Assembly: GCA_036015235.1 (NCBI GenBank)
Contig: CP107926.1
Span: 3,662,001-3,726,000, forward strand
Source: Streptomyces sp. NBC_00433
GTDB taxonomy: Bacteria > Actinomycetota > Actinomycetes > Streptomycetales > Streptomycetaceae
Length of the DNA: 64,000 nt
Direction of reading: 5' to 3'
This document shows positions 1 to 64,000 of the stretch, one piece after another. A program made the position numbers and the translations under genes. Under the pieces are notes generated by a model, which made no database searches, was not told the origin of the DNA, and saw nothing but the letters and a program-made list of their open reading frames with translations. Position 1 is the stretch's first letter; each line of letters begins with the position of its first letter.

Positions 1-885
1 CGCCTCCACCAGGCCCATCCCGGAAGTGTTGGGGATCGCGCCGACCGCCATCAGGCAGTGCGTGCCGGTGATGACCCGGCCGTCGGTGAGCGTCGCCTCG
101 ACGCCGTCGCCGACCCGCTTGACGGACTGGGCGCGGGAGCGGGACATCACGTTCATGCCGCGCCGCCGGAAGACGTCCTCAAGGACCGCGGCGGCGTCCG
201 GGTCCTCGCCGGGCAGCACCCGGTCGCGGGACGAGACCAGGGTCACCGTCGAGCCGAGCGCCTGGTAGGCGCCGGCGAATTCCGCGCCGGTCACACCGGA
301 GCCGACCACGATCAGCTCGCGCGGCAGCTCGTCGAGGTCGTAGACCTGGGTCCAGTTGAGGATGCGCTCGCCGTCCGGCATCGCGTCGGGCAGTTCGCGG
401 GGGCGCGCGCCGGTGGCGACCAGGACCGCGTCGGCGGTGAGCCGCCGCTCGGTGCCGTCTGCGGCGGTGACCACGACCGTACGGGTGCCCTCGGCGGTCT
501 GCGGGCCGTCGAGCCGGCCGCGGCCGCGCATCACGGTGGCGCCGGCCCGGGTCACCGACGCGGTGATGTCGTGCGACTGGGCCAGCGCGAGGCGCTTGAC
601 CCGGCGGTTGACCTTGCCCAGGTCCACCCCGACGACCCGCGGGGCGCCGTGCAGCGGCGGGGTGTCGTCGGCGACGATGATGCCCAGCTCTTCGTACGAC
701 GAGTCGAAGGTCGTCATCACCTCGGCGGTGGCGATGAGCGTCTTGGACGGCACGCAGTCGGTCAGCACCGACGCACCGCCCAGCCCGTCGCAGTCGACGA
801 CGGTCACCTCCGCCCCGAGCTGCGCTGCCACCAGCGCCGCCTCGTAGCCGCCGGGTCCGCCACCGATGATCACGATCCTTGTCAC
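1..885 (-). CDS. lpdA: NAD(P)H-quinone dehydrogenase, LpdA type (C-terminus beyond the left edge)
   Basis: FAD-dependent pyridine-nucleotide oxidoreductase. The N-terminus reads TRIVIIGGGPGGYEAALVAA, an FAD-binding Rossmann fingerprint, and a second nucleotide-binding motif IVVGSGVTGAEFAGAY lies around residue 180. The usual CxxxxC redox disulfide of lipoamide dehydrogenases is absent: the segment reads GGASVLTDCVPSK with a single Cys. This is the arrangement known from mycobacterial LpdA, which reduces quinones rather than lipoamide. The GTG at 885 is preferred because homologues I remember begin MTRIVIIGG, and a GACAAT hexamer sits 7 nt upstream, compatible with a leaderless mRNA; an ATG at 894 is the alternative. 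It is divergent from the GGCT-like gene. The frame is open at base 1, so the dimerisation domain is not seen. Confidence 0.88.
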   Translation of the reverse strand, partial: MTRIVIIGGGPGGYEAALVAAQLGAEVTVVDCDGLGGASVLTDCVPSKTLIATAEVMTTFDSSYEELGIIVADDTPPLHGAPRVVGVDLGKVNRRVKRLALAQSHDITASVTRAGATVMRGRGRLDGPQTAEGTRTVVVTAADGTERRLTADAVLVATGARPRELPDAMPDGERILNWTQVYDLDELPRELIVVGSGVTGAEFAGAYQALGSTVTLVSSRDRVLPGEDPDAAAVLEDVFRRRGMNVMSRSRAQSVKRVGDGVEATLTDGRVITGTHCLMAVGAIPNTSGMGLVEA

Positions 886-1002
886 GTACCCCATTGTCCC
901 GCACGCGCCAAGTGTTCACCGCCAGGGGTGACCGCGGGTGTTCCTGCTCAGGGGCGCCCGTTCCCCGCGCGCTTCCTCACACCGGGGTCCGCGCCGCTCC
1001 CG

Positions 1003-1008
1003 TACCCT
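1003..1008 (+). promoter_or_regulatory. Leaderless-type -10 element (TACCCT)
   Basis: TACCCT fits the actinobacterial -10 consensus TANNNT and lies 7 nt before the ATG at 1016. Transcription would then start at or next to the start codon. No Shine-Dalgarno sequence precedes this ATG. The call is inferred from spacing only. Confidence 0.45.
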
Positions 1009-1015
1009 CGTCCTC

Positions 1016-1453
1016 ATGTCGCTCTACGCCGCTTACGCAGGCAACCTCGACGCGCGGCTGATGACCCGCCGCGCCCCGCACTCCCCGCTGCGCGGCACCG
1101 GCTGGCTGAACGGCTGGCGGCTGACCTTCGGCGGCGAGCAGATGGGCTGGGAGGGCGCGCTCGCGACCCTGGTCGAGGACCCGGTCAGCCAGGTCTTCGT
1201 GGGTCTGTACGACATCGCGCCGGTCGACGAGGAGTCGATGGACCGCTGGGAGGGCGTGCCGCTGCAGATCTACCGGCGTACGACCGTACGGGTGCACACC
1301 CTGGACGGCGACCTGGCGGCGTGGCTCTACGTGCTCAACGACTACGAGGGCGGGCTGCCCTCGGCCCGCTACCTCGGCGAGATCGCGGACGCCGCCGAGT
1401 CGGCCGGGGCGCCCCACGACTATGTGATGGGGCTGCGCAAGCGCCCCTGCTGA
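1016..1453 (+). CDS. Gamma-glutamylcyclotransferase (GGCT/AIG2)-like protein
   Basis: 145 residues. The start region SLYAAYAGNLDARLM resembles the YFAYGSN phosphate-binding loop of the gamma-glutamylcyclotransferase/AIG2 fold. The segment LPSARYLGEIADAAESAG near the C-terminus fits the conserved helix of that family. Members cleave gamma-glutamyl amines to 5-oxoproline, but the substrate here is unknown. There is no signal peptide, so it should be cytosolic. It lies between the divergent quinone reductase and the deoD operator. The ATG at 1016 was chosen because a TANNNT hexamer sits 7 nt before it; earlier in-frame codons have no ribosome binding site and encode low-complexity Arg/Pro sequence. 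Confidence 0.7.
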   Translation: MSLYAAYAGNLDARLMTRRAPHSPLRGTGWLNGWRLTFGGEQMGWEGALATLVEDPVSQVFVGLYDIAPVDEESMDRWEGVPLQIYRRTTVRVHTLDGDLAAWLYVLNDYEGGLPSARYLGEIADAAESAGAPHDYVMGLRKRPC

Positions 1454-1564
1454 CCTGCCGCGAACCCGCGTACGGCGCCGGTTTCCGGCCATCGCGTGGC
1501 CGGGGCGGCGAGGGCCGCCGACTGTCGGATGCCGCTATTTCCGGAGTAGTCCATGTCAGGCCGT

Positions 1565-1576
1565 CTACGCGCGTAG
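1565..1576. promoter_or_regulatory. Nucleoside-regulon operator (deoD copy)
   Basis: Perfect 12-bp palindrome CTACGCGCGTAG. It ends 12 bp before the putative -10 TACGCT (1589-1594), so it covers the -35 region of the deoD promoter, as expected for a repressor site. The same sequence recurs before deoC, add and nupA in this window. Confidence 0.8.
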
Positions 1577-1588
1577 GCCCTGACAGGT

Positions 1589-1594
1589 TACGCT
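1589..1594 (+). promoter_or_regulatory. Putative deoD -10 (TACGCT), leaderless
   Basis: TACGCT fits TANNNT and is 6 nt before the GTG at 1601. No ribosome binding site precedes that GTG, so a leaderless mRNA is likely. Confidence 0.5.
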
Positions 1595-1600
1595 CAGCGC

Positions 1601-2410
1601 GTGAACGCTTCTGTGAATCCCGACCCCTATGCCGCGGCCGACGCCGCCGCCGCCAGTCTGCGCGCGCTCACCGGCGCGCAGACGCACGACGTCGCCCTGG
1701 TCATGGGCTCGGGCTGGGTGCCCGCCGCCGACCAGCTCGGCACCGCGGACGCCGAGCTGCCGATCACCGAGCTGCCCGGTTTCCCGGCCCCCTCGGTGGC
1801 CGGCCACGCGGGCCGGGTCCGCTCGGTACGCGTCGGAGGCGTCCGTGCCCTGGTCTTCCTCGGCCGCACCCACCTCTACGAGGGACGGGGCGTCGCGAGC
1901 GTCGCGCACGCGGTGCGCACGTCGGTGGCCGCCGGCTGCAAGACGGTGATCCTCACCAACGGCTGCGGCGGCCTGCGCCCCGGCTACCGCCCCGGCCAGC
2001 CGGTGCTCATCAGCGACCACATCAACATGACGGCGACCTCGCCGATCGCCGGCGCGAACTTCGTCGACCTCACCGACCTCTACTCCCCCCGGCTGCGCGC
2101 CCTGTGCCGCGAGATCGACCCCAGCCTCGAAGAGGGCGTCTACGTCCAGCTCCCCGGCCCGCACTACGAGACGCCGGCGGAGATCGGGATGGTCCGCGCG
2201 ATAGGCGGCGACCTGGTCGGCATGTCCACCACGCTGGAGGCGATCGCCGCGCGCGAGGCGGGTGCGGAGGTGCTGGGCATCTCCCTGGTCACCAACCTTG
2301 CCGCCGGGATGACCGGGGAGCCGCTCAACCACGAGGAGGTTCTGGCGGCCGGTCACGAGTCCGCGACGCGCATGGGCACGCTTCTGGCCGGCTTGCTGGC
2401 CCGCCTGTGA
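1601..2410 (+). CDS. deoD: Purine nucleoside phosphorylase
   Basis: 269 residues, the size of trimeric (PNP/MTAP-family) phosphorylases. It converts purine (deoxy)nucleosides and phosphate to base and (deoxy)ribose-1-phosphate in the cytosol. Visible signatures are the phosphate loop VMGSGW, the glycine-rich [10 protein letters not shown], the base/sugar-binding [11 protein letters not shown] with its conserved Glu, [16 protein letters not shown], and TNLAAG with the purine-contacting Asn. It starts at a GTG with no leader, behind operator CTACGCGCGTAG. The next gene on the same strand is the PGM2-like phosphomutase, which can use its sugar-phosphate product, although a 0.7 kb repeat region separates them. 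The symbol follows actinobacterial usage; punA would also be acceptable. Confidence 0.93.
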
Positions 2411-2694
2411 CCTTGGCTCGCCCCACGCCGGGCGCCGGGCGCCCACGCCCTGCCCCTCGCGGTGCGCTGCCGGCCCGCGGCTGCCGTCATGGCTGGTCGC
2501 GCAGTTCCCCACCACTCCCTGCGGGGTGCCGTTACGGACTCCACAGTGCCGCTGCGTGGGTGGCTGGTCACGCAGTTCCCCACGCCCCCAGGTGGGTGTC
2601 TCTTGCGGTGCGTTGCTTGCCCGCGGCTGCCATCGTGGTTGCGCGCGCAGTTCCCCGCGCCCCTTTTGGCCTGCGTCCACCTGCGTCTGGCGTT

Positions 2695-2814
2695 TGCCCC
2701 TGCCAGGGGCTGGGCTCTGCGCAGAGGGCACGCGTTTTTCAGGGGCGCGTGGGAGTACCCCCAGGCGAAGCCCTGGGGGAGAACGGAGCGCCCCGCCGAA
2801 AAGGCGGGAAAGAT
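2695..2814. repeat. About 120-bp dispersed repeat, copy 1 (inverted copy at 31620-31740)
   Basis: The segment from TGCCCCTGCCAGGGGCTGGG to the CCCCGCC/GGCGGG hairpin matches the reverse complement of 31620-31740 with only a few differences by eye. A shorter piece recurs at about 42290-42343. Confidence 0.85.
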
Positions 2815-2826
2815 GCGAACGCCACC

Positions 2827-2922
2827 GCAAGTGGCACCCACCCAGGGGCGCGTGGGGGTACCCCCAGGCGAAGCCCTGGGGGAGAACCGCGCGACCAACC
2901 ACAGCGGACCGCAACTGTGAAC
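2827..2922 (+). repeat. 96-bp perfect direct repeat, copy A
   Basis: Base-for-base identical to 3004-3099 when the two are aligned by eye. It contains the CCCCCAGG hairpin and ends at AACTGTGAAC. The identity implies recent duplication or ongoing gene conversion. Confidence 0.9.
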
Positions 2923-3003
2923 GCAACAGGACGAGGCAGTACCCCAGGGGCGCGGGGAACTGCGCGACCAGCCACGATGGCGCCGCAGGCAAGCGACGCC
3001 ACA

Positions 3004-3099
3004 GCAAGTGGCACCCACCCAGGGGCGCGTGGGGGTACCCCCAGGCGAAGCCCTGGGGGAGAACCGCGCGACCAACCACAGCGGACCGCAACTGTGAAC
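3004..3099 (+). repeat. 96-bp perfect direct repeat, copy B
   Basis: Second copy of the unit at 2827-2922, ending 17 bp before the phosphomutase start. Confidence 0.9.
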
Positions 3100-3115
3100 C
3101 GGCATGGAGGCAACC

Positions 3116-4768
3116 GTGGAAGACCTGCTCGCTGAGGCTCAGGCGTGGGCAGCCGAGGACCCGGATCCGCAGACTCGGGCGGAGCTCGAGGACCTGCTGG
3201 TCCGGAAGGAAGTCGAGGAGTTGCGCGACAGGTTCGGCGGCACGCTGGAATTCGGCACCGCGGGCCTCCGCGGAGCGCTGGGCGCGGGCCCGAACCGGAT
3301 GAACCGGGCCGTCGTGATCCGCGCGGCCGCGGGCCTGGCGGCCCACCTGCGCGGCAACGGCGGCACCGCCGCGGTCATCGGCTACGACGCCCGCCACAAG
3401 TCGTACGACTTCGCCCGCGACACCGCCGCGGTGATGACGGGCGCGGGCCTGCGCGCGTATCTGCTCCCCCGGCCGCTGCCCACCCCGGTGCTGGCGTACG
3501 CGATCCGCCATCTCGGCGCCGACGCGGGCGTGATGGTGACCGCGAGCCACAACCCGCCGCAGGACAACGGCTACAAGGTCTACCTGGGCGACGGCTCCCA
3601 GATCGTGCCGCCGGCGGACGCGGAGATCGCCGCCGAGATCGCGGCGGTCGGCCCGCTCGCGACCGTAACCCTGGCCGCGGACGGCTGGGAAGTGCTCGGC
3701 GAGGACGTGGTCGAGGCATATCTCGGGCGCGCGGTCGGAGTCCTCGCGGAGGGCGGCGCGCGCGAACTGTCCACCGTCTACACGCCGATGCACGGCGTCG
3801 GCCTGGAAACCCTGACCGCGGCCTTCGCACGGGCGGGCTTCCCCGCGCCGGTGGCCGTCGCGGAACAGGCCGCGCCCGACCCGGACTTCCCCACCGTCGC
3901 CTTCCCCAACCCGGAGGAGCCGGGGGCGATGGACCTGGCCTTCAAGGCCGCGCGGGACGCGAACCCCGATCTGGTCATCGCCAACGACCCGGACGCCGAC
4001 CGGTGCGCGGTGGCTGTGCCCGACCCCGCCGCGGACGCGGGCTGGCGGATGCTGCGGGGCGACGAGTTGGGCGCGCTGCTGGCCGCGCACCTGGTGCGGC
4101 GGGGCGCCGCCGAGCCCGGCAGGGACGTCTTCGCGGCGAGCATCGTGTCGTCGTCGCTGCTGTCGAGGATCGCGGCCGCCGCCGGCCTCGGCTACGAGGA
4201 CACGCTGACCGGCTTCAAGTGGATCGCCCGTGTCCCGGGCCTGCGGTACGGCTACGAGGAGGCGCTCGGCTACTGCGTCGACCCGGCCGGGGTCAGGGAC
4301 AAGGACGGCGTCACGGCGGCGCTGCTGATCGCGGAGATGGCAGCCGAACTGCGGTCGGAGGGCCGTACGTTGGGCGATGTGCTGGACGAACTGGCCGTGG
4401 AGCACGGCCTGCACGCCACCGACCAGCTCTCGGCGCGGGTCGCCGACCTCTCCCTGATCAGCGACGCGATGGCGCGGCTGCGCGCCCACCCGCCGGCCGC
4501 GCTCGCGGGCCTGGACGTGGTGTCGGCCGAGGACCTCCAGCAGGGCGCGGGCGGCCTGCCCCCCACGGACGGCCTGCGCTACCGCCTCGCCGGGGACGCG
4601 GTGACCTCGGCCCGTGTCGTGGTCAGGCCGAGCGGCACGGAGCCGAAGATCAAGTGCTACCTGGAGGTCGTCGTCCCCGTGGGCACGGACGTGCCCGCCG
4701 CCCGCGCGCGGGCGGCGTCGCTGCTGGCCGCCCTCAAGCCCGACCTGGCCGCGGCGGCGGGCCTGTAG
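3116..4768 (+). CDS. Phosphohexomutase-family enzyme, PGM2-like; probable phosphopentomutase
   Basis: 550 residues, alpha-D-phosphohexomutase superfamily. Landmarks in order: phosphoserine loop TASHNPPQDNGYKVY near residue 140, the metal-binding DPDADRCAV near 295, the sugar loop GYEEALGYCV near 380, and the phosphate-binding RPSGTEPKIKCYLE near 505. The DPDADR variant and the length fit the PGM2/PmmB subfamily, whose human member acts mainly on pentose-1-phosphates. The genes around it make ribose- and deoxyribose-1-phosphate (deoD, deoA) and consume deoxyribose-5-phosphate (deoC). I therefore infer that this is the phosphopentomutase of the pathway, although automated annotation would usually say phosphomannomutase. 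GTG 3116 was chosen because GGAGG lies 5 nt upstream; the ATG at 3104 overlaps that ribosome binding site. Confidence 0.88.
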   Translation: MEDLLAEAQAWAAEDPDPQTRAELEDLLVRKEVEELRDRFGGTLEFGTAGLRGALGAGPNRMNRAVVIRAAAGLAAHLRGNGGTAAVIGYDARHKSYDFARDTAAVMTGAGLRAYLLPRPLPTPVLAYAIRHLGADAGVMVTASHNPPQDNGYKVYLGDGSQIVPPADAEIAAEIAAVGPLATVTLAADGWEVLGEDVVEAYLGRAVGVLAEGGARELSTVYTPMHGVGLETLTAAFARAGFPAPVAVAEQAAPDPDFPTVAFPNPEEPGAMDLAFKAARDANPDLVIANDPDADRCAVAVPDPAADAGWRMLRGDELGALLAAHLVRRGAAEPGRDVFAASIVSSSLLSRIAAAAGLGYEDTLTGFKWIARVPGLRYGYEEALGYCVDPAGVRDKDGVTAALLIAEMAAELRSEGRTLGDVLDELAVEHGLHATDQLSARVADLSLISDAMARLRAHPPAALAGLDVVSAEDLQQGAGGLPPTDGLRYRLAGDAVTSARVVVRPSGTEPKIKCYLEVVVPVGTDVPAARARAASLLAALKPDLAAAAGL

Positions 4769-4854
4769 GCCGCGCAGGGGCGCGAGTCGGCCCCTGCGCG
4801 GTGCCGACCGCGCCCAGATACCTGGTGGACGAGCAGCCCGGCCCCGTGGCCCCG

Positions 4855-4895
4855 GCCCGTCCCGCCCTGCGCGGACCGGGCGGGGTGGGACGGGC
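4855..4895. terminator. Bidirectional hairpin between convergent mutase and pstB-like genes
   Basis: GCCCGTCCC at 4855-4863 pairs with GGGACGGGC at 4887-4895, with further G/C pairing inside. It lies between two convergent genes. Confidence 0.6.
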
Positions 4896-4921
4896 TCAGC
4901 GCTTCCGGCCGCCGGGTGCGG

Positions 4922-5884
4922 CTAGCCGAAGCGGCCGTTGACGTAGTCCGCCGTGCGGGAGTCGACCGGGTCGCCGAAGACCTGCTCGGTGGCGCCGGTC
5001 TCGATGATGCGGCCGGGGGTGTCGTGGGTCGCCAGGAAGAACGCGCAGGACTGGGAGACCCGCTGGGCCTGCTGCATGTTGTGGGTGACGATGACGATCG
5101 TCAGGCGCCCGCGCAGCTCGGCGATGGTCTCCTCGACGCGCCGGGTGGAGGTCGGGTCGAGGGCCGAGCACGGCTCGTCCATCAGCAGCACGTCCGGTGA
5201 GACGGCCAGCGAGCGGGCGATGCAGAGCCTCTGCTGCTGGCCGCCGGAGAGCGATCCGCCCGGCGTGCTGAGCCGGTTGCGCACCTCGGTCCACAGGCCG
5301 GCCCTGATCAGGCTGGTCTCCACCAGGTGGTCGCGGTGGTCGCGGCTGACCTTGATCCCGGCGAGCTTCAGGCCGCTGGCGACATTGTCGTGGATCGACA
5401 TGCCGGGGAACGGGTTGGGCCGCTGGAAGACCATGCCGATCCGGCGCCGCACGTCGGCCGGGCGGCGGCCGGACGCGTAGATGTCGGCGCCGTCCAGCAG
5501 CACCTCACCGGCCAGTGCCGCGCCACGCACCATCTCGTGCATCCGGTTGAGGATGCGCAAGTAGGTGGACTTGCCGCAGCCCGAGGGTCCGATCAGGGCG
5601 GTGACCTGGCCGGCCTGCATGCTCAGCGAGACCCGGTCGAGCACCTTGTGGGTACCGAACCAGGCGGACACCGCCCGGCTCTCCAGCGCGTAGAGGTTCG
5701 CGTCCGCGCCCCCTTCAGGGCCGCCGGACCCGGCGGTGGCCGGCCCCGGCCGGGACGGCGGTACGGGGGGAAGCACGACGGTGTCGGCCGCGTCGGGGTC
5801 GGCGGTGGACCCACGCGCTCCGGCTCCCACCGGAACGGGCTCCGCCTCCTGCGCCTGCCCGCCGGCAGCGCTGGTGTCGGTCAT
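4922..5884 (-). CDS. pstB: Phosphate-type ABC transporter ATP-binding protein (PstB-like)
   Basis: 320 residues. After a Pro/Gly-rich N-terminal extension of about 65 residues, longer than in typical PstB, comes a complete ABC domain. It has Walker A GPSGCGKST, Q-loop FQRPNPFPG, signature LSGGQQQRL, Walker B LLMDEPCSALDP and switch-His IVTHNM, so it should be catalytically competent. AGGAG lies 5 nt before the ATG. It is the last gene of a minus-strand run of pstC-like, pstA-pstS-like and sortase-like genes and would energise that permease at the inner membrane face. The FQRPNPF motif is typical of PstB, but the accompanying binding proteins are unusual, so phosphate specificity is assumed, not shown. 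Confidence 0.9.
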   Translation of the reverse strand: MTDTSAAGGQAQEAEPVPVGAGARGSTADPDAADTVVLPPVPPSRPGPATAGSGGPEGGADANLYALESRAVSAWFGTHKVLDRVSLSMQAGQVTALIGPSGCGKSTYLRILNRMHEMVRGAALAGEVLLDGADIYASGRRPADVRRRIGMVFQRPNPFPGMSIHDNVASGLKLAGIKVSRDHRDHLVETSLIRAGLWTEVRNRLSTPGGSLSGGQQQRLCIARSLAVSPDVLLMDEPCSALDPTSTRRVEETIAELRGRLTIVIVTHNMQQAQRVSQSCAFFLATHDTPGRIIETGATEQVFGDPVDSRTADYVNGRFG

Positions 5885-5968
5885 CGGTACTCCTTGGACG
5901 GTCGGTCGGGACGCGGGATGGGGACGCGGCGTGGTCGGGGGCGGTCGCCCCGGGCAGCGGGCAGGTGA

Positions 5969-6916
5969 TCAGTAGAGGTTGGGCAGCAGGGCGGCGGCGT
6001 TCTCGTAGACGCACCACACCAGCGCGGCCAGCACCGGCGCGAAGATCAGGTAAAGGGCGCCGCGCGGTATTCGCCGCCCGGCGGCCGCGACCAGCAGGAC
6101 CACCGCACCGAGCAGGCCCAGCGCCCAGAGCTGCACCGCGGGAAGGGCCGCGGTGTCGGAGGCGAGCGCGTGGTCGGTGTCGACGACGGCCGGACGGCCA
6201 CCGGGGTTCGGCCGGCCGGTCCCGTTCAGCCGGGCGCCGACGAGCAGCGTGCGGGTGGGTATCCAGTCGGAGTCACCGGTGGCCAGGACCAGCCGGTCGG
6301 AGGCCGTGTCGGCGATCGGGTGGGAGCTGTCGCCGAAGGCGTTGACGGTGTAGGTGGACTCGCCCTGGCTTGTGGTGGTGTGGATGACGTCGCCGGTCCG
6401 CAGGTCGGTCAGGTCGGCGAACGGGGCGCCGAAGGTGGCGTGCCTCCCGAAGATCACACTGACGCCCTGCTGCCCCGGCAGCGCGGTGTCCCTGCGGTGG
6501 CCGGGGCCGCGCATCAGGTCGCGGCCGGTGGTCCCCTCGACGACCACGGCCTGGTGCAGTCCGATCGCCGGGATGTCGATGACGGCGACCGGTGCTCCGT
6601 CGGCGGCGGTGCCGACCGGGGCGACCGCGTTGGCGAGCTGGTGGGCGAAGGTTTTGTGCGCGGTGGACTGGAAGTGCCCCTCCTGGAGCCCCGAGGCGGC
6701 GAACAGGTAGCCGACGAAGCCCATCAGCAGCAGGCCGAGCAGGAGGCACGACAGGGCGGCCGTCACCGCTCCTGTCATCCGCAGGCCGAACCCGCGGGGC
6801 GAAGCGGCGGGGTCCGCCGCGCGGGGACGGCCGGGCGGCCCGGCGGGCAGGGGTGCGGGCCCGGACGTCCGGCCGCCGCCGGAGTCCGCCGCTTTCGCGA
6901 GAGTCGGCGTGCTCAT
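5969..6916 (-). CDS. Sortase-fold membrane protein lacking the catalytic Cys (pseudo-sortase)
   Basis: 315 residues. It has one N-terminal transmembrane helix (about residues 48-75), a sortase beta-barrel (about 100-240) and two C-terminal transmembrane helices. The barrel aligns with class E sortases through VVEGTTGRDLMRGPGH, TALPGQQG and FGAPFADLTDL. At the catalytic positions, AGHRTTYG is replaced by FGRHATFG, putting Arg where the His normally lies, and the TLxTC segment reads LVLATGDSDW, with Gly (codon at 6275-6277) in place of Cys. The Arg region (PTRTLLVGARL) is retained. It therefore cannot be a conventional transpeptidase, and no LPxTG or LAxTG sorting signal is visible in the neighbouring surface proteins. 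It may be a structural or scaffold partner of the Pst-like complex. The ATG at 6916 has AGAGGA 9 nt upstream. Confidence 0.8.
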   Translation of the reverse strand: MSTPTLAKAADSGGGRTSGPAPLPAGPPGRPRAADPAASPRGFGLRMTGAVTAALSCLLLGLLLMGFVGYLFAASGLQEGHFQSTAHKTFAHQLANAVAPVGTAADGAPVAVIDIPAIGLHQAVVVEGTTGRDLMRGPGHRRDTALPGQQGVSVIFGRHATFGAPFADLTDLRTGDVIHTTTSQGESTYTVNAFGDSSHPIADTASDRLVLATGDSDWIPTRTLLVGARLNGTGRPNPGGRPAVVDTDHALASDTAALPAVQLWALGLLGAVVLLVAAAGRRIPRGALYLIFAPVLAALVWCVYENAAALLPNLY

Positions 6917-7022
6917 GGCTGTGGATCCTCTTCTCTGGTGCGGCCGGACGCGGTGCGGTGTCGTCGGTCGGGGCGGTACGGGCAGCGGTGCGCCGCGGGG
7001 CGCGCCCCCGTCGTCCACCCGG

Positions 7023-8789
7023 TCATCCGCCCGGTCGCGGCCCGGGACCGGCGGCCGCCGAGCGGCGACGGCCGCGCAGGTAGTAGCCGAGTACCGGCGG
7101 CACGGTCACCACGGCGAGCAGTTCGAGGGCGGTCAGCGAGCTGAGCAGCCAGTCGTCGTTCCGGCCGGCCAGCGCGACCACGTCGGCCGGTACGGCAGAT
7201 CCGCCGCCGCCCGCGGCGCCGCCCGAGCTGTCGGAGCCCGCGGTGGACACGACCTGGCCGGTCTGCGGGTCGATGACCTTGCCGGGGCCGCTGCCGCCGG
7301 AGGCACTGCCGCCGGAGGCGCTGCCGCCCGCGCTTCCGCCGCCTGTGGCGGTGGTGCCCGCGCTGCCGGACGACCCGCCGCCGCTCCCACCCGAGGTGCC
7401 GCCGCCGGACGAGCCGCTGCCGCCGGACGACCCGGCACCGGCCGTGACCGGCCTGCCGTGCTTCACGGTGCAGCTGAGCGGCGCGCCGGCCTTGTCGCAG
7501 GGGCTGGGCTGCGGGGCGTCGGTGAGGACGGTGAGCTTGCCGGCCGAGTTGAACGTCGGGTTGGCGCAGTTCGACAGCGTGTTGGGGTCGATACCACTGG
7601 CATTGCCCGGGATGTGGGAGACCTGGAGCAGGCCGCCCTTGACCAGCCCGCGCGGGATCGGCGAGTAGCCGAGCTGGCCTGCCTCGCCCTGCCCCGCGCA
7701 GAGGATGAAGCCGATGTAGCGACTGAGCGCCGACCCCTTCTTGGTGTCGAAGCGCGGAGGTATGCCCCGCTTCCCGCCCGTGCGCGGCACGATCAGGTAG
7801 CTGTAGCTGGAGATCGGGTACGAACGCGGGTCGCCCATGGTGTAGACGCCGTCGAGGTTCTGCTGGAGGAAGTTCGGGTCGCTGGGCGAGGTCTTGTCGT
7901 CCACCCCGCGGATCCTGGCGGCGGTCAGCGCCACGGCCACGTTGGACGGGCCGGGGAGGGTGTAGTAGCCGGCCGGGTTGAGGACCTTGACGACCGGCCA
8001 GTTGACCCGCTTGGCGTACGCGTACTCGTCGTAGCCGATCGTGCCCTCGCCGGTCTGCGACTGGACGTAGCTGGCCACGACGTCGGAGCCGTTCTGCGCG
8101 ACCATCCGCCCGCTGGGCGGGTAGAACTCGGTGTAGTCGCCGCAGGTGCTGCTCAGGACGGACCGGCAGTAGGCGTCCCACTGGGCTTTGTGGGTGTGCT
8201 CCATGTAGCGGGTGAACTGCGCGGTCGCGCCGGAACCGTCGGACCGCACGACCGGGGTGATCGGGGTGTGCGGCAGGTTGGCGCCGTAGTCGTGCACGAT
8301 CGCCGGGTCGTTCCAGTAGGTGATCTTGCCCGTGAATATCTTCACCAGCGTGTCGGTGGACAGTCGCAGGTTGGTGACCTGCTTGCCGGCGACCGTGAGG
8401 TGGTACATGAAGGCGGTGCCGCCTGCCGTCACCGGCACGTAGGAGAAGTCGTAGACCGGGTTCTCGGCGCCGTTGTACTGGCCGCCGGTGTTGCCCGCGT
8501 CGCCCGCGGTGCGGAAGGGCACGTCGGACGCGGTGAAGTCGTCCTGGCCCAGCGCCCACTGGGCGCGGCCGGCGGCCGAGCCGACCGCCGAGAAGTTGAT
8601 GTTGATGCCCTGCGGCCCGACGTCCTGCCGCCACTGGTCGAGTGCCGGGCCGGCCCAGCTGGACCCGTCGCCGTTGAGCGAGGTGGCCGCGTCGGCCGTG
8701 CCGCTCTGCACCCCGAGCAGCGCCAGCGCGGCGGTCAGTACGGCGAGCAGCCGGGGCCAACGGCGGTACGCCCTGGGCGTTGTGGACAT
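7023..8789 (-). CDS. Internal in-frame start: PstS-like, stalked, membrane-anchored binding protein
   Basis: Alternative or additional product of the same frame, 588 residues. ATG 8789 is preceded by GGAGGAG at ideal spacing, and the sequence from it looks like a secreted-protein N-terminus: basic STTPRAYRRWPR, a hydrophobic core, then SGTADA as a cleavage site. The mature domain keeps most PstS ligand positions: a loop with VGSAAGR, SDVPF, and RSDGSGAT, matching the R...SGT phosphate-contact motif. The last ~150 residues are a Gly/Ser stalk (SGGSGSSGGG and similar) and a C-terminal transmembrane helix with a basic tail, so it would display the binding domain above the membrane. Whether it is made separately, as part of the PstA fusion, or both cannot be decided from sequence. 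Confidence 0.7.
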   Translation of the reverse strand: MSTTPRAYRRWPRLLAVLTAALALLGVQSGTADAATSLNGDGSSWAGPALDQWRQDVGPQGININFSAVGSAAGRAQWALGQDDFTASDVPFRTAGDAGNTGGQYNGAENPVYDFSYVPVTAGGTAFMYHLTVAGKQVTNLRLSTDTLVKIFTGKITYWNDPAIVHDYGANLPHTPITPVVRSDGSGATAQFTRYMEHTHKAQWDAYCRSVLSSTCGDYTEFYPPSGRMVAQNGSDVVASYVQSQTGEGTIGYDEYAYAKRVNWPVVKVLNPAGYYTLPGPSNVAVALTAARIRGVDDKTSPSDPNFLQQNLDGVYTMGDPRSYPISSYSYLIVPRTGGKRGIPPRFDTKKGSALSRYIGFILCAGQGEAGQLGYSPIPRGLVKGGLLQVSHIPGNASGIDPNTLSNCANPTFNSAGKLTVLTDAPQPSPCDKAGAPLSCTVKHGRPVTAGAGSSGGSGSSGGGTSGGSGGGSSGSAGTTATGGGSAGGSASGGSASGGSGPGKVIDPQTGQVVSTAGSDSSGGAAGGGGSAVPADVVALAGRNDDWLLSSLTALELLAVVTVPPVLGYYLRGRRRSAAAGPGPRPGG

Positions 8790-10061
8790 GGAGGCTCCTC
8801 CGGGCAGCGGGATGCCGAGGGTCGGAAGGACAGGGTCCGGCGGCCGGAGGGCGGCCGGCGACCGGCCCCCCTTGCGCAGGTCAGGGCCGCCGCTGAGTTC
8901 ACGGCTGATCCGGCGCCGCCGGCGCCGGCTGAGGTCGCCCGGCCGGCGTCCGCCGAGGATCCGGGCGGTGACGAACAGCACCAGGACGACGGCCATCAGC
9001 GTCAGGGCCGCCGCGAAGGCCCGCGCCACCATGTCGGGCGCCGGGTACTTGACGTAGTTCCAGATGTACAGCGGCAGGCTGACCTGGTGGTCGGAGAACG
9101 GGTCGGCGTTCATCCCCGAGGTGAAGCCCGAGGTCAGCAGCACCGGCGAGGTCTCCCCCACACCGCGTGCCATGCCGAGCACCACGGCGGTCACCAGGCC
9201 GGGCCTGGCGGTGGGCAGCACCACGTTCAGCACGGTGCGCCACTGGCTGCCGCCCAGTGCGTACGACGCCTCCCGCAGGGTGCCCGGGACCAGTCGGATG
9301 ACGACCTCGGCGGCGCGGGTCACGATCGGCATCATCATCACGGTCAGCGCCAGCGAGGCGGCGAAGCCGCTCTTCTGCAGGCCGAGGGTGAGGATGACCA
9401 CGCCGAGGATGAACAGGCCGGCCACGATGGACGGCAGCGCCGTCATCGCCTCCACCACGGTGCGGACCGGGCGGGCCAGCCGGCCGCCGATCTCCGACAT
9501 GAAGACCGCGGCGGCGATGCCCAGCGGGACGGCGAACAGCGTGGCCAGGCCGAGCTGTTCCAGCGAACCGACGATGGCGTTGAGCGCACCGCCCGAGGTG
9601 ATCGGTGAGAGTGTGGCGGTGGACTGCATGGTCTGGGTGAAGAAGTTCAGGTGCGAGGCGGCGTGCTCGCCGCGGAAGAGCACGTAGCCGACCTGGTCGG
9701 CGATCAGCGCCACCACCAGCAGTCCCGCGGTAGCCACCGTGGTCTGGATCAGCCGGTCGCGGGCGGTCCTGGCGTCCCACATCAGGCGGGCGACACCCCA
9801 GGCCATGGCCAGGAAGTTCAGGTACCAGCAGAGCAGGAAGCCGAAGGCGCCGCTGAAGGGCAGCAGCCGTTCGTAGAGCAGCCAGGTGAAGGCCAGGGAG
9901 CCGCCGGCCGCGCCGATCAGGGCGCCGGTGCCGCCGTCACCCGCGCCGCCGAGCCGGACCCGGACCTCGGGGGCGGTCGCCGGGTCGGGCTGCGGGCGGG
10001 AGGCGGCCCCGCGCCCGGTCTCCTGCGGCGCTTTCCGCGCCGCGGGCTCCAACGTGGTCAT
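7023..10061 (-). CDS. pstA: PstA-like permease in frame with a PstS-like surface binding protein (1012-residue open frame)
   Basis: One uninterrupted frame with two modules. Residues 1-370 are a PstA-type permease with extra N-terminal membrane helices and the EAA loop EASYALGGSQWRTVLNVVLP. An Arg-rich cytoplasmic linker (RRPGDLSRRRRRR and following) leads to about residue 424. There a second Met with its own GGAGGAG starts a signal peptide, a PstS-like domain (WAGPALDQW, VGSAAGRAQW, VRSDGSGATAQF), a Gly/Ser-rich stalk and a C-terminal helix ending YYLRGRRR. No stop codon separates the modules, so ribosomes translating pstA must continue unless an error hides a stop. The topology is coherent: cytoplasmic linker, then membrane helix, then external domain. 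The permease start ATG 10061 has AGGAG 9 nt upstream. Confidence 0.75.
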   Translation of the reverse strand: MTTLEPAARKAPQETGRGAASRPQPDPATAPEVRVRLGGAGDGGTGALIGAAGGSLAFTWLLYERLLPFSGAFGFLLCWYLNFLAMAWGVARLMWDARTARDRLIQTTVATAGLLVVALIADQVGYVLFRGEHAASHLNFFTQTMQSTATLSPITSGGALNAIVGSLEQLGLATLFAVPLGIAAAVFMSEIGGRLARPVRTVVEAMTALPSIVAGLFILGVVILTLGLQKSGFAASLALTVMMMPIVTRAAEVVIRLVPGTLREASYALGGSQWRTVLNVVLPTARPGLVTAVVLGMARGVGETSPVLLTSGFTSGMNADPFSDHQVSLPLYIWNYVKYPAPDMVARAFAAALTLMAVVLVLFVTARILGGRRPGDLSRRRRRRISRELSGGPDLRKGGRSPAALRPPDPVLPTLGIPLPGGASMSTTPRAYRRWPRLLAVLTAALALLGVQSGTADAATSLNGDGSSWAGPALDQWRQDVGPQGININFSAVGSAAGRAQWALGQDDFTASDVPFRTAGDAGNTGGQYNGAENPVYDFSYVPVTAGGTAFMYHLTVAGKQVTNLRLSTDTLVKIFTGKITYWNDPAIVHDYGANLPHTPITPVVRSDGSGATAQFTRYMEHTHKAQWDAYCRSVLSSTCGDYTEFYPPSGRMVAQNGSDVVASYVQSQTGEGTIGYDEYAYAKRVNWPVVKVLNPAGYYTLPGPSNVAVALTAARIRGVDDKTSPSDPNFLQQNLDGVYTMGDPRSYPISSYSYLIVPRTGGKRGIPPRFDTKKGSALSRYIGFILCAGQGEAGQLGYSPIPRGLVKGGLLQVSHIPGNASGIDPNTLSNCANPTFNSAGKLTVLTDAPQPSPCDKAGAPLSCTVKHGRPVTAGAGSSGGSGSSGGGTSGGSGGGSSGSAGTTATGGGSAGGSASGGSASGGSGPGKVIDPQTGQVVSTAGSDSSGGAAGGGGSAVPADVVALAGRNDDWLLSSLTALELLAVVTVPPVLGYYLRGRRRSAAAGPGPRPGG

Positions 10062-10189
10062 GGGTGCGTACTCCTGCTCTGTGCGGTCCGCCGGGTGGGA
10101 GCCGGCCGGCGTCGGGTTCCCGGGCTCGGGTCAGGTGGACGGGTGACTTCTCCGGGTGCTGCTCCGGTGGGTCTGATGCGCACTGCGGC

Positions 10190-11230
10190 TCAGTCCGCCG
10201 TCGCCGCGCCGGACCTGGAGCGTCCGATGATCACCGCGGCCCCCACGTTGACCAGCAGCGTCAGCATGAAGAGCACCAGTCCCGCGGCCATCAGCGCGGA
10301 CAGCGACAGCGGGTCGGACTCGCCGAAGCGCAGCGCGATCAACGCGGAGATCGAGTTGGCCCCGTTCTCCAGAACGTGCGAGGTGACGTGGAAGGAGGGC
10401 GAGATGATCAGCGCGACGGCGATGGTCTCGCCCATCGCCCGGCCGAAGCCCAGCATCACCGCACCGATCACACCGCCCCGCCCGAAGGGCAGCACCACGC
10501 TGCGGACCATCCCCCAGCGGGTGCTGCCCAGGGCGTAGGCGCCCTCCCGTTCGCCCTGCGGGGCCTGCGAGAAGACCTCCCGGCTGAGCGAGGTCATGAT
10601 GGGGATGATCATCAGCGAGACCACCGTCCCCGCGATGAACGCGGACGAGGTGTACGAGGTGTCGATGTCGCCCGTGCGCACCTTGAGGAAGGGGACGGCC
10701 CCGCCCGGGTGCATGGTCAGCCAGCGGACGAAGCCGACGATGCGCGGCTGGAGGAAGAACAGCCCCCACAGCCCGTAGACGATGCTGGGGATCGCCGCCA
10801 TCAGGTCCACCAGCGAGACCAGCGTGGAGCGGATGCGCACCGGGGCGTACTCGGAGATGTACAGCGCGGCGGCCAGCGAGACGGGGACGGCGATCACCAG
10901 CGCCACCAGGGCGATGATGATGCCGTCGGGGAGTACGGCGGCAATGCCGAAGACGTGCGACTGCGTCTGCCACTTCGACTCGGTGAAGAAGGACCAGCCG
11001 GCCACCCGCAGGGCTTTGAGGCCCCGGTAGAACAGGAAGAACGCGATGAGCCCCATGATCGCGAAGACCGAGAGACCCGCGCCCCGCAGCACCCACCGGA
11101 AGACCTGGTCGCCGGGCGCGACCGGTGCCGAGATGCTGCGCGGCCGGTCCGCCTCGCGCCAGTCGCCGCCGGGCTCGCCGACTCCTTCTGTGACGTCGGA
11201 CGGCTCGGGGTCCGGGGCGGCGAATGCCAT
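10190..11230 (-). CDS. pstC: Phosphate-type ABC transporter permease (PstC-like)
   Basis: 346 residues with about six membrane helices after a soluble acidic N-terminus of about 45 residues. The large external loop with FFTESKWQTQSHVFG and the EAA loop EGAYALGSTRWGMVRSVVLP followed by GFGRAMGETIAVAL are typical of PstC. It would pair with the PstA-like permease encoded 128 bp downstream. ATG 11230 was chosen because GAGGAG lies about 10 nt upstream and the earlier frame is low-complexity. The 221-bp gap to the upstream 854-residue gene contains a hairpin and twin repeats, so pstC probably has its own promoter. Confidence 0.9.
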   Translation of the reverse strand: MAFAAPDPEPSDVTEGVGEPGGDWREADRPRSISAPVAPGDQVFRWVLRGAGLSVFAIMGLIAFFLFYRGLKALRVAGWSFFTESKWQTQSHVFGIAAVLPDGIIIALVALVIAVPVSLAAALYISEYAPVRIRSTLVSLVDLMAAIPSIVYGLWGLFFLQPRIVGFVRWLTMHPGGAVPFLKVRTGDIDTSYTSSAFIAGTVVSLMIIPIMTSLSREVFSQAPQGEREGAYALGSTRWGMVRSVVLPFGRGGVIGAVMLGFGRAMGETIAVALIISPSFHVTSHVLENGANSISALIALRFGESDPLSLSALMAAGLVLFMLTLLVNVGAAVIIGRSRSGAATAD

Positions 11231-11270
11231 GATCGACTGCACTCCTCGGCTGGTTTCTGCGACGGGCGTC

Positions 11271-11310
11271 CGCCCACCGGGCGGTGCTGCGGCGCCCACC
11301 GGGCGGTGCT
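11271..11310. repeat. Twin 18-bp repeats in the pstC leader
   Basis: CGCCCACCGGGCGGTGCT occurs at 11271-11288 and 11293-11310, a 22-bp period of two helical turns. Each copy contains inverted arms (CGCCC/GGGCG, or CACCG/CGGTG read on the other strand). Two in-phase dyads just before a gene look like a cooperative operator or a structured leader. Confidence 0.6.
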
Positions 11311-11400
11311 CAGCGGTGGCGACAGATACATTCGCGCGGCTACGGGAGACCGATGACGGTCCTGCGGGTGAACGCGGCCACAACAGGGGCGGGCGCGGGC

Positions 11401-11438
11401 GGGTCGCGGGCGGCGGGGGGAACCGCCGTCCGCGACCC
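11401..11438 (-). terminator. Hairpin after the 854-residue surface protein gene
   Basis: GGGTCGCGG at 11401-11409 pairs with CCGCGACCC at 11430-11438, and the inner CGGCGG pairs with CCGCCG. It lies just after the stop at 11452 on the minus strand and probably separates the binding-protein unit from pstCAB. Confidence 0.6.
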
Positions 11439-11451
11439 GGCCGGCTCCGGG

Positions 11452-14016
11452 TCAGCGGCCCGGCCTGAGGCGGCCGAGCCCGCGCCGGGCCGCGGCGGAG
11501 GCGTCACGCGACCGCCGCCGCAGGGTCTCCCCGGCAGGGGTGCCGGTCAGGACGAGCACCGCCGGGGCGCCGAGCAGCAGGACCGCACCCGCGATCAGCA
11601 GCGCGGGCAGCACGAACCGCGCCCCGCCGGCCCGGTCCGGGTCGAGCGCTCCCGACGCGGCGGGTTGAGCGTCTTCCAGCGGCCCGCCGTTCCTGGCTGT
11701 CGGCAATCCGGCACCGCCGGACGCCGTCACGCCCCCGGCCGCGGTGCCGCCCGCGCCGCCGGATGCCGAGCCGCCGGTGGTCCCGCCACCGAGGCCGCCG
11801 GACGCCGAGCCGCCGCCGCCCGCACCGCCGGACGCGCCGCCGCCCGAACCTCCGCCCGCGGAACCCCCCGTGCCGGTCGGCCCGACCTGGTTGCCGGGCA
11901 GTGCGCCGTCCTGGCTCTGCACATGTCCGACGGCGGCCTGCGCCTGCTTGTGCTGGGAGGCTGTCAGGTCGAGGAATCCGGCCGCGAGTTGTCCCGGCTG
12001 GAAGCCGTACACCTGCCCGGCGGACGGGTCGGTGGCGCGGGAGACGAACTGGCCGATCCTGTCCGCCTTCTTCTGCGGCAGCCCCTTGGTCGGCAGCATC
12101 GCGTACTGCACCGCCGCCAGCGGGTAGGCGGCCGCGTCCCTGCTGAAATCGGTACGGGGCTTCCCGTACGGCAGTGTCTGGGTCCCGGTCCTGGCGTCCA
12201 CCGGCATGTCGTCGACGGCGGCCTGCAGACCGTCCGCGGTCGGGGCGACGAACGAGCCCGCCGGATTCTGCAGTTCGGCCTCAGGCAGCGAGAACGTCTT
12301 GGCCTGCCCGGAGTCCACGATGCCGAGCACCACCCGCTGTCCGGTCAGCTGGGCCTCGCAGTGCCCGTCCTCCCGTGCGCCGCCCGCGCGGAAGGTCACG
12401 GTGTTGCAACTGGGCTGGGCGTTGAGTACATGCCGTGCCACCTGGCCGAGACCGCCGATCAGCGGGTTCCACTCCAGCTGCTTGCGGTAGGACACACCCA
12501 GGCCGCCGTTGTCGTACTTCCCGGTCGCGTCCTGCGGGACGAACGAGTCGATCGGGTAACCGGGGTAGGCCGGCCGCAGGTAGAAGGTGTCCAGGTGCAT
12601 GCCCCACGGGTCGGGCATCCCTTGGAGGAACTGCTCCGCCTTGGGGTCCGCCGCGATCCAGGAGGTCAGCTGCTGCACCAGGTCGGTGGTGCCGCCCACG
12701 ACGACGGGCAGCGAGTACGGGTTGCCGCAGGCCGGCCAGTTCGGCCCGTTCTGCGGGTCGCTCGGGTTCAGCTGGACGAACTCCGGGTCGTCGAAGAGGC
12801 AGGCGGGGTTGCCGTCCACCGAGGCGAACGCGGGATCCCCCGGCTTGACGCCCTGGTCGCCGACGTAGGACTGGGTGAGCAGCTTGGCCAGCAGCCTGGC
12901 GTTGAGGCGCATGTGCGTGATCTGCGCGCCGGTCTTGTCGTCGTCCACCACGAAGACCACCGAGATCCCGGTGTTCGCCAGCGGCGCGTAGACGTACGGG
13001 CGCGGCGCGTCACCGGTGTCGGGGAGCGCGGTGAGCGCGACGTCGCTGCCCAGCTTCTGCAGGAACTGCGCCCTGGCCTGCGGCTCGCCGCCGCTGGGGG
13101 TGTACTGGACGCTGAGCGGCGAGGAACCGTTGCAGAAGCCGGAACGCCACTGCTGCATCGCCCGGTTGGCCATCTCCAGGCCTTGGACGGTGAAGTCGGC
13201 CGCGGTCGCCCTGCAGTCCGTCGGCGTGGTCGCGAACGTCAGCGGCACGGTCACCCGGTTCGCCCAGGCGCACGACTCGCCGTCGGCGTAGCCGGTCTGG
13301 AAGTCCTGCCCGGTGATGACGCTGTCGGTCGCCTCCACGTCGGTGTCGAAGGTGTGGTCGTCGCACTTGGCGGCACTGCCGGCGGCGTCCACGTCCCATG
13401 CGTCGCCGCCGTAGTTGGCCTCCACCACGAGCGAGCAGGGGTGGTGGGGGTCGCAGCCCAGTGTCTGGCTCTGCTCGGCGGTCCACACCTCTATATCGGC
13501 CGAGCCGGTGCCGTCGGCGTGCGTGAAGGACACCTGTGCGTTCGTCGGGAACTCCGGCGCGGTGCTGCCCGCCCCGGGCTGCGTCTGGTCGAAGCCCTTG
13601 GCGGCGTCGGCGTTGTACAGGCTGCTGCCGTAGCAGTCGGTGATCTTCGGTGTGGTCCCCCGGCACTGGTAGACCCGTACAGGGAACGCGTGCGCGGCGT
13701 CGTTGGGCCGGATGAACATCGGGTCGTTGGTGGTCGGCGTGAACCCGCTCCATGAGACGTGCACGACCTGGTCGGTGAGGTTGGTGGTCTGGCTCACCGT
13801 GACCGAGCCCGGCTGCCCCTTGGTCTGGGTGTCCGGGTCCCATCGCTCGGGGCCCGGCACCGTCGTCCCGGTGGCGGCCTGCGCGGTCGGGGCCGTGTGC
13901 GCGCCCGGCGGCAGCGCGGCGAGGAACCCCAGCAGCAGTACGGCGCACGGCACCATCGCAAGGACTCTGCGAAACCTCCCCCCGGTGCGGGGCGTGCGAT
14001 GCGCTCGCTGTTCCAT
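11452..14016 (-). CDS. Large stalked surface protein with PstS-like binding domain
   Basis: 854 residues. A signal peptide (residues 1-48, hydrophobic core LAMVPCAVLLLGFLAAL, cut near AQA) is followed by a beta-rich Ig-like region (about 60-260: SVTVSQTTNLTDQVVHVSW and several Cys). A periplasmic-binding-protein-like region spans about 270-690, then a Gly/Ser/Ala stalk (about 700-800) and a C-terminal helix FVLPALLIAGAVLLLGAPAV with a 30-residue basic tail. In the binding region the usual R..SGT motif is replaced by VVVGGTTDLVQQLT and the SDAP-type Asp motif is not recognisable, so the ligand is uncertain. It would stand above the membrane beside the Pst-like transporter. ATG 14016 has GAAGGGA 9 nt upstream, the last of several similar motifs. 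Confidence 0.72.
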   Translation of the reverse strand: MEQRAHRTPRTGGRFRRVLAMVPCAVLLLGFLAALPPGAHTAPTAQAATGTTVPGPERWDPDTQTKGQPGSVTVSQTTNLTDQVVHVSWSGFTPTTNDPMFIRPNDAAHAFPVRVYQCRGTTPKITDCYGSSLYNADAAKGFDQTQPGAGSTAPEFPTNAQVSFTHADGTGSADIEVWTAEQSQTLGCDPHHPCSLVVEANYGGDAWDVDAAGSAAKCDDHTFDTDVEATDSVITGQDFQTGYADGESCAWANRVTVPLTFATTPTDCRATAADFTVQGLEMANRAMQQWRSGFCNGSSPLSVQYTPSGGEPQARAQFLQKLGSDVALTALPDTGDAPRPYVYAPLANTGISVVFVVDDDKTGAQITHMRLNARLLAKLLTQSYVGDQGVKPGDPAFASVDGNPACLFDDPEFVQLNPSDPQNGPNWPACGNPYSLPVVVGGTTDLVQQLTSWIAADPKAEQFLQGMPDPWGMHLDTFYLRPAYPGYPIDSFVPQDATGKYDNGGLGVSYRKQLEWNPLIGGLGQVARHVLNAQPSCNTVTFRAGGAREDGHCEAQLTGQRVVLGIVDSGQAKTFSLPEAELQNPAGSFVAPTADGLQAAVDDMPVDARTGTQTLPYGKPRTDFSRDAAAYPLAAVQYAMLPTKGLPQKKADRIGQFVSRATDPSAGQVYGFQPGQLAAGFLDLTASQHKQAQAAVGHVQSQDGALPGNQVGPTGTGGSAGGGSGGGASGGAGGGGSASGGLGGGTTGGSASGGAGGTAAGGVTASGGAGLPTARNGGPLEDAQPAASGALDPDRAGGARFVLPALLIAGAVLLLGAPAVLVLTGTPAGETLRRRSRDASAAARRGLGRLRPGR

Positions 14017-14023
14017 GACGGGC

Positions 14024-14105
14024 GTTCCCTTCTGCGTTCCCTGCGGGGTTCCTGCGGGGTTCCTTGCGGCGATTCAGCGGCGATTCCCGCCGCGTTCCTT
14101 GCGAC
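14024..14105 (-). repeat. Tandem Shine-Dalgarno-like motifs in the leader of the 854-residue gene
   Basis: On the minus strand, AAGGAA, GGAA, AAGGAA, AGGAA, AGGGAA and AAGGGAA occur at roughly 11-16 nt intervals, the last one well placed before ATG 14016. The plus strand reads as degenerate TTCCNTGCGGGG units. This is either an imperfect minisatellite or a ribosome-loading array. Confidence 0.5.
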
Positions 14106-14250
14106 CCGCGGAAAACCACGCAGGCTCCGCCCCATTGCGCCCGCAGCGGGTGACGAATGACGGTCCATCAGGTGTACGAGGCGACAACACCGCCGCGCGC
14201 GGGGCGGACGCCACGGGGTCCGCTCCGCGCGCGGGCGAGCCGATCTGCGT

Positions 14251-14835
14251 TCAGCTCGCAGGGGTGAAGGTGAGCACCAGTGAGCCGACCGAGTCGCCGG
14301 CCGCGAAGAAGCCGGTCTTCAGCTTGGTGTTGAGGAAGTCGGCGCCCGCCGGGTCCAGGTCCACCTCGGAGGCGTTGAAGACCGCGCCCGTGCCGACCTT
14401 GTCCACCCGGATGTCGCCCGTCGGCACGAACAGCGGCACGGCGGTGGTCCCGCCCGTGGGGACGCCGGTGATCTGGTCGTTGTAGAGGTCGTAGGAGAGC
14501 TGGGAGAAAGTCACCGAGCGCAGCGTCTTCGCGTCCAGCACCAGCAGCGCGCCGCCGAACTGGGCGGTCCCGTAGTAGCCGGTCAGGTTGGCGTCGCCGC
14601 CGGTGACCGGGAAGGTGGCGGAGACACCGGTCGTACCGGAGTAGGACGCGGTCGCCGAGGGCAGCGGCACGGCGATGATGCCCTGGGCGGCGGCGTTCAC
14701 CAGGAAGGTGTTGCTCTCCGAGATGACCGCGCTGCCGGAGGCCGGCGTCGCAGCGGACGCCTGGCCGGCGAAGCCGAGGGCGAGCAGGGAGGCCGCGGCA
14801 AGTGCGAGCGACGTGGCGTTGCGCAGGTTCTTCAT
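14251..14835 (-). CDS. Small secreted protein of unknown function
   Basis: 194 residues. A clear Sec signal peptide (KNLRNATSLALAAASLLALGF, cut after GQASA) precedes a mature chain of about 165 residues. The chain is rich in Thr/Val/Gly/Ala with no Cys and looks all-beta, ending GSLVLTFTPAS. I do not recognise the family. AGGAGA lies close before ATG 14835. It sits between the secreted PstS-like gene and the stalked 854-residue gene on the same strand, so it is probably part of the surface complex. There is no membrane anchor or sorting motif. Confidence 0.7.
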   Translation of the reverse strand: MKNLRNATSLALAAASLLALGFAGQASAATPASGSAVISESNTFLVNAAAQGIIAVPLPSATASYSGTTGVSATFPVTGGDANLTGYYGTAQFGGALLVLDAKTLRSVTFSQLSYDLYNDQITGVPTGGTTAVPLFVPTGDIRVDKVGTGAVFNASEVDLDPAGADFLNTKLKTGFFAAGDSVGSLVLTFTPAS

Positions 14836-14870
14836 GGTCTCTCCTGGATAGCTGGGACTTCGATGGGGCC

Positions 14871-14904
14871 GGGCCGGCGCCGGAAGGATGTCTGGCGCCG
14901 GCCC
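14871..14904 (-). terminator. 11-bp perfect-stem hairpin after the secreted PstS-like gene
   Basis: GGGCCGGCGCC (14871-14881) and GGCGCCGGCCC (14894-14904) flank a 12-nt loop. It lies between two same-strand genes, so it may attenuate readthrough and keep the first gene's transcript abundant. Confidence 0.6.
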
Positions 14905-14953
14905 GTCGAGAGGTGGAGAAGGGGTCGGTCAGGGTGTTCCGTCGGTCAGGGTG

Positions 14954-16006
14954 TTACGGGTGGGTGATCGCGCCGCACAGGGCCAGCGGGAGGAACCCGT
15001 AGCTCTTGAGGTCGGCCTGCGCGGTGGCGTTCTTGCAGATCCAGCCGGTCGAGCTGAAGATCGCCTTCAGCGCGGTGGCGTGCGCGTCACCGGCGGTCCA
15101 GTCGGCGTCGCGCACGACGTTGTAGACGCTCCTGCCGTAGGCGCTGGTGGCGAACGACGAGGTGATCACGTGCGTGGTGGGGTCGACCGGCACGATGATC
15201 GGCGTCTGGCTGGTGCCGCCGATGTTACGGACGGTCAGCGGGCCCTGGACGTCGTTGCCGGAGCCGTGGCCGCCGTAGACCTGGCCGATGTAGTGGGCGA
15301 CGGAGTAGGGGACCACCGCGTTGTTGTCGTGGAGGAGCACGTTGCTGCCCTCGTTCTCCTCGACGGTGGTGTTCACGCACGACGGCTGCGGGTCGGCGTT
15401 GGACAGGCCGAGCACGTTCATGAAGAACGAGCGGGTACCCGAGCCGTTCTGCGGCAGGAAGGGCTTGATCGTGGCGTTCGGCGCCACCCAGGTGCCACCG
15501 ACGTCCGTGATCTGGTTCCAGTTGGTGATGCTGCAGTTGTAGATGCCCTTGAGGTCCGCGGTGCTCAGGTTCGGCGGGGCGTTGCCACCGGACTGCGCGG
15601 CCCAGGTCACCGCGTCCTTGGCGTAGGCGATGAAGTCGTCGGTGGTCAGCTGGCCGGCGGCCGGGCCGCCCGAGGAGCGGGCGAAGTCCACAGTGGTCTT
15701 CGTGGTGTTCTGCAGCGCCGTGACACCCGCACCGGAGCCGTTCGGACGCGGGTTGAGCGAGGTCGCACCGGTCTTGGTGGTGATCGGGGAGGTGCCCGTC
15801 GCGTCCCAGCTGTAGAGCTTGGGGGTGCCGGTGTAGTCGGCGGAGAACTTGTTGAAGAGGGCCTGGGTGGTGTCCGAACCCACACCGACGATGTCGGTGG
15901 CAGCGGGGGTGACGCCGGCGGGGGGGTCGGCGGAGGCGGGGCCGGCCAGCGTCACGAGGGAGACGAGCGCGGCGGCGGAGAGCAGAGCGACAGCAGTCTT
16001 ACGCAT
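14954..16006 (-). CDS. Secreted PstS-family substrate-binding protein
   Basis: 350 residues. A signal peptide (RKTAVALLSAAALVSLVTLAG, cut after PASA) is followed by a PBP-like domain beginning TDIVGVGSDTTQALFNKFSADY. Motifs at the usual anion-binding positions are NGSGAGV and NGSGTRSFF, but the Arg before SGT is Gln (PQNGSGT) and the SDAP-type Asp is replaced (DFARSSGG). There is no lipobox, stalk or anchor, so it should be released or only loosely held, unlike its two paralogues downstream. GGAGGAAA lies 6 nt before the ATG, within the small dyad TTCCTCCAGGAGGAA (16014-16028). It is the first gene of the minus-strand cluster. I see no clear direct-repeat PHO box upstream. Confidence 0.85.
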   Translation of the reverse strand: MRKTAVALLSAAALVSLVTLAGPASADPPAGVTPAATDIVGVGSDTTQALFNKFSADYTGTPKLYSWDATGTSPITTKTGATSLNPRPNGSGAGVTALQNTTKTTVDFARSSGGPAAGQLTTDDFIAYAKDAVTWAAQSGGNAPPNLSTADLKGIYNCSITNWNQITDVGGTWVAPNATIKPFLPQNGSGTRSFFMNVLGLSNADPQPSCVNTTVEENEGSNVLLHDNNAVVPYSVAHYIGQVYGGHGSGNDVQGPLTVRNIGGTSQTPIIVPVDPTTHVITSSFATSAYGRSVYNVVRDADWTAGDAHATALKAIFSSTGWICKNATAQADLKSYGFLPLALCGAITHP

Positions 16007-16369
16007 GGTGCGTTTCCTCCAGGAGGAAGTGGCTTGCATGTCGGACCGGATCCTTGTCGGACCCGGTGCGGGAGCCACACCCGAACGGCTCCCAGCGGCA
16101 CCGAGCTTCACCGACGGCCGACCGGGCGCCAAGTACCGTGCGTCGCGGCCGAGTCGGCCCGCCCGGTGCGCGGGCCGACCGCCCGTAGCGGCGTTTGCGC
16201 TGCTCGCAGGCCGTACGCCGGCTGCTTGGGGAGCGCCCTCGCGAGCAGCGCACGGCACCGTACGTGCTTCTCGCGGTGGGGCTTTGAGCCAGTTCGGGAT
16301 ACCTCTCGTTCACCGTCGCTGTGACCCTCGCCGTCGCTGTCGCCGCACCCGTCGCCCTCGCCGTCGCCC
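16007..16369. other. Intergenic region upstream of the Pst-like cluster
   Basis: No gene is supported in these 363 bp. They contain the leader and promoter area of the secreted PstS-like gene and, at about 16310-16375, a run of degenerate hexamers of the type GTCGCT/CTCGCC. One isolated GTTCACC heptamer (around 16309) resembles half of a PHO-box unit but has no good second repeat. Confidence 0.5.
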
Positions 16370-16813
16370 TCAGCGGCTCGCGGTGAGGACCCCGGCCCAC
16401 GCCTCCGGCGACAGGTCGTCGAGCGCGCGCAGGAAACCCTCCATCCCCTTGCGACACTGGTCCTGCCGCAGATAGCTCCGGGCGCTGGAGGCGATCGGAT
16501 CGCCCTCCCGGACCCCCGCCCTGCGCGCGGGCAGCCGGGCCGTCCACGACCAGCGGCCGAGGCGTTGCACCACGGCGTACTGCAGCACCCGCCGGTCGGC
16601 CCTCAACTCCCGCAGTGCCGACGCGAGTTCGCGCTCGTCCCGATACCGGGTCGCCGAGCACGCCATGTGCCTTCCGTTCGCGGCCACCAGCGACCAGCCC
16701 ACCGTGCCCGCCGCGTCGTGCGACGTCAGCAGCCTGGGCCGGCGCCGCGCCCGCTCGATCCCGCCGGTCACGTCCCCGTCCTCGCCGCGGAGTCCCGACC
16801 ACTGCGCCACCAT
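16370..16813 (-). CDS. DUF1508/YegP-like tandem-repeat protein, copy 1
   Basis: 147 residues, cytosolic, no signal peptide. The first half has VGWSLVAANGRHMACSATRY and the second half GRWSWTARLP with ASSARSYLRQDQCRKGMEGF. This pattern (aromatic, WRL-type strand, NGR turn, SxxxY, then C-helix-F) is that of small DUF1508 (YegP) repeats, whose role is unknown. It is the most diverged of three neighbouring paralogues on this strand. A start at ATG 16813 is plausible, with GAAGGA about 10 nt upstream, but close AGGAG and a GTG in the next codon leave some doubt. No enzymatic residues are apparent. Confidence 0.65.
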   Translation of the reverse strand: MVAQWSGLRGEDGDVTGGIERARRRPRLLTSHDAAGTVGWSLVAANGRHMACSATRYRDERELASALRELRADRRVLQYAVVQRLGRWSWTARLPARRAGVREGDPIASSARSYLRQDQCRKGMEGFLRALDDLSPEAWAGVLTASR

Positions 16814-16890
16814 CTCCTGCTACGTCCTTCCGTCGGGCCGGGGCGGCGGTCGAGCCGGTGGAGAACCGGCCCGACGTCGTGGAGCCGGGA

Positions 16891-17304
16891 TCAGGCCTGC
16901 GCCGACGCCCGCTGCTCCTCGTCCCCCGACGGGGCGCCCAACAGGGCGATGAACTTTCGGAACGCGCCCTGGCAGGTGGCGTAGCGCTCATAGGCCCGCG
17001 GTGAACGGGCCAGCGCCCGCCCGTGCGGACCGGGCACCGTCCACACCCAGCCGACGCCCTCCTTCTCGTGCAGGATCCGCGCGAGGTGGTCCGCACCGTC
17101 GTCCCGGAGCGCCACGCACGCGCTGAACGCGTCCTGGGCCGTTCTGAAATGGGCGGGAGAGACGGCCACGACCCGTCCGTTCTGAGCCTTCAGCCGCCAC
17201 TCGTACAGTCCGTCCACGGACTTCTCCGCGGTGAAACGCCCCCTGCCTCTTCGCGCCTGCTCTCCACCCGACATCTCCACAAGCTCCATTGGCATTCCCC
17301 TCAC
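16891..17304 (-). CDS. DUF1508/YegP-like tandem-repeat protein, copy 2
   Basis: 137 residues with two repeats. The first is LYEWRLKAQNGRVVAVSPAH with FRTAQDAFSACVAL; the second is WVWTVPGPHGRALARSPRAY followed by ERYATCQGAFRKFIALL. The motif aromatic-x-W-x-(L/V)...NGR-V-(I/A)-A matches DUF1508 (YegP). GTG 17304 is preferred because AGGAGG lies 8 nt upstream; ATG 17295 is an alternative. It is a paralogue of the genes on either side, with the second repeat (RAYER..TCQ) best conserved. The function of the family is not established, and the location beside the surface cluster does not by itself assign one. Confidence 0.72.
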   Translation of the reverse strand: MRGMPMELVEMSGGEQARRGRGRFTAEKSVDGLYEWRLKAQNGRVVAVSPAHFRTAQDAFSACVALRDDGADHLARILHEKEGVGWVWTVPGPHGRALARSPRAYERYATCQGAFRKFIALLGAPSGDEEQRASAQA

Positions 17305-17638
17305 CCGAGTGACCTCCTGCCGCGTCGCTGCCCGTTCCCGGCCAGGAGGTACGAGGACTCCCGGCCGGGAGGTACGAAGGCGGGGCGCAACCGAGCGCTA
17401 CGCGCGGAGATCGAGGGCGGAGCCGCTCCCCGGCGGCACCGCGGAAACCGGACCGCCGCCACTGCGGAGGGCCGGTGGAACAGCCGATCGGGCACAACGG
17501 AACGGGCGACGACAAGTCCCCCGCCGACACCCGCTGCTCACGCCCGTGTTCGCATCGTCACGGAACGACGCTCCGGGGGTACGGTGGCCGGGCATGCACG
17601 TCAAGGTGAACAACAGCACCCGTAGGGGCAACTTCGGC
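17305..17638. other. Intergenic stretch between DUF1508-like copies 2 and 3
   Basis: I find no convincing gene. It contains GGGAGGTACGA-type sequence twice within 40 bp (about 17339-17379) and a near-match to the nucleoside operator, CTACGCGCGGAG at 17398-17409, which I do not regard as functional. Confidence 0.45.
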
Positions 17639-18043
17639 TCAGTCCGCGCCGCCGCGGAGCGCCGCGTCGGCCGCGCCGAGCCCCAGCAGCAGGACTCGGA
17701 ACCTCTCTAACGCCGCCTGGCACGTCGAGTGCCGCTCGTAGGCACGCGCGGACACCGCGTGCACCTGGCCGTCGGGGCCGCGCAGCCGCCAGACCCAGCC
17801 GTTGGACTCGGCGGCGTGCCGGACTCCGCCGGCCAGGCCCGCCGCCTGCTCGCACAGCACCGCGAACGCGGCTCTGCAGTGCGCGTCGTCCGGATAGGTC
17901 CGCGCCCCCAGCGCGATCACCCGGCCGTTGTTGGCGGTCAACCGCCATGAGAACCGACCGTCCTCGTCGACATCGATCCGGCACCGAGTACCCGTCCCCT
18001 TGGTACTCGCACCCCCGACTTCCCCTGACACCACGCCACCCAC
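17639..18043 (-). CDS. DUF1508/YegP-like tandem-repeat protein, copy 3
   Basis: 134 residues. The first repeat is FSWRLTANNGRVIALGARTY with CRAAFAVLCEQ; the second is WVWRLRGPDGQVHAVSARAY followed by ERHSTCQAALERFRVLLL. It is clearly related to the two genes upstream in coordinates, and its second repeat shares RAYER..TCQ..(L/F)..F with copy 2. It starts at GTG 18043 with GAGGGCAAGG upstream, a moderate ribosome binding site. The 334 bp separating it from copy 2 holds no gene. Function unknown. Confidence 0.7.
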   Translation of the reverse strand: MGGVVSGEVGGASTKGTGTRCRIDVDEDGRFSWRLTANNGRVIALGARTYPDDAHCRAAFAVLCEQAAGLAGGVRHAAESNGWVWRLRGPDGQVHAVSARAYERHSTCQAALERFRVLLLGLGAADAALRGGAD

Positions 18044-18451
18044 CCCTTGCCCTCGCCTTTACAGCTCGTGCAGCACGGGCAATGTATGTGGCAGGTGATA
18101 GTTCAGCAGTGCCTCACAGGTTGCCTGCGGCATCCTTCACCGTGAAGTTGCCCCTCGTTCACGAACGGTCACTATGGGTGGCGAGAACGCTTCCATGCTG
18201 GGCTCGGGGGGGGTTGGAAGTGCCTCTTGCGGTGGGTCGCTCGGCTGCGGCGCCGTCGTGGTCGTGCGCGCAGTTCCCCGCGCCCCTTTGGGCTTGCGTC
18301 CTCTTGCGGCCAGGGCGTTGGCACCTGACAGGGGGCAGGGGCGTTGCCCTCCGGGCGGAGGGTGAGCGTTTTTTGGGGGCGCGGGGAACTGCGGGACAAG
18401 CCCACCACCGGTGGAAGGTCCGGGGAACAGGGGGCGAGGAGTCCCCCGGGG
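18044..18451. repeat. Intergenic region with palindromes and dispersed repeat modules
   Basis: No gene is supported. The left part (about 18060-18180) is less GC-rich and holds two close palindromes, CTTCAC-C-GTGAAG (18135-18147) and CGTTC-AC-GAACG (18156-18167), which look regulatory for the DUF1508-like genes. The right part (about 18222-18416) consists of the dispersed modules with GTTCCCCGCGCCCCT near 18270 and its complement near 18376. Confidence 0.6.
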
Positions 18452-19156
18452 CTAGCCGATGGCCAGGAGGACGATCAGGACGATCGCGCCGGCCGCCGCG
18501 GGGGCCAGGACCTCCCAGCACCAGCGCACCACCGGCGCGGTGGCCTCCTCGGCGCCCGCCGGGGTCTCGGCCCGCTCGGCCAGCTCACGGAGTTCGGAGA
18601 GCGCCTGGTCCGACCAGGCACGGATGGTCGGGTCGACGCCCGGAGCGGGTCGCGGCGTACGGCCGTACGCGGGCCGGCGCCCCGCGCCCGGCGTGAAGGC
18701 GTCGTCACCGGCCGCCTTCACCTTCGCATCCTGCCGAGCGGCCCGCTTGCGCGCGCGCAGCGAGACCGGGATGGCCCAGAGCTGGTACTTCTTGCCGCCC
18801 GCCAGCAGCTCGGTGGAGTACGAGGAACGCACCGCGTCCACTCCGGCCCACGGCACCGTGATCGACCGGAACGGATTCCTGATCCGGATCCGGTCGGAGT
18901 TCGCGAAGACCGCGGGGCGCAGCGTGAGCCCCACGATCAGCGGCAGCGCGAGCAGCAGGGCCGCGATGGCCAGCCACGGGGTGTGGCCCTTGCCGTTGGC
19001 GATGGCGTCGCCGCCGAGCCAGCCGGCGACGGCGATCAGGCCCACCCCGCCGACCATGCCGGCCATCGAGCGGTAGACGCGGTCGGCGTACTGGGGCTGT
19101 CCGGTACCGGTGCCGCCGGTCGGCGGCTTCGGGGGGTCGGACCTGGGACTCGTCAT
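18452..19156 (-). CDS. PH-domain membrane protein
   Basis: 234 residues. Two N-terminal membrane helices (about 30-55 and 65-88) are followed by a bacterial PH-like strand region (RPAVFANSDRIRIRNPFRSI, VPWAGVDAVRSSYSTELLAG), then a basic, disordered stretch and a single C-terminal helix (APAAAGAIVLIVLLAIG). The layout hydrophobic pair plus VxVxNPFR...IPW..I is common in actinobacterial PH-domain proteins of unknown function at the membrane. ATG 19156 follows a short leader. It is convergent with no gene and diverges from deoC across a repeat-filled gap. Confidence 0.75.
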   Translation of the reverse strand: MTSPRSDPPKPPTGGTGTGQPQYADRVYRSMAGMVGGVGLIAVAGWLGGDAIANGKGHTPWLAIAALLLALPLIVGLTLRPAVFANSDRIRIRNPFRSITVPWAGVDAVRSSYSTELLAGGKKYQLWAIPVSLRARKRAARQDAKVKAAGDDAFTPGAGRRPAYGRTPRPAPGVDPTIRAWSDQALSELRELAERAETPAGAEEATAPVVRWCWEVLAPAAAGAIVLIVLLAIG

Positions 19157-19315
19157 AACGATCGATTGTGCCCGACGCTGATGCCCTGCCGGGCCACGAC
19201 CCGGTTGCGTTCCCGTCTCGACGTACCGTCGCCTCACCGGGGCGGGCCCCGTGATCCCCGGGCGGCCTCTTGCGGTGCGCTGCTTGCCTCCGGGCCGGTG
19301 GGGGCATCTCGCGCG

Positions 19316-19437
19316 GTTCCCCGCGCCCCTGGGGTGGGTGCCGCGTCCTGTCGCGATCACAGTCCCGGTACGTCGTGGCTGGTCGCGCAGTTCCCCGCGC
19401 CCCTGGGGTGGGTGCCGCGTCCTGTCGCGATCACAGT
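19316..19437 (+). repeat. Two 48-bp direct repeats, 74-bp period, upstream of deoC
   Basis: GTTCCCCGCGCCCCTGGGG and the sequence following it to CGATCACAGT occur at 19316-19363 and 19390-19437 without differences by eye. Both begin with the core module shared by other intergenic regions. The rest of the 19157-19570 gap holds no gene. Confidence 0.8.
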
Positions 19438-19573
19438 GCCGGTGCGTCGTGCTTGCGGGCGACGTTCCCGGCGCTCCTGGGAGACGCTCGCCCGCGTGGG
19501 CACGCCCCCCGGGAGGTCGGGAGGGTACCCTCCCGAGGTGGGTTCGGGGCGGAGGTGCGCGGGTGGTGTATCG

Positions 19574-19585
19574 CTACGCGCGTAG
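19574..19585. promoter_or_regulatory. Nucleoside-regulon operator (deoC copy)
   Basis: Perfect palindrome CTACGCGCGTAG, directly abutting the putative -10 TATGCT (19587-19592). A bound protein would block the promoter. Confidence 0.8.
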
Positions 19586-19586
19586 A

Positions 19587-19592
19587 TATGCT
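19587..19592 (+). promoter_or_regulatory. Putative deoC -10 (TATGCT), leaderless
   Basis: TANNNT hexamer exactly 6 nt before GTG 19599, the same spacing as at deoD. No ribosome binding site is visible. Confidence 0.5.
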
Positions 19593-19598
19593 GGGCTG

Positions 19599-20603
19599 GT
19601 GACCATGTCCTCAGTTATTCCCGCATATGGCCCCGACGCCCCCGGGCGGCTGGCCGGCCTCGCCGATGTCACGGCGTCGGACGCCGCGCTGCGGCGGTTC
19701 CTGCACGGGCTGCCCGGCGTCGACGCCGTCGGCCTCGAAGCCAGGGCCGCAGGCCTCGGCACCCGGTCGATCAAGACGACGGCGAAGGCGTACGCCATCG
19801 ACCTGGCGATCTCGATGATCGACCTGACGACCCTGGAAGGGTCGGACACCCCCGGCAAGGTCAGGGCGCTGTGCGCCAAGGGCCGCAGGCCTGATCCGAC
19901 GGATCCGGGGACGCCGCACGTCGCGGCGATCTGCGTGTATCCCGACATGGTCGCCGTGGCGCGCGAAGCGCTGGGCGAAGGCTCGGGGATCAGCGTCGCG
20001 TCGGTCGCGACCGCCTTCCCGGCCGGGCGCGTGGCGCGGCCGGTCAAGCTCGCCGACACCGCGGACGCGGTCGCCGCGGGGGCCGACGAGATCGACATGG
20101 TCATCGACCGCGGCGCCTTCCTGTCGGGTCGCTACATGGAGGTCTTCGAGGAGATCAGGGCCGTCAAGCAGGCCTGCGCGAGGCCTGACGGGACCGCCGC
20201 CCACCTGAAGGTGATCTTCGAGAACGGCGAGCTGTCGACGTACGACAACATCCGCCGCTGCTCGTGGCTGGCGATGCTGGCCGGCGCGGACTTCATCAAG
20301 ACCTCGACCGGCAAGGTCGCGGTGAATGCCACCCCGCCGAACACGCTGCTGATGCTGGAGGCGGTGCGGGACTTCCGCGACGCGGTCGGCGTGCAGGTCG
20401 GCGTCAAGCCGGCCGGCGGCATCCGCACGTCGAAGGACGCGATCAAATACCTGGTGATGGTCAACGAGACCCTCGGTGACGACTGGCTCTCGCCCGACTG
20501 GTTCCGCTTCGGCGCCTCCAGCCTGCTCAATGATCTGCTGATGCAGCGGCAGAAGCTCAGCACCGGCCGGTATTCCGGCCCCGACTACGTCACGGTGGAC
20601 TGA
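19599..20603 (+). CDS. deoC: Deoxyribose-phosphate aldolase
   Basis: 334 residues, the long actinobacterial form. It cleaves 2-deoxyribose-5-phosphate to glyceraldehyde-3-phosphate and acetaldehyde. Class I aldolase landmarks are GADEIDMVIDRGAFLSG, the Schiff-base Lys in FIKTSTGK, and the second conserved Lys in VGVKPAGGIRT. The GTG at 19599 is preferred because the -10 spacing implies a leaderless mRNA starting there; ATG 19605 is two codons inside. It is followed after 5 bp by an aldehyde dehydrogenase gene able to remove the acetaldehyde, so the three genes to 22994 form an operon under the CTACGCGCGTAG operator. Confidence 0.94.
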   Translation: MTMSSVIPAYGPDAPGRLAGLADVTASDAALRRFLHGLPGVDAVGLEARAAGLGTRSIKTTAKAYAIDLAISMIDLTTLEGSDTPGKVRALCAKGRRPDPTDPGTPHVAAICVYPDMVAVAREALGEGSGISVASVATAFPAGRVARPVKLADTADAVAAGADEIDMVIDRGAFLSGRYMEVFEEIRAVKQACARPDGTAAHLKVIFENGELSTYDNIRRCSWLAMLAGADFIKTSTGKVAVNATPPNTLLMLEAVRDFRDAVGVQVGVKPAGGIRTSKDAIKYLVMVNETLGDDWLSPDWFRFGASSLLNDLLMQRQKLSTGRYSGPDYVTVD

Positions 20604-20608
20604 TCGTC

Positions 20609-22123
20609 ATGGCCAACCACAACACCCAGCGGAAATTCGCCTACGCGCCCGCGCCCGAGTCGCGCGCGGTGGTCGATCTGGCCCCGTCCTACGGGCTGTT
20701 CATCGACGGCGAGTTCACCGACGCCGCCGACGGCACCGTCTTCAAGACCGTCTCGCCGTCCAGCGAGGAGGTGCTCGCCGAGGTCGCCAGGGCCGGCGAC
20801 GCCGACGTGGACCGGGCCGTGAAGGCGGCCAGGAAGGCGTTCCTGAGCTGGAGCGCGCTGCCGGGCGCCGAGCGCGGCAAGTACCTGTTCCGTATCGCCC
20901 GCATTCTCCAGGAGCGCTCGCGCGAGCTGGCCGTCCTGGAGTCGCTGGACAACGGCAAGCCGATCCGCGAGACGCGTGACGTCGATCTCCCGCTGGTCGC
21001 CGCGCACTTCTTCTACTACGCCGGCTGGGCCGACAAGCTCGCTCACGCCGGTTACGGCCCCGACCCGCGCCCGCTGGGGGTGGCCGGGCAGGTCATCCCG
21101 TGGAATTTCCCGCTGCTGATGCTGGCCTGGAAGATCGCGCCCGCGCTGGCCGCGGGCAACACGGTGGTGCTGAAGCCGGCCGAGACGACACCGCTGTCCG
21201 CGCTGTTCTTCGCCGACATCTGCCGGCAGGCGGGCCTGCCGCGCGGGGTGGTCAACATCCTGCCCGGTTACGGTGACGCGGGCGCCGCGCTGGTCGCGCA
21301 CCCGGACGTCGACAAGGTCGCCTTCACCGGCTCAACCGAGGTCGGCCGGGCCATCGCCCGTACGGTCGCGGGGTCGCGCAAGAAGGTCACGCTCGAACTG
21401 GGCGGCAAGGCCGCGAACATCGTCTTCGACGACGCGCCGATCGACCAGGCCGTCGAGGGCATCGTCGACGGCATCTTCTTCAACCAGGGCCATGTGTGCT
21501 GCGCCGGGTCGCGGCTGCTGGTGCAGGAGTCGGTGCAGGAGGAGGTGCTCGACGCGCTCAAGCGGCGGATGGGCACGCTGCGGGTCGGCGACCCGCTGGA
21601 CAAGAACACCGACATCGGGGCGATCAACTCCGCGGAGCAGCTGGCCAGGATCACCGCGCTGGCCGAGGCGGGCGAGGCCGAGGGCGCCGAGCGCTGGGCG
21701 CCGGCCTGCGAACTGCCCTCCGCCGGCTACTGGTTCGCGCCGACCCTCTTCACCGGTGTCACCCAGGCCCACCGGATCGCCCGCGAGGAGGTCTTCGGCC
21801 CGGTGCTGTCCGTCCTGACCTTCCGCACCCCGGCCGAGGCGGTCGAGAAGGCCAACAACACGCCGTACGGCCTGTCGGCCGGCATCTGGACCGAGAAGGG
21901 CTCGCGCATCCTGTCGATGGCGAGCAAGCTGCGGGCCGGCGTGGTGTGGGCCAACACCTTCAACAAGTTCGACCCGACCTCGCCTTTCGGCGGTTACAAG
22001 GAGTCCGGCTACGGCCGGGAAGGCGGCCGGCACGGCCTGGAAGGCTACCTGGCCGGAGCGGCCGACCACGCGGCGGGCGAACTCGCGAGCGAGAAGGAGA
22101 GCGCGACCAATGAAGGTGTCTGA
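20609..22123 (+). CDS. Aldehyde dehydrogenase (NAD(P)+-dependent)
   Basis: 504 residues, full-length ALDH. NAD-binding features are VIPWNFPLLM and the GSTEVGR loop; the catalytic Glu lies in LELGGKAANIVF and the catalytic Cys in FNQGHVCCAGSR. The C-terminal motif SPFGGYKESGYGREGG is intact. It starts 5 bp after deoC and overlaps the next, truncated ALDH gene by 14 bp, so all three are co-transcribed and translationally coupled. The likely substrate is the acetaldehyde made by DeoC, which would be oxidised to acetate; this is inferred from context. Confidence 0.9.
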   Translation: MANHNTQRKFAYAPAPESRAVVDLAPSYGLFIDGEFTDAADGTVFKTVSPSSEEVLAEVARAGDADVDRAVKAARKAFLSWSALPGAERGKYLFRIARILQERSRELAVLESLDNGKPIRETRDVDLPLVAAHFFYYAGWADKLAHAGYGPDPRPLGVAGQVIPWNFPLLMLAWKIAPALAAGNTVVLKPAETTPLSALFFADICRQAGLPRGVVNILPGYGDAGAALVAHPDVDKVAFTGSTEVGRAIARTVAGSRKKVTLELGGKAANIVFDDAPIDQAVEGIVDGIFFNQGHVCCAGSRLLVQESVQEEVLDALKRRMGTLRVGDPLDKNTDIGAINSAEQLARITALAEAGEAEGAERWAPACELPSAGYWFAPTLFTGVTQAHRIAREEVFGPVLSVLTFRTPAEAVEKANNTPYGLSAGIWTEKGSRILSMASKLRAGVVWANTFNKFDPTSPFGGYKESGYGREGGRHGLEGYLAGAADHAAGELASEKESATNEGV

Positions 22124-22994
22124 GCAGCAGTCGCGCCTTGCGGTGTTCAAGACCTACAAGCTTTACGTGGGAGGCAGGTTCCCGCGTTCCGAGAGCGGCC
22201 GGGTGTACGAGGTGACGGACTCCAAGGGCGGCCATTGGCTGGCCAACGCACCGCTGTCGTCGCGCAAGGACGCCCGTGACGCGGTGGTCGCGGCCCGCAA
22301 GGCGGTGCCCGGCTGGTCCGGCGCGACGGCGTACAACCGCGGGCAGGTGCTCTACCGCGTCGCGGAGATGCTGGAGGGCCGCCGCGAGCAGTTCGCCCGC
22401 GAGGTCGCCGACGCCGACGGGCTGTCGAAGTCCAAGGCCGCCGCGGCGGTGGACGCGGCGGTGGACCGCTGGGTCTGGTACGCCGGGTGGACCGACAAGA
22501 TCGCCCAGATCGCGGGCGGCGCCAACCCGGTGGCCGGCCCCTTCTTCAACCTCTCCACCCCGGAGCCGACCGGCGTGGTGGCGGTGCTGGCCCCGCAGGA
22601 GTCCTCGCTGCTCGGCCTGGTCTCCGTGCTGGCCCCGGTGATCGCCACCGGCAATGCGGCCGTCGTGGTCGCCGCCGAGGGCGCCCCCCTCCCGGCGCTG
22701 TCCTTCGGCGAGGTCCTGGCCTCCTCCGACGTGCCCGCCGGTGTGGTGAACATCCTCTCCGGCCGCACCGCGGAGCTGGCCGCACCGCTGGCCGCCCACC
22801 AGGACGTCAACGGCCTGGACCTGACCGGCGCGGCCGCCGCGCTCGCGGTGGACCTGGAGGTGGCGGCGGCCGACACGCTCAAGCGCGTCCGCCGCCCCTC
22901 CCCCGCGCCGGAGGACTGGACCGCCGACCCCGGTACGGGCCGCCTGACGGCCTGGCTGGAGACGAAGACGGTGTGGCACCCGATCGGCGTCTGA
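22110..22994 (+). CDS. Truncated aldehyde dehydrogenase-family protein without catalytic domain
   Basis: 294 residues, covering only the N-terminal NAD-binding half of an ALDH. It keeps LYVGGRFPRSESGRVYEV and the Rossmann region (VVAVLAPQESSLLGLVSVLAP, PAGVVNILSG). The equivalent of the GSTEVG loop is degenerate (LDLTGAAAALA), and the protein ends before the catalytic Cys, with WLETKTVWHPIGV as its own C-terminus. The frame shows no sign of decay, it overlaps the active ALDH gene by 14 bp, and the pair looks deliberate. It may form a mixed oligomer with, or regulate, the upstream enzyme. Confidence 0.82.
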   Translation: MKVSEQQSRLAVFKTYKLYVGGRFPRSESGRVYEVTDSKGGHWLANAPLSSRKDARDAVVAARKAVPGWSGATAYNRGQVLYRVAEMLEGRREQFAREVADADGLSKSKAAAAVDAAVDRWVWYAGWTDKIAQIAGGANPVAGPFFNLSTPEPTGVVAVLAPQESSLLGLVSVLAPVIATGNAAVVVAAEGAPLPALSFGEVLASSDVPAGVVNILSGRTAELAAPLAAHQDVNGLDLTGAAAALAVDLEVAAADTLKRVRRPSPAPEDWTADPGTGRLTAWLETKTVWHPIGV

Positions 22995-23045
22995 CGCCGG
23001 TCGTCCCACGGCGGTCGTCCGACGCCCGTCGCCGGCTGCCGGTCG

Positions 23046-23423
23046 TCAGCCGCCGGTCACCGCGCCGCTCGCCGGGCCGATGACCGGCATGCTGCCCAGC
23101 GAGCCGCCGTGCGTGACCTGGTCGGTGACGGCGGTGGTGGACAGCGGCTGGAAGTCGGCGACCTGCGTGCTGAGGCCGTTGTCCAGCGGGTCCACGCCGG
23201 TGTCCGAGAGCGGGTCGAGGGGCAGCCGGCGGACCGGGTCCACCCCGGACGCCACCGCCCCGGTCACGCTCTGGACCGGCAGCGTGTCCGGCGGGAGCGC
23301 GGAGTCGAGGGCGGTCGCCCCGGCGGGGGCGGCCGGGGTGGCCGCCAGCGCGGCACCGGCCGGCGCGAGGGTCGCGGCGGCCGCGGTCAGGGTGAGGGCG
23401 AGGGCGGTACGCAGGGAGGGCAT
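23046..23423 (-). CDS. Small secreted protein, Ala/Pro/Val-rich
   Basis: 125 residues. Signal peptide PSLRTALALTLTAAAATLAP, cut near ALAA. The mature part (about 95 residues) is low in charge with repeated Pro-Leu-Asp segments (RRLPLDPLSD, GVDPLDNGL) and ends GSMPVIGPASGAVTGG. I do not know the family, though similar short secreted proteins are common in Streptomyces. It is convergent with the ALDH operon and divergent from the uridine kinase. The ribosome binding site is weak, so ATG 23423 is chosen mainly because it gives a correct signal peptide. Confidence 0.6.
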   Translation of the reverse strand: MPSLRTALALTLTAAAATLAPAGAALAATPAAPAGATALDSALPPDTLPVQSVTGAVASGVDPVRRLPLDPLSDTGVDPLDNGLSTQVADFQPLSTTAVTDQVTHGGSLGSMPVIGPASGAVTGG

Positions 23424-23548
23424 GGGCACCTGGGCTCGTTCGGGGGCGGAGACGTGCTTTCCGGTCTCAGCGTAACGGAACGGGTGCGGTGCGTAGTTGT
23501 CCGACGGCGGGGGATCACCCGGGCGGGGATGCGGGAGAATGGTTTCCC

Positions 23549-24163
23549 GTGAGTTCACTTCCCGCCCGCGTGATCCTGCTCGCCGGGCCGTCCGGCTCGG
23601 GCAAGTCCTCGCTCGCCGCCCGCGCCGGACTCCCGGTGCTCGCCCTCGACGACTTCTACAAGGACGGCGACGACCCGTCGCTGCCCGCCCTTCCCGGCGG
23701 GACCGGGACCGACTGGGACGACCCCGGGTCGTGGAATTCCGCGGCCGCGGTGGCGGCCGTCGCCGCCCTGTGCGCGGAGGGCGCCGCGGACACCCCCGTC
23801 TACGACATCAGCGCGAGCGCCGCCACCGGCCGCACCCGGCTGGACCTGGGCGGTGCGCCGCTCTTCGTCGCCGAGGGGATCTTCGCCGCGGAGATCGTCG
23901 GCCGCTGCCGTGAGCTGGGCCTTCTCGCCGACGCGATCTGCCTGCGCGGGCGCCCTTCCACGACCGCCCGCCGCCGTTTCCTCCGCGACCTTCGCGAGGG
24001 GCGAAAGGCGGTGCCTTTCCTCCTCCGACGCGGCTGGCACCTCATGCGCGCCGAGCGCGCCATCGTCGCCCGACAGGTCGCGCACGGCTGCCATCCCTGC
24101 GACGCGCCCGCCGCACTGACCCGCATCCACGCCATTCCCGTCCGGGAGGTCGTCGCCCCCTAG
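23549..24163 (+). CDS. udk: Uridine kinase-like P-loop nucleoside kinase
   Basis: 204 residues. Walker A is ILLAGPSGSGKSSLAAR at residues 10-26, followed by the LALDDFYKDGDD motif typical of uridine/cytidine kinases and phosphoribulokinase-like enzymes. A Walker B-like PLFVAEGIFAAEIV and an Arg-rich lid (RRRFLRDLREGRK) follow. It would phosphorylate uridine to UMP with NTP, the salvage branch opposite to the phosphorolytic genes in the window. GTG 23549 is chosen because it gives the compact kinase start SSLPARVILL; upstream in-frame sequence lacks a ribosome binding site. No nucleoside-operator palindrome lies in front of it. Confidence 0.85.
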   Translation: MSSLPARVILLAGPSGSGKSSLAARAGLPVLALDDFYKDGDDPSLPALPGGTGTDWDDPGSWNSAAAVAAVAALCAEGAADTPVYDISASAATGRTRLDLGGAPLFVAEGIFAAEIVGRCRELGLLADAICLRGRPSTTARRRFLRDLREGRKAVPFLLRRGWHLMRAERAIVARQVAHGCHPCDAPAALTRIHAIPVREVVAP

Positions 24164-24173
24164 GGCCGCGGGC

Positions 24174-24312
24174 CTGTGTCCGACCCGCGGCCGGCGCCGC
24201 GTGGGCGCTGCTGCGTCGGGCGGCGCCCCCAGGGGCGCGGGGCTGTGTCCGACCCGCGGCCGGCGCCGCGTGGGCGCTGCTGCGTCGGGCGGCGCCCCTC
24301 AGGGGCGCGGGG
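24174..24312 (+). repeat. Two 69-70-bp tandem repeats after the uridine kinase gene
   Basis: Units at 24174-24242 and 24243-24312 start CTGTGTCCGACCCGCGGCCG and end with the AGGGGCGCGGGG core. They are nearly identical. The remaining gap to 24600 has no gene but continues as repeat-like sequence; its complement resembles the 3' end of the VanZ-like gene at 28895-29010. Confidence 0.85.
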
Positions 24313-24600
24313 AACTGCGCGCTCAGCCGCCTACCGGCCGGTGGTCCGGCACGGACCGAACAGCCCCTTTGGGACGGTGACGACCCGCGCGCCCGGTGGG
24401 GGCTGGTCGCGCCCACGCGGCGCCAGCCGCAGATCAGACGCAGCCCCGCGCCCCTGTAAGGCGCCGCCTTACGCGGACGGTGCCCGGGGCTCCCCCGGGG
24501 AGGGACGCCGCCCTGCGGAAGGGTGGCCGGGCACGGGCGCAGCCGGGGGCCGGACGGCATCCCCCCTGCCGTCCGGCCCCCGGACCCCCGTCTGGTTGGT

Positions 24601-25326
24601 CTAGGCGACGAGCTCGCCGAAGGCGTCGTCCTCGTCGCGGCCGAAGCTCAGCGCCTCGTCGTCGCGCATCCTGCGCAAAGAGCGCCAGATGCTGCTCTTG
24701 ACCGTGCCGACGCTGATCCCGAGTATGTCGGCGATCTCCGGGTCGGTGCGGCCCTCGTAGTAGCGGAGCACCAGCATCGTGCGCTGCTGCTCGGGCAGGC
24801 GGGCGAGGGCCTGCCACAGCACGGCGCGCAGCTCGGTGCCGCCCATCTCGTCGGTGTCGCCGACCGTCTCGGGCAGCTCCTCCGTCGGGTATTCGTTGAG
24901 CTTGCGCCGCCGCCAGGCGCTGATGTGCAGGTTGGTCATGGTGCGGCGCAGGTAGCCGCCGACGGCTGCCTTGTCGCTGATGCGGTCCCATGCGCGGTAG
25001 GTGGAGAACAGCGCGCTCTGCAAAAGGTCCTCGGCAGCGAAGCGGTCCCCGGTGAGGTGGTACGCGGTCGCGTAGAGGGAGGCGCGGCGCTCCTGGACGT
25101 AGGCCGTGAACTCCGCCTCCGCGTCGGTGGAGGGCGCCGGCGCGGCCGGCTCCAGCGGTGTGATGTACGCGGGCCGCTGCCTGGCCACCGTGTTGCCCGA
25201 GGTGCGTCCGGCGCCGCGGGCGTACCCCCGTCCGCTCGCGGCGCCGGACATCTCGGTGGTCCTGGCAACGGAATGCGCACGCGTCGAGTGGACCGCGGCG
25301 GTGGTGGTGCTGAGCAGTGCGTTCAT
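24601..25326 (-). CDS. sigQ: ECF/SigE-family RNA polymerase sigma factor next to afsQ (SigQ)
   Basis: 241 residues. An N-terminal Ser/Thr/Ala-rich stretch of about 70 residues precedes sigma region 2 (SLYATAYHLTGDRFAAEDLLQ, then WDRISDKAAVGGYLRRTM). Region 4 (LPEQQRTMLVLRYYEGRTDPEIADILGISVGTVKSSIWRSL) has a complete helix-turn-helix. In S. coelicolor the gene divergent from afsQ1 encodes SigQ, and the arrangement here is the same: starts at 25326 and 25538 face apart across 211 bp. SigQ is reported to act with the AfsQ two-component system on antibiotic production. ATG 25326 lies behind GACGGGGGCG. Membership of the SigE-like group is inferred from the region 4 sequence. Confidence 0.9.
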   Translation of the reverse strand: MNALLSTTTAAVHSTRAHSVARTTEMSGAASGRGYARGAGRTSGNTVARQRPAYITPLEPAAPAPSTDAEAEFTAYVQERRASLYATAYHLTGDRFAAEDLLQSALFSTYRAWDRISDKAAVGGYLRRTMTNLHISAWRRRKLNEYPTEELPETVGDTDEMGGTELRAVLWQALARLPEQQRTMLVLRYYEGRTDPEIADILGISVGTVKSSIWRSLRRMRDDEALSFGRDEDDAFGELVA

Positions 25327-25445
25327 GTCGCGCCCCCGTCGATGGAACCTGCAGCGTGGTTTCCGGCGTCGCAGCCTGTGCGGCGTGCGCTCTTCCGATG
25401 TGGCTCCAGATTGCCGGGCCAGTTTCATGGGGCTGTCCGCCGAGT

Positions 25446-25461
25446 GTCACAGGCCCGCAAC
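25446..25461. promoter_or_regulatory. Candidate AfsQ1 binding site between sigQ and afsQ1
   Basis: GTCAC-AGGCCC-GCAAC resembles the GTNAC-N6-GTNAC box I remember for AfsQ1, with one mismatch in the second half. It sits in the middle of the shared sigQ/afsQ1 upstream region, as expected for divergent autoregulation. Confidence 0.45.
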
Positions 25462-25537
25462 AGAGCTCCCGCACCGCGGGGGTGCCTGGGGCACGAGTTG
25501 TCCCCGCACTTCATCAGGCCACCAGAGGTAGGCAACA

Positions 25538-26224
25538 ATGTCCGGCGTGCCCTTCCTGTTGCTGATCGAGGATGACGACGCCATCCGTACCGGTCTCGAA
25601 CTCGGACTGTCCCGCCAGGGTCACCGCGTGGTGGCCGCGGCGACGGGCGAGGACGGCCTGAAGCTCCTCAAGGAGCAGCGTCCCGACCTGATCGTGCTCG
25701 ACGTGATGCTGCCGGGGATCGACGGCTTCGAGGTGTGCCGGCGTATCCGGCGCACCGACCAGCTGCCGATCATCCTGCTCACCGCGCGCAGTGACGACAT
25801 CGACGTGGTGGTCGGACTCGAGTCCGGCGCCGACGACTATGTGATCAAACCCGTGCAGCCGCGGGTGCTCGACGCGCGGATCCGCGCGGTGCTGCGCCGC
25901 GGCGAGCGGGACAGCACCGATTCCGCCGCCTTCGGCTCGATCGTCATCGACCGCAACGCGATGACGGTGACCAAGGACGGCGAGGATCTGCAGCTCACCC
26001 CGACCGAGCTTCGGCTGCTGCTCGAACTGAGCCGCCGGCCCGGCCAGGCGCTGTCCCGCCAGCAGCTGCTGCGGCTGGTGTGGGAGCACGACTACCTCGG
26101 CGACTCGCGCCTGGTGGACGCCTGCGTCCAGCGGCTGCGCGCCAAGATCGAGGACGTGCCGTCGTCGCCGGCCCTGATCCGTACCGTCCGCGGTGTCGGC
26201 TACCGCCTGGACACGCCGCAGTGA
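25538..26224 (+). CDS. afsQ1: Two-component response regulator AfsQ1
   Basis: 228 residues, OmpR/PhoB family. The receiver domain has the acidic pair EDDD, phospho-acceptor Asp55 in LDVMLPGIDG, the Thr in LLTARSDD and Lys in YVIKPVQP. The C-terminal winged helix carries LTPTELRLLLELSRRPGQ and RTVRGVGYRLD. ATG 25538 is chosen because GAGGTAGG lies 5 nt upstream; an in-frame GTG at 25547 would make the Asp residue 52, the number used for S. coelicolor AfsQ1. Its target genes there include sigQ and antibiotic-cluster activators. The stop overlaps the afsQ2 start (GTGA). Confidence 0.95.
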   Translation: MSGVPFLLLIEDDDAIRTGLELGLSRQGHRVVAAATGEDGLKLLKEQRPDLIVLDVMLPGIDGFEVCRRIRRTDQLPIILLTARSDDIDVVVGLESGADDYVIKPVQPRVLDARIRAVLRRGERDSTDSAAFGSIVIDRNAMTVTKDGEDLQLTPTELRLLLELSRRPGQALSRQQLLRLVWEHDYLGDSRLVDACVQRLRAKIEDVPSSPALIRTVRGVGYRLDTPQ

Positions 26225-27756
26225 CCTCTGGTCCAGGCGGTGGCAGGTGGGGGTCGGGCATCCTGCGCTGGACGAGCCTGCGGCTCCGGCTGGTCGCCGT
26301 CTTCGCCGCGGTCGCGCTGACCGCCGCGGTGTCGGTGTCCGGTATCGCGTACTGGCTGAACCGCGACGCCGTGCTGACCCGTGCCCAGAACAGCGCGCTG
26401 AGCGACTTCCGCGACTCGTTGCAGCGCAATGCCGCGCTGCTGCCGGTCGTGCCGACCTGCCAGTCGCTGCAGTCCGCGGCGAGTCGTATCGGCGGCCCCG
26501 ACACCTACCAGGTGGTGCTGATCAGCACCGGGCCCGACAGCCAGGAGTGCGCGGCGCCGTCGAACCGGGACGTCTTCACGCTCGACGACGTGCCGGGGAC
26601 GCTGCAGAAGGCCGTCAACACGGTGCACAAGAAAGACCGGAAGTACCACCTGCACTGGGAGCGGATCTCCTTGCAGGGCCGGCCGTACCTGGTGGCGGGC
26701 GCGCGGATCAACGGCGACGGGCCGACCGGCTACATGCTCAAGTCGCTGGACGCCGAGCGCAAGGACCTCAACTCGCTGGCCTGGTCGCTCGGCATCTCCA
26801 CGCTGCTGGCGCTGATCGGCTCCGCGCTGCTCGCGCAGGCCGCGGGCGCTGCGGTGCTGCGTCCGGTGCGGCGGCTCGGCGAGGCCGCGCAGCGGCTGGG
26901 CGAGGGGCATCTGGACACCCGGCTGAAGGTGTCGGGCACCGACGAGCTGGCGGAGATGTCGCGGACGTTCAACAACGCGGCGGAGGCGCTGGAGACCCGC
27001 GTCGAGGAGCTGAGCGCCCGGGAGGCGGCGAGCCGCCGCTTCGTCGCGGACATGTCGCACGAGCTGCGTACCCCGCTGACCGCGATCACCGCGGTCAGCG
27101 ATGTGCTGGAGGACGAGGCGGAGGCGCTCGACCCGATGATCGCGCCCGCGGTACGCCTGGTGGTCAGCGAGACCCGGCGGCTGAACGAACTGGTGGAGAC
27201 GCTGATGGAGGTCACCCGGTTCGACGCGGGGACGGCGAAGCTGCGGGTGGACGAGGTGGACGTCGGTGAGCAGGTGATGGCCTGCATGGACGCCAGGGCC
27301 TGGCTGGACTCGGTGGAGCTGGACACGCCCCGCGGGCTGCTCGCCACGCTCGACCCGCGCCGGCTGGACGTGATCATGGCGAATCTGATCGGCAACGCGC
27401 TCAAGCACGGCGGTTCGCCGGTCCGTGTCACCGTCCGCGGCGGCGATGACGACGACGGCGACATCGAGGTCGCGGTCACCGACCACGGGCCCGGCATCCC
27501 CGAGGACGTGCTGCCGCACGTCTTCGACCGCTTCTACAAGGCCGACGCCTCCCGGGCCCGCTCGGAGGGCAGCGGCCTGGGCCTGTCCATCGCGATGGAG
27601 AACGCCCATATCCACGGCGGCGACATCACCGCCGCGAACGACCCCTCCGGCGGTGCCGTCTTCACGCTGCGGCTGCCCCGCCGCCCGCGTGAGGACGAGG
27701 CCTCGGACGCGGTCAACGGGGGCCCCGCCGAGGGCCCGTCGGGCGGTACGCGATGA
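26221..27756 (+). CDS. afsQ2: Sensor histidine kinase AfsQ2
   Basis: 511 residues from the overlapping GTG. Order: helix at about 20-45, an extracytoplasmic sensor region of about 150 residues, a second helix near 190-210, HAMP (RPVRRLGEAAQRLGEGHLD), HisKA with His280 in DMSHELRTPLTAI, and a HATPase_c domain with N-box NLIGNALKHGG, G1 DHGPGIPED, F-box FDRFYKAD and G2 GSGLGLSI. It should autophosphorylate and pass phosphate to AfsQ1 Asp55. The known input in S. coelicolor involves nitrogen/glutamate status. GTGA overlap with afsQ1 and ATGA overlap with the lipoprotein gene mark a tightly coupled operon. Confidence 0.95.
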   Translation: MTSGPGGGRWGSGILRWTSLRLRLVAVFAAVALTAAVSVSGIAYWLNRDAVLTRAQNSALSDFRDSLQRNAALLPVVPTCQSLQSAASRIGGPDTYQVVLISTGPDSQECAAPSNRDVFTLDDVPGTLQKAVNTVHKKDRKYHLHWERISLQGRPYLVAGARINGDGPTGYMLKSLDAERKDLNSLAWSLGISTLLALIGSALLAQAAGAAVLRPVRRLGEAAQRLGEGHLDTRLKVSGTDELAEMSRTFNNAAEALETRVEELSAREAASRRFVADMSHELRTPLTAITAVSDVLEDEAEALDPMIAPAVRLVVSETRRLNELVETLMEVTRFDAGTAKLRVDEVDVGEQVMACMDARAWLDSVELDTPRGLLATLDPRRLDVIMANLIGNALKHGGSPVRVTVRGGDDDDGDIEVAVTDHGPGIPEDVLPHVFDRFYKADASRARSEGSGLGLSIAMENAHIHGGDITAANDPSGGAVFTLRLPRRPREDEASDAVNGGPAEGPSGGTR

Positions 27757-28352
27757 GCCGGCGTCCCCGCGCCGCGCTGCTCGCGGCCCTGTCACTGGCC
27801 GTCGGCCTGACCGCCGGCTGCGGCATCCGCACGACCTCCGTCCCCGTCGACGCGGGCCCCGCGCCCTCCCGGGTGTCCTGCGCGGTGCCGGCCCCGGAGA
27901 ATTCGCCCGACGCGACGGACGCGCAGGTCGTGCAGGTCTACCTGGTGTGCGGGATGCAGACCACGCCGGTGCCGCGGACGGTCTCCGTACGCCCCCGCCC
28001 GGCCGACCGGGTCGAGCAGGTCAGGGAACTGGTCGCCCAGCTCCAGCGCAGCGTCCTGGCGGCCGAGGCGAAGGCCGACTTCAGCACGGCCGTCCCCGGC
28101 ACGCTGGAGGTCAACGGGCCCGAGCCCGGCGACCCCTCCGACGCGCTGCGCCTCGGGCAGCCGATCGAGGACCTGCCGTCCTTCGCGCTGGCCCAGATCG
28201 TCTGCACGATCGCCGCGAGCCCGCTGGCCTCCGCCGGCCACAGCGTCGTCCTCGGCGGCACCGAGCACGGCGCGAAGCTCCGCCGCTACACCTGCACTCC
28301 CGACCTGCGGACGCGCCCCCAGGCCGCGGACAGCGCCGGCACCGAGCCCTGA
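27753..28352 (+). CDS. AfsQ-operon lipoprotein
   Basis: 199 residues. The signal peptide RRPRAALLAALSLAVGLTAG ends in a lipobox LTAG|C with Cys23, so the protein is a surface lipoprotein outside the membrane. The mature chain contains a conserved-looking helix (DRVEQVRELVAQLQRSVLAAEA) and three further Cys (CAV, VCGMQ, IVCTIAA) plus a C-terminal CTPD. GerMN-like features are not evident and I do not assign a domain. It overlaps afsQ2 by ATGA, and in S. coelicolor an equivalent lipoprotein gene follows afsQ2; a role as accessory sensor protein for AfsQ2 is an inference. Confidence 0.85.
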   Translation: MSRRPRAALLAALSLAVGLTAGCGIRTTSVPVDAGPAPSRVSCAVPAPENSPDATDAQVVQVYLVCGMQTTPVPRTVSVRPRPADRVEQVRELVAQLQRSVLAAEAKADFSTAVPGTLEVNGPEPGDPSDALRLGQPIEDLPSFALAQIVCTIAASPLASAGHSVVLGGTEHGAKLRRYTCTPDLRTRPQAADSAGTEP

Positions 28353-28442
28353 CCGGGCACCCCCGGGAGCGGGCGGGGACGTGCGGGGGGTCACACCGGG
28401 GCGACGGGAACCGGAGGGTCGGGATCCCGCGTCTTGGGCCGT

Positions 28443-29006
28443 GTGCAGCACGATGGCTCTACGTACCGGGTGCGCGCGGCCGGGCTCCTGCTGACCGCCG
28501 CGTATCTCGCTTTCGCCGCCTGGATGCTGCTCCGCCCGCACTACGTGGCGTGGGTGCCGTCACCGAACCTGCGGCCCTTCAGCACGATCAGGGCGGACCT
28601 GCGGATGGGACCGGGGCAGGCGGCACGCCACCTGCTGGCGGGTCTCGGCCTGCTCGCCCCGCTCGGCATACTGCTGCCGATGGCCGGCGGCCGGATCGAG
28701 ACCACGGGCGTGGCGTCCTTCGTGCGTACGGTCTTCGCCGGGCTGATGGTCTCGATCTCGGTCGAGTTCACCCAGACCATGGTGCCGGGCCAGCTCTTCG
28801 ACGTCGACGCGCTGATCCTCAACACGGCCGGGGTCGCCCTGGCCCACCTTCTCGTCGTCCCCCCGGTCCGCCGCCGCCTGCGCCGGCGGGACGCCCTCCA
28901 GGGGCGCGGGAAATCGCGCGACCAGCCCGCCACCGTCGCGCGGGTCGTCACCGACCCGAAGGGACAGTTGCTGTCGCAACCGGACCACCGGCCGGTGGGC
29001 GGCTGA
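28443..29006 (+). CDS. VanZ-family membrane protein with repeat-derived C-terminus
   Basis: 187 residues. Four membrane helices match the VanZ layout: AGLLLTAAYLAFAAWMLL, an outer segment with NLRPFSTI, LLAGLGLLAPLGILLPM, FAGLMVSISVEFTQ and DALILNTAGVALAHLL. The motifs NLxPF, FGxLLP-like and SxxxExxQ...R/Q..DxxDlixNtxG are family hallmarks. VanZ-like proteins are linked to teicoplanin/lipoglycopeptide tolerance, mechanism unknown. The last ~35 residues, after RRRLRRRDALQGRG, are encoded by sequence that belongs to the dispersed intergenic repeat (compare the complement of 24300-24410), so the coding region appears to run into a repeat. GTG 28443 is one start option; TTG 28434 is the other. 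Confidence 0.75.
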   Translation: MQHDGSTYRVRAAGLLLTAAYLAFAAWMLLRPHYVAWVPSPNLRPFSTIRADLRMGPGQAARHLLAGLGLLAPLGILLPMAGGRIETTGVASFVRTVFAGLMVSISVEFTQTMVPGQLFDVDALILNTAGVALAHLLVVPPVRRRLRRRDALQGRGKSRDQPATVARVVTDPKGQLLSQPDHRPVGG

Positions 29007-29051
29007 GCGCGCAACTCCGCGCGTCCCCGCAAGGCGCGGCCTCACGAGGCG

Positions 29052-29345
29052 TCAGCCGCCGAGGGGCAGGCCTCCGAGGAGCCCCGAGACGGGGGCGACC
29101 TGGTTGCCGTCGAGGTGGTTGCCGGAGGGCAGCAGCCGGTTGCCCCTGAGGGCCGACGTGCCGCTGGTGAGGGCGTTCTGGGCGCCGGCGGTGGACTGGG
29201 CGGCGGCGCCGGGGACCAGGTTGGTGGCGGGGCCGAATCCGCCGAGCACCACGGGGGCCGCGGCGGACGCGCTGCCGACACCTGCGGCGGCGAAGGCCAG
29301 GCCGAGTGCGCCGACCGCGAGAGTCTTCTTCGTTCGAGTCTGCAT
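29052..29345 (-). CDS. Small secreted protein
   Basis: 97 residues. Signal peptide QTRTKKTLAVGALGLAFAAA, cut after GSASA. The mature part of about 68 residues is Gly/Ala/Asn/Leu-rich, without Cys, and ends GLLGGLPLGG, a type of short secreted protein frequent in Streptomyces. It is not a chaplin: the GxxGN pattern and paired Cys are missing. It is convergent with the VanZ-like gene, and add lies upstream on the same strand. Function unknown. Confidence 0.65.
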   Translation of the reverse strand: MQTRTKKTLAVGALGLAFAAAGVGSASAAAPVVLGGFGPATNLVPGAAAQSTAGAQNALTSGTSALRGNRLLPSGNHLDGNQVAPVSGLLGGLPLGG

Positions 29346-29436
29346 GACTCCGGAACGTAGCCATCTTCTCACTCGCCGTGCAACCGGCGTGGCGGTCCCG
29401 CGCCGCCCGCACAAACTCCCGGGCGGCGCCCGCCGC

Positions 29437-30603
29437 TCAGCTCTCGCCGAGGGCGGAACCGCTGGCCAGCGGCCTTTCCGCGGTGGCCTGGTCGAAGAGC
29501 CATTCGGCCTTCAACTCGGCGAAACCGGGCTTGATCACCTCGTTGATCATGGCCAGACGTTCATCGAAAGGGATGAACGCCGATTTCATCGCGTTGACGG
29601 TGAACCACTGCATGTCGTCGAACGTGTACCCGAACGCCTCGACCAGGTGCTCGAACTCCCGGCTCAGGCTCGTCCCCGACATCAGGCGGTTGTCGGTGTT
29701 GACCGTCACCCGGAAATACAGCCGCCGCAGCAGGCCGATCGGATGCTCGGCATACGAACTGGCCGCCCCCGTCTGCAGGTTGGACGTCGGGCACATCTCC
29801 AGCGGTACGCGCTTGTCGCGCACGTACGACGCCAGCCGGCCGAGCGAGACCTGGCCGCCGGGCCCCGCCTCGATGTCGTCGATGATCCGCACCCCGTGGC
29901 CCAGGCGGTCCGCGCCGCACCACTGGAGCGCCTGCCAGATCGACGGCAGGCCGAACGCCTCGCCTGCGTGGATCGTGAAGTGGTTGTTCTCCCGCTTCAG
30001 GTACTCGAACGCGTCCAGGTGGCGGGTGGGCGGGTAACCGGCCTCAGCGCCCGCGATGTCGAAGCCGACGACGCCCGAGTCGCGGTAGGAGTTGGCCAGT
30101 TCGGCGATCTCCTGCGAGCGGGCCGCGTGCCGCATCGCGGTGAGCAGCGCCCCCACCCTGATCCGGTTGCCGTCCGCGCGCGCCCGCCGCTCGCCCTCGC
30201 GGAAGCCGGAGTTGACCGCCTCCACGACCTCTTCGAGGGTGAGCCCGCCCTCAAGGTGCTGCTCCGGCGCGTAGCGCACCTCGGCATAGACGACGCCGTC
30301 GGCCGCCAGGTCCTCGGCGCACTCGGCGGCGACCCGGATCAGAGCATCACGGGTCTGCATCACCGCACAGGTGTGCGCGAAGGTTTCCAGGTACCGTTCG
30401 AGTGAGCCGGAGTCGGCGGCCTCCCTGAACCACGTCCCGAGCTTGTCGGGTTCGCTCTCCGGGAGGGCGTCATAGCCCGTCTCACGTGCGATGTCGATGA
30501 TGGTGCCGGGGCGCAGGCCACCGTCGAGGTGATCGTGCAGCAGCACCTTGGGGGCGCGTCGGATCTGTTCCCGGGTCGGAACGCCCGGTTTCGGCTTCTG
30601 CAT
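29437..30603 (-). CDS. add: Adenosine deaminase
   Basis: 388 residues. It deaminates (deoxy)adenosine to (deoxy)inosine, feeding the phosphorylase. Metal and catalytic motifs are HDHLDGG (HxH, N-terminal), [10 protein letters not shown] (His and Glu), ADRLGHG (His) and NTDNRLMSG (Asp). The Asn after Asp replaces the usual second Asp of SxxTDDP and seems to be a feature of this actinobacterial type. ATG 30603 is preceded at 7 nt by TAGAGT and then by CTACGCGCGTAG, so the mRNA is probably leaderless and repressor-controlled. It diverges from the alpha/beta hydrolase gene across 101 bp. Confidence 0.95.
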
Positions 30604-30610
30604 GGTCGAA

Positions 30611-30616
30611 ACTCTA
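30611..30616 (-). promoter_or_regulatory. Putative add -10 (TAGAGT on minus strand), leaderless
   Basis: TAGAGT fits TANNNT, lies 7 nt before ATG 30603 and 4 bp downstream of the operator. No ribosome binding site is visible. Confidence 0.5.
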
Positions 30617-30620
30617 CGCC

Positions 30621-30632
30621 CTACGCGCGTAG
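30621..30632. promoter_or_regulatory. Nucleoside-regulon operator (add copy)
   Basis: Perfect CTACGCGCGTAG, preceded by an extra half-site CTACG at 30614-30618. It sits in the spacer/-35 area of the add promoter and within the shared 101-bp region with the divergent hydrolase gene. Confidence 0.82.
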
Positions 30633-30704
30633 AACTCGCGGAGAGGCCAAATATTTTCCGCCCGGCCATACTGTGCACACCCCTGTGTCTGCCATCGTTG
30701 CGCC

Positions 30705-31502
30705 ATGGCTTCACAAGCATTACCGGCGCGTGGCGCACGGCTCGGGCGCCCGGTCGCGCCCGGCCTCGTGCCGGCGTCGCGACAGCGCGAGAGATCCGAC
30801 GAGGGTGCCGCCGGCGCCTTCGTCCGCGCCGTCGTGCTCGCGCTCCCGGGCGGTGACGCGCTCAGCACGCGGCGCCGCTCCCCCGTGGCCGCCGCCGTCA
30901 TGTGGCCGCTGGCCAGGCACCTGGTACGCCAGGGACACGCCGACGGAGTCGCCGCCCACGTCGTCCACTACCGCTTCCGCGGCTGGAACGGCGGCCACGC
31001 GCACCCCGCCGAGGACGCGGAGTGGGCCGTGGGCGAGGCGATCCGGCGCTACGGCGACGTGCCCGTGTGCCTCGTCGGCATGGACATGGGGGCGCGCGCC
31101 GCGCTCCACGCCGCCGGGCACCCCGCGGTGGTCTCCGTGGTGGCCCTCGCGCCCTGGCTCCCGGGCGGGCCGGAGCCCGAGCCGGTCAAGCAGCTCATCG
31201 GCCGCCGGGTGCTGCTCGTGCACGGCACGCAGGACGACTCCACCGACCCCGACCTGTCCTACCGCTTCGCGGAACGGGCCAAGAAGGTCAACCGGCAGGT
31301 CTGCCGCTTCGAAGTCCACTCCGACGGGCACGGTCTGCACCAGCATCGGGCCGAGGTCTTCGCCCTCGCCACGGACTTCGTCCTCGGCTCGCTCCTCGAC
31401 CGCCCTTACGCGCGCCCCGTCGCCGACGCGCTGGCGGCTCCGCCGCCGCTGGGGCTGCGCATGCCCCTGGCCACGGGTTTCGGCCGCGCCCTGCGCGCGT
31501 AG
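30705..31502 (+). CDS. Alpha/beta-hydrolase-fold protein with Asp at the nucleophile position
   Basis: 265 residues. A ~35-residue variable N-terminus precedes an alpha/beta-hydrolase fold of dienelactone-hydrolase size. The nucleophile elbow, normally GxSxG, reads [12 protein letters not shown], putting Asp where Ser or Cys is expected. Candidate acid is in [13 protein letters not shown] and candidate His in [10 protein letters not shown], so the triad could be Asp-Asp-His as in haloalkane dehalogenases and epoxide hydrolases, although overall it does not look like those. ATG 30705 has no ribosome binding site; TACTGT at 30669-30674 may be the -10. It diverges from add and shares its upstream region. 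Substrate unknown. Confidence 0.78.
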
Positions 31503-31847
31503 CGCGGCCTTTCCTGACCGCATCTCCACCGGCGTTACGCATCCCGCAGCGCCGCTGTGTGGGGGCTTGTCGGGCAGTTCCCCGCGCCCCTGGGTGATTG
31601 CCCCTTGCGGTGCGTTGCTTTCTTCCCCGCCTCTTCGGCGGGGCGCTCCGTTCTCCCCCAGAACTTCGCCTGGGGGTACCCCCACGCGCCCCTGAAAAAC
31701 GCGTGCCCTCCTGCGCAGAGCCCAGCCCCTGGCAGGGGCAGGAGGACGGAGGCCCCAAGGGGCTCGGGGAACTGCGAGACCAGCCCCCACCAGGGCCGCA
31801 GGCAGGCAACGCGCCGCAAGGGGCAGCCCCGGCGCGGGGGCGGCGGG
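31503..31847. repeat. Repeat-rich convergent gap between hydrolase and deoA
   Basis: No gene is supported. 31620-31740 is the inverted copy of 2695-2814 and contains the hairpin CCCCGCC-TCTTC-GGCGGGG (31625-31643). It also contains the palindrome GGGGGTACCCCC, which can alternatively pair with an upstream CCCCCAG. Flanking pieces carry the GTTCCCCGCGCCCCT core near 31577. It lies between convergent genes, so it may serve as a bidirectional terminator. Confidence 0.8.
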
Positions 31848-33122
31848 TCAGGCGATGCGGTCGAGGATGAGCGGGGGCGCCTGGAAGGTGCCGGCGGGTG
31901 AGACGGAGAAGGCGCCGGCCAGGGCCTCTTCCGCGTACGGGAACTTTTCCGGCGTGTCCGTGTGGAGGGTCAGAAGGGGCGCACCCTCCTGGACGTGGTC
32001 GCCCGGACGGGCGTGGAGCTCGACGCCGGCTCCCGCCTGGACGGAGTCCTCCTTGCGGGCGCGCCCGGCGCCGAGCCGCCACGCGGCGACACCGACGGCG
32101 TAGGCGTCGAGCGCGGTGAGCACCCCGGTCGCGGGGGCCGCGATGACGTGCCGCTCACGGGCGGTGGGCAGCACGGCGTCCGGGTCGCCCCCCTGCGCAC
32201 GGATCATGCGGCGCCAGACGTCCATCGCGGAGCCGTCCGCGAGGGCCTTGGCGGGGTCGGCGTCCGGGAGGCCGGCGGCGGTGAGCATCTCGCGGGCCAG
32301 GGCGAGGGTGAGTTCGACCACGTCGGCGGGGCCGCCGCCCGCCAGGACCTCGACGGATTCGCGGACTTCGAGGGCATTGCCCGCGGTCAGGCCGAGCGGT
32401 ACGGACATGTCGGTGAGGAGCGCGACGGTGCGCACACCGTGGTCGTTGCCGAGACCGACCATCGTGGCGGCGAGTTCGCGGGCGTCGTCGAGGGACTTCA
32501 TGAAGGCCCCGGAGCCGACCTTGACGTCGAGCACGAGCGACCCGGTGCCCTCGGCGATCTTCTTCGACATGATGGACGAGGCGATCAGCGGGATCGCCTC
32601 GACCGTGCCGGTGACGTCCCGCAGGGCGTAGAGCTTCTTGTCGGCGGGCGCGAGGCCGTCCCCGGCGGCGCAGATGACCGCGCCGGTGTCGCCGAGCACG
32701 GCGAGCATCTCCTCGTTGGACAGTGCCGCCCGCCAGCCGGGGATGGATTCGAGCTTGTCGAGGGTGCCGCCGGTGTGGCCGAGGCCGCGTCCCGACAGCT
32801 GCGGCACCGCGGCGCCGCACGCGGCGACCAGCGGGGCCAGCGGGAGGGTGATCTTGTCGCCGACGCCGCCGGTGGAGTGCTTGTCGGCGGTGGGCCTGGC
32901 GAGGGAGGAGAAGTCCATCCGCTCGCCGGAGTCGATCATCGCGGCGGTCCAGCGGGCGATCTCGGCGCGGTCCATGCCGTTGAGCAGGATCGCCATGGCG
33001 AGCGCGGACATCTGCTCGTCGGCGACCGCGCCGCGGGTGTAGGCGTCGACGACCCAGTCGATCTGTTCGTCGCTGAGCCGGCCGCGGTCGCGCTTGGTGC
33101 GGATGACGGTGATGACGTCCAT
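31848..33122 (-). CDS. deoA: Thymidine phosphorylase
   Basis: 424 residues. It splits thymidine or deoxyuridine with phosphate to base and 2-deoxyribose-1-phosphate. The pyrimidine-phosphorylase signature SGRGLGHTGGTLDKLESIPG is present, with the phosphate loop KHSTGGVGDK, LYALRDVTGTVEAIPLI and a C-terminal barrel-sandwich domain. ATG 33122 has GAGGA 6 nt upstream. It is the last gene of the nupA-nupP-nupQ-cdd-deoA run; 138 bp separate it from cdd. Thymidine, uridine and pyrimidine-nucleoside specificity cannot be separated by eye; context favours the deoxy pathway with deoC. Confidence 0.93.
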   Translation of the reverse strand: MDVITVIRTKRDRGRLSDEQIDWVVDAYTRGAVADEQMSALAMAILLNGMDRAEIARWTAAMIDSGERMDFSSLARPTADKHSTGGVGDKITLPLAPLVAACGAAVPQLSGRGLGHTGGTLDKLESIPGWRAALSNEEMLAVLGDTGAVICAAGDGLAPADKKLYALRDVTGTVEAIPLIASSIMSKKIAEGTGSLVLDVKVGSGAFMKSLDDARELAATMVGLGNDHGVRTVALLTDMSVPLGLTAGNALEVRESVEVLAGGGPADVVELTLALAREMLTAAGLPDADPAKALADGSAMDVWRRMIRAQGGDPDAVLPTARERHVIAAPATGVLTALDAYAVGVAAWRLGAGRARKEDSVQAGAGVELHARPGDHVQEGAPLLTLHTDTPEKFPYAEEALAGAFSVSPAGTFQAPPLILDRIA

Positions 33123-33260
33123 GAATGTCCTCGCGAAGTGGGGCCGCCGCCCCGGCCCGCCCGGTCGGGCGGATCGGCGCGGCGGCCGGTGGTCTGGGCG
33201 GGCCGGCGGCGGCACGGCGGCCGGCCCGCGGTAAGGACCCGCGGTAAGGAGGCGTGCCCC

Positions 33261-33662
33261 TTACCGCCGGAGGTCCTCCGCCCCGAAGGCGTCGGGCAGG
33301 ATCTCGCGCATCGGGCGTACGCCGGACGCGGTGTCGACCAGCAGCCCGGGGCCGCCGTTCTCCCACAGCAGCTGGCGGCAGCGGCCGCACGGCATGAGCA
33401 GGGTGCCGTGGCGGTCGACGCAGGTGAAGGCGGTCAGGCGGCCGCCGCCCGAGGCGTGCAGGGCGGAGACCAGGCCGCATTCGGCGCACAGGGCGACCCC
33501 GTAGGCCGCGTTCTCGACATTGCAGCCGACGACGGTGCGGCCGTCGTCGACGAGTGCCGCGGCGCCGACCGGGAAGCCGGAGTAGGGCGCGTAGGCCCGC
33601 TTCATGACGTCCTGGGCGGCGCCGCGCAGCGCCTCCCAGTCAACGGTGGCGGGGAGTGTCAT
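33261..33662 (-). CDS. cdd: Cytidine deaminase
   Basis: 133 residues, the small tetrameric zinc form. It hydrolyses (deoxy)cytidine to (deoxy)uridine. Zinc ligands and catalytic Glu lie in GCNVENAAYGVALCAECG (Cys and Glu of CAE) and MPCGRCRQ (two Cys), i.e. three Cys rather than His plus two Cys. The substrate-binding AYAPYSGFPVGAAAL is complete. Its ATG overlaps the stop of nupQ (ATGA), so it is translationally coupled to the permease and supplied directly with imported nucleosides. Confidence 0.95.
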   Translation of the reverse strand: MTLPATVDWEALRGAAQDVMKRAYAPYSGFPVGAAALVDDGRTVVGCNVENAAYGVALCAECGLVSALHASGGGRLTAFTCVDRHGTLLMPCGRCRQLLWENGGPGLLVDTASGVRPMREILPDAFGAEDLRR

Positions 33663-34945
33663 CCGCCTTGTCCCTTCCGGTACGGCAGCCCGTCCGCCTT
33701 GGGCATCCGCAGGCGTTGTGCGGACAGGCCCATGACCAGCAGCGTGGCCACGTAGGGCGACGCCTGGACGATCTCGTCCGCGACGGTGTCGGTGGTCAGG
33801 TACCAGACTGCCAGCAGCACGGCGAAGCCCAGTGCGAAGCCCGCCGACAGGTACGCCTTGCGGACGTACTTCCAGATCGCCATCGCCAGCAGCAGCACCG
33901 CGAGCAGCAGGAGCAGCGCGTGGACGGAGTCGCTGCCGCTGCGCAGCTGGAGGCTGTCGGCGTAGCCGAACAGGCCCGCGCCCATGGCGAGGCCGCCGGG
34001 GCGCCAGTTGCCGAAGATCATCGCGGCGAGGCCGATGTAGCCGCGGCCGCTGGTCTGGCCTTCGAGGTAGAAGTGCGTGCCGATGGCGAGGAAGACGCCG
34101 CCGAGCCCGGCGAGGCCGCCGGAGATCATGACGGCCACGTATTTGTACAGGTAGACGTTGACGCCGAGGGATTCCGCGGCGACCGGGTTCTCACCGCAGG
34201 AGCGCAGCCGCAGGCCGAAGGACGTACGCCACAGCACGAAGAAGGTGGCGACGAAGAGCAGCACGGCCAGCAGCGTCAGCGAGGAGATGTTGGTGACCAG
34301 GCCGCCGACGATGCCCGCCAGGTCGGAGATCAGGAACCAGTGGTGCTTCTCCAGGCCGGCCAGCCAGTGGGACAGGCCTGGCACGGTGAAGGACTTGATG
34401 TCGTTGATGGGTGGCGACTGCTTGGGCGTGCCGCCCTCGGTCGCCGCCTTGCCGACGTTGAAGATGCGCTTGGCGAGGTAGGCGGTGACGCCCGCGGCCA
34501 GGATGTTGATGGCCACACCGGCGATGATCTGGTCGACGCCGAAGGTGACGGTGACGATCGCGTGCAGCAGGCCGCCCGCCATGCCGCCGAGGATGCCGGC
34601 GATGACGCCCATCCACGGGTTAAGGCTCCAGCCGGCCCAGGCGCCGAAGAAGGTGCCGAGGATCATCATGCCTTCGAGGCCGATGTTGACCACGCCGGCC
34701 CGCTCCGACCACAGGCCGCCGAGGCCGGCGAGCGCGATGGGTACGGCGCCGGTCAGGGCGCCGGCCATCTGCCCGGAGGAGGTCACGTCGTCGGCGCCGG
34801 CGATGGCGCGGACCGCGGAGACCACGATCAGCGCGGCGGCCACGATCAGCATGATCACCGGGACGGAGAGCCGGGTCCTGCCTGCCTTGGCACCGGCGGT
34901 CTTGGACGCGGCGGGCGGCGGGGTCTGGGTAGCGGTGGCAGTCAC
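33659..34945 (-). CDS. nupQ: Nucleoside ABC transporter permease (NupQ/YufQ type)
   Basis: 428 residues with about ten hydrophobic segments, branched-chain/ribose-type permease fold (BPD_transp_2). Recognisable motifs are ERAGVVNIGLEGMMILGTFFGAW, GVDQIIAGVAINILAAG and RTSFGLRLRSCGENPVAAESLG. A soluble Ala/Pro/Thr-rich N-terminus of about 25 residues precedes the first helix. It overlaps nupP upstream (ATGA) and cdd downstream. With NupP and the double-domain ATPase NupA it forms the BmpA-dependent nucleoside importer known from Bacillus and Lactococcus (YufNOPQ, BmpA-NupABC). Confidence 0.9.
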   Translation of the reverse strand: MTATATQTPPPAASKTAGAKAGRTRLSVPVIMLIVAAALIVVSAVRAIAGADDVTSSGQMAGALTGAVPIALAGLGGLWSERAGVVNIGLEGMMILGTFFGAWAGWSLNPWMGVIAGILGGMAGGLLHAIVTVTFGVDQIIAGVAINILAAGVTAYLAKRIFNVGKAATEGGTPKQSPPINDIKSFTVPGLSHWLAGLEKHHWFLISDLAGIVGGLVTNISSLTLLAVLLFVATFFVLWRTSFGLRLRSCGENPVAAESLGVNVYLYKYVAVMISGGLAGLGGVFLAIGTHFYLEGQTSGRGYIGLAAMIFGNWRPGGLAMGAGLFGYADSLQLRSGSDSVHALLLLLAVLLLAMAIWKYVRKAYLSAGFALGFAVLLAVWYLTTDTVADEIVQASPYVATLLVMGLSAQRLRMPKADGLPYRKGQGG

Positions 34946-36051
34946 GCCGTCACCTCCTGCTTGTCGTCGGAGCCGGCCGCGGCGAGTTCCGCTCCGACCT
35001 GGCGCTGCTGCCGTGCGAGCCCGTAGCGGCGCACCAGCTCATAGGCGATGACGACGGCGAGCACGATGGCGCCCTGGATCACGCCGACGATCTCCTTGTC
35101 GTAGCCCTCGAACTCCAGGCCGTTGGAGGCGCGCTCCAGGAAGGCCCAGAGCAGCGCGCCGATCGCGATGCCGATCGGGTTGTTGCGGCCGAGCAGCGCC
35201 ACCGCGATACCGGTGAAGCCGATGCCGGCCGGGAAGTCGGTGCTGAACTGGTAGGACTGGTTGAGCAGCGTCGACATGCCGACGAGGCCGGCCATCGCGC
35301 CGGATATCAGCATGCTGACGATGACCATCTTCTTCACGCTGACGCCGCTGGCCTGCGCCGCGGACTCCGAGCGGCCCACCGAGCGCAGGTCGAAGCCGAA
35401 GCGGGTGCGGGACAGCACGAACCAGTAGACGACGCCCGCGAGGCCGGCGAAGACGATGAAGCCGACGACCGGGTCGGTCTGGGTGGTGAAGTTGAAGAGG
35501 TGGCTGCCGGACGGGATCGGCTTGGTGGTGATGGTGTTGGCCAGCTTGTCGGTGACCCCGAGTCTGCCGTCCTGCAGGAAGTAGCCGATGACGATACCCG
35601 CGATCGAGTTGAGCATGATCGTGGAGATGACCTCGCTGACCCCGCGGGTCACCTTCAGCACACCGGCGATCGCCGCCCACGCGGCGCCCACCACCATCGC
35701 GGTCAGGATGATGACCGGGATCTGGATGAAGCCGGGGATCGACATCGAGCCGCCGACGGCGGCGGCGAAGAAGGCGGCCAGGCGGTACTGGCCGTCGACG
35801 CCGATGTTGAACAGGTTCATCCGGAAGCCGATGGCCACCGCGAGACCCGACAGGTAGTAGGGGGTCGCCTTGTTGAGGATGTAGACCTGGCTGTCGGACT
35901 TGCTGCCGTAGGTCAGCATCACGTTGAAGGCGTGGAAGGGCTCCTTGCCGCTGGCCAGCAGCACCAGCCCGGTGACGATCAGCGCGCCCAGCACGGAGAG
36001 CACCGGTGCGGCCAGGCCCAGCAGGACCCGGTCCTTGTCGAACTTCTTCAT
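34942..36051 (-). CDS. nupP: Nucleoside ABC transporter permease (NupP/YufP type)
   Basis: 369 residues with about nine membrane segments. Signature regions are GFRMNLFNIGVDGQYRLAAF, GVSEVISTIMLNSIAGIVIG and RTRFGFDLRSVGRSESAAQA, the cytoplasmic coupling loop. It begins at ATG 36051 overlapping the nupA stop (ATGA) and ends overlapping nupQ. It is the second permease subunit of the nucleoside importer. Confidence 0.9.
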   Translation of the reverse strand: MKKFDKDRVLLGLAAPVLSVLGALIVTGLVLLASGKEPFHAFNVMLTYGSKSDSQVYILNKATPYYLSGLAVAIGFRMNLFNIGVDGQYRLAAFFAAAVGGSMSIPGFIQIPVIILTAMVVGAAWAAIAGVLKVTRGVSEVISTIMLNSIAGIVIGYFLQDGRLGVTDKLANTITTKPIPSGSHLFNFTTQTDPVVGFIVFAGLAGVVYWFVLSRTRFGFDLRSVGRSESAAQASGVSVKKMVIVSMLISGAMAGLVGMSTLLNQSYQFSTDFPAGIGFTGIAVALLGRNNPIGIAIGALLWAFLERASNGLEFEGYDKEIVGVIQGAIVLAVVIAYELVRRYGLARQQRQVGAELAAAGSDDKQEVTA

Positions 36052-37646
36052 CGGTCCTCTCCCCCGGATCCGCCGGACTCGCCGAGCGCTACCGGATCTT
36101 CCTGCTGGTGTGCGAGGTGGCCCGCGGCCGCTCCGGTCATGGCCGAACCCAGCTCCTCCGGGGTGATGGTGGCGGGGTCGGCGTCGGCGACCAGCCGGCC
36201 GCGGTACATCACCCGCAGGGTGTCGGAAAGGCCGATCAGCTCGTCCAGGTCGGCGGAGATCAGCAGCACCGCCAGGCCCTCCCGGCGGGCGGCCCTGATC
36301 TGGTCCCAGATCTGCGCCTGCGCGCCGACGTCCACGCCCCGGGTGGGGTGCGCGGCGATCAGCAGCTTGGGCAGGTGGCTCATCTCGCGGCCGACGATCA
36401 GCTTCTGCTGGTTGCCGCCGGACAGCGACGCGGCCGTCACCTCGATGCCGGGGGTGCGGACGTCGTACTCCGCGACGATCCGCTCGGTGTCGCGGCGGGC
36501 GGCGCCCGGGTCGATGAGGAAGCCGCGGCTGTTGGGGCGCTCGGTGACATGGCCGAGGATGCGGTTCTCCCACAGCGGCGCTTCGAGCAGCAGGCCGTGC
36601 CGGTGGCGGTCCTCGGGGATGTAGCCGACGCCGTCCTCGCGGCGGCCGCGGGTGGGCATCCGGGTGATGTCCCTGCCGTCCAGCGTCAGCACCCCGGCGT
36701 TCAGGCCGCGCATGCCCATGACGGCCTCGACGAGTTCGGCCTGCCCGTTGCCCTCGACACCGGCGATGCCGAGCACTTCGCCCTTGTGGATGGTGAAGGC
36801 GATGTCGTCGAGTACGGTCCGCTCGACGCCCTCGGAGTCGGTCTCGAACATCCGCAGGCCCTGCACGGTGAGCATCGGCTCGGTCGTGACGGTGGACTCG
36901 CGGGTCTCCGGCGAGGGCAGCTCGCTGCCGACCATCAGCTCGGCGAGCTGCTTGGCGGTGGTCTTCTTCGGGTCGGCCTCGCCGACGGTGGTGCCGCGCC
37001 TGATGACGGTGATCTGGTCGGCGACGGAGAGCACCTCGCCGAGCTTGTGCGAGATGAAGATCACGGTCAGGCCCTCGGACTTGAGCCCGCGCAGGTTCTC
37101 GAACAGCGCGTCGACCTCCTGCGGGACCAGCACCGCGGTCGGCTCGTCCAGGATCAGGATGCGGGCGCCGCGGTAGAGGACCTTGAGGATCTCCACCCGC
37201 TGGCGGTCGGCCACGCCCAGGTCCTCGACCAGCACGTCGGGCCGCACCCCGAGCCCGTAGGCGTCGGATATCTCGGCGATACGCGCGCGGGCGCGGCCGC
37301 CGATGCCGTACGACTTCTCGCTGCCGAGGACGACGTTCTCCAGCACGGTGAGGTTGTCGGCGAGCATGAAGTGCTGGTGCACCATGCCGATACCGCGGGC
37401 GATGGCGTCGCCCGGGTCGCCGAAGACGGCCTGCTCGCCGTGGATCGCGATGGTGCCCTCGTCCGGCTTCTGCATGCCGTAGAGGATCTTCATCAGGGTG
37501 GACTTGCCGGCGCCGTTCTCGCCCACGAGGGCGTGCACGGTGCCGCTGTGCACGGTGATGTCGATGTCGTGGTTGGCGACGACACCGGGGAACCGCTTGG
37601 TGATGCCGCGCAGTTCGACGGCGGGTGGACTCGTGGACGCGTTGAT
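36048..37646 (-). CDS. nupA: Nucleoside ABC transporter, double ATP-binding protein; apparent ATC start
   Basis: 532 residues with two ABC domains, as in RbsA/YufO. Domain 1 has Walker A GENGAGKST and Walker B ILILDEPTAVL. Domain 2 has a degenerate P-loop GVEGNGQAEL, signature LSGGNQQKLIVG and AHPTRGVDVG. Homology begins at NASTSPPAVELRGITKRF, but the codon there is ATC (37646-37644), with GAGGAG 8 nt upstream. No ATG, GTG or TTG lies in frame nearby; the first is GTG 37790, beyond the operator and probable promoter. Either a rare ATC start is used or the base is an error or mutation. The gene lies behind CTACGCGCGTAG and heads nupA-nupP-nupQ-cdd-deoA. Confidence 0.85.
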   Translation of the reverse strand: MNASTSPPAVELRGITKRFPGVVANHDIDITVHSGTVHALVGENGAGKSTLMKILYGMQKPDEGTIAIHGEQAVFGDPGDAIARGIGMVHQHFMLADNLTVLENVVLGSEKSYGIGGRARARIAEISDAYGLGVRPDVLVEDLGVADRQRVEILKVLYRGARILILDEPTAVLVPQEVDALFENLRGLKSEGLTVIFISHKLGEVLSVADQITVIRRGTTVGEADPKKTTAKQLAELMVGSELPSPETRESTVTTEPMLTVQGLRMFETDSEGVERTVLDDIAFTIHKGEVLGIAGVEGNGQAELVEAVMGMRGLNAGVLTLDGRDITRMPTRGRREDGVGYIPEDRHRHGLLLEAPLWENRILGHVTERPNSRGFLIDPGAARRDTERIVAEYDVRTPGIEVTAASLSGGNQQKLIVGREMSHLPKLLIAAHPTRGVDVGAQAQIWDQIRAARREGLAVLLISADLDELIGLSDTLRVMYRGRLVADADPATITPEELGSAMTGAAAGHLAHQQEDPVALGESGGSGGEDR

Positions 37647-37764
37647 GGCGCACTCTCCTCGGGGGAAAGGCCGGGGCGGTGGCGGGGCTGGCTGGGGGCG
37701 GCGCTCGGGGGTGGTGGTTGAACGTATCGCGGGAGTGAAAGCGGAAGGTATCGCGCGGGAAACG

Positions 37765-37776
37765 CTACGCGCGTAG
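37765..37776. promoter_or_regulatory. Nucleoside-regulon operator (nup operon copy)
   Basis: Perfect CTACGCGCGTAG. On the minus strand it is followed after 12-14 bp by TACCTT, a possible -10 (about 37752-37747), mirroring the deoD arrangement. Confidence 0.8.
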
Positions 37777-37847
37777 CTGCGGCTTTTCACAGCACGGATT
37801 CGTCACGACCGGCCGGACCCGGGCGGAAACCGCCCCGGACCGTGACC

Positions 37848-37894
37848 GAGGCCCGGCGGGGGGCTGCTGCCGCAGCATCCCCCCGCCGGGCCTC
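37848..37894 (-). terminator. Strong intrinsic-type terminator after bmpA
   Basis: GAGGCCCGGCGGGGGG (37848-37863) pairs perfectly over 16 bp with CCCCCCGCCGGGCCTC (37879-37894) around a 15-nt loop. It lies 24 bp past the bmpA stop and before the nupA promoter, so bmpA and nupA are separate transcription units. Confidence 0.85.
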
Positions 37895-37917
37895 GTCGGC
37901 CGTGTCCGCTCACCCGG

Positions 37918-38997
37918 TCACGGGGTGGAGCTGACCTTGATCTGGCCGGAGACGATCTTCTGCTTGGCCGCGTCGATCTGCGCCTGGACGTCGGAGAGGA
38001 AGCCGCCGGAAGTGGCGAGCGACACACCGCCGTTGGCGAGGTCGTAGGAGTTGGTGCCGACCTTCGGCTTGTTGTCCTTCTTCACCGAGTTGATCAGGTC
38101 GTAGACCGCCACGTCGACGTTCTTGATCGCCGAGGTGAGCAGGCTGTTCTTGTACTTCGCCAGCGCCGGGTCCTGGTACTGGTCGGAGTCGACGCCGATC
38201 GCCCAGGCACCGGACTTGCCGGCGACCTTCTGGATCGAGCCGTCACCGGACAGACCGGCGGCGGTGTAGATGACGTCGACGCCCTTGTCCAGCATGCCCT
38301 GGGCCTTGGCGGCGGCCGACGTCGCGTCGTTGAAGCCGCGCGGGTCGGTCTTGTACAGGTACTCGCGGGTCAGCTGGACGCTGGGCTTGGTGTCCTTGAC
38401 GCCCTGGGCGAAGCCCGCGTCGAAGGTGCCGATCAGGGTGTTCTGCACACCGCCGATGAAGCCGACCTTGCCGGTCTTGGACTTCAGCGCCGCGGCCACA
38501 CCGGCGAGGTAGGAGCTCTGCTCGGTGGCGAAGACCATGCTGTCGACGTTCGGGGCGTCGACGACGGAGTCGACCAGGCCGAAGGTCACGTTCGGGTACT
38601 TCTTGGCGACCGTGGTGACGGCGGTACCGTAGGTGTAGCCGACCGCGACGACGGGGTTGTAGCCGGCCGCGGCCAGCGAGTCGAGACGCTGCACGCGGTC
38701 CGACTCGGTCTCGCCGTTGCTGGCGGTCAGCTCCTTGGAGTCGAGCTTCAGCTCGCCGTCGGCCTTGTCCAGGCCGCGGGCCGCGGAGTCGTTGAACGAG
38801 TGGTCGCCACGGCCGCCGACGTCGTAGGCCATGCCGACACCCTTGGACTTGGCGCCGCCACCGGCCGAGCTGCTGCTGCTCCCGCTGCTCGACGGCTTGC
38901 TGCTGTCCGACGTGGTGCTGCTTCCGCACGCGGTCGCGGTCAGCGCGAGAGCCGCGGACACCACACCCGCGGCAGCGATCTTGGATACCCGGCGCAA
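37918..38997 (-). CDS. bmpA: Nucleoside-binding lipoprotein of the BMP family
   Basis: 359 residues. The signal peptide RRVSKIAAAGVVSAALALTA ends in lipobox TATA|C; a Ser-rich linker (SSSGSSSSAGGG) follows. The BMP (PnrA/BmpA) domain shows GMAYDVGGRGDHSFND, VAVGYTYGT, the EQSSYLAGVAA region and KTGKVGFIGGVQN. These proteins bind purine and pyrimidine nucleosides and deliver them to the NupPQ permease. The start is TTG 38997 with GGGGA 6 nt upstream; no ATG or GTG gives a signal peptide. It has its own degenerate operator upstream and a strong terminator downstream, so it can be expressed more than the permease. Confidence 0.92.
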   Translation of the reverse strand: MRRVSKIAAAGVVSAALALTATACGSSTTSDSSKPSSSGSSSSSAGGGAKSKGVGMAYDVGGRGDHSFNDSAARGLDKADGELKLDSKELTASNGETESDRVQRLDSLAAAGYNPVVAVGYTYGTAVTTVAKKYPNVTFGLVDSVVDAPNVDSMVFATEQSSYLAGVAAALKSKTGKVGFIGGVQNTLIGTFDAGFAQGVKDTKPSVQLTREYLYKTDPRGFNDATSAAAKAQGMLDKGVDVIYTAAGLSGDGSIQKVAGKSGAWAIGVDSDQYQDPALAKYKNSLLTSAIKNVDVAVYDLINSVKKDNKPKVGTNSYDLANGGVSLATSGGFLSDVQAQIDAAKQKIVSGQIKVSSTP

Positions 38998-39048
38998 GAG
39001 GGTCCCCTTCGGTTCGGAGCGCCGTCCGGCGCTGGCTAAGCGGGAGCT

Positions 39049-39060
39049 TAACGCGCGTAG
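39049..39060. promoter_or_regulatory. Degenerate nucleoside-regulon operator (bmpA copy)
   Basis: TAACGCGCGTAG keeps the ACGCGCGT core and one complete arm of CTACGCGCGTAG; the other arm differs at its first two positions. It lies 52 bp upstream of the bmpA TTG start. Confidence 0.6.
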
Positions 39061-39148
39061 ATGTCAGGTAAAGACCGAATGAAGGCCTGTTATCGGATCG
39101 ACGCATTTCCACCAGGTGAAACTCCCGTAGCCATCCCCTCACCCGGTG

Positions 39149-40357
39149 TCAGACCAGCAGCGCAACCCCGGTGAAGAGCTCCACGCCGACCTTGATCGCG
39201 CCCTCGTCCACGTCGAAATCACCCTGGTGCAGATCGCGCTTCGCGGTGTCCCCCACCGGCCGCACCCCGAGCCGGGCCAGCGCGCCCGGCACCCGCTCCA
39301 GATACCACGAGAAGTCCTCGCCGCCCAGGCTTTGCTCGGTGTCCTCCACCGCGTGCAGGCCGCGCCTGGCGGTCATCGCGTCCCGCAGCAGCTCGGTCGA
39401 CACCGCCTCGTTCACCACCGGCGGCACCCCGCGCTGGTAGGTGATCTCGCACTTGGCGCGGTACATCGCGGCGACCTGGTCGATCACCTCGTGCACCAGG
39501 TCGGGCGCCTCGTGCCAGGCCGCCAGGTCCAGGCAGCGGACGGTGCCCTCCAGCTCGGCGTGCTGCGGGATGACGTTCGCCGCGTGGCCGGCCGCGATCC
39601 GGCCCCACACCACGCTCAGGCCCGAGCGCGGGTCGGCGCGGCGGGTCAGCACGGTCGGCAGCTCGGTGGCCAGCTTGGCGGTCGCCATCACCAGGTCGGT
39701 GGTCAGGTGCGGGCGGGCGCTGTGGCCGCCGGGCCCGTCCAGGGTGAGCAGCAGCTTGTCGGCCGCCGAGGTGATCGGCCCCTGCCGCAGGCCGATCCTG
39801 CCGACCTCGACCTTGGGGTCGCAGTGCACGGCGAAGATACGTTCCACCCCGTCGAGCACGCCGGCCTTCACCGCGTCGAGCGCGCCGCCGGGCATGACCT
39901 CCTCGGCCGCCTGGAAGACCAGCCGCACCGGACGGGGCAGCCGGCCCTGCGCGGCCAGCTCCGCGAGCACCAGGCCCGCGCCCAGCACGACGGACGTGTG
40001 CACGTCGTGCCCGCAGGCGTGCGCCCGGCCCTCGACGGTCGAGCGGTATTCCACGGTCTTGGTGTCGGGCACCGGGAGCGCGTCGATGTCGGCCCGCAGC
40101 GCGAGCCGCCCCCGCTCCGGGTCGTCGGGCCCGATGTCGCACATCAGCCCGGTCCCGCCGGGCAGCACCACCGGGTCGAGCCCGGCGAGCTCCAGCCTGG
40201 CCCTGATCTTCTCGGTGGTCCTGAACTCCTGCCGGCTCAATTCCGGGTGCCTGTGCAGGTCACGGCGGAAAGCGATGAGCTCATCGCGCAGTTCTTCGGA
40301 CAGCGCACCGGATGTCGCTGTGGGTGAGTCGTTCACCCCAGTCAGGGTAGGCCCCAT
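39149..40357 (-). CDS. M20-family amidohydrolase/peptidase
   Basis: 402 residues. Metal-binding signature residues of the aminoacylase/IAA-amidohydrolase type occur in ADIDALPVP, HACGHDVHTS (Cys and His), FQAAEEVMPGGA (Glu pair), AVHCDPK and LGGEDFSWYLE. The dimerisation domain includes GPGGHSARPHLTTD. It would remove an acyl group from an N-acyl amino acid or dipeptide in the cytosol; no signal peptide. Mycobacteria have related amiA1/amiB1 genes near deoD and lpdA, which supports an old association with this locus. ATG 40357 has AGGAG 7 nt upstream; a GTG inside the first 10 codons is possible. Confidence 0.9.
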   Translation of the reverse strand: MGPTLTGVNDSPTATSGALSEELRDELIAFRRDLHRHPELSRQEFRTTEKIRARLELAGLDPVVLPGGTGLMCDIGPDDPERGRLALRADIDALPVPDTKTVEYRSTVEGRAHACGHDVHTSVVLGAGLVLAELAAQGRLPRPVRLVFQAAEEVMPGGALDAVKAGVLDGVERIFAVHCDPKVEVGRIGLRQGPITSAADKLLLTLDGPGGHSARPHLTTDLVMATAKLATELPTVLTRRADPRSGLSVVWGRIAAGHAANVIPQHAELEGTVRCLDLAAWHEAPDLVHEVIDQVAAMYRAKCEITYQRGVPPVVNEAVSTELLRDAMTARRGLHAVEDTEQSLGGEDFSWYLERVPGALARLGVRPVGDTAKRDLHQGDFDVDEGAIKVGVELFTGVALLV

Positions 40358-40545
40358 GACCGGCTCCTCTGGGCTGATCGGACAAAAACAAGTGCGTCTG
40401 GAGGAGAAGAAGTCGCCTGTTCGGCGCATACCCGGTCATCCTCAGGGGTATGTCCACCCTTTTGGGGTGAGGACATGAACACACCCATACTCGCTCAACG
40501 AGCATCCGCCCGCGAGGCAACGCGGACCGGCACCGCCGGTGAGCC

Positions 40546-42171
40546 CTATGGCCCAAGCAGGCGGGCGTAGAGGTCGAGCAGCGGGGCGGACTCCGTCTGC
40601 CAGGACCATTCGCGCAGGACGTCGACGCGGTCGTACGCCTTGCGGTAGCGCCGCGGGTTGGTCAGCACCGCGCCGACCGCGCGCACGAAGTCGGCGGTGT
40701 CGCCCGCGCGGAAGACCTCGCCATTGCCCAGCTCCAGGGTGGCCGCGGCCATCGCGCGCACATCGCTGACCACCACGGGGAGACGGGCGTGCGCGTACTC
40801 GAAGTAGCGGGTGGCCAGCACCGACTGGTGGTGCGGGAGCTTGTGGACCGGCAGGACGCCGATGTCCGCCGAGGCCAGGAAGGCCGGGATCTCCGCGACC
40901 GGGACGTACGGCAGCACATGCAGCCGGGCGTGGACGCCGAGTTGGGCGGCGCGGAAGCGCAGCGCCGCCAGGTCCGGGTGCGACGGGTCGGGGACGACGA
41001 AGGCCGCGTGCAGGTCGTACAGCTTGGGCAGCGCCTCGATGACGGTCGCCGGGCCCCGGTCGGGCGTGACCGGACCCGCGTGCACCAGCAGCGGTACGTC
41101 GGGCGCCAGCCGGCAGCGGTCGCGCACGCCGTGCGGATGCCGGGCCGCGGCCTTGGCCAGCGGCGGCGCGTTGCGCACCACGGCGGGGGTCGCCGGCAGC
41201 CGGTGCCTGGCCCGCAGCTCACGGGCCAGGCCCTCGCCGACGGTGACGACGCCGTCCGCCTCCCGGGCGAACGACCGCTCGTGCGCGTCCCCGGCCACAT
41301 TGGCCCTGCGGGTCGGGGCGGGGGTGCGCGGCGGGACGTCCCACACCACCTCGACACGGTGCCCCGTCCCCTCCGCGCGCAGCGCCGCCCTGATCGCCAC
41401 TCCCAGCGCGCGGTGCCCCAGCGCGTGGATGAGGTGCGGGCGCACCTCGTCGAGCACTGGGCCGTAGGCGACCTCCTCGTCCAGCAGGCCCGGGTCGAGC
41501 CGGCGCCAGGCCCTGCGGCCGAGCAGCAGCCGGGTCAGGTCCGTCATCAGGTTGTCCAGCCGGGCGTCCGGATGGCGCCGCCGGCGTACGGCCGCCAGGT
41601 ACTGCGCCGCCCGCACCCGCGTCCAGCCGGCCCGCACCCCGTAGCGCACCCAGGCCAGCGCGTGGCCGCACCGGGCCAGCGCCAGCAGCGGGAGCGGGCG
41701 GTGCACCAGGTTCAGCTCCGCCGACCGGGTCACCAGCAGCGCCCGCGCCGCCTCGACCCGCACCGTGCGGTGGTCGTGCGCGCCGGCACTGCGGTAGGCC
41801 AGGGGCCAGCGCAGCCCCGGGCGCGGGCGCCGCACCCGGTGATTGCCCAGCACGCCCTGGACGACGACCTGCCGTACGTCGATGCCGCGCGGCGCCACGG
41901 TCGCGGGTGCCTGCCCCACGAGCGTGACACGGTAGCCCGCGGCCTGGGCCGCCGCCGCCACGCGCAGGGCGCGGGAGTCGCCGTCGACGCCGCCGATGGT
42001 GACGACCGCGACATCGCGTGGGGCCTGGGCCCCGGACACGGAGGAGTCCGGGCTGCTGCCCGGGGCCGCGATCGCCCTCGGGGCCGCGTCGCTCGGGGCC
42101 GAGGTGTGTGCGGGCTCGGTGCCGCGTAAAGGTCCCGCCATTCCCGTATTCAATCCTACGGAGATGATCAT
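40546..42171 (-). CDS. GT4-like glycosyltransferase (GT-B fold)
   Basis: 541 residues. An N-terminal nucleoside-diphosphate-sugar transferase half begins VAVVTIGGVDGDSRALRVAAA. The C-terminal GT-B half has LLVHAGPVTPDRGPATVIEAL, VLPYVPVAEIPAFLASADIGVLP and RYFEYAHARLPVVVSDVRAMA, with the EX7E-like acceptor region of GT4 enzymes. A central Arg-rich helical insert (about 190-260) is unusual. It is the first gene of the nonulosonate cluster and would add a sugar to the wall-polymer chain or its linkage unit. The start is uncertain: ATG 42171 lacks a ribosome binding site, and TAGGAT around 42155 could be a -10 that favours ATG 42141. Confidence 0.78.
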   Translation of the reverse strand: MIISVGLNTGMAGPLRGTEPAHTSAPSDAAPRAIAAPGSSPDSSVSGAQAPRDVAVVTIGGVDGDSRALRVAAAAQAAGYRVTLVGQAPATVAPRGIDVRQVVVQGVLGNHRVRRPRPGLRWPLAYRSAGAHDHRTVRVEAARALLVTRSAELNLVHRPLPLLALARCGHALAWVRYGVRAGWTRVRAAQYLAAVRRRRHPDARLDNLMTDLTRLLLGRRAWRRLDPGLLDEEVAYGPVLDEVRPHLIHALGHRALGVAIRAALRAEGTGHRVEVVWDVPPRTPAPTRRANVAGDAHERSFAREADGVVTVGEGLARELRARHRLPATPAVVRNAPPLAKAAARHPHGVRDRCRLAPDVPLLVHAGPVTPDRGPATVIEALPKLYDLHAAFVVPDPSHPDLAALRFRAAQLGVHARLHVLPYVPVAEIPAFLASADIGVLPVHKLPHHQSVLATRYFEYAHARLPVVVSDVRAMAAATLELGNGEVFRAGDTADFVRAVGAVLTNPRRYRKAYDRVDVLREWSWQTESAPLLDLYARLLGP

Positions 42172-42367
42172 TGGGTTACGTCCGGCTGGACGCGGAGCGA
42201 ACGAGGCGTCAGCTGACGCCCGTGCGATTGCACTGCGCTGCTTGCCCGCGGGTCCAGGTGGCTGCCCCTTGCGGTGCGTTGCCCGCCTGCGGCCAGCCCA
42301 AGGGGCGGGAAAGAAGGCAACGCCACCGCAAGTGGCAATCACGTGACGCCTGGACGCTGACGGGCGG
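42172..42367. repeat. Partial copy of the dispersed intergenic repeat
   Basis: About 42228-42343 holds TTGCGGTGCGTTG, GGGCGGGAAAGAAG and CGCCACCGCAAGTGGCA, matching pieces of 2790-2840 and of the complement of 31605-31640. The near-palindrome GCCAC-CGCAA-GTGGC is a potential terminator for the gene at 42368-43516, which reads away from it, or for transcripts entering from the left. Confidence 0.65.
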
Positions 42368-43516
42368 TCAGGACGACGGGGTGGCCGCCGGGGGCAGGTT
42401 GTGGAGGTCGCGGGCCGAGTGGGTGATGTCGGTCAGGAATGTGTGGGCGCGGGGCGCGGCGCCGGCCGTGAGCCAGGCCGGGTCGATGTCCACCACGGTG
42501 ATGCTGACGCCCGTGCCGTCGAGGACGAGCGGCAGCGTGTGGACGACCGTCGACGGGAAGGACAGGACGCGGCGGCCCGTCGGCCCGCGGCGGGCGACGA
42601 GTTCGAGCGGGAGATCGGGGCGGACGATCTCCAGGCCGGTCTCGGCGGCCAGCCGGTGCAGCTTGTCCGGCGCCTCCTTGCGGTGGGCGAAATACCGCTT
42701 CGCCCCGTGGGCCGCGGCGAGTTCGGTGACCACCGACATGTAGTGGCCGGGGTCCACGACGCCCGTCTCGACCAGCGACGTCCCGATCAGGTCGGTGCCG
42801 TCGAGCACGCTCGGCGGCCCGAAGCGGCTGCGGGTCCACGCGAAGCGGTTGGTGCGCAGCGCCATGCCGGGCGGCGGTGTCGCGGGCATGGCGCTGAAGA
42901 GTTCGACGTGCCGCCGGCGGCCGGGGGTGAGCCGGCGCCGGGCGGCGGACGCGAAGATCCCGAAGGCGGCGTCCACCGGGGAGCGGCGCCGCCCGCTGCG
43001 GTGCCACCGCACCAGCCGGCCGCCTCGGGAGAGGATCTCGGTGAATTCCATCGTCGCGGTGCCGTCGTCCACGACGGTGAGCCGCTTGGCCCGGCACAGC
43101 GGCAGCAGTACCTGCACGAGCCGGGAGAACGGGTCGCCGATGACCAGCAGTTTGACGCGGATCAGCAGCGGCGCGAGTGCGATCGCCGTGCGCAGCAGCC
43201 CGCCGCGGCCGCCGCGGGCCTCGTACCAGCGGACGACCGCGCCCTCGTCGCGGGCGAGTTCGGCCATCCGCCGCAGTTGGCCGCGGCTGGTGGGGTCGGC
43301 GGGCGAGAGCACCACCACGGTCAGCGGCAGCGCGGCCGGCTCCCGTACGGCGGCGCCGTCGTGGGCGCGGCCGTCACGGGCGGCGGGGATCGCGGGCGGA
43401 TGTATGTGCGCCCACTCCAGGACGTTGAGCAGCTGAACGGGTGACTCGACCAGCGCTACGGCCCCGGTGCCCGGTTGGGGCGTCGGGAGGGTGCCGGAGG
43501 CGGGGGTGTCGGTCAT
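42368..43516 (-). CDS. Polysialyltransferase-like / putative glycosyltransferase
   Basis: 382 residues. The N-terminus VALVESPVQLLNVLEWA is the family start seen in bacterial polysialyltransferase-like proteins. Further features are LVIGDPFSRLVQVLLPL, TVVDDGTATMEF, a motif KRYFAHRKEAPDKLHRLA in the place of the HP motif, and a downstream FPSTVVHTLPLVL resembling the Ser-Thr motif near the CMP site. It probably transfers nonulosonic-acid residues from CMP-sugar donors. It is cytosolic or peripheral, without helices. The call is motif-level and less certain than the gene at 48462. ATG 43516 has AGGA 8 nt upstream. Confidence 0.68.
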   Translation of the reverse strand: MTDTPASGTLPTPQPGTGAVALVESPVQLLNVLEWAHIHPPAIPAARDGRAHDGAAVREPAALPLTVVVLSPADPTSRGQLRRMAELARDEGAVVRWYEARGGRGGLLRTAIALAPLLIRVKLLVIGDPFSRLVQVLLPLCRAKRLTVVDDGTATMEFTEILSRGGRLVRWHRSGRRRSPVDAAFGIFASAARRRLTPGRRRHVELFSAMPATPPPGMALRTNRFAWTRSRFGPPSVLDGTDLIGTSLVETGVVDPGHYMSVVTELAAAHGAKRYFAHRKEAPDKLHRLAAETGLEIVRPDLPLELVARRGPTGRRVLSFPSTVVHTLPLVLDGTGVSITVVDIDPAWLTAGAAPRAHTFLTDITHSARDLHNLPPAATPSS

Positions 43517-43592
43517 CGACTCGTTCCTTGTCCTCACTCGTGGTCGTCCTGGTGCTTCCTGCGGTCTCCGCCGCCCGTAGCGTGTCCGCGGA

Positions 43593-44546
43593 TCAGACGG
43601 ACGCGGTCTCCGAGGCGGCCTCGGCGGCCTCGGTCTCGGCGACGACGCCGGCGACGCGGCGCAGCTTCTTCATCGGGCCCAGCTCGCCGTCGTAGACCTT
43701 CTTGACGCCGTCGCCGAGGGAGGTCTCGATGATGCGGATGTCGCGGACCAGCCGCTCCAGGCCGGTCGACTCGACCGAGGCGGCCTGGTCGGAGCCCCAC
43801 ATGGCGCGGTCGAGGGTGATGTGCCGCTCGACGAAGACGGCGCCGAGCGCGACGGCGGCCAGCGTGGTCTGCAGGCCGACCTCGTGGCCGGAGTAGCCGA
43901 CGGGGACGTTCGGGTACTCGTTCTGCAGGGTGTTGATCATCCGCAGGTTGAGCTCTTCGTGCTTGGCCGGGTAGGTCGACGTGGCGTGGCAGAGCACGAT
44001 GTTGTCGCTGCCGAGCACCTCGACGGCGTGCCGGATCTGCCGGGGCGTCGACATGCCGGTGGACAGGATGACCGTGCGGCCGGTGGCGCGCAGCGCGCGC
44101 AGCAGGTCGTCGTCGGTCAGGCAGGCGGACGCGACCTTGTGCGCGGGCACGTCGAACTTCTCCAGGAAGGCGACGGACTCGACGTCCCACGGGGAGGCGA
44201 ACCAGTCGATGCCGCGCTTGCGGCAGTATTCGTCGATCGAGCGGTAGCCGGCCTCGTCGAACTCCACGCGGTGGCGGTAGTCGATGTACGTCATCCGGCC
44301 CCACGGGGTGTCCCGCTCGATCTCCCACTGGTCGCGCGGGGTGCAGATCTCCGGGGTGCGCTTCTGGAACTTGACCGCGTCGCAGCCCGCGGCGACGGCC
44401 GCGTCGATGAGGGCGAACGCGTTCTCCAGGTCGCCGTTGTGGTTGATGCCGATCTCGCCGGTCACGTACACGGGCTGGCCGTTGCCGATGTGGCGGGAGC
44501 CGACCGGGCGGAGATTGGAGGGGAGGGAAGCGAGAGGAGAGGTCAC
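43593..44546 (-). CDS. neuB: NeuB-family nonulosonic acid synthase without SAF domain
   Basis: 317 residues. The family condenses phosphoenolpyruvate with a hexose(-6-phosphate) to make sialic acid, Kdn or relatives. TIM-barrel signatures are YVTGEIGINHNGDLENAF, DAVKFQKRTPEI, SPWDVESVAFLEKF, ILSTGMSTPRQIRHAVEVL, CHATSTYPAKHEELNLR and GYSGHEVG. The chain ends shortly after GELGPMKKLRR with an acidic Ala/Glu tail, so the C-terminal SAF (antifreeze-like) domain of about 60 residues found in standard NeuB is missing. Start GTG 44546 has AAGGA about 8 nt upstream. The next gene upstream on this strand makes the CMP-activated sugar. Kdn is the expected product by analogy with S. coelicolor wall chemistry. 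Confidence 0.88.
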   Translation of the reverse strand: MTSPLASLPSNLRPVGSRHIGNGQPVYVTGEIGINHNGDLENAFALIDAAVAAGCDAVKFQKRTPEICTPRDQWEIERDTPWGRMTYIDYRHRVEFDEAGYRSIDEYCRKRGIDWFASPWDVESVAFLEKFDVPAHKVASACLTDDDLLRALRATGRTVILSTGMSTPRQIRHAVEVLGSDNIVLCHATSTYPAKHEELNLRMINTLQNEYPNVPVGYSGHEVGLQTTLAAVALGAVFVERHITLDRAMWGSDQAASVESTGLERLVRDIRIIETSLGDGVKKVYDGELGPMKKLRRVAGVVAETEAAEAASETASV

Positions 44547-44595
44547 GGGGGAGTTCCTTACGGTGTTCGGGACTGACGGGGGTGAGGTGGCCGGG

Positions 44596-45837
44596 TCAGC
44601 GGGCCAGAGTGGGGCCGAGCAGCCACGCGGCGATCTCGCGGATCGCGCCGTGGCCGCCGTCGGCCGTGGTGATCGCACGGGCAGCGGCCCGCACGACGTC
44701 ATGGGCCCCCGCGACGGCGACGGGCCAGCCGACCAGGCCGAAGCACGGCAGGTCGTTGACGTCGTTCCCGGCGTAGAGCACCCGCTCGGGCGCGATGCCG
44801 TTCTCCTCGCACCACTGCTTGAGCGCGAGGTCCTTGCGGTCGATGCCGTGCAGGACGGGGACGTTGAGCTTCCTCGCTCGGGCGGCGACGACCGGGTTGG
44901 TCTCGGTGGACAGGATGAGGACGGGAAGTCCCGCACGGCGCAGGGCCGCGATCCCGAGCCCGTCACCGCGGTGCACGGTGACGGCCTCATGTCCGTCCGA
45001 ATCGATCAGCACCCGGTCGTCGGTCTGGGTGCCGTCGAAGTCCAGTACGACCGCGTCGACGTCGTCGCGGGTCGGGGTGGCCGCTGTCGGGTCGATCAGC
45101 GGGGCCAGGGCGCGGGCGCGCTGGAGGTCGGCGGGCTCGTCGATCTCCAGCACCTTCGCGGGATCGGTGCGGACCAGGGCGGTGCGCCCGAAGAAGCGGT
45201 GGCCCGCGGCGCGGAAGCCGGGGGCGCGCATGGCGTAGGCGGCGCCGGTCTCCAGCAGGTCCTGCGGGCGGTCCTGGCGGCGCGGGCGGGTGGCCTTGTC
45301 GTGGTTGACGCCGTAGGCGGAGCCGCTCTCGGCGACGTCCTCGGCCGGCTCGCGCCAGATGAAGCCGTGGAAGGGGGCGACGGTGTGGGCGGTGTCGGCG
45401 CCGCCGTCGACCACCGCGGCGACGACGCCGTCGATCTCGTCGGAGGTGATGAAGGGGCTGGTGCACTGGACCAGCAGCACCACGTCGGTGCTGTCGGCGG
45501 ACATCGCCTCGTGGGCGTCCATCGCGTGCAGCACCGCGGCCTCGCTGGTCGCGGTGTCGCCGGCGATGGCGACCGGGCGCAGCACGACCTCGGCGCCGGC
45601 GGTGCGGGCCGCCTCGGCGATCGACGGGTCGTCCGTCGAGACCACCACGGCGGTGACGCGGCGGGCCCGTACGCAGGCCCGTACCGCCCGCGCGACCAGC
45701 GGCACGCCGCCGACCGGCGCCAGGTTCTTCCCGGGCACGCCCTTGGACCCGCCGCGGGCGGGGATGACGGCCAGCACTCTGGCCCCGGCGCGCTCCGTCT
45801 CCGCCGTTCCCGCCGGCGGGCGCTGCGTCTCACTCAT
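44596..45837 (-). CDS. neuA: CMP-nonulosonate cytidylyltransferase fused to HAD phosphatase
   Basis: 413 residues in two domains. Residues about 20-250 are a NeuA/KdsB-type cytidylyltransferase: VIPARGGSKGVPGKNLAPVG, STDDPSIAEAARTAGAEV, LLVQCTSPF, VLEIDEPADLQRA. Residues about 258-413 are a KdsC-like HAD phosphatase: VVLDFDGTQTDDRV (DxDxT nucleophile), HRGDGLGIAALRRAG, ILSTE, and YAGNDVNDLPCFG. One protein could therefore dephosphorylate a nonulosonate-9-phosphate and activate the product with CTP. This supports a phosphorylated intermediate, hence Kdn or Neu5Ac made from mannose-6-phosphate or ManNAc-6-phosphate. It lies 49 bp from the synthase gene. Confidence 0.9.
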   Translation of the reverse strand: MSETQRPPAGTAETERAGARVLAVIPARGGSKGVPGKNLAPVGGVPLVARAVRACVRARRVTAVVVSTDDPSIAEAARTAGAEVVLRPVAIAGDTATSEAAVLHAMDAHEAMSADSTDVVLLVQCTSPFITSDEIDGVVAAVVDGGADTAHTVAPFHGFIWREPAEDVAESGSAYGVNHDKATRPRRQDRPQDLLETGAAYAMRAPGFRAAGHRFFGRTALVRTDPAKVLEIDEPADLQRARALAPLIDPTAATPTRDDVDAVVLDFDGTQTDDRVLIDSDGHEAVTVHRGDGLGIAALRRAGLPVLILSTETNPVVAARARKLNVPVLHGIDRKDLALKQWCEENGIAPERVLYAGNDVNDLPCFGLVGWPVAVAGAHDVVRAAARAITTADGGHGAIREIAAWLLGPTLAR

Positions 45838-45872
45838 CGGGTGACTCCTGTCCTACGTGCGGCTCTTGTGCG

Positions 45873-45895
45873 GCGCCCCTCCGGGGAGGGGGCGC
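45873..45895. terminator. Hairpin between the DUF6716-like and neuA genes
   Basis: GCGCCCCTC and GAGGGGGCGC can pair with one bulge. It lies past the stop of the DUF6716-like gene on the minus strand and before neuA. Confidence 0.5.
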
Positions 45896-45949
45896 CTGAC
45901 GGGCGTGCGGCCTTGTGGCGGCCGGCGCCTCCGGGGGCGCGGAAGCGGG

Positions 45950-47248
45950 TCACAGCTGGCCCCAGCGGCGGATGGTCGGGGCGACGCGCTGGACTCCCTG
46001 CCGGTAGGCGGTCCTGGCGGAATTGCGGACGAATTCGCGGACGGCCTGGCGGACCGGGCCCGCCTCGCGGGGCGCGAAGCCGGCGACGGGCTCGCCCTTG
46101 GGGGTGAGGCCGTGGCGGGCCAGGATGGCGGGGAGGTAACCGGGTGCGGTGCGCAACGTGTAATAAGGGGCCAGCGCCGGGAGTTCGGGCAGGTCGAGCA
46201 GCGCGGTCACCCGGCCGCGCAGGGCGGCGTAGGGGGCGCTGCCCGCGACGCCGTGGGTGGCGGTCCACTCCTCGGAGGCCTGCGGCAGGCGCCCGTCGTC
46301 CAGCTCGTCCCACGAGGCGTAGCAGCCGGAGCCCAGGAAGTGGTGGTTGCCCAGCGACTCGCGGATGCCGAGGTCGGTGAGGACCGCTGTGGGGATGCCG
46401 CGGTGCAGCGACTCCAGTGCCGCGGTGGAGCTGACGGTCACCATCAGGTCGGTGCGGTCGAGGACCTCGGCCATGTTGCCGTAGACCAGGCGCAGGTTGG
46501 GCGGCGGATCGAGGGTGGCGACCAGCTTCTGGTAGGGCTGCTCCTCGATGTGGGTGGTGTGCTCGCCGGGCTTGCTGCGGAGCTTGACCAGCACCTCGCG
46601 CGACGGGTGCAGCCGGGCGTGGCCGACGGCGCGGCGCAGCAGGTGCAGCCGGTCGGCGCGGCTGTCGGGCACCGAGGGCTGGACGGCGAAGGTGACGGTG
46701 AAGGGCCGGTCGTCGCCGGTCCGGTAGGGCTCGCCGCCCAGGAAGGGCAGCGCGGTCTCCACGATGCTGCCGGTGCGGTAGCCGACGCCGTCGTAGACGT
46801 CCCTGAACCGCCGTGCGTCGTCCGCGCTGTTGGCCAGGACGACGTCCGCGCCGGCCCGCAGCAGCAGCCCGTCGGCGAGCTTCTCGTAGACCACGCCGAC
46901 GTATCCGGTCACGACGACCGGGCGGCGCTCGCGGCCCTCCCATGCGCGGGACAGGCCGTGCAGCAGCGCCTGGACGGTGCCGCCGACGCAGGAGACGACC
47001 AGGACGTCGCAGGTCCCCGCGTGGATCTCGGCCAGCAGTTCGGCCATGGTCGACTCGGCCATCGAGTCGGCGGGGATGCCGAGTTCGGCGAGCTGCCGCG
47101 GGGTGGGGGTGGCCCGGCCGCGCAGCAGCCGGGCGTCGAGGCGGGCATCGGGGTCGATTCGGCGCGCGGTCAGCGCACCCCACTTCCACCGGGTGTCCGA
47201 GTCGGCGATCACCGTGACCCGCAAGGGCCCTGTCTTACGTTCTGGCAC
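45950..47248 (-). CDS. Putative glycosyltransferase, DUF6716/polysialyltransferase-like fold
   Basis: 432 residues. Features are LRVTVIADSDTRWKWGALTA at the start, VLVVSCVGGTVQALLHGL, VVVTGYVGVVYEKLADGLLL, the basic loop VLVKLRSKPGEHTTHIEEQPY and a serine-rich nucleotide-site motif VTVSSTAALESLHRGIPTAV. This resembles proteins annotated DUF6716 and the C-terminal halves of CMP-sugar-using GT-B enzymes. GTG 47248 follows TACTGT by 6 nt, so the mRNA is probably leaderless. It diverges from the GT2 gene. A role in forming the nonulosonate polymer is inferred from its position. Confidence 0.7.
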   Translation of the reverse strand: MPERKTGPLRVTVIADSDTRWKWGALTARRIDPDARLDARLLRGRATPTPRQLAELGIPADSMAESTMAELLAEIHAGTCDVLVVSCVGGTVQALLHGLSRAWEGRERRPVVVTGYVGVVYEKLADGLLLRAGADVVLANSADDARRFRDVYDGVGYRTGSIVETALPFLGGEPYRTGDDRPFTVTFAVQPSVPDSRADRLHLLRRAVGHARLHPSREVLVKLRSKPGEHTTHIEEQPYQKLVATLDPPPNLRLVYGNMAEVLDRTDLMVTVSSTAALESLHRGIPTAVLTDLGIRESLGNHHFLGSGCYASWDELDDGRLPQASEEWTATHGVAGSAPYAALRGRVTALLDLPELPALAPYYTLRTAPGYLPAILARHGLTPKGEPVAGFAPREAGPVRQAVREFVRNSARTAYRQGVQRVAPTIRRWGQL

Positions 47249-47254
47249 ACGCCG

Positions 47255-47260
47255 ACAGTA
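47255..47260 (-). promoter_or_regulatory. Leaderless-type -10 (TACTGT, minus strand)
   Basis: TANNNT hexamer 6 nt before GTG 47248. Confidence 0.45.
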
Positions 47261-47420
47261 GGAAGCAGGCGGGTGGAACGCGCTAATCGCAGGACAACAG
47301 GAGGTAAACAGAATGCCGCTACTTCGCGAGTATTCCCGCGCGTCGGCCACATCATCCGCTGGCCATTTTCCGTTTACCCAAACGTTCCCCTCCCGCCCAT
47401 CATGCCGCGATGCGACACCT

Positions 47421-47426
47421 TAGGAT
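47421..47426 (+). promoter_or_regulatory. Leaderless-type -10 (TAGGAT)
   Basis: TANNNT hexamer 7 nt before GTG 47434. The intergenic span 47261-47420 therefore carries two divergent promoters for the two arms of the cluster. Confidence 0.45.
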
Positions 47427-47433
47427 TCGGCGG

Positions 47434-48462
47434 GTGTTCAAGCTCTCCGTCATCGTGCCCTTTTTCAATGTGCAGTCTTTCGTGCCAGACGCACTGCACA
47501 GCCTCCGGGCCAACGCCCGCCCGGATTACGAGTTCCTGCTGATGGACGACGGTTCGACCGACCGGACGCCGCAGCTGCTGGAAGAAGGGGTACGCACGCT
47601 CCCCGGAGCACGCATCATCCGCCGCGAGCACACCGGTGTCTCGGCGCTTCGCAATGCCGGCATCGACGAGTCACGCGGGCGCTACGTGACGTTCATGGAC
47701 GGCGACGACTGGTACGCGCCGGGCTACCTGCCGCAGCTGGTCGCGGCGATGGACGACCTGGACGTGGACTTCGTCCGCACCGACCACCTCAAGTGCACCG
47801 GCAGCACCCGCAACATCATGCGGGCCCCGCACGGCCGCCGCAACGCGGTGCTCGACCCGCGCGACACCGTGCTGCCCGCCGACCGGCCCGCGCTGGTCGA
47901 CTACGCCTACTGCTGGGCCGGCGCCTTCCACCGGCGCATCGTCGACAAGGGCATCGTCCACTTCCCGACCGACCTGCGCACCGCCGAGGACCGGCCGTGG
48001 ACCTGGCAGCTGCACCTGGGCGCCGAGAGCTGCGCGGTGGTCAACCTGATCGGGGTCCACTACCGGCGCGGGGTCACCACCTCGCTCACCCAGATCAGCG
48101 ACGAGCGCCAGCTGGACTTCATCCGCGCCTCCGAGCGGATCTTCTCGATGCTGGCGAACGACAAGGACGGCGAGCGCTTCCTGCCCAAGGCCGTCCGACA
48201 GTTCTGCGCGCTGATCGTCTTCCACCTCGACCAGATCGACCGCTTCGAGCCGGCGATGGCCCGCCGGCTGAAGTCGTCCTGCGCCGCCGCGCTCGGCCGG
48301 CTGCCGTCCGACGTGCTGGCCGGGGTGCTCGACTCGATGGACCTGGAGCGCAGTTCGAAGATCCGCCGGCTGCGCTGGCGCTTCGGCGGCAGGTCGGAGG
48401 TGCCCGATCCGGAGATCGGGGTGCCGGACAACGCCGGCACTCCCGGAGCGGTGGTCGCGTGA
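47434..48462 (+). CDS. Family 2 glycosyltransferase (GT-A)
   Basis: 342 residues. The GT2 nucleotide-sugar domain shows LSVIVPFFNVQSFVPDALHS, the first acidic pair LMDDGSTD, HTGVSALRNAGIDESRGRYV and the metal-binding DGDD (FMDGDDW). A downstream EDRPW supplies the candidate catalytic base. The C-terminal ~130 residues are helical and basic. It probably primes or extends the polymer with a hexose. The start GTG 47434 is 7 nt after TAGGAT, i.e. leaderless; an ATG at 47410 would lie upstream of that -10. Its TGA overlaps the ATG of the polysialyltransferase gene. Confidence 0.87.
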   Translation: MFKLSVIVPFFNVQSFVPDALHSLRANARPDYEFLLMDDGSTDRTPQLLEEGVRTLPGARIIRREHTGVSALRNAGIDESRGRYVTFMDGDDWYAPGYLPQLVAAMDDLDVDFVRTDHLKCTGSTRNIMRAPHGRRNAVLDPRDTVLPADRPALVDYAYCWAGAFHRRIVDKGIVHFPTDLRTAEDRPWTWQLHLGAESCAVVNLIGVHYRRGVTTSLTQISDERQLDFIRASERIFSMLANDKDGERFLPKAVRQFCALIVFHLDQIDRFEPAMARRLKSSCAAALGRLPSDVLAGVLDSMDLERSSKIRRLRWRFGGRSEVPDPEIGVPDNAGTPGAVVA

Positions 48463-49838
48463 TGGCCGCCACCCGCAGGCACACCCAGCTGCTGCTCGCC
48501 TCCACCCTCTACGGCGCCGCCACGCTCGCCGCCGCGATCGACGCGGGCGCGCTGCCCGCCGCCGACCGCCGCGTGCTGGTGGTCAGCAACAACTCCGGCG
48601 TGCCGGAGACCACGGAAAGCCTCGACCAGGCACCGGGTTTCGGCGCGCTGCGCAGCCGCTTCGACCAGGTGGTGTCCTGGAACGAGGCCATCTCCCCCCT
48701 GCACCCCGGCGGTTGGCAGCCCAGCGCCGACGAGGTGCCGATGTGGGAGCGCTACTTCCGGATGGTGTGGGCGCTCGGCGACGACGAAGTCGACCTGGTC
48801 GTGGAGTCGTTGCAGGTCGCGCCCGCGCTGTCCTTCGCGCAGGTCTTCCTCGGCTCGCCGATCTCCGTCTACGCCGACGGCCTGATGTCGTACGGCCCGA
48901 CCCGCAACAAGCTCGGGCTGCTGGTCGACACCAGGATCGACCGGCTGCTGCACCTGGACCTCGTCCCCGGCCTCGAACCGCTGCTGCTCACCGAGTTCGG
49001 GGTGCCCTCGCAGATCGTGCCGGGCGCCGAATTCACCAAGGTGCTCGCCGAGGTCGCCGAGGCGGCCGGCGACGCGGGCGGCGACGCCCTGGACGAACTG
49101 CCGCAGAATGCCGCGCTGCTGCTCGGGCAGTACCTGTCGGCGCTGGGCATACTCAGCGCCGAAGAGGAGGAGCAGCTGCACCTGTCGATGGTGCGCGGCG
49201 CCGTCGCACTCGGCCACAAGAAGATCGTCTTCAAACCGCACCCGACCGCACCCGCCCACTGGACCGAGCCGCTCACGGCCGAAGCCGCCGCGCTGGGCGC
49301 CGAGTTGACGGTGCTGAACACCCCGGTGCTGGCCGAGGTGGTCTACCAGAAGGCGCGTCCCGCGCTGGTGGCCGGCTGCTTCTCCACCGCGCTGCTCACC
49401 GCGTCGGTGCTCTACGGCATCCCGGTGGCCCGCACCGGCACCAGGCTGGTGCTCGACCGCCTGGTGCCCTACCAGAACAGCAACCGGGTGCCGGTCACCA
49501 TCGTGCACGCGACGCTGCCCGACCTGGCCGACCCCGCCGCCGTACGCGGCTGGTCGCCGCCGTCGCCTGAGCAGGTCGCGGCGGAGCTGACGCCGCTGCT
49601 GCACACCGTCGGCTACTGCATGCAGTCCCAGGCCCACCCGCGGCTGCGGGACGGGGCCGCGGCCTGGCTCAGCGCGAACCTGACCGCGGAGACCTGGCCG
49701 TACTTCAAGCGGCGGCGGCTGACGTCGCTGGCGTTGCCCGGCGCCGTCCCGGCCCGGCTCGCGTTCGTGCCCCGCAACCGCACCGTCCGCCGGGTCGCCC
49801 GCCGCGCCCGCGCCCTCAAGAAAGCGGCTCTCGGATGA
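48462..49838 (+). CDS. Polysialyltransferase-family protein (CMP-nonulosonate polymerase)
   Basis: 458 residues. It begins RHTQLLLASTLYGAATLAAA, an N-terminus typical of alpha-2,8-polysialyltransferase-like proteins (POLYST). The family HP motif is present as KKIVFKPHPTAPAHW, and the Ser/Thr motif of the CMP site as VAGCFSTALLTASVLYG. FLGSPISVYADGLMSYGPTRN carries the conserved Asp-Gly-rich acceptor region. It should polymerise nonulosonic acid on the cytoplasmic side. TGATG overlap with the GT2 gene and ATGA overlap with the acyltransferase gene show a coupled operon. Confidence 0.83.
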   Translation: MAATRRHTQLLLASTLYGAATLAAAIDAGALPAADRRVLVVSNNSGVPETTESLDQAPGFGALRSRFDQVVSWNEAISPLHPGGWQPSADEVPMWERYFRMVWALGDDEVDLVVESLQVAPALSFAQVFLGSPISVYADGLMSYGPTRNKLGLLVDTRIDRLLHLDLVPGLEPLLLTEFGVPSQIVPGAEFTKVLAEVAEAAGDAGGDALDELPQNAALLLGQYLSALGILSAEEEEQLHLSMVRGAVALGHKKIVFKPHPTAPAHWTEPLTAEAAALGAELTVLNTPVLAEVVYQKARPALVAGCFSTALLTASVLYGIPVARTGTRLVLDRLVPYQNSNRVPVTIVHATLPDLADPAAVRGWSPPSPEQVAAELTPLLHTVGYCMQSQAHPRLRDGAAAWLSANLTAETWPYFKRRRLTSLALPGAVPARLAFVPRNRTVRRVARRARALKKAALG

Positions 49839-51067
49839 GTCTGCACGTCCCCGACTCGGCCGGTCAGGCCACGGACTCGATCCCCCGGCCCGGCGCCGAG
49901 CCGGAAGCCGCCCCCGGCGCGCAGCCCGAGGCGCTGCCGAAGCCGCCCGCGGAGGCCGCCGCCGCGGTCCGCCCGCGCGGCCGGCTGCGCGCCCTGGACG
50001 GGCTGCGCCTGGTGGCCGCGCTGATGGTGGCCTTCTACCACTACGCCGGGCAGGACGGCATAGTCGCCGGCGCCTGGGGGGAGACGCCCCGCGACATCTG
50101 GCCGCAGGCGTCCTCGATGTTCAACTACGGCTGCCTGGGCGTCGAGTTGTTCTTCGTCATCAGCGGCTTCGTGATCTGCATGAGCGGCTGGGGCCGCACC
50201 GTGAAGGACTTCACGATCTCCCGCATCACCCGGCTCTACCCCGCCTACTGGGCGGCGCTGATCATCTCCACCGTGGTCTACGTGCTGGCGGACTACAAGC
50301 GCATCCCGAACACCGACCTGCTGGTCAACTTCTCCATGCTCCAGATGCCGCTCGGCGCGCACCGCGTGCTCGGCGTGTGCTGGACGCTGTGGGCGGAGAT
50401 GCGCTTCTACGTCCTCTTCGCGCTGGTCATCGTGTGGCCGGGGGCGACCAGGAAGCGGGTGCTGCTCTTCTGCGGCCTGTGGATGCTCGCCGCGGTCTAC
50501 GCGGACGCCTCCAACGCGTCGTCCTTCATCAAGGTCGCGCTGATGCCCGAGTACGCCCCCTACTTCATCGGCGGCATGGGCCTCTACCTGATCTACCGCT
50601 TCGGCCACGACGCGGTGTCCTGGGGCATCGTGATCTGCGCGTTCCTGATCGGCCAGCGCTACGCGGTCGCCGCGAACACCGTCGGCAAGCACGTGCACGT
50701 CTTCCACCACCGCACCCCGACCGGGGTGACCCTGGTGGTCTTCCTGTCCTTCCTCGCGGTGGCCCTGGTCACCCTGGTGCCGCGGATCGCCGCGATCAAC
50801 TGGCGCTGGCTGACCACCGCGGGCATCCTGACCTACCCCTTCTACCTGATCCACGAGCACGTCGGCTGGGTCACCATCGACCAGTTCGTGCACCACACCA
50901 GCCTGCCGGACAACGTCATCCTGCCGCTGACCATCCTGGTCATGCTGGGGGTGGCCTGGGTGGTGCACCTGTCCGTGGAGCGCACGGTGGCGCCGCTGCT
51001 CAAGCGGGTGCTGAACCGCTCGCTCACCGCGGCGGCCCTGTCCGCCGAGAAGCCGGTACGGCACTGA
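49835..51067 (+). CDS. Acyltransferase-3 family membrane protein
   Basis: 410 residues. A soluble N-terminus of about 45 residues (Ala/Pro/Glu-rich) is followed by around ten membrane helices. The signature LRALDGLRLVAALMVAFYHYA includes the catalytic His, and GVELFFVISGFVICMSG, FTISRITRLYPAYWAAL and WTLWAEMRFYVLFAL follow the AT3 (OafA/NodX) pattern. It probably O-acetylates the cell-wall glycopolymer, as such enzymes do for polysialic acids and other glycans. It is the last gene of the right arm and runs into a bidirectional terminator. Confidence 0.9.
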   Translation: MSLHVPDSAGQATDSIPRPGAEPEAAPGAQPEALPKPPAEAAAAVRPRGRLRALDGLRLVAALMVAFYHYAGQDGIVAGAWGETPRDIWPQASSMFNYGCLGVELFFVISGFVICMSGWGRTVKDFTISRITRLYPAYWAALIISTVVYVLADYKRIPNTDLLVNFSMLQMPLGAHRVLGVCWTLWAEMRFYVLFALVIVWPGATRKRVLLFCGLWMLAAVYADASNASSFIKVALMPEYAPYFIGGMGLYLIYRFGHDAVSWGIVICAFLIGQRYAVAANTVGKHVHVFHHRTPTGVTLVVFLSFLAVALVTLVPRIAAINWRWLTTAGILTYPFYLIHEHVGWVTIDQFVHHTSLPDNVILPLTILVMLGVAWVVHLSVERTVAPLLKRVLNRSLTAAALSAEKPVRH

Positions 51068-51112
51068 GGCGCGGTCCGGCGCCGGGCACAGCCCTGCGCT
51101 GAGCCCCATGCA

Positions 51113-51155
51113 CGGCGGGCGGGTCACCGGTGAGTCCCCGGTGGCCCGCCCGCCG
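51113..51155. terminator. Bidirectional terminator between acyltransferase and mutase genes
   Basis: An 18-bp stem with one mismatch (left 51113-51130 CGGCGGGCGGGTCACCGG, right 51138-51155) and a 7-nt loop, between convergent genes. Confidence 0.85.
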
Positions 51156-51160
51156 GCGTG

Positions 51161-52741
51161 TCAGAAGGCGTCGGTGGGCACGTAGGTGCCCCACACCTCG
51201 CGCAGCGCGTTGCAGACCTCGCCGACCGTGGCGCGCGCCCTGAGCGCGTCCCTCATCGGGTAGAGCACGTTCTCGGTGCCCGCTGCGGCCTTCTGCAGCG
51301 CGGACAGCGCCGCGTCGACCGCGTCCTGGTCGCGGGCGTCCCGCAGGGCGCCGAGCCTGGCGGCCTGCTGGGCCTCGATCGCCGGGTCGACCCGCAGCGG
51401 CTCGTAGGGCTCCTCCTCGTCCAGCTTGAAGCGGTTGACGCCGACGACGACCCGCTCGCCCGCGTCGGTCTCCAGGGCGATGCGGTAGGCGTTCCGCTCG
51501 ATCTCGCCCTTCTGGAAGCCGTGCTCGATCGCCGCGACCGCACCGCCCAGCTCCTCGACCTTCGCCATCAGTTCGACGGTGGCCGCCTCGACCTCGTCGG
51601 TCATCGCCTCCACCACGTAGCTGCCCGCGAAGGGGTCCACGGTGGCGGTGACGTCGGTCTCGTAGGCCAGCACCTGCTGGGTGCGCAGCGCGAGCCTGGC
51701 CGACTTGTCGGTGGGCAGCGCGATGGCCTCGTCGAAGGAGTTGGTGTGCAGCGACTGCGTGCCGCCGAGTACCGCGGCCAGGCCCTGGACGGCGACCCGT
51801 ACCAGGTTGACCTCGGGCTGCTGCGCCGTCAGCTGCACCCCGGCGGTCTGGGTGTGGAAGCGCAGCATCAGCGACTTGGGATTCCTCGCGCCGAACTCCT
51901 CGCGCATCACCCGCGCCCAGATCCGCCGGGCCGCCCGGAATTTCGCGACCTCTTCCAAGATCGTCGTGCGGGACACGAAGAAGAACGAGAGCCGCGGTGC
52001 GAAATCGTCCACGTCCATACCCGCGGCGACCGCGGTGCGGACGTATTCGATCCCGTCGGCGAGCGTGAAGGCGATCTCCTGCGCGGGCGAGGCGCCGGCC
52101 TCCGCCATGTGGTAACCGGAGATCGAAATGGTGTTCCACTTCGGGATCTCCGCCTTGCAGTAGGCGAAGATGTCGGCGATCAGCCGCAGCGACGGCTTGG
52201 GCGGGAAGATGTACGTCCCCCGCGCGATGTACTCCTTCAGCACGTCGTTCTGGATGGTGCCGGTCAGCTGCTCGGCGGGCACGCCCTGCTCCTCGCCGAC
52301 GAGCTGGTAGAGCAGCAGCAGGAGGGCGGCGGGCGCGTTGATCGTCATCGAGGTGGACACCTTGTCCAGCGGGATGCCGTCGAAGAGCACCAGCATGTCG
52401 TCGATCGAGTCGATGGCGACCCCGACCTTGCCGACCTCGCCGTGCGCGATGGCCGCGTCCGAGTCGTGGCCCATCTGGGTGGGCAGGTCGAAGGCGACGG
52501 ACAGGCCCATGGTGCCGTTGGCGATCAGCTGCTTGTAGCGCGCGTTGGACTCCGAGGCGGTGCCGAACCCGGCGTACTGCCGCATCGTCCACGGCCGTCC
52601 GGTGTACATCGACGGGTAGACCCCGCGGGTGAAGGGATAGCCGCCGGGCTCCCCCAGCTTCTGCGCCGGGTCCCAGTCGCGCAGCGCCTCCGGGCCGTAG
52701 ACCGGCTCGATCGGCAGGCCGCTTTCCGACTCGCGCGTCAT
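51161..52741 (-). CDS. Methylmalonyl-CoA mutase-family large subunit without B12-binding domain
   Basis: 526 residues: only the substrate-binding TIM barrel of acyl-CoA mutases. [65 protein letters not shown] and [19 protein letters not shown] are present. Aligned to P. shermanii MutB, Tyr89 (RQY), Arg207 (IAR) and His244 (GYH) are conserved, the methylmalonyl-type residues, not the Phe/Gln pair of isobutyryl-CoA mutase. The chain stops at GTYVPTDAF, before the C-terminal cobalamin domain, so a separate B12-binding subunit must come from elsewhere in the genome. ATG 52741. It is convergent with the wall-polymer cluster and divergent from the L,D-transpeptidase. Confidence 0.88.
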
Positions 52742-52954
52742 GCTTCACGCCTCCGCAGTGCTGGTGGGGTGGGATAGAGGGGGGCTCCCGCCACGGACTG
52801 TAGCGGCGGGCGTGCACGCGGTGCAGCGCGGCGGGCTGGGACCTTCCTCACAGTCGGCCGTCCGCCCCCGTGTCTCCACCATGCGTGCCGCAACCGCACG
52901 CGCCGGAAACGTGTCTAGTGGTTCACAGGGGCCGACTCAGGGGGATGGAGAACG

Positions 52955-53872
52955 ATGTCGACAAGGACCAGGGGCAGACGGCGGGTCTCGGTGACCGTGG
53001 CCGCCGCCGGCGCGGCGATCGCCATGGCGGTGCTCGCCGCGTGCGGCCCGCAGGACACCGGGGCCGACCCGAAGCCGCCCGCGGCCACGACCACCGCGGG
53101 CACGACCGAGCCGGCCACCGGCAGCGCGGACCCGACCACCGCGCCTGCCACGACCGAACCGGCCACCACGCCGCCGACCACCGCGGCCAGGCCTTCCGCA
53201 CCGCCGACGACGAAGGCGCCCGCCAAGCCGCCGGTCGAGCCCGCCGTCATGAAGGTCGGCGCGAGCAGCGCCCAGGTCCGCGAGCTGCAGGCCAGGCTCG
53301 GCCAGCTGCGCCTCTTCTCGCAGAACCCGACCGGCTACTACGGCACCGTCACCCAGCACTCGGTGAGCGACTTCCAGGAGCGGCACGGGCTCGGCTCGAC
53401 CGGCAGCGTCAGCCAGGCCACCTGGTCCAAGCTGCGGTCACTGACCCACCAGCCCACGCACAAGGAGCTGTACCCGCCGGTCCCGGCCAAGCCGGCCGGC
53501 AAGCTGGACCCGCGCTGCATGACCGGCCGCGCGCTGTGCGTCAGCAAGACCAGCCGCACCCTGTCGTGGGTGGTGGACGGCAAGGTCCAGGCCACCATGG
53601 ACGTCCGCTTCGGGTCGCAGTACACCCCGACCCGTGAGGGCCTCTTCCATGTGAATTCCAAGAGCCGCGACCACGTCTCGACGATCTACCACACGTCGAT
53701 GCCGTTCGCGATGTTCTTCAGCGGCGGCCAGGCGGTCCACTACTCGTCCGACTTCGCCGCCCGCGGCTACGCCGGCGCGTCCCACGGCTGCGTGAACGTA
53801 CGGGACAAGGCCGCGATCTCGAAGCTCTTCGACGAGGTGCGTGTCGGCGACAAGGTCGTCGTCTACTGGTGA
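52955..53872 (+). CDS. L,D-transpeptidase lipoprotein with peptidoglycan-binding domain
   Basis: 305 residues. Signal peptide with lipobox VLAA|C (Cys30), a Thr/Pro/Ala-rich linker (about 35-95), a PG_binding_1 domain (KVGASSAQVRELQARLGQLR, YYGTVTQHSVSDFQ) and a YkuD catalytic domain from about 185. The catalytic motif is SHGCVNVRD with the nucleophile Cys, and its His partner lies in YHTSMPFAMFFSG or nearby. It should form 3-3 cross-links outside the membrane. GGAG lies 4 nt before ATG 52955. The upstream region carries GCAACC-N17-GTCTAG, which resembles an ECF-type promoter. Confidence 0.92.
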   Translation: MSTRTRGRRRVSVTVAAAGAAIAMAVLAACGPQDTGADPKPPAATTTAGTTEPATGSADPTTAPATTEPATTPPTTAARPSAPPTTKAPAKPPVEPAVMKVGASSAQVRELQARLGQLRLFSQNPTGYYGTVTQHSVSDFQERHGLGSTGSVSQATWSKLRSLTHQPTHKELYPPVPAKPAGKLDPRCMTGRALCVSKTSRTLSWVVDGKVQATMDVRFGSQYTPTREGLFHVNSKSRDHVSTIYHTSMPFAMFFSGGQAVHYSSDFAARGYAGASHGCVNVRDKAAISKLFDEVRVGDKVVVYW

Positions 53873-53902
53873 CCCGCCCTCGGGCAAGGGACCCACGGGG
53901 AG

Positions 53903-53943
53903 GGAGCGCGGCCGGGCAGGGGGAATGCGCCCGGCCGCGCTCC
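53903..53943 (+). terminator. Terminator after the L,D-transpeptidase gene
   Basis: GGAGCGCGGCCGGGC (53903-53917) pairs perfectly over 15 bp with GCCCGGCCGCGCTCC (53929-53943). Confidence 0.85.
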
Positions 53944-54035
53944 GTGGTACCCGAACCCGATACGGGGAGAACCGGGATCAGGGGGCCGATGACCAGTCGG
54001 CCTTACTCCCTACAGCGCACGGACTGTCAGAAGTG

Positions 54036-54965
54036 TCACCTGCCCCGGGCACGTAACGCGGGGCGCCGCCCGTGGCGGCTGTGGCGGGGGCCGCCGGTGC
54101 CGTGCCCCTTTTCCACCCTTTCCGCCGACTGCGGCTTGCTGATCCGGCCGCTGCCCGCACGGCTCGCCGGAGGCACGTGGCGCCCGGCCTTCTGGTCCTT
54201 GCCGGCCGAGCGCCCGTAGCCGCTGCCCCGGCCCGATCCGTAGCCGTGGCCGAAGCCCTGGTGGCCGAAGCCGTGCCGGTGCTCGTCGGCGCCGCCGTGC
54301 ACCGGCGGCGCCGGCGGGGCGGCCGGCGCCGCGGGGCCGCTGCTGTCGCGCCGCCCCGGGCCCGCCGTCCAGGGCCCGGCCGTGCCGCCGTCGGGCGACA
54401 CCGCCGCGGGCGGCCTGGTGTCCAGCGGCCCGGTCCCCGCGCCTGACCCCGGTGTGAACGACCGGGCGGCCGCCGCCATCCCCACCGCCACCCCGCCGAT
54501 CGCCAGCGCGGAGACCACGGCGGCGGCCATCACCCGCGGGCGCCGCACGGCGAAGGCGGTGCGCAGCACGGCCAGCGGCCCGCCGCGGGATCCGGCGGCC
54601 GCGGCCACCCCCACGGCGAGAGCCGTACGCAGCACCGTCAGCGGGCCGCGGTGCGCCCCCGCCGGTCCGTCGGGGGTGTCGGCCCGTCCCGCGGCCGCGC
54701 TGCGGAAGGCGGCGAGGGCGGCGGCCTCCCGGGCCGGGTCGAGCGGTGCGTGGCCGTCGCGGGCCGCGGCCAGCAGGCGGACGAGGCGGTCGGCGGGCAC
54801 GGTGGGCGGGGCGCAGGACGCGGCGCCGGACAGCAGGACCTCGGCGGTGCGGGCGTCGGGCCAGGTCCCGGCGCGGGGCGCGGCGGCGTAGTGAGGCGGG
54901 TGGGAGTGCCGGGCCGGGTGGGGCGGGTCCGTGGATGCGGCTTCGCGTCGAGTGTTGTCGCTCAT
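54036..54965 (-). CDS. Single-helix membrane protein, candidate anti-sigma factor
   Basis: 309 residues. A cytoplasmic-looking N-terminal region (about 1-145) with Arg/Ala helices (PADRLVRLLAAARDG, REAAALAAFRSAAAG) precedes one membrane helix (VMAAAVVSALAIGGVAVGMAAA). An external low-complexity tail of about 140 residues follows, rich in Pro/Gly, with a His/Gly segment HRHGFGHQGFGHGYGSG. It starts 9 bp after the ECF sigma gene, so the two are co-translated. This arrangement and topology suggest a membrane-bound anti-sigma factor, but no HxxxCxxC zinc motif is present and I recognise no domain. Confidence 0.65.
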   Translation of the reverse strand: MSDNTRREAASTDPPHPARHSHPPHYAAAPRAGTWPDARTAEVLLSGAASCAPPTVPADRLVRLLAAARDGHAPLDPAREAAALAAFRSAAAGRADTPDGPAGAHRGPLTVLRTALAVGVAAAAGSRGGPLAVLRTAFAVRRPRVMAAAVVSALAIGGVAVGMAAAARSFTPGSGAGTGPLDTRPPAAVSPDGGTAGPWTAGPGRRDSSGPAAPAAPPAPPVHGGADEHRHGFGHQGFGHGYGSGRGSGYGRSAGKDQKAGRHVPPASRAGSGRISKPQSAERVEKGHGTGGPRHSRHGRRPALRARGR

Positions 54966-54974
54966 CCCACTCCC

Positions 54975-55721
54975 TCAGAGCGCTTTGGACGCGGAAAACG
55001 TCACATCCGCGTGCGGCCGGTCCGCGGGCCGCTGCTGGGAGACCGCGCCGGGGGCGTCGCCGTACCCGGCCGCGCGGTCGTCCCCGCGCTCCGTCCGGTC
55101 CGTTCGCTCCATGCGGTCCGTCCGGTCGGCGGAGTCGCCGGGGTCCCCGTGGTCGTACTCCAGGATCTCGGCGAGCCGTCGCAGCCCGCGGTGCGTGGCC
55201 ATTCTCACCGATCCGGCGCGCTTTCCGAGCACTCGCGCAGCACTGGTCGAATCGAGCCCCATCACCACCCGCAGCAGCACCGCCTCCGCCTGCTCGCGCG
55301 GCAGCGCCGCGATCGCCGCCAGCGCCCGGTCGGTGGCGACCGCGTCCAGCGCCTCGCCCGCCGTGTCGGCCCGGTCCGGGAGCTGGACGAGGTCGTCCAC
55401 CCCGCCGCCGTTCACCGGCCGGCGGCTGCGGGCCCTGATGTGGTCGAGCGCCCGGTTGCGGGCGATCCTGGCGGCCCAGCCCCTTATCGAGCCGCTGCCG
55501 GTGCGGTAGTTGGGCAGGTCGCGGGCGATCTGGAGCCAGGCCTCCGACGCCACGTCCTCGGCGTCCGCCGGCCCGACCAGGCTGCGGACGTAGTTCAGCA
55601 GCTGCGGCTGGACAGCACGGTAGACGGTACGGAACGCGGTGTCGTCGCCCCGCTGCGCCGCGCCGACCGCGGCCTCCAGAGACTCGTGCAATTCCACGTC
55701 GGGCCCCACCCCCTCGAACAC
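54975..55721 (-). CDS. ECF RNA polymerase sigma factor
   Basis: 248 residues. Region 2 is FRTVYRAVQPQLLNYVRSLV with DAEDVASEAWLQIARDLPNY and WAARIARNRALDHIRAR; region 4 is LPREQAEAVLLRVVMGLDST with GKRAGSVRMATHRGLRRLAE. It has an unusual charged C-terminal tail with repeats like DRTDRMERTDRTER. It would direct polymerase to a small regulon, probably under control of the membrane protein encoded 9 bp downstream. The start may be GTG 55721 or, with a better GGTGGGG ribosome binding site, GTG 55694 (ELHESLEAAV). Confidence 0.9.
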   Translation of the reverse strand: MFEGVGPDVELHESLEAAVGAAQRGDDTAFRTVYRAVQPQLLNYVRSLVGPADAEDVASEAWLQIARDLPNYRTGSGSIRGWAARIARNRALDHIRARSRRPVNGGGVDDLVQLPDRADTAGEALDAVATDRALAAIAALPREQAEAVLLRVVMGLDSTSAARVLGKRAGSVRMATHRGLRRLAEILEYDHGDPGDSADRTDRMERTDRTERGDDRAAGYGDAPGAVSQQRPADRPHADVTFSASKAL

Positions 55722-55865
55722 ACGGCCAATCCTGCCTCATGAGCGGCAGTGACACTTTTGGTCTGGGATACGCAGTACAAGTCGGCGGCCGGGGACGCTC
55801 CTGTGGGGGGAGGCGGCCCCCGGCCGTCGTCACTTCTCGTGTGCCCCGCCAAGGAGCATTCCTTC

Positions 55866-56816
55866 ATGTCCGTGGCCCGCCTCCCCGACGGCCTCCCCCC
55901 AGGGCGGCTGATCGCCGGTTCCTCACCGGGGCTGTGGATCAGCGAGGAGCCCGTCGTCGCGCCCGGCGGCCTGTGGGCCTCCTGCCACGCCCAGCACCGC
56001 GCCACCGGCTGGCACCCCGTGCTGATGGCCTGGCCCTGCGCCCACGGCCACGGCCACCGGTCGGCGGAGATCGACACCGTGGACGTGGCCGAGTCGCTGC
56101 ACGAGTCGTGGCTGACGTACCGCCAGACCGCGTTACCTCCTCCGGCACACCGGGGCGCCGGCGACCCGGCCCCGCATCCGGGCCTCACCGACCCGGCGCC
56201 GCACCACGGCCAGGGCGACCCCGCGTCGCACCACGGGCTCGCGGACCTCGCCGACCTCGCCGGGCACCCGGCCCTCGCCGACCTCAGCGACCTGACGGAA
56301 CTCGCCGCCCAGCTCGGCTTCGCGGGGCCGCCGGACCCGAGGGACACCTCCGCCCGGCTCGGCCTGGCGGGCCCGCCGTACACCCGCTGGCCCGGACTCG
56401 CCGCACCCTCGGAGCCGCACCCGGGCCCGTCGCCGGACGCGGTGGCGCGAGCCGGCGTCGGCCAGATGCTGCACTACTTCACGACCCGCTTCACCGCGTA
56501 TGTCGCGCTGGCGCGGGTGGACCGCAGCGCCGACCTGCCCGCCGCGGTGGGCTGGGACGCGGACGCCCCCGCGCTGGAGCTGTCCGCGCTGCTGCGCAGC
56601 TGGGAGGACCGCTTCGGCGCCCGGGTCATCGGCTTCGAGGGCTCGTCGGTCTTCGTGTCGGTGGCCTCTCCCCCGCTGACCTCCCGGCACGCGGCACACG
56701 TCGCCCTGGAGCACGTCCTGACCGGCGCGTCGAACCTGAACGACGGGACCTTCCCCTTCCCCGACTACGCGGAGGCGCTGCGCGGCGAGCGGCTCTGGTC
56801 GTTCTGGTGGGACTGA
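55866..56816 (+). CDS. DUF4253 protein with a TTA codon
   Basis: 316 residues. The C-terminal third (SALLRSWEDRFGARVIGFEG through NDGTFPFPDYAEALRGERLW to SFWWD) is a DUF4253 domain. The middle (about 95-190) is a variable His/Pro/Asp-rich region with repeat-like segments (GLADLADLAG, ALADLSDLTE). It is cytosolic; function unknown. ATG 55866 has AAGGAG 9 nt upstream. Codon 90 (56133-56135) is TTA, the codon read by the developmentally regulated bldA tRNA in Streptomyces, so full-length protein may be made only late in development. Confidence 0.82.
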   Translation: MSVARLPDGLPPGRLIAGSSPGLWISEEPVVAPGGLWASCHAQHRATGWHPVLMAWPCAHGHGHRSAEIDTVDVAESLHESWLTYRQTALPPPAHRGAGDPAPHPGLTDPAPHHGQGDPASHHGLADLADLAGHPALADLSDLTELAAQLGFAGPPDPRDTSARLGLAGPPYTRWPGLAAPSEPHPGPSPDAVARAGVGQMLHYFTTRFTAYVALARVDRSADLPAAVGWDADAPALELSALLRSWEDRFGARVIGFEGSSVFVSVASPPLTSRHAAHVALEHVLTGASNLNDGTFPFPDYAEALRGERLWSFWWD

Positions 56817-57030
56817 GGGACCGGCGGACCGGCGGACAGCCGTAGGGACAGAGCGGCGTACCGGCGTACCGGTCGACTCGCGACGCGCCCGGCCGCGGGG
56901 GTCGGCCAGGTCAACACCGGGCCGACCCTTGGCTCCGTACGGGTGAAGTTCGCACACCTGCCTGCGCTGTTCGAACCGGCCGCGCCTACAGTGGAGTTCT
57001 CCCCCGCCGAATCCGCCGTACGGGGATGCC
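56817..57030. other. Intergenic region before the OHCU-like gene
   Basis: No gene is seen. TACAGT at about 56986-56991 fits a -10, followed by a leader of roughly 30 nt. Confidence 0.35.
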
Positions 57031-57810
57031 GTGCGGCCGTCCCACCACGACCCTGGAGCCCCGCTGCTGCCCAGTGACACCGCGTCCGACGCTCCGCCGT
57101 CCCCGCTGACGCGGCTCAACCACGCGCCGCCCACCGCCGCCGAGACGGCGCTGCTGGCCTGCTGCGGCAGCCACCGGTGGGCGCGGCGGGTGGCCGCGCA
57201 CCGCCCGTATCCGACCGTCGAGGCGCTGCTGGCCGCGGCGGACGAGGCGGCGTACGACCTGACGCCCGGCGATCTCACCGAGGCGCTGGCCGGCGAGGCG
57301 ACCACGGCGCTGGCCGACCGCGGCGGCCTGACCGTGCACACCGCGCTGCGCGCCGCCCACGCGCACTACGAGGCGAAGTTCGGCCACGCCTTCATCCTCG
57401 CCCTGGACGAGCGCACCGCCGCCGACCCGGGCGCGGCCCTGGACCAGACCCTGGCCAGCCTGCGCGAGCGGCTCGGGCACGACGAGGACGAGGAGCGGGT
57501 GGTCACCGCCGAGCAGCTGCGCCGGATCTGCCGCACCCGGCTGGTCCGGCTGGCCGGCGGACCCGCGGGATCGGCGGGACCGACCGGTCCCGCAGGGCTC
57601 ACGGGACCCGCGGGACCCACAGGTTCCGCTTCCGGTGGCACAGGGACGACCAGCGGCGACGGGCATACGGACCAGTCCGTGCGGGCATTCGAGCCGCCCC
57701 GTTCACCCGACCGTGCGGGATCGATCACACCTGGCCTACCCCGCGGTACCGACCCCGTATCGCGTCGCTACGATGGCCGGGGCCGGTGGACCGTACCCGG
57801 CCGGGCGTGA
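57031..57810 (+). CDS. OHCU-decarboxylase-like protein with collagen-like tail
   Basis: 259 residues. The N-terminal ~165 residues resemble 2-oxo-4-hydroxy-4-carboxy-5-ureidoimidazoline decarboxylase (allantoin pathway): LTRLNHAPPTAAETALLACC, GSHRWARRVAAHRPYP, AAYDLTPGDLTEAL, AAHAHYEAKFGHAFILAL. The motif HPRIG that normally follows EALA and supplies the catalytic His is replaced by GEATT, so activity is doubtful. After HDEDEERVVTAEQLRRICRTRL comes a Gly-X-Y run, GPAGSAGPTGPAGLTGPAGP, a collagen-like tail. The extreme C-terminus overlaps the sdh promoter region. GTG 57031 is the most plausible start. Confidence 0.7.
   Translation: MRPSHHDPGAPLLPSDTASDAPPSPLTRLNHAPPTAAETALLACCGSHRWARRVAAHRPYPTVEALLAAADEAAYDLTPGDLTEALAGEATTALADRGGLTVHTALRAAHAHYEAKFGHAFILALDERTAADPGAALDQTLASLRERLGHDEDEERVVTAEQLRRICRTRLVRLAGGPAGSAGPTGPAGLTGPAGPTGSASGGTGTTSGDGHTDQSVRAFEPPRSPDRAGSITPGLPRGTDPVSRRYDGRGRWTVPGRA
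57769..57774 (+). promoter_or_regulatory. Putative sdh operon -10 (TACGAT)
   Basis: TACGAT fits TANNNT and lies about 85 bp before the sdhC GTG, inside the end of the preceding gene. The -35 is not distinct. Confidence 0.4.
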
Positions 57811-57860
57811 CCGACACCCCTAGCCGGCACCCCTCGCCCCGCTCCCGGAGGGTTTTTTCC

Positions 57861-58241
57861 GTGCCGGCTGGAACGCTTTACCGCGGCCGGGAAGGCATGT
57901 GGTCGTGGGTGGCTCATCGAGTCACCGGTGTCCTCATCTTCTTCTTCCTGTTCGTGCATGTCCTCGACACCGCCCTGGTGCGGGTCTCCCCCGAGGACTA
58001 CGACAAGGTCGTCGCCACCTACAAGACCCCGATCGTCAGCCTGCTGGAGTACGGCCTGGTCGCCGCGATCCTCTTCCACGCGCTGAACGGCCTGCGGATC
58101 ATCGCCGTCGACTACTGGACCCAGGGCCCGCGCTACCAGAAGCAGATGCTCTGGACCGTGGTCGGCCTGTGGATCCTGCTGATGCTCGGCGCGATCTACC
58201 CGGTCCTGGGCCACGCCGCACGAGTCCTGTGGGGGAACTGA
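57861..58241 (+). CDS. sdhC: Succinate dehydrogenase cytochrome b556 subunit
   Basis: 126 residues with three membrane helices. LYRGREGMWSWVAHRVTGVL carries the quinone-site Ser/Arg region, and VAAILFHALNGLRIIAVDYW carries the haem-ligating His. GTG 57861 has GGAGGG 8 nt upstream. It is the first gene of sdhCDAB; the membrane pair anchors the catalytic subunits and passes electrons to menaquinone. Confidence 0.93.
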   Translation: MPAGTLYRGREGMWSWVAHRVTGVLIFFFLFVHVLDTALVRVSPEDYDKVVATYKTPIVSLLEYGLVAAILFHALNGLRIIAVDYWTQGPRYQKQMLWTVVGLWILLMLGAIYPVLGHAARVLWGN

Positions 58242-58244
58242 TCC

Positions 58245-58724
58245 ATGTCCACTGACGTCTCCGACGCCGTCGAGCTGACCGGCTCCAGCGTCGTCCCGTT
58301 CAGCCCGGAGAATCCCGCGCCGGTCATCGAGCCGCCGCGGGCCCGCACCAAGCGCACCCCGCGCGGCGGCCGCACCAACTTCGAGATGTACGGCTGGCTG
58401 TTCATGCGGCTGTCCGGTGTGGTGCTCGTCGTGCTGGTCCTCGGCCACCTGCTGATCCAGCTGGTGCTCGACGGCGGTGTGCAGAAGGTCGGTTTCGCCT
58501 TCGTCGCCGGCCGCTGGGCGTCGCCGTTCTGGCAGTACTGGGACCTGGCCATGCTGTGGCTCGCGATGCTGCACGGCGGCAACGGCCTGCGGACCGTCAT
58601 CAACGACTACGCCGAGCAGGCCAACACCCGCGTCTGGCTCAAGACGCTGCTGTTCACCGCAGTGGCGTTCACCATCGTGCTCGGCTCGCTGGTGATCTTC
58701 ACCTTCGACCCGAACATCCGCTAA
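58245..58724 (+). CDS. sdhD: Succinate dehydrogenase hydrophobic membrane anchor subunit
   Basis: 159 residues. A soluble N-terminus of about 45 residues is followed by three membrane helices (LFMRLSGVVLVVLVLGHLLI, WDLAMLWLAMLHGGNGLRTV, LLFTAVAFTIVLGSLVIFTF). His in LGHLL and in MLHGGNG are candidate haem ligands. It begins 3 bp after sdhC. Confidence 0.93.
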   Translation: MSTDVSDAVELTGSSVVPFSPENPAPVIEPPRARTKRTPRGGRTNFEMYGWLFMRLSGVVLVVLVLGHLLIQLVLDGGVQKVGFAFVAGRWASPFWQYWDLAMLWLAMLHGGNGLRTVINDYAEQANTRVWLKTLLFTAVAFTIVLGSLVIFTFDPNIR

Positions 58725-58751
58725 GCCAGGGCTGGACAGGGAAAGCGACCC

Positions 58752-60509
58752 ATGCAGATCCACAAGTACGACACCGTCATCGTCGGCGCGGGCGGCGCCG
58801 GTATGCGCGCCGCCATCGAGGCCACCAAGCGCAGCCGCACCGCCGTCCTGACCAAGCTCTACCCGACCCGGTCCCACACCGGCGCCGCCCAGGGCGGCAT
58901 GGCCGCCGCCCTCGCGAACGTCGAGGAGGACAACTGGGAGTGGCACACCTTCGACACGATCAAGGGCGGCGACTACCTGGTCGACCAGGACGCCGCCGAG
59001 ATCCTGGCGAAGGAGGCCATCGACGCGGTCCTCGACCTGGAGAAGATGGGCCTGCCGTTCAACCGGACGCCCGAGGGCCGGATCGACCAGCGCCGCTTCG
59101 GCGGCCACACCCGCAACCACGGTGAGGCCGCGGTCCGCCGGGCGTGCTATGCCGCCGACCGCACCGGTCACATGATCCTCCAGACGCTTTATCAGAACTG
59201 CGTCAAGGAGGGCGTGGAGTTCTTCAACGAGTTCTACGTACTCGACCAGCTGCTCACCGAGGTCGACGGCGTGCAGCGGTCCGCCGGCGTGGTGGCGTAC
59301 GAGCTGGCCACCGGCGAGATCCACGTCTTCCAGGCGAAGGCCGTGATCTACGCGTCCGGCGGCACCGGCAAGTTCTTCAAGGTGACCTCCAACGCGCACA
59401 CCCTCACCGGCGACGGCCAGGCCGCCGTCTACCGGCGCGGGCTGCCCCTTGAGGACATGGAGTTCTTCCAGTTCCACCCGACGGGCATCTGGCGCATGGG
59501 CATCCTGCTGACGGAGGGCGCCCGCGGTGAGGGCGGCATCCTCCGCAACAAGGACGGCGAGCGCTTCATGGAGAAGTACGCCCCCGTCATGAAGGACCTG
59601 GCCTCGCGCGACGTCGTCTCCCGGGCGATCTACACCGAGATCCGCGAGGGCCGCGGCTGCGGTCCCGAGGGCGACCACGTCTACCTCGACCTGACCCACC
59701 TGCCGCCGGAGCAGCTGGACGCGAAGCTGCCGGACATCACCGAGTTCGCCCGCACGTACCTGGGCATCGAGCCCTACACCGACCCGATCCCGATCCAGCC
59801 CACCGCGCACTACGCCATGGGCGGCATCCCCACCAACGTCCAGGGCGAGGTGCTGCGCGACAACACCACCGTCGTCCCCGGCCTCTACGCGGCCGGCGAG
59901 GTCGCCTGCGTGTCCGTGCACGGCGCGAACCGGCTCGGCACCAACTCGCTGCTCGACATCAACGTCTTCGGCCGCCGCTCCGGCATCGCCGCCGCGGAAT
60001 ACGCCCACGCCAACGACTTCGTGCCGCTGCCCGAGGACCCGGCCGCCCAGGTCGAGGCCCAGGTCGAGCGGCTGCGCTCGGCCACCGGCAGCGAGCGGGT
60101 CGCGGAGATCAGGCGCGAGCTGCAGGAGTGCATGGACGCCAACGTGATGGTCTTCCGCACCGAGCAGACCATCAAGACCGCCGTCGAGAAGATCGGCGAG
60201 CTGCGCGAGCGCTACCTGAGCGTGTCCATCCAGGACAAGGGCAAGCGGTTCAACACCGATCTGCTGGAAGCCGTCGAGCTGGGCAACCTGCTCGACCTCG
60301 CCGAGGTCATGGCCGTCTCCGCGCTGGCCCGCAAGGAATCCCGCGGCGGCCACTACCGCGAGGACTTCCCCACCAGGGACGACGTCAACTTCATGCGGCA
60401 CACGATGGCCTACCGCGAGGTGGACGACACGACCGGCGCCGAGTCGATCCGCCTGGACTACAAGCCGGTCGTGACGACCCGCTACCAGCCGATGGAGCGT
60501 AAGTACTGA
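58752..60509 (+). CDS. sdhA: Succinate dehydrogenase flavoprotein subunit
   Basis: 585 residues. It oxidises succinate to fumarate with covalently bound [23 protein letters not shown] is the dinucleotide fold, the FAD-linking His is in [13 protein letters not shown], and the substrate site is seen in [20 protein letters not shown] and [13 protein letters not shown]. The C-terminal helical domain ([17 protein letters not shown]) is complete. Its TGA overlaps the sdhB ATG. Confidence 0.97.
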
Positions 60510-61291
60510 TGAGCACCCCGAACTCTCCGACGCTGGACAAGCACTCGTCCGCCCTGGACGCCGCCGAGGCCTCCGCGTCCCACCTGATCACCGTCACCCT
60601 GCGGGTCCGGCGCTTCAACCCCGAGGTCTCCGACCAGGCCGAATGGGTCGACTACCAGCTGCCGATCGACCCCAAGGAGCGCGTCCTGGACGCCCTCCAC
60701 AAGATCAAGTGGGAGATCGACGGCACCCTCACCTTCCGCCGCTCCTGCGCCCACGGCGTCTGCGGCTCCGACGCGGTCCGCATCAACGGCCGCAACCGCC
60801 TGGCCTGCAAGACCCTGATCAAGGACATCAACCCCGAGAAGCCGATCACGGTCGAGCCCATCAAGGGCCTCACCGTCCTCAAGGACCTCGTGGTCGACAT
60901 GGACCCCTTCTTCCAGGCCTACCGCGACGTGATGCCCTTCCTCATCACGACGGGCAACGAGCCCACCCGCGAGCGCCTCCAGTCCGCCGAGGACCGTGCG
61001 CGCTTCGACGACACGACCAAGTGCATCCTCTGCGCCGCCTGCACCTCGTCCTGCCCGGTCTACTGGAACGACGGCCAGTACTTCGGCCCCGCGGCCATCG
61101 TCAACGCCCACCGTTTCATCTTCGACTCGCGCGACGAGGGCGGCGAGCAGCGCCTGGAGATCCTCAACGACAAGGACGGCGTCTGGCGCTGCCGCACCAC
61201 CTTCAACTGCACGGACGCCTGCCCGCGCGGCATCGAGGTGACCAAGGCGATCCAGGAGGTGAAGCGAGCGCTCATCACGCGCCGCTTCTGA
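60509..61291 (+). CDS. sdhB: Succinate dehydrogenase iron-sulfur subunit
   Basis: 260 residues. Cysteines for the 2Fe-2S cluster lie in RRSCAHGVCGSD and RLACKTL, the 4Fe-4S in CILCAACTSSCP, and the 3Fe-4S in CRTTFNCTDACPRG. It transfers electrons from SdhA to the membrane quinone site. A hairpin terminator follows 15 bp after its stop. Confidence 0.97.
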   Translation: MSTPNSPTLDKHSSALDAAEASASHLITVTLRVRRFNPEVSDQAEWVDYQLPIDPKERVLDALHKIKWEIDGTLTFRRSCAHGVCGSDAVRINGRNRLACKTLIKDINPEKPITVEPIKGLTVLKDLVVDMDPFFQAYRDVMPFLITTGNEPTRERLQSAEDRARFDDTTKCILCAACTSSCPVYWNDGQYFGPAAIVNAHRFIFDSRDEGGEQRLEILNDKDGVWRCRTTFNCTDACPRGIEVTKAIQEVKRALITRRF

Positions 61292-61305
61292 TCCCCCTCC
61301 CGTCC

Positions 61306-61346
61306 CGAAGGCCCGCCCCCTCGTCCAGCGAGAGGGCGGGCCTTCG
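61306..61346 (+). terminator. sdh operon terminator
   Basis: CGAAGGCCCGCCC (61306-61318) pairs with GGGCGGGCCTTCG (61334-61346), a 13-bp perfect stem with additional CTC/GAG pairing inside. Confidence 0.88.
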
Positions 61347-61491
61347 CGGTTTCAGCGGGTCGCGGCGGCCGCCGGGGCGCTGAATGCGCGGTGTGGGCGG
61401 GCTGAAAGCGGGCGGCGGCAAGCTCTGGTCCAGAAGGAAACGGCGCGAGCCCCGCCCGGGGGCCGCGAAGATCCCGAGGAGCACACAGCCC

Positions 61492-61926
61492 ATGTCCGCC
61501 ACCTCCACCTCCACCTCCACCACCCTCGCCCTCACCGACCAGGACAAGCTCACCCTGCGCACCGCCGCCTACGGGGCCGTCTCCCTGATGGCCGCCGCCG
61601 ACGCCGCCGGCTCGCCGCACAAGGCCGCCAAGCACGGCTCCATCGCCCTGGCCACCGCGACCGGTCCGGTCGGGCACGTCCTCGCCGAGCGGTCGCGCAT
61701 CGGAGACCTCGGCGGCAGGTCCACCGCCGAACTCGCCGACCGCGTCCTGCCCGCCCTCACCGCGACCATGAGCCTGCTCGCCGAGCAGTCCCCCGCCGAG
61801 GCCGACAACTTCCGCGGGACCGTCATCACCGCCATCACCACTGCCGCCGACACCCGCAAGGGCGGACCCACCCCCAGCGTCATCGAGATGACCCGCAAGA
61901 TCACCGCGGCCCTCGACGCCGCCTGA
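61492..61926 (+). CDS. Small helical protein of unknown function
   Basis: 144 residues, soluble, mostly alpha-helical by composition. A Ser/Thr-rich start (SATSTSTSTTLALTDQDK) is followed by LRTAAYGAVSLMAAADAAGS, GHVLAERSRIGDL and VIEMTRKITAALDAA. I do not recognise the family; similar short Ala-rich proteins are annotated hypothetical in Streptomyces. ATG 61492 has GAGGAG 10 nt upstream. It is convergent with the APH-like kinase gene. Confidence 0.72.
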   Translation: MSATSTSTSTTLALTDQDKLTLRTAAYGAVSLMAAADAAGSPHKAAKHGSIALATATGPVGHVLAERSRIGDLGGRSTAELADRVLPALTATMSLLAEQSPAEADNFRGTVITAITTAADTRKGGPTPSVIEMTRKITAALDAA

Positions 61927-61949
61927 CCGCGCCGGAGGGGCTCCCTGCC

Positions 61950-63125
61950 CTACGGGCGGTCGGCCGGCACCGCGCCGAGGGCGGGCCAGCGGGCGAGCAT
62001 CCGCTCGCGGAAGCTCGACGTGAGGGTGCTCGTGCCGGACAGGGCGGGGTGGCCGGCGGTCAGCCGGCCCACCACCGCCAGCCGGTGCGCGAGCCGCTCG
62101 CGGGCGGTCACGGTGCCCCAGGTCCAGTCCTCGGCGGGGAGGCGGGACAGGTGGTCGGTGCCGTCGCGATGGGCGCGCTCGACCAGGGCGTCGCCCCTGA
62201 TCAGCCACCCGGCACACGCGTCGGCAAGGCCCAGGCCGAGGTCGGCGTCGCGGCCGGGGTGGGGGCCGGAGTCGGGGTCGGCGTCTCGGCCGCGGCTCTG
62301 ATCGGAGTCGGGGCCGCGCCCGAGGAGGTCCGTGCCGGTCTCCTCGCGCCAGGTCGCCAGATACGCCGCCTCCGCCCGCTCAAGCAGCGCCGCCGGGGCG
62401 GCGGTGACGCACCAGCAGGTGGGGAAGCCGATGCGGAGGTAGGCGAGTTCGACCAGGCCGCTGCCCCAGGACGCCTGCTCGAAGTCGATGAACCGGACGC
62501 CGTCTGCGGTGTGCAGGTCGTTGCCGGGGCAGGGGTCGCCGTGCAGCAGGGCGTGGCCCGGGGCCTCGGCGAGGCGGTGGACGAGGGCGTCGAGTTCGGC
62601 GGGCACGCCGGGCGGGACGGGGGCGCCGAGCCGGTCGGCGAGGCGGAGGAAGGCGTCGGCGTCGGAGCCTTCCGGGCCCTGCCAGCGCGGCAGGATGCCC
62701 GTGGCCTCCGGGCCCGCGGAGGCGTGCAGGCGCGCGAGCCCGGTGGCGTAGTCGACGATCCAGTCGGCTGACGGCCGCCGGTCCTCCACGCGTTCCAGCA
62801 CCATGACCCGCGCGTCCGGGTCGGTCCCCAGCAGCGCCGGCACGACGGGGGCCTTGGCGCGCAGGGCCAGCCGTATCGCCGCCACCTCGCGGTCGTACCG
62901 CTCGGCGGCTTCGTGGCCGCCGACGATCTGCTTGACGACCGCGGGCCCGGCGCCCAGCTCGACCCGCCAGACCCGCGAACGCGGACTGCTGCCCAACCGC
63001 CGCGCCCGCCGCGGCGGACCGAGCGTGTCCCGCAATCCGTCCCCGAACGGCAACCGCCTCGGCAACCGCACCGGCACCCCCTCCCTCGCCCCGAACGCGT
63101 CAAGTCCCGCACCCCGTAAACCCAC
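61950..63125 (-). CDS. Aminoglycoside-phosphotransferase-family kinase
   Basis: Up to 391 residues, APH/choline-kinase fold. The ATP-binding region has VWRVELGAGPAVVKQIVGG with the Lys. The catalytic loop is ALLHGDPCPGND (HxDxxxxN) and the metal loop VRFIDFEQASWG. An acidic Asp/Arg/Gly stretch (SDQSRGRDADPDSGPHPGRD) is inserted near residue 285. The substrate is unknown; many members phosphorylate small hydroxylated metabolites rather than antibiotics. The start is unclear: GTG 63125 would place a TTA codon at position 3, whereas GTG 63071 has a good GGAGG and would exclude it. Confidence 0.82.
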   Translation of the reverse strand: MGLRGAGLDAFGAREGVPVRLPRRLPFGDGLRDTLGPPRRARRLGSSPRSRVWRVELGAGPAVVKQIVGGHEAAERYDREVAAIRLALRAKAPVVPALLGTDPDARVMVLERVEDRRPSADWIVDYATGLARLHASAGPEATGILPRWQGPEGSDADAFLRLADRLGAPVPPGVPAELDALVHRLAEAPGHALLHGDPCPGNDLHTADGVRFIDFEQASWGSGLVELAYLRIGFPTCWCVTAAPAALLERAEAAYLATWREETGTDLLGRGPDSDQSRGRDADPDSGPHPGRDADLGLGLADACAGWLIRGDALVERAHRDGTDHLSRLPAEDWTWGTVTARERLAHRLAVVGRLTAGHPALSGTSTLTSSFRERMLARWPALGAVPADRP

Positions 63126-63144
63126 CGTACCGACAGGCGTGCCG

Positions 63145-64000
63145 TCACAGCTGGCTCAGGATCGTCCGATCGGTGATCTCGGTGTCCCGGGCCAGCATCA
63201 GCGCCTTGCTCAATATCAGCGTGAGCGTCCTGTCCCCCTCGAAGGGCAGGTAGCCGTCGTAGACCACGCCGGGCGCGGACTTCGGGACGATGCACAGATA
63301 CCGGTCGTGCGGCGCGATCAGGATGTTCCCCGACCCGAGATGGATCTTGTACGTGTGCAGGTCGCCGCGCACGTGCAAGAAGCGGTCCCGCACGCTGCAC
63401 CGGTCCGCTATGGCGAGCCTCGGTATGAGACGGCTGAGCAGGTCGCGGCGTCCCTGGGCGGTCTGGGTGAGGTCGCCGAAGCCGTAGGACTCCCAGTAGG
63501 CGCGGTAGCGGCCCTCGGGCCCGCCGTCCTGCCAGGTCGGGTCGTTGCCCACGCTGGCTACGCCGACGAAGAGGTCGACGTCCCGCAGGACTTCGCTGAG
63601 GACCAGCGCGGGGACCTCGCTCAGCTTCACCGCCTCCGGGGGCGCCCCGGCGCCGGTGAAGCTGTATCCGCCGCCGCTCGCATGGCCGTGGCTGACCTCC
63701 GCGTCGATCGGGTAGAAGCGGACCTGGTCGGTGGCCAGGTAGAGGTAGCTGCCGGAGCCGGTCGTCTCGTCGCTCGCGCCCTCGACCCGGAATTCGGCCC
63801 GCAGCCCCCACTGCGGCAGCTCGCGGGACGTCGGCGGGTAGGTGTCGTCCACGCAGAGCCGCAGCACGTCGGTCCAGCCGCGGACCGCGGCGAGCGAGTG
63901 GAACTGGTGCTGGCGCAGGATGTGCGCGGCGAACCGGTTGGAATACCCGCCCGTGCCGCGCTCGGCGTCCGTCAGCAGATACACCTCGCGGTGGGCCTGC
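63145..64000 (-). CDS. DUF4132-type protein, C-terminal part (N-terminus beyond the right edge)
   Basis: At least 285 residues of a longer protein: the frame is open through base 64000, reading QAHREVYLLTDAERGT, YSNRFAAHILRQHQFHSLAA, LPQWGLRAEFRVEG, YPIDAEVSHG and FGDLTQTAQGRRDLLSRLIP. This fits the conserved C-terminal block of large DUF4132 proteins. In E. coli some are found as the MolR/YehI group, with no firm function. The end is at TCACAGCTGG on the plus strand (stop at 63147-63145). Confidence 0.8.
   Translation of the reverse strand, partial: QAHREVYLLTDAERGTGGYSNRFAAHILRQHQFHSLAAVRGWTDVLRLCVDDTYPPTSRELPQWGLRAEFRVEGASDETTGSGSYLYLATDQVRFYPIDAEVSHGHASGGGYSFTGAGAPPEAVKLSEVPALVLSEVLRDVDLFVGVASVGNDPTWQDGGPEGRYRAYWESYGFGDLTQTAQGRRDLLSRLIPRLAIADRCSVRDRFLHVRGDLHTYKIHLGSGNILIAPHDRYLCIVPKSAPGVVYDGYLPFEGDRTLTLILSKALMLARDTEITDRTILSQL

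Follow-up and report, generated by a model that had tools for sequence, protein, structure and literature searches.

We found that the protein encoded on the minus strand at 5969..6916 of the window (the whole 64,000-nucleotide stretch of DNA analysed here) belongs to a family of pseudosortases, in which the catalytic residues have been lost while the fold and the open frame are kept across the clade. Because none of the 138 aligned family rows carries the catalytic triad and the family occupies a separate branch in phylogenetic trees, the window protein is a family-wide pseudoenzyme and not the outcome of a mutation in one strain. We posit that catalysis was most likely lost a single time and that the protein has been kept in an actinobacterial Pst cluster as a non-catalytic membrane adaptor, a reading to which we give about an even chance.

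The gene is open from an ATG and specifies 315 residues, or 349 if an upstream GTG is the start. Its product displays an N-terminal membrane helix, a sortase barrel (about residues 104-232) and a C-terminal two-helix membrane hairpin (residues 257-308; 5993..6148, minus strand) with the end LLPNLY. The Pfam Sortase profile PF04203 matches at 52.6 bits (cut-off 26.6) over profile positions 1-83 of 125, and the best NCBIfam model is that for class E sortases, which nevertheless scores 71.2 bits, below its cut-off of 160. An AlphaFold model built from an 81-row alignment (pLDDT 90, pTM 0.81) comprises a helix at 48-95, barrel strands between 109 and 230 and helices at 257-280 and 285-308; the last two bear out the pair of extra C-terminal membrane helices noticed in an earlier sequence-only reading of this DNA. 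In Foldseek and VIA-align comparisons the barrel falls among solved sortases, with the best VIA-align match to 4d70 (SrtD; Z 18.8, 2.6 Å over 150 residues) and a further one to 5go6 (SrtE; Z 17.2, 1.9 Å over 124), and the window protein thus has the sortase barrel fold.

An hhalign comparison of the family alignment (A2, 81 rows) with 32 class E sortases (A3) gave a probability of 99 and an E-value of 2e-18, and paired Arg158 (6443..6445, minus strand) with the catalytic His, Gly214 (6275..6277, minus strand) with the catalytic Cys and Thr223 (6248..6250, minus strand) with the catalytic Arg, residues that are His251, Cys320 and Arg329 in SrtE1 (according to an excerpt of PMC5148588). The Gly and the Arg at the Cys and His positions are as the sequence-only reading had them; its further statement that the Arg strand is intact is wrong, since Thr223 stands at the catalytic Arg position and Arg222 one residue earlier. 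The 138 rows combine 105 initial ones with 33 from a pattern-free search, and as the same gene apparently entered twice in several cases (L110/L009, L129/L018, L137/L011, L062/L204, L115/L234, to judge by contigs of equal length), they represent fewer than 138 independent genes. The His position is occupied by Arg in 132 rows and Lys in 6 (Arg 103 and Lys 2 in the first 105; Arg 29 and Lys 4 in the pattern-free 33), and the Cys position by Ala in 105, Ser in 23, Thr in 5, Gly in 3 and Val in 2 (Ala 85, Ser 12, Thr 4, Gly 3 and Val 1 in the first set; Ala 20, Ser 11, Thr 1 and Val 1 in the second). The catalytic-Arg position lacks Arg in all 138 rows, one of which has a gap there. No homologue from this context was found with the catalytic Cys that would have marked the change as a strain-specific mutation: with the catalytic His or Cys in 0 of the 138 rows, such a mutation is ruled out. 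The combination of an intact frame, lost catalysis and a non-enzymatic role that had been proposed for this protein holds, as a trait of the whole family and not of this member alone; the role itself may be the scaffolding or the ligand sensing suggested at the time.

We consider it very improbable that these proteins are still catalytic with another nucleophile or a shifted His. Ser or Thr takes the Cys position in 28 of the 138 rows, and in the target His159 directly follows Arg158; yet His stands at position 159 in 1 of 138 rows, the target itself, Ala or Gly fills the Cys position in 108, and the Arg is lost too. The displaced His pointed out earlier is therefore real in the target but not a feature of the family. 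In the MAFFT alignment the canonical Cys falls one column away from residue 214; hhalign puts it on 214, and the class F motif LITCxG of L003-L006, compared by eye, also sets it there; no row has a Cys in the residue-214 column or in the neighbouring MAFFT column. An alternative alignment that would place a Cys correctly is likewise ruled out, as any barrel Cys occurs in just 1 of the 105 rows and sits there in another strand.

The same excerpt of PMC5148588 ascribes to Tyr229 of SrtE1 a role in specificity, namely in LAxTG recognition. Its column, located by the distance of 22 from the catalytic His, holds Tyr in 32/32 class E rows, and Arg (86) or Leu (19) in the 105 pseudosortases; the b6/b7 stretch shrinks from 32 residues in class E to 19-24 in the pseudosortases. 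With the triad absent, the Tyr replaced and b6/b7 shortened, catalysis is gone and so, to judge by the sequence, is the known substrate site. The usual groove for the peptide thus seems to have been taken apart, which counts against the usual LAxTG recognition and thus against an adaptor role. The original assignment to class E stands in that this is the nearest class, but the score lies far under the class E cut-off, and the class-E Tyr and long b6/b7 loop are gone from the family.

Outside the catalytic site, G139, H140, T144, P147, G148, Q149 and F166 are fixed in 105/105 rows, so that the barrel itself seems to be under selection, although residues 139-147 lie within a stretch used as a search pattern: the loci were found with two peptide patterns (GH[RL]R[DN]TP[LMF]P and [YF][TLM]P[SHR]G[VI][LV]RVD), and this selection partly accounts for the invariance of residues 140-147 and the RVD strand among these rows. 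A rival explanation, which we regard as improbable, is that the former active site has become the basic pocket of an anion receptor or sensor, lined by Arg158, Arg141 and the Arg-rich b6/b7 turn. Such a receptor would recognise phosphate, polyphosphate or else a wall polymer or lipid that bears phosphate, and would signal to, or feed, the importer. Arg or Lys at position 158 in 138/138 rows and Arg141 in 86 of the 105 speak for a pocket, as does the predicted lining of the sortase groove by both positions, judged by homology; but the pocket is not common to all members, since Arg141 is present in only 18 and Arg142 in 24 of the 33 pattern-free rows.

A protein search detected members in 23 of the 35 congeneric genomes, at 26 places including the window's own, and a scan of named genome contigs yielded 200 relatives; the analysis covered the best 80 of these. 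These extend across Streptomyces, Kitasatospora, Actinacidiphila, Frankia, Nocardioides, Cryobacterium, Microbacterium, Phytohabitans, Dactylosporangium, Acidimicrobiales and others. When the target was searched without patterns against 148 genomes of the class, 104 gave matches with E-values of 1e-6 or lower; some of the matches were long, mostly reaching residue 313-314, and the others stopped near residue 193. Those read comprised 33 family members, all without the triad, and 16 Cys-bearing sortases (L230-L232, L240-L252). The plasmid collection contributed a single partial match, in an unannotated stretch of Nonomuraea gerenzanensis. Full-length triad-less relatives in so many families of Actinomycetota refute the notion of a decaying or strain-specifically mutated sortase gene, the chance of which we take to be negligible, even though the congeneric copy L028 loses its frame before the hairpin. 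That copy, whose break may reflect sequencing error or decay, still reads GRQ and TATGG, and was excluded from alignment A1, and thus from the 105 rows, on account of the break.

In a careful tree of 103 rows (58 of the 138 pseudosortases and 45 Cys-bearing sortases), the 58 pseudosortases lie on one side of a branch (UFBoot 100, SH-aLRT 87); a barrel-only tree with the catalytic and Tyr columns removed and class F left out (136 columns, 41 Cys-bearing rows) gave support of 99/77, a rough figure given the few columns and an unsettled bootstrap. A single loss of catalysis fits these trees best and is the most likely history. The target belongs with L058-L061 and L063 to a group of six (support 100/94), mostly from Streptosporangiaceae and Trebonia, apart from the other congeneric copies. 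A possible ancestral form is seen in L180 and L199, Cys-bearing sortases that belong to other classes of the phylum and share the layout of the pseudosortases, with a similar C-terminal hairpin ending in LPGNY and MPPNY, respectively; their own catalytic motifs are intact (GHRTTYG, TTC), the same search detected no Pst genes within 15-20 kb around them, and a quick tree does not put them firmly beside the pseudosortases. On both, profile A2 of the pseudosortases outscores profile A3 of class E (144 vs 90 and 106 vs 89 bits); as many Cys-bearing sortases of the phylum in which no hairpin was seen have the same preference, the hairpin is their sole distinctive link to the pseudosortases. Hairpin-containing, Cys-bearing sortases away from pst genes, at L253:9058-9915 and L254:4411-5346, are possible models of the ancestor.

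The pseudosortase gene is embedded in a minus-strand cluster with the order PstS-like protein, small secreted protein, degenerate PstS, PstC, a frame with PstA and PstS, pseudosortase and PstB. The leading PstS-like secreted protein (14954..16258; PBP_like_2, 54.1 bits) has its probable real start at 16006 (MRKTAV). It is followed by the small secreted protein of 194 residues (14251..14835), a frame read by hand from the DNA and devoid of Pfam or NCBIfam matches, the 854-residue degenerate PstS (11452..14016), and PstC (10190..11383; TIGR02138, 262 bits, cut-off 196.45). PstA and a PstS with a C-terminal hydrophobic stretch then share one frame (7023..10061; PstA by TIGR00974, 206.6 bits, cut-off 193.45), and the PstB ATPase is the next gene downstream of the pseudosortase (4922..5884; TIGR00972). 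PstC and PstA thus exceed their curated cut-offs, while PstB (331.2 bits, slightly below its cut-off of 343.2) and PstS (156.9 of 205 bits) do not, the best models for the latter two remaining PstB-type and PstS-type. The phosphate loop of the operon PstS is intact (R166, D168, G169, S170 and G171 in 25/25 aligned rows, window included). The PstA/PstS frame of 1012 residues contains a Shine-Dalgarno-like GGAGGA followed by an ATG at 8789, and may be a fused permease-receptor, a case of dual start or the result of a lost stop codon. As another PstC/PstA pair is found elsewhere in the genome, the cluster is a second system there. Pho-box-like repeats in the window number 10 against 17 expected, none above chance.

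This association recurs in the relatives, for which the named-locus counts rest on the best 80 of 200. PstB comes after the pseudosortase in 25/25 congeneric loci and is encoded on the same strand within 4 kb downstream in 61 of the 68 named loci with 2.5 kb of DNA, being missing from that interval in 7. At least one of PstA, PstB and PstC is present in 77 of the 80 named loci, and two of the three loci without any exceed 11 kb. Where 9.8 kb of upstream DNA is available (57 loci), PstC is found in 41, PstA in 49, PstS in 54 and a further PstS-like protein in 47, some PstC and PstA genes possibly falling outside the fetched DNA. In a control set of Cys-bearing sortases, PstA/B/C was seen at 0 of 66 loci (flanks up to 1.5 kb, several shorter); among the 50 pseudosortase loci with flanks of that size, 35 had such genes (25/25 congeneric, 10/25 from the wider class). 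In several distant lineages (L077, L082, L109, L123) a PstS-like gene intervenes between pseudosortase and PstB, an arrangement that short flanks miss. Since the same dead version recurs in a Pst setting across Actinomycetota, it probably performs a new, non-enzymatic job in phosphate uptake.

One form of that job would be as an assembly or structural subunit of the permease, with the hairpin working at PstCA/PstB and the dead barrel serving as a spacer or stabiliser. We judge this rather unlikely: the proximity to PstB and the fixed LLPN end favour it (P312 and N313 in 105/105 rows; P in 31 and N in 29 of the 33 pattern-free rows, two of which have gaps), but the barrel has fixed residues of its own outside the catalytic site, even if the fixity at 139-147 is partly due to the choice of rows. 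In the 1.5 Mb, 97% complete genome G322 (locus L255), the only PstC/PstA pair is that of the pseudosortase cluster, which also features PstB, an intact-length PstS (TIGR00975 at cut-off), a histidine kinase, a response regulator and an adjoining PhoU (171.8 bits, cut-off 130). The pseudosortase and its PstS-fold neighbour lie there on the strand opposite to pstCAB, and this neighbour is related to the degenerate PstS (28% over 134 residues). At L255:10107-12233, the N-terminal part of a relative of the large PstS matches the neocarzinostatin family (32.1 bits, cut-off 25).

The degenerate PstS of the window is modelled with a PstS fold at residues 270-704 (Z 32.0 to 8ods, 2.6 Å over 306; whole-model pLDDT 72) and a probable C-terminal membrane helix, in a region where the confidence of the model is low. 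When aligned by hhalign with the intact PstS of the operon, its phosphate-binding loop is replaced, with RSDGSG becoming VGGTTD, and the family consensus of the degenerate PstS also lacks the R-x-D-G-S-G loop that the intact PstS keeps. A relative of this protein occurs upstream of the pseudosortase in all 57 loci with 9.8 kb of upstream DNA. Across the 35 congeneric genomes, 22 have both pseudosortase and degenerate PstS, 12 have neither and one is discordant; the Fisher p-value of 1.6e-8 is too small because the genomes are related. The discordant genome (G032) has the pseudosortase alone; its 12 kb contig stops short of the place expected for the degenerate PstS.

Proteins with sorting signals are a less regular companion. 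By a strict rule, no L[AP]xTG signal occurs in the window, which therefore lacks the nearby substrate of a class E sortase; the earlier statement that adjacent proteins carry no sorting signals is thus right for the window but not for the family, in which 24 of the 80 relatives' loci encode, on the strand of the pseudosortase, a protein with an L[AP]xTG signal, in 23 of them directly upstream of the pseudosortase. Counted as proteins, 25 lie on the operon strand and 1 on the other, and for 23 of those 25 the end lies no more than 250 bases from the matched start of the pseudosortase. The remaining 56 loci have none by the strict rule; six of the 80 offer too little upstream DNA for a judgement. 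The upstream proteins end in LAxTG in many Streptomyces and in LPxTG in Micromonosporaceae, Acidimicrobiaceae and MAGs; degenerate ends outside the strict rule (MASTG, IPVTG) occur as well, and in Nocardioides and Streptosporangiaceae, and likewise in the target's cluster, the end is a plain membrane helix. The degenerate, probably tethered PstS is a more constant partner of the pseudosortase than the LAxTG protein.

We infer the adaptor role from this combination of features. The positive-inside rule predicts that the barrel lies outside the cell and that the hairpin has its Arg-rich turn on the inner side. The barrel would bind a partner peptide or domain outside the cell and the hairpin would dock in the membrane, so that the adaptor could keep tethered PstS-type surface proteins next to the PstCA permease and, in many relatives, also hold LAxTG/LPxTG surface proteins there. 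The constancy of the degenerate PstS is the reason for naming PstS-type proteins as the principal clients. Apart from the altered groove, the lack of a sorting-signal protein in the window, the loci without PstB or without any of PstA/B/C and the lack of a Pho-box excess count against an adaptor. More tentatively, and short of an even chance, we suggest that a sortase was converted once, early in Actinomycetota, to serve an ABC phosphate importer as a non-enzymatic subunit, with a binding site rebuilt from the former catalytic pocket. Together with the loop-less PstS, it would form a surface capture complex around PstSCAB; this complex may bind polymers that carry phosphate or keep receptors close to the permease.

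Relative to the class E sortases (SrtE1 of S. coelicolor; SrtE of S. avermitilis and T. fusca), the pseudosortases share the barrel fold and the N-terminal membrane helix but are without the His, Cys and Arg and the class-E Tyr, have a shorter b6/b7 loop, and add the C-terminal membrane hairpin and the Pst context. With the PstSCAB importer, the cluster shares PstC and PstA over their cut-offs and a PstS family with the RxDGSG phosphate loop, whereas the pseudosortase, the degenerate PstS and further secreted PstS-like proteins are additions, joined in relatives' clusters by LAxTG/LPxTG proteins. Retention of the fold, loss of catalytic residues and persistence in a wide clade are shared with pseudoenzymes in general. 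Sortases are regarded as enzymes, and a best-match annotation would label these genes class E sortases. Among the literature matches listed (title and opening of the abstract), none reports a pseudosortase or places a sortase-like gene in a pst cluster, and a 2023 review of pseudoenzymes (PMC10211241) is listed with 0 matches for 'sortase'. If our reading is true, this would be the first pseudosortase family among the literature matches listed, and a well-studied importer of soil bacteria would gain an unexpected component. Such a family makes testable what a sortase fold that is unable to cut can do. Phosphate governs antibiotic production in soil bacteria.

Beyond PstB, three genes at 938-4768 of the window correspond, by a reading of open frames, to those at the congeneric locus L034, and the two clusters apparently occupy the same chromosomal place; the names of these flanking genes (mutase, phosphorylase and cyclotransferase) come from that reading alone. 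The gene order of the window differs from that of L034, and its pseudosortase groups with Streptosporangiaceae copies; replacement in place of the operon at this L034-like position is possible.
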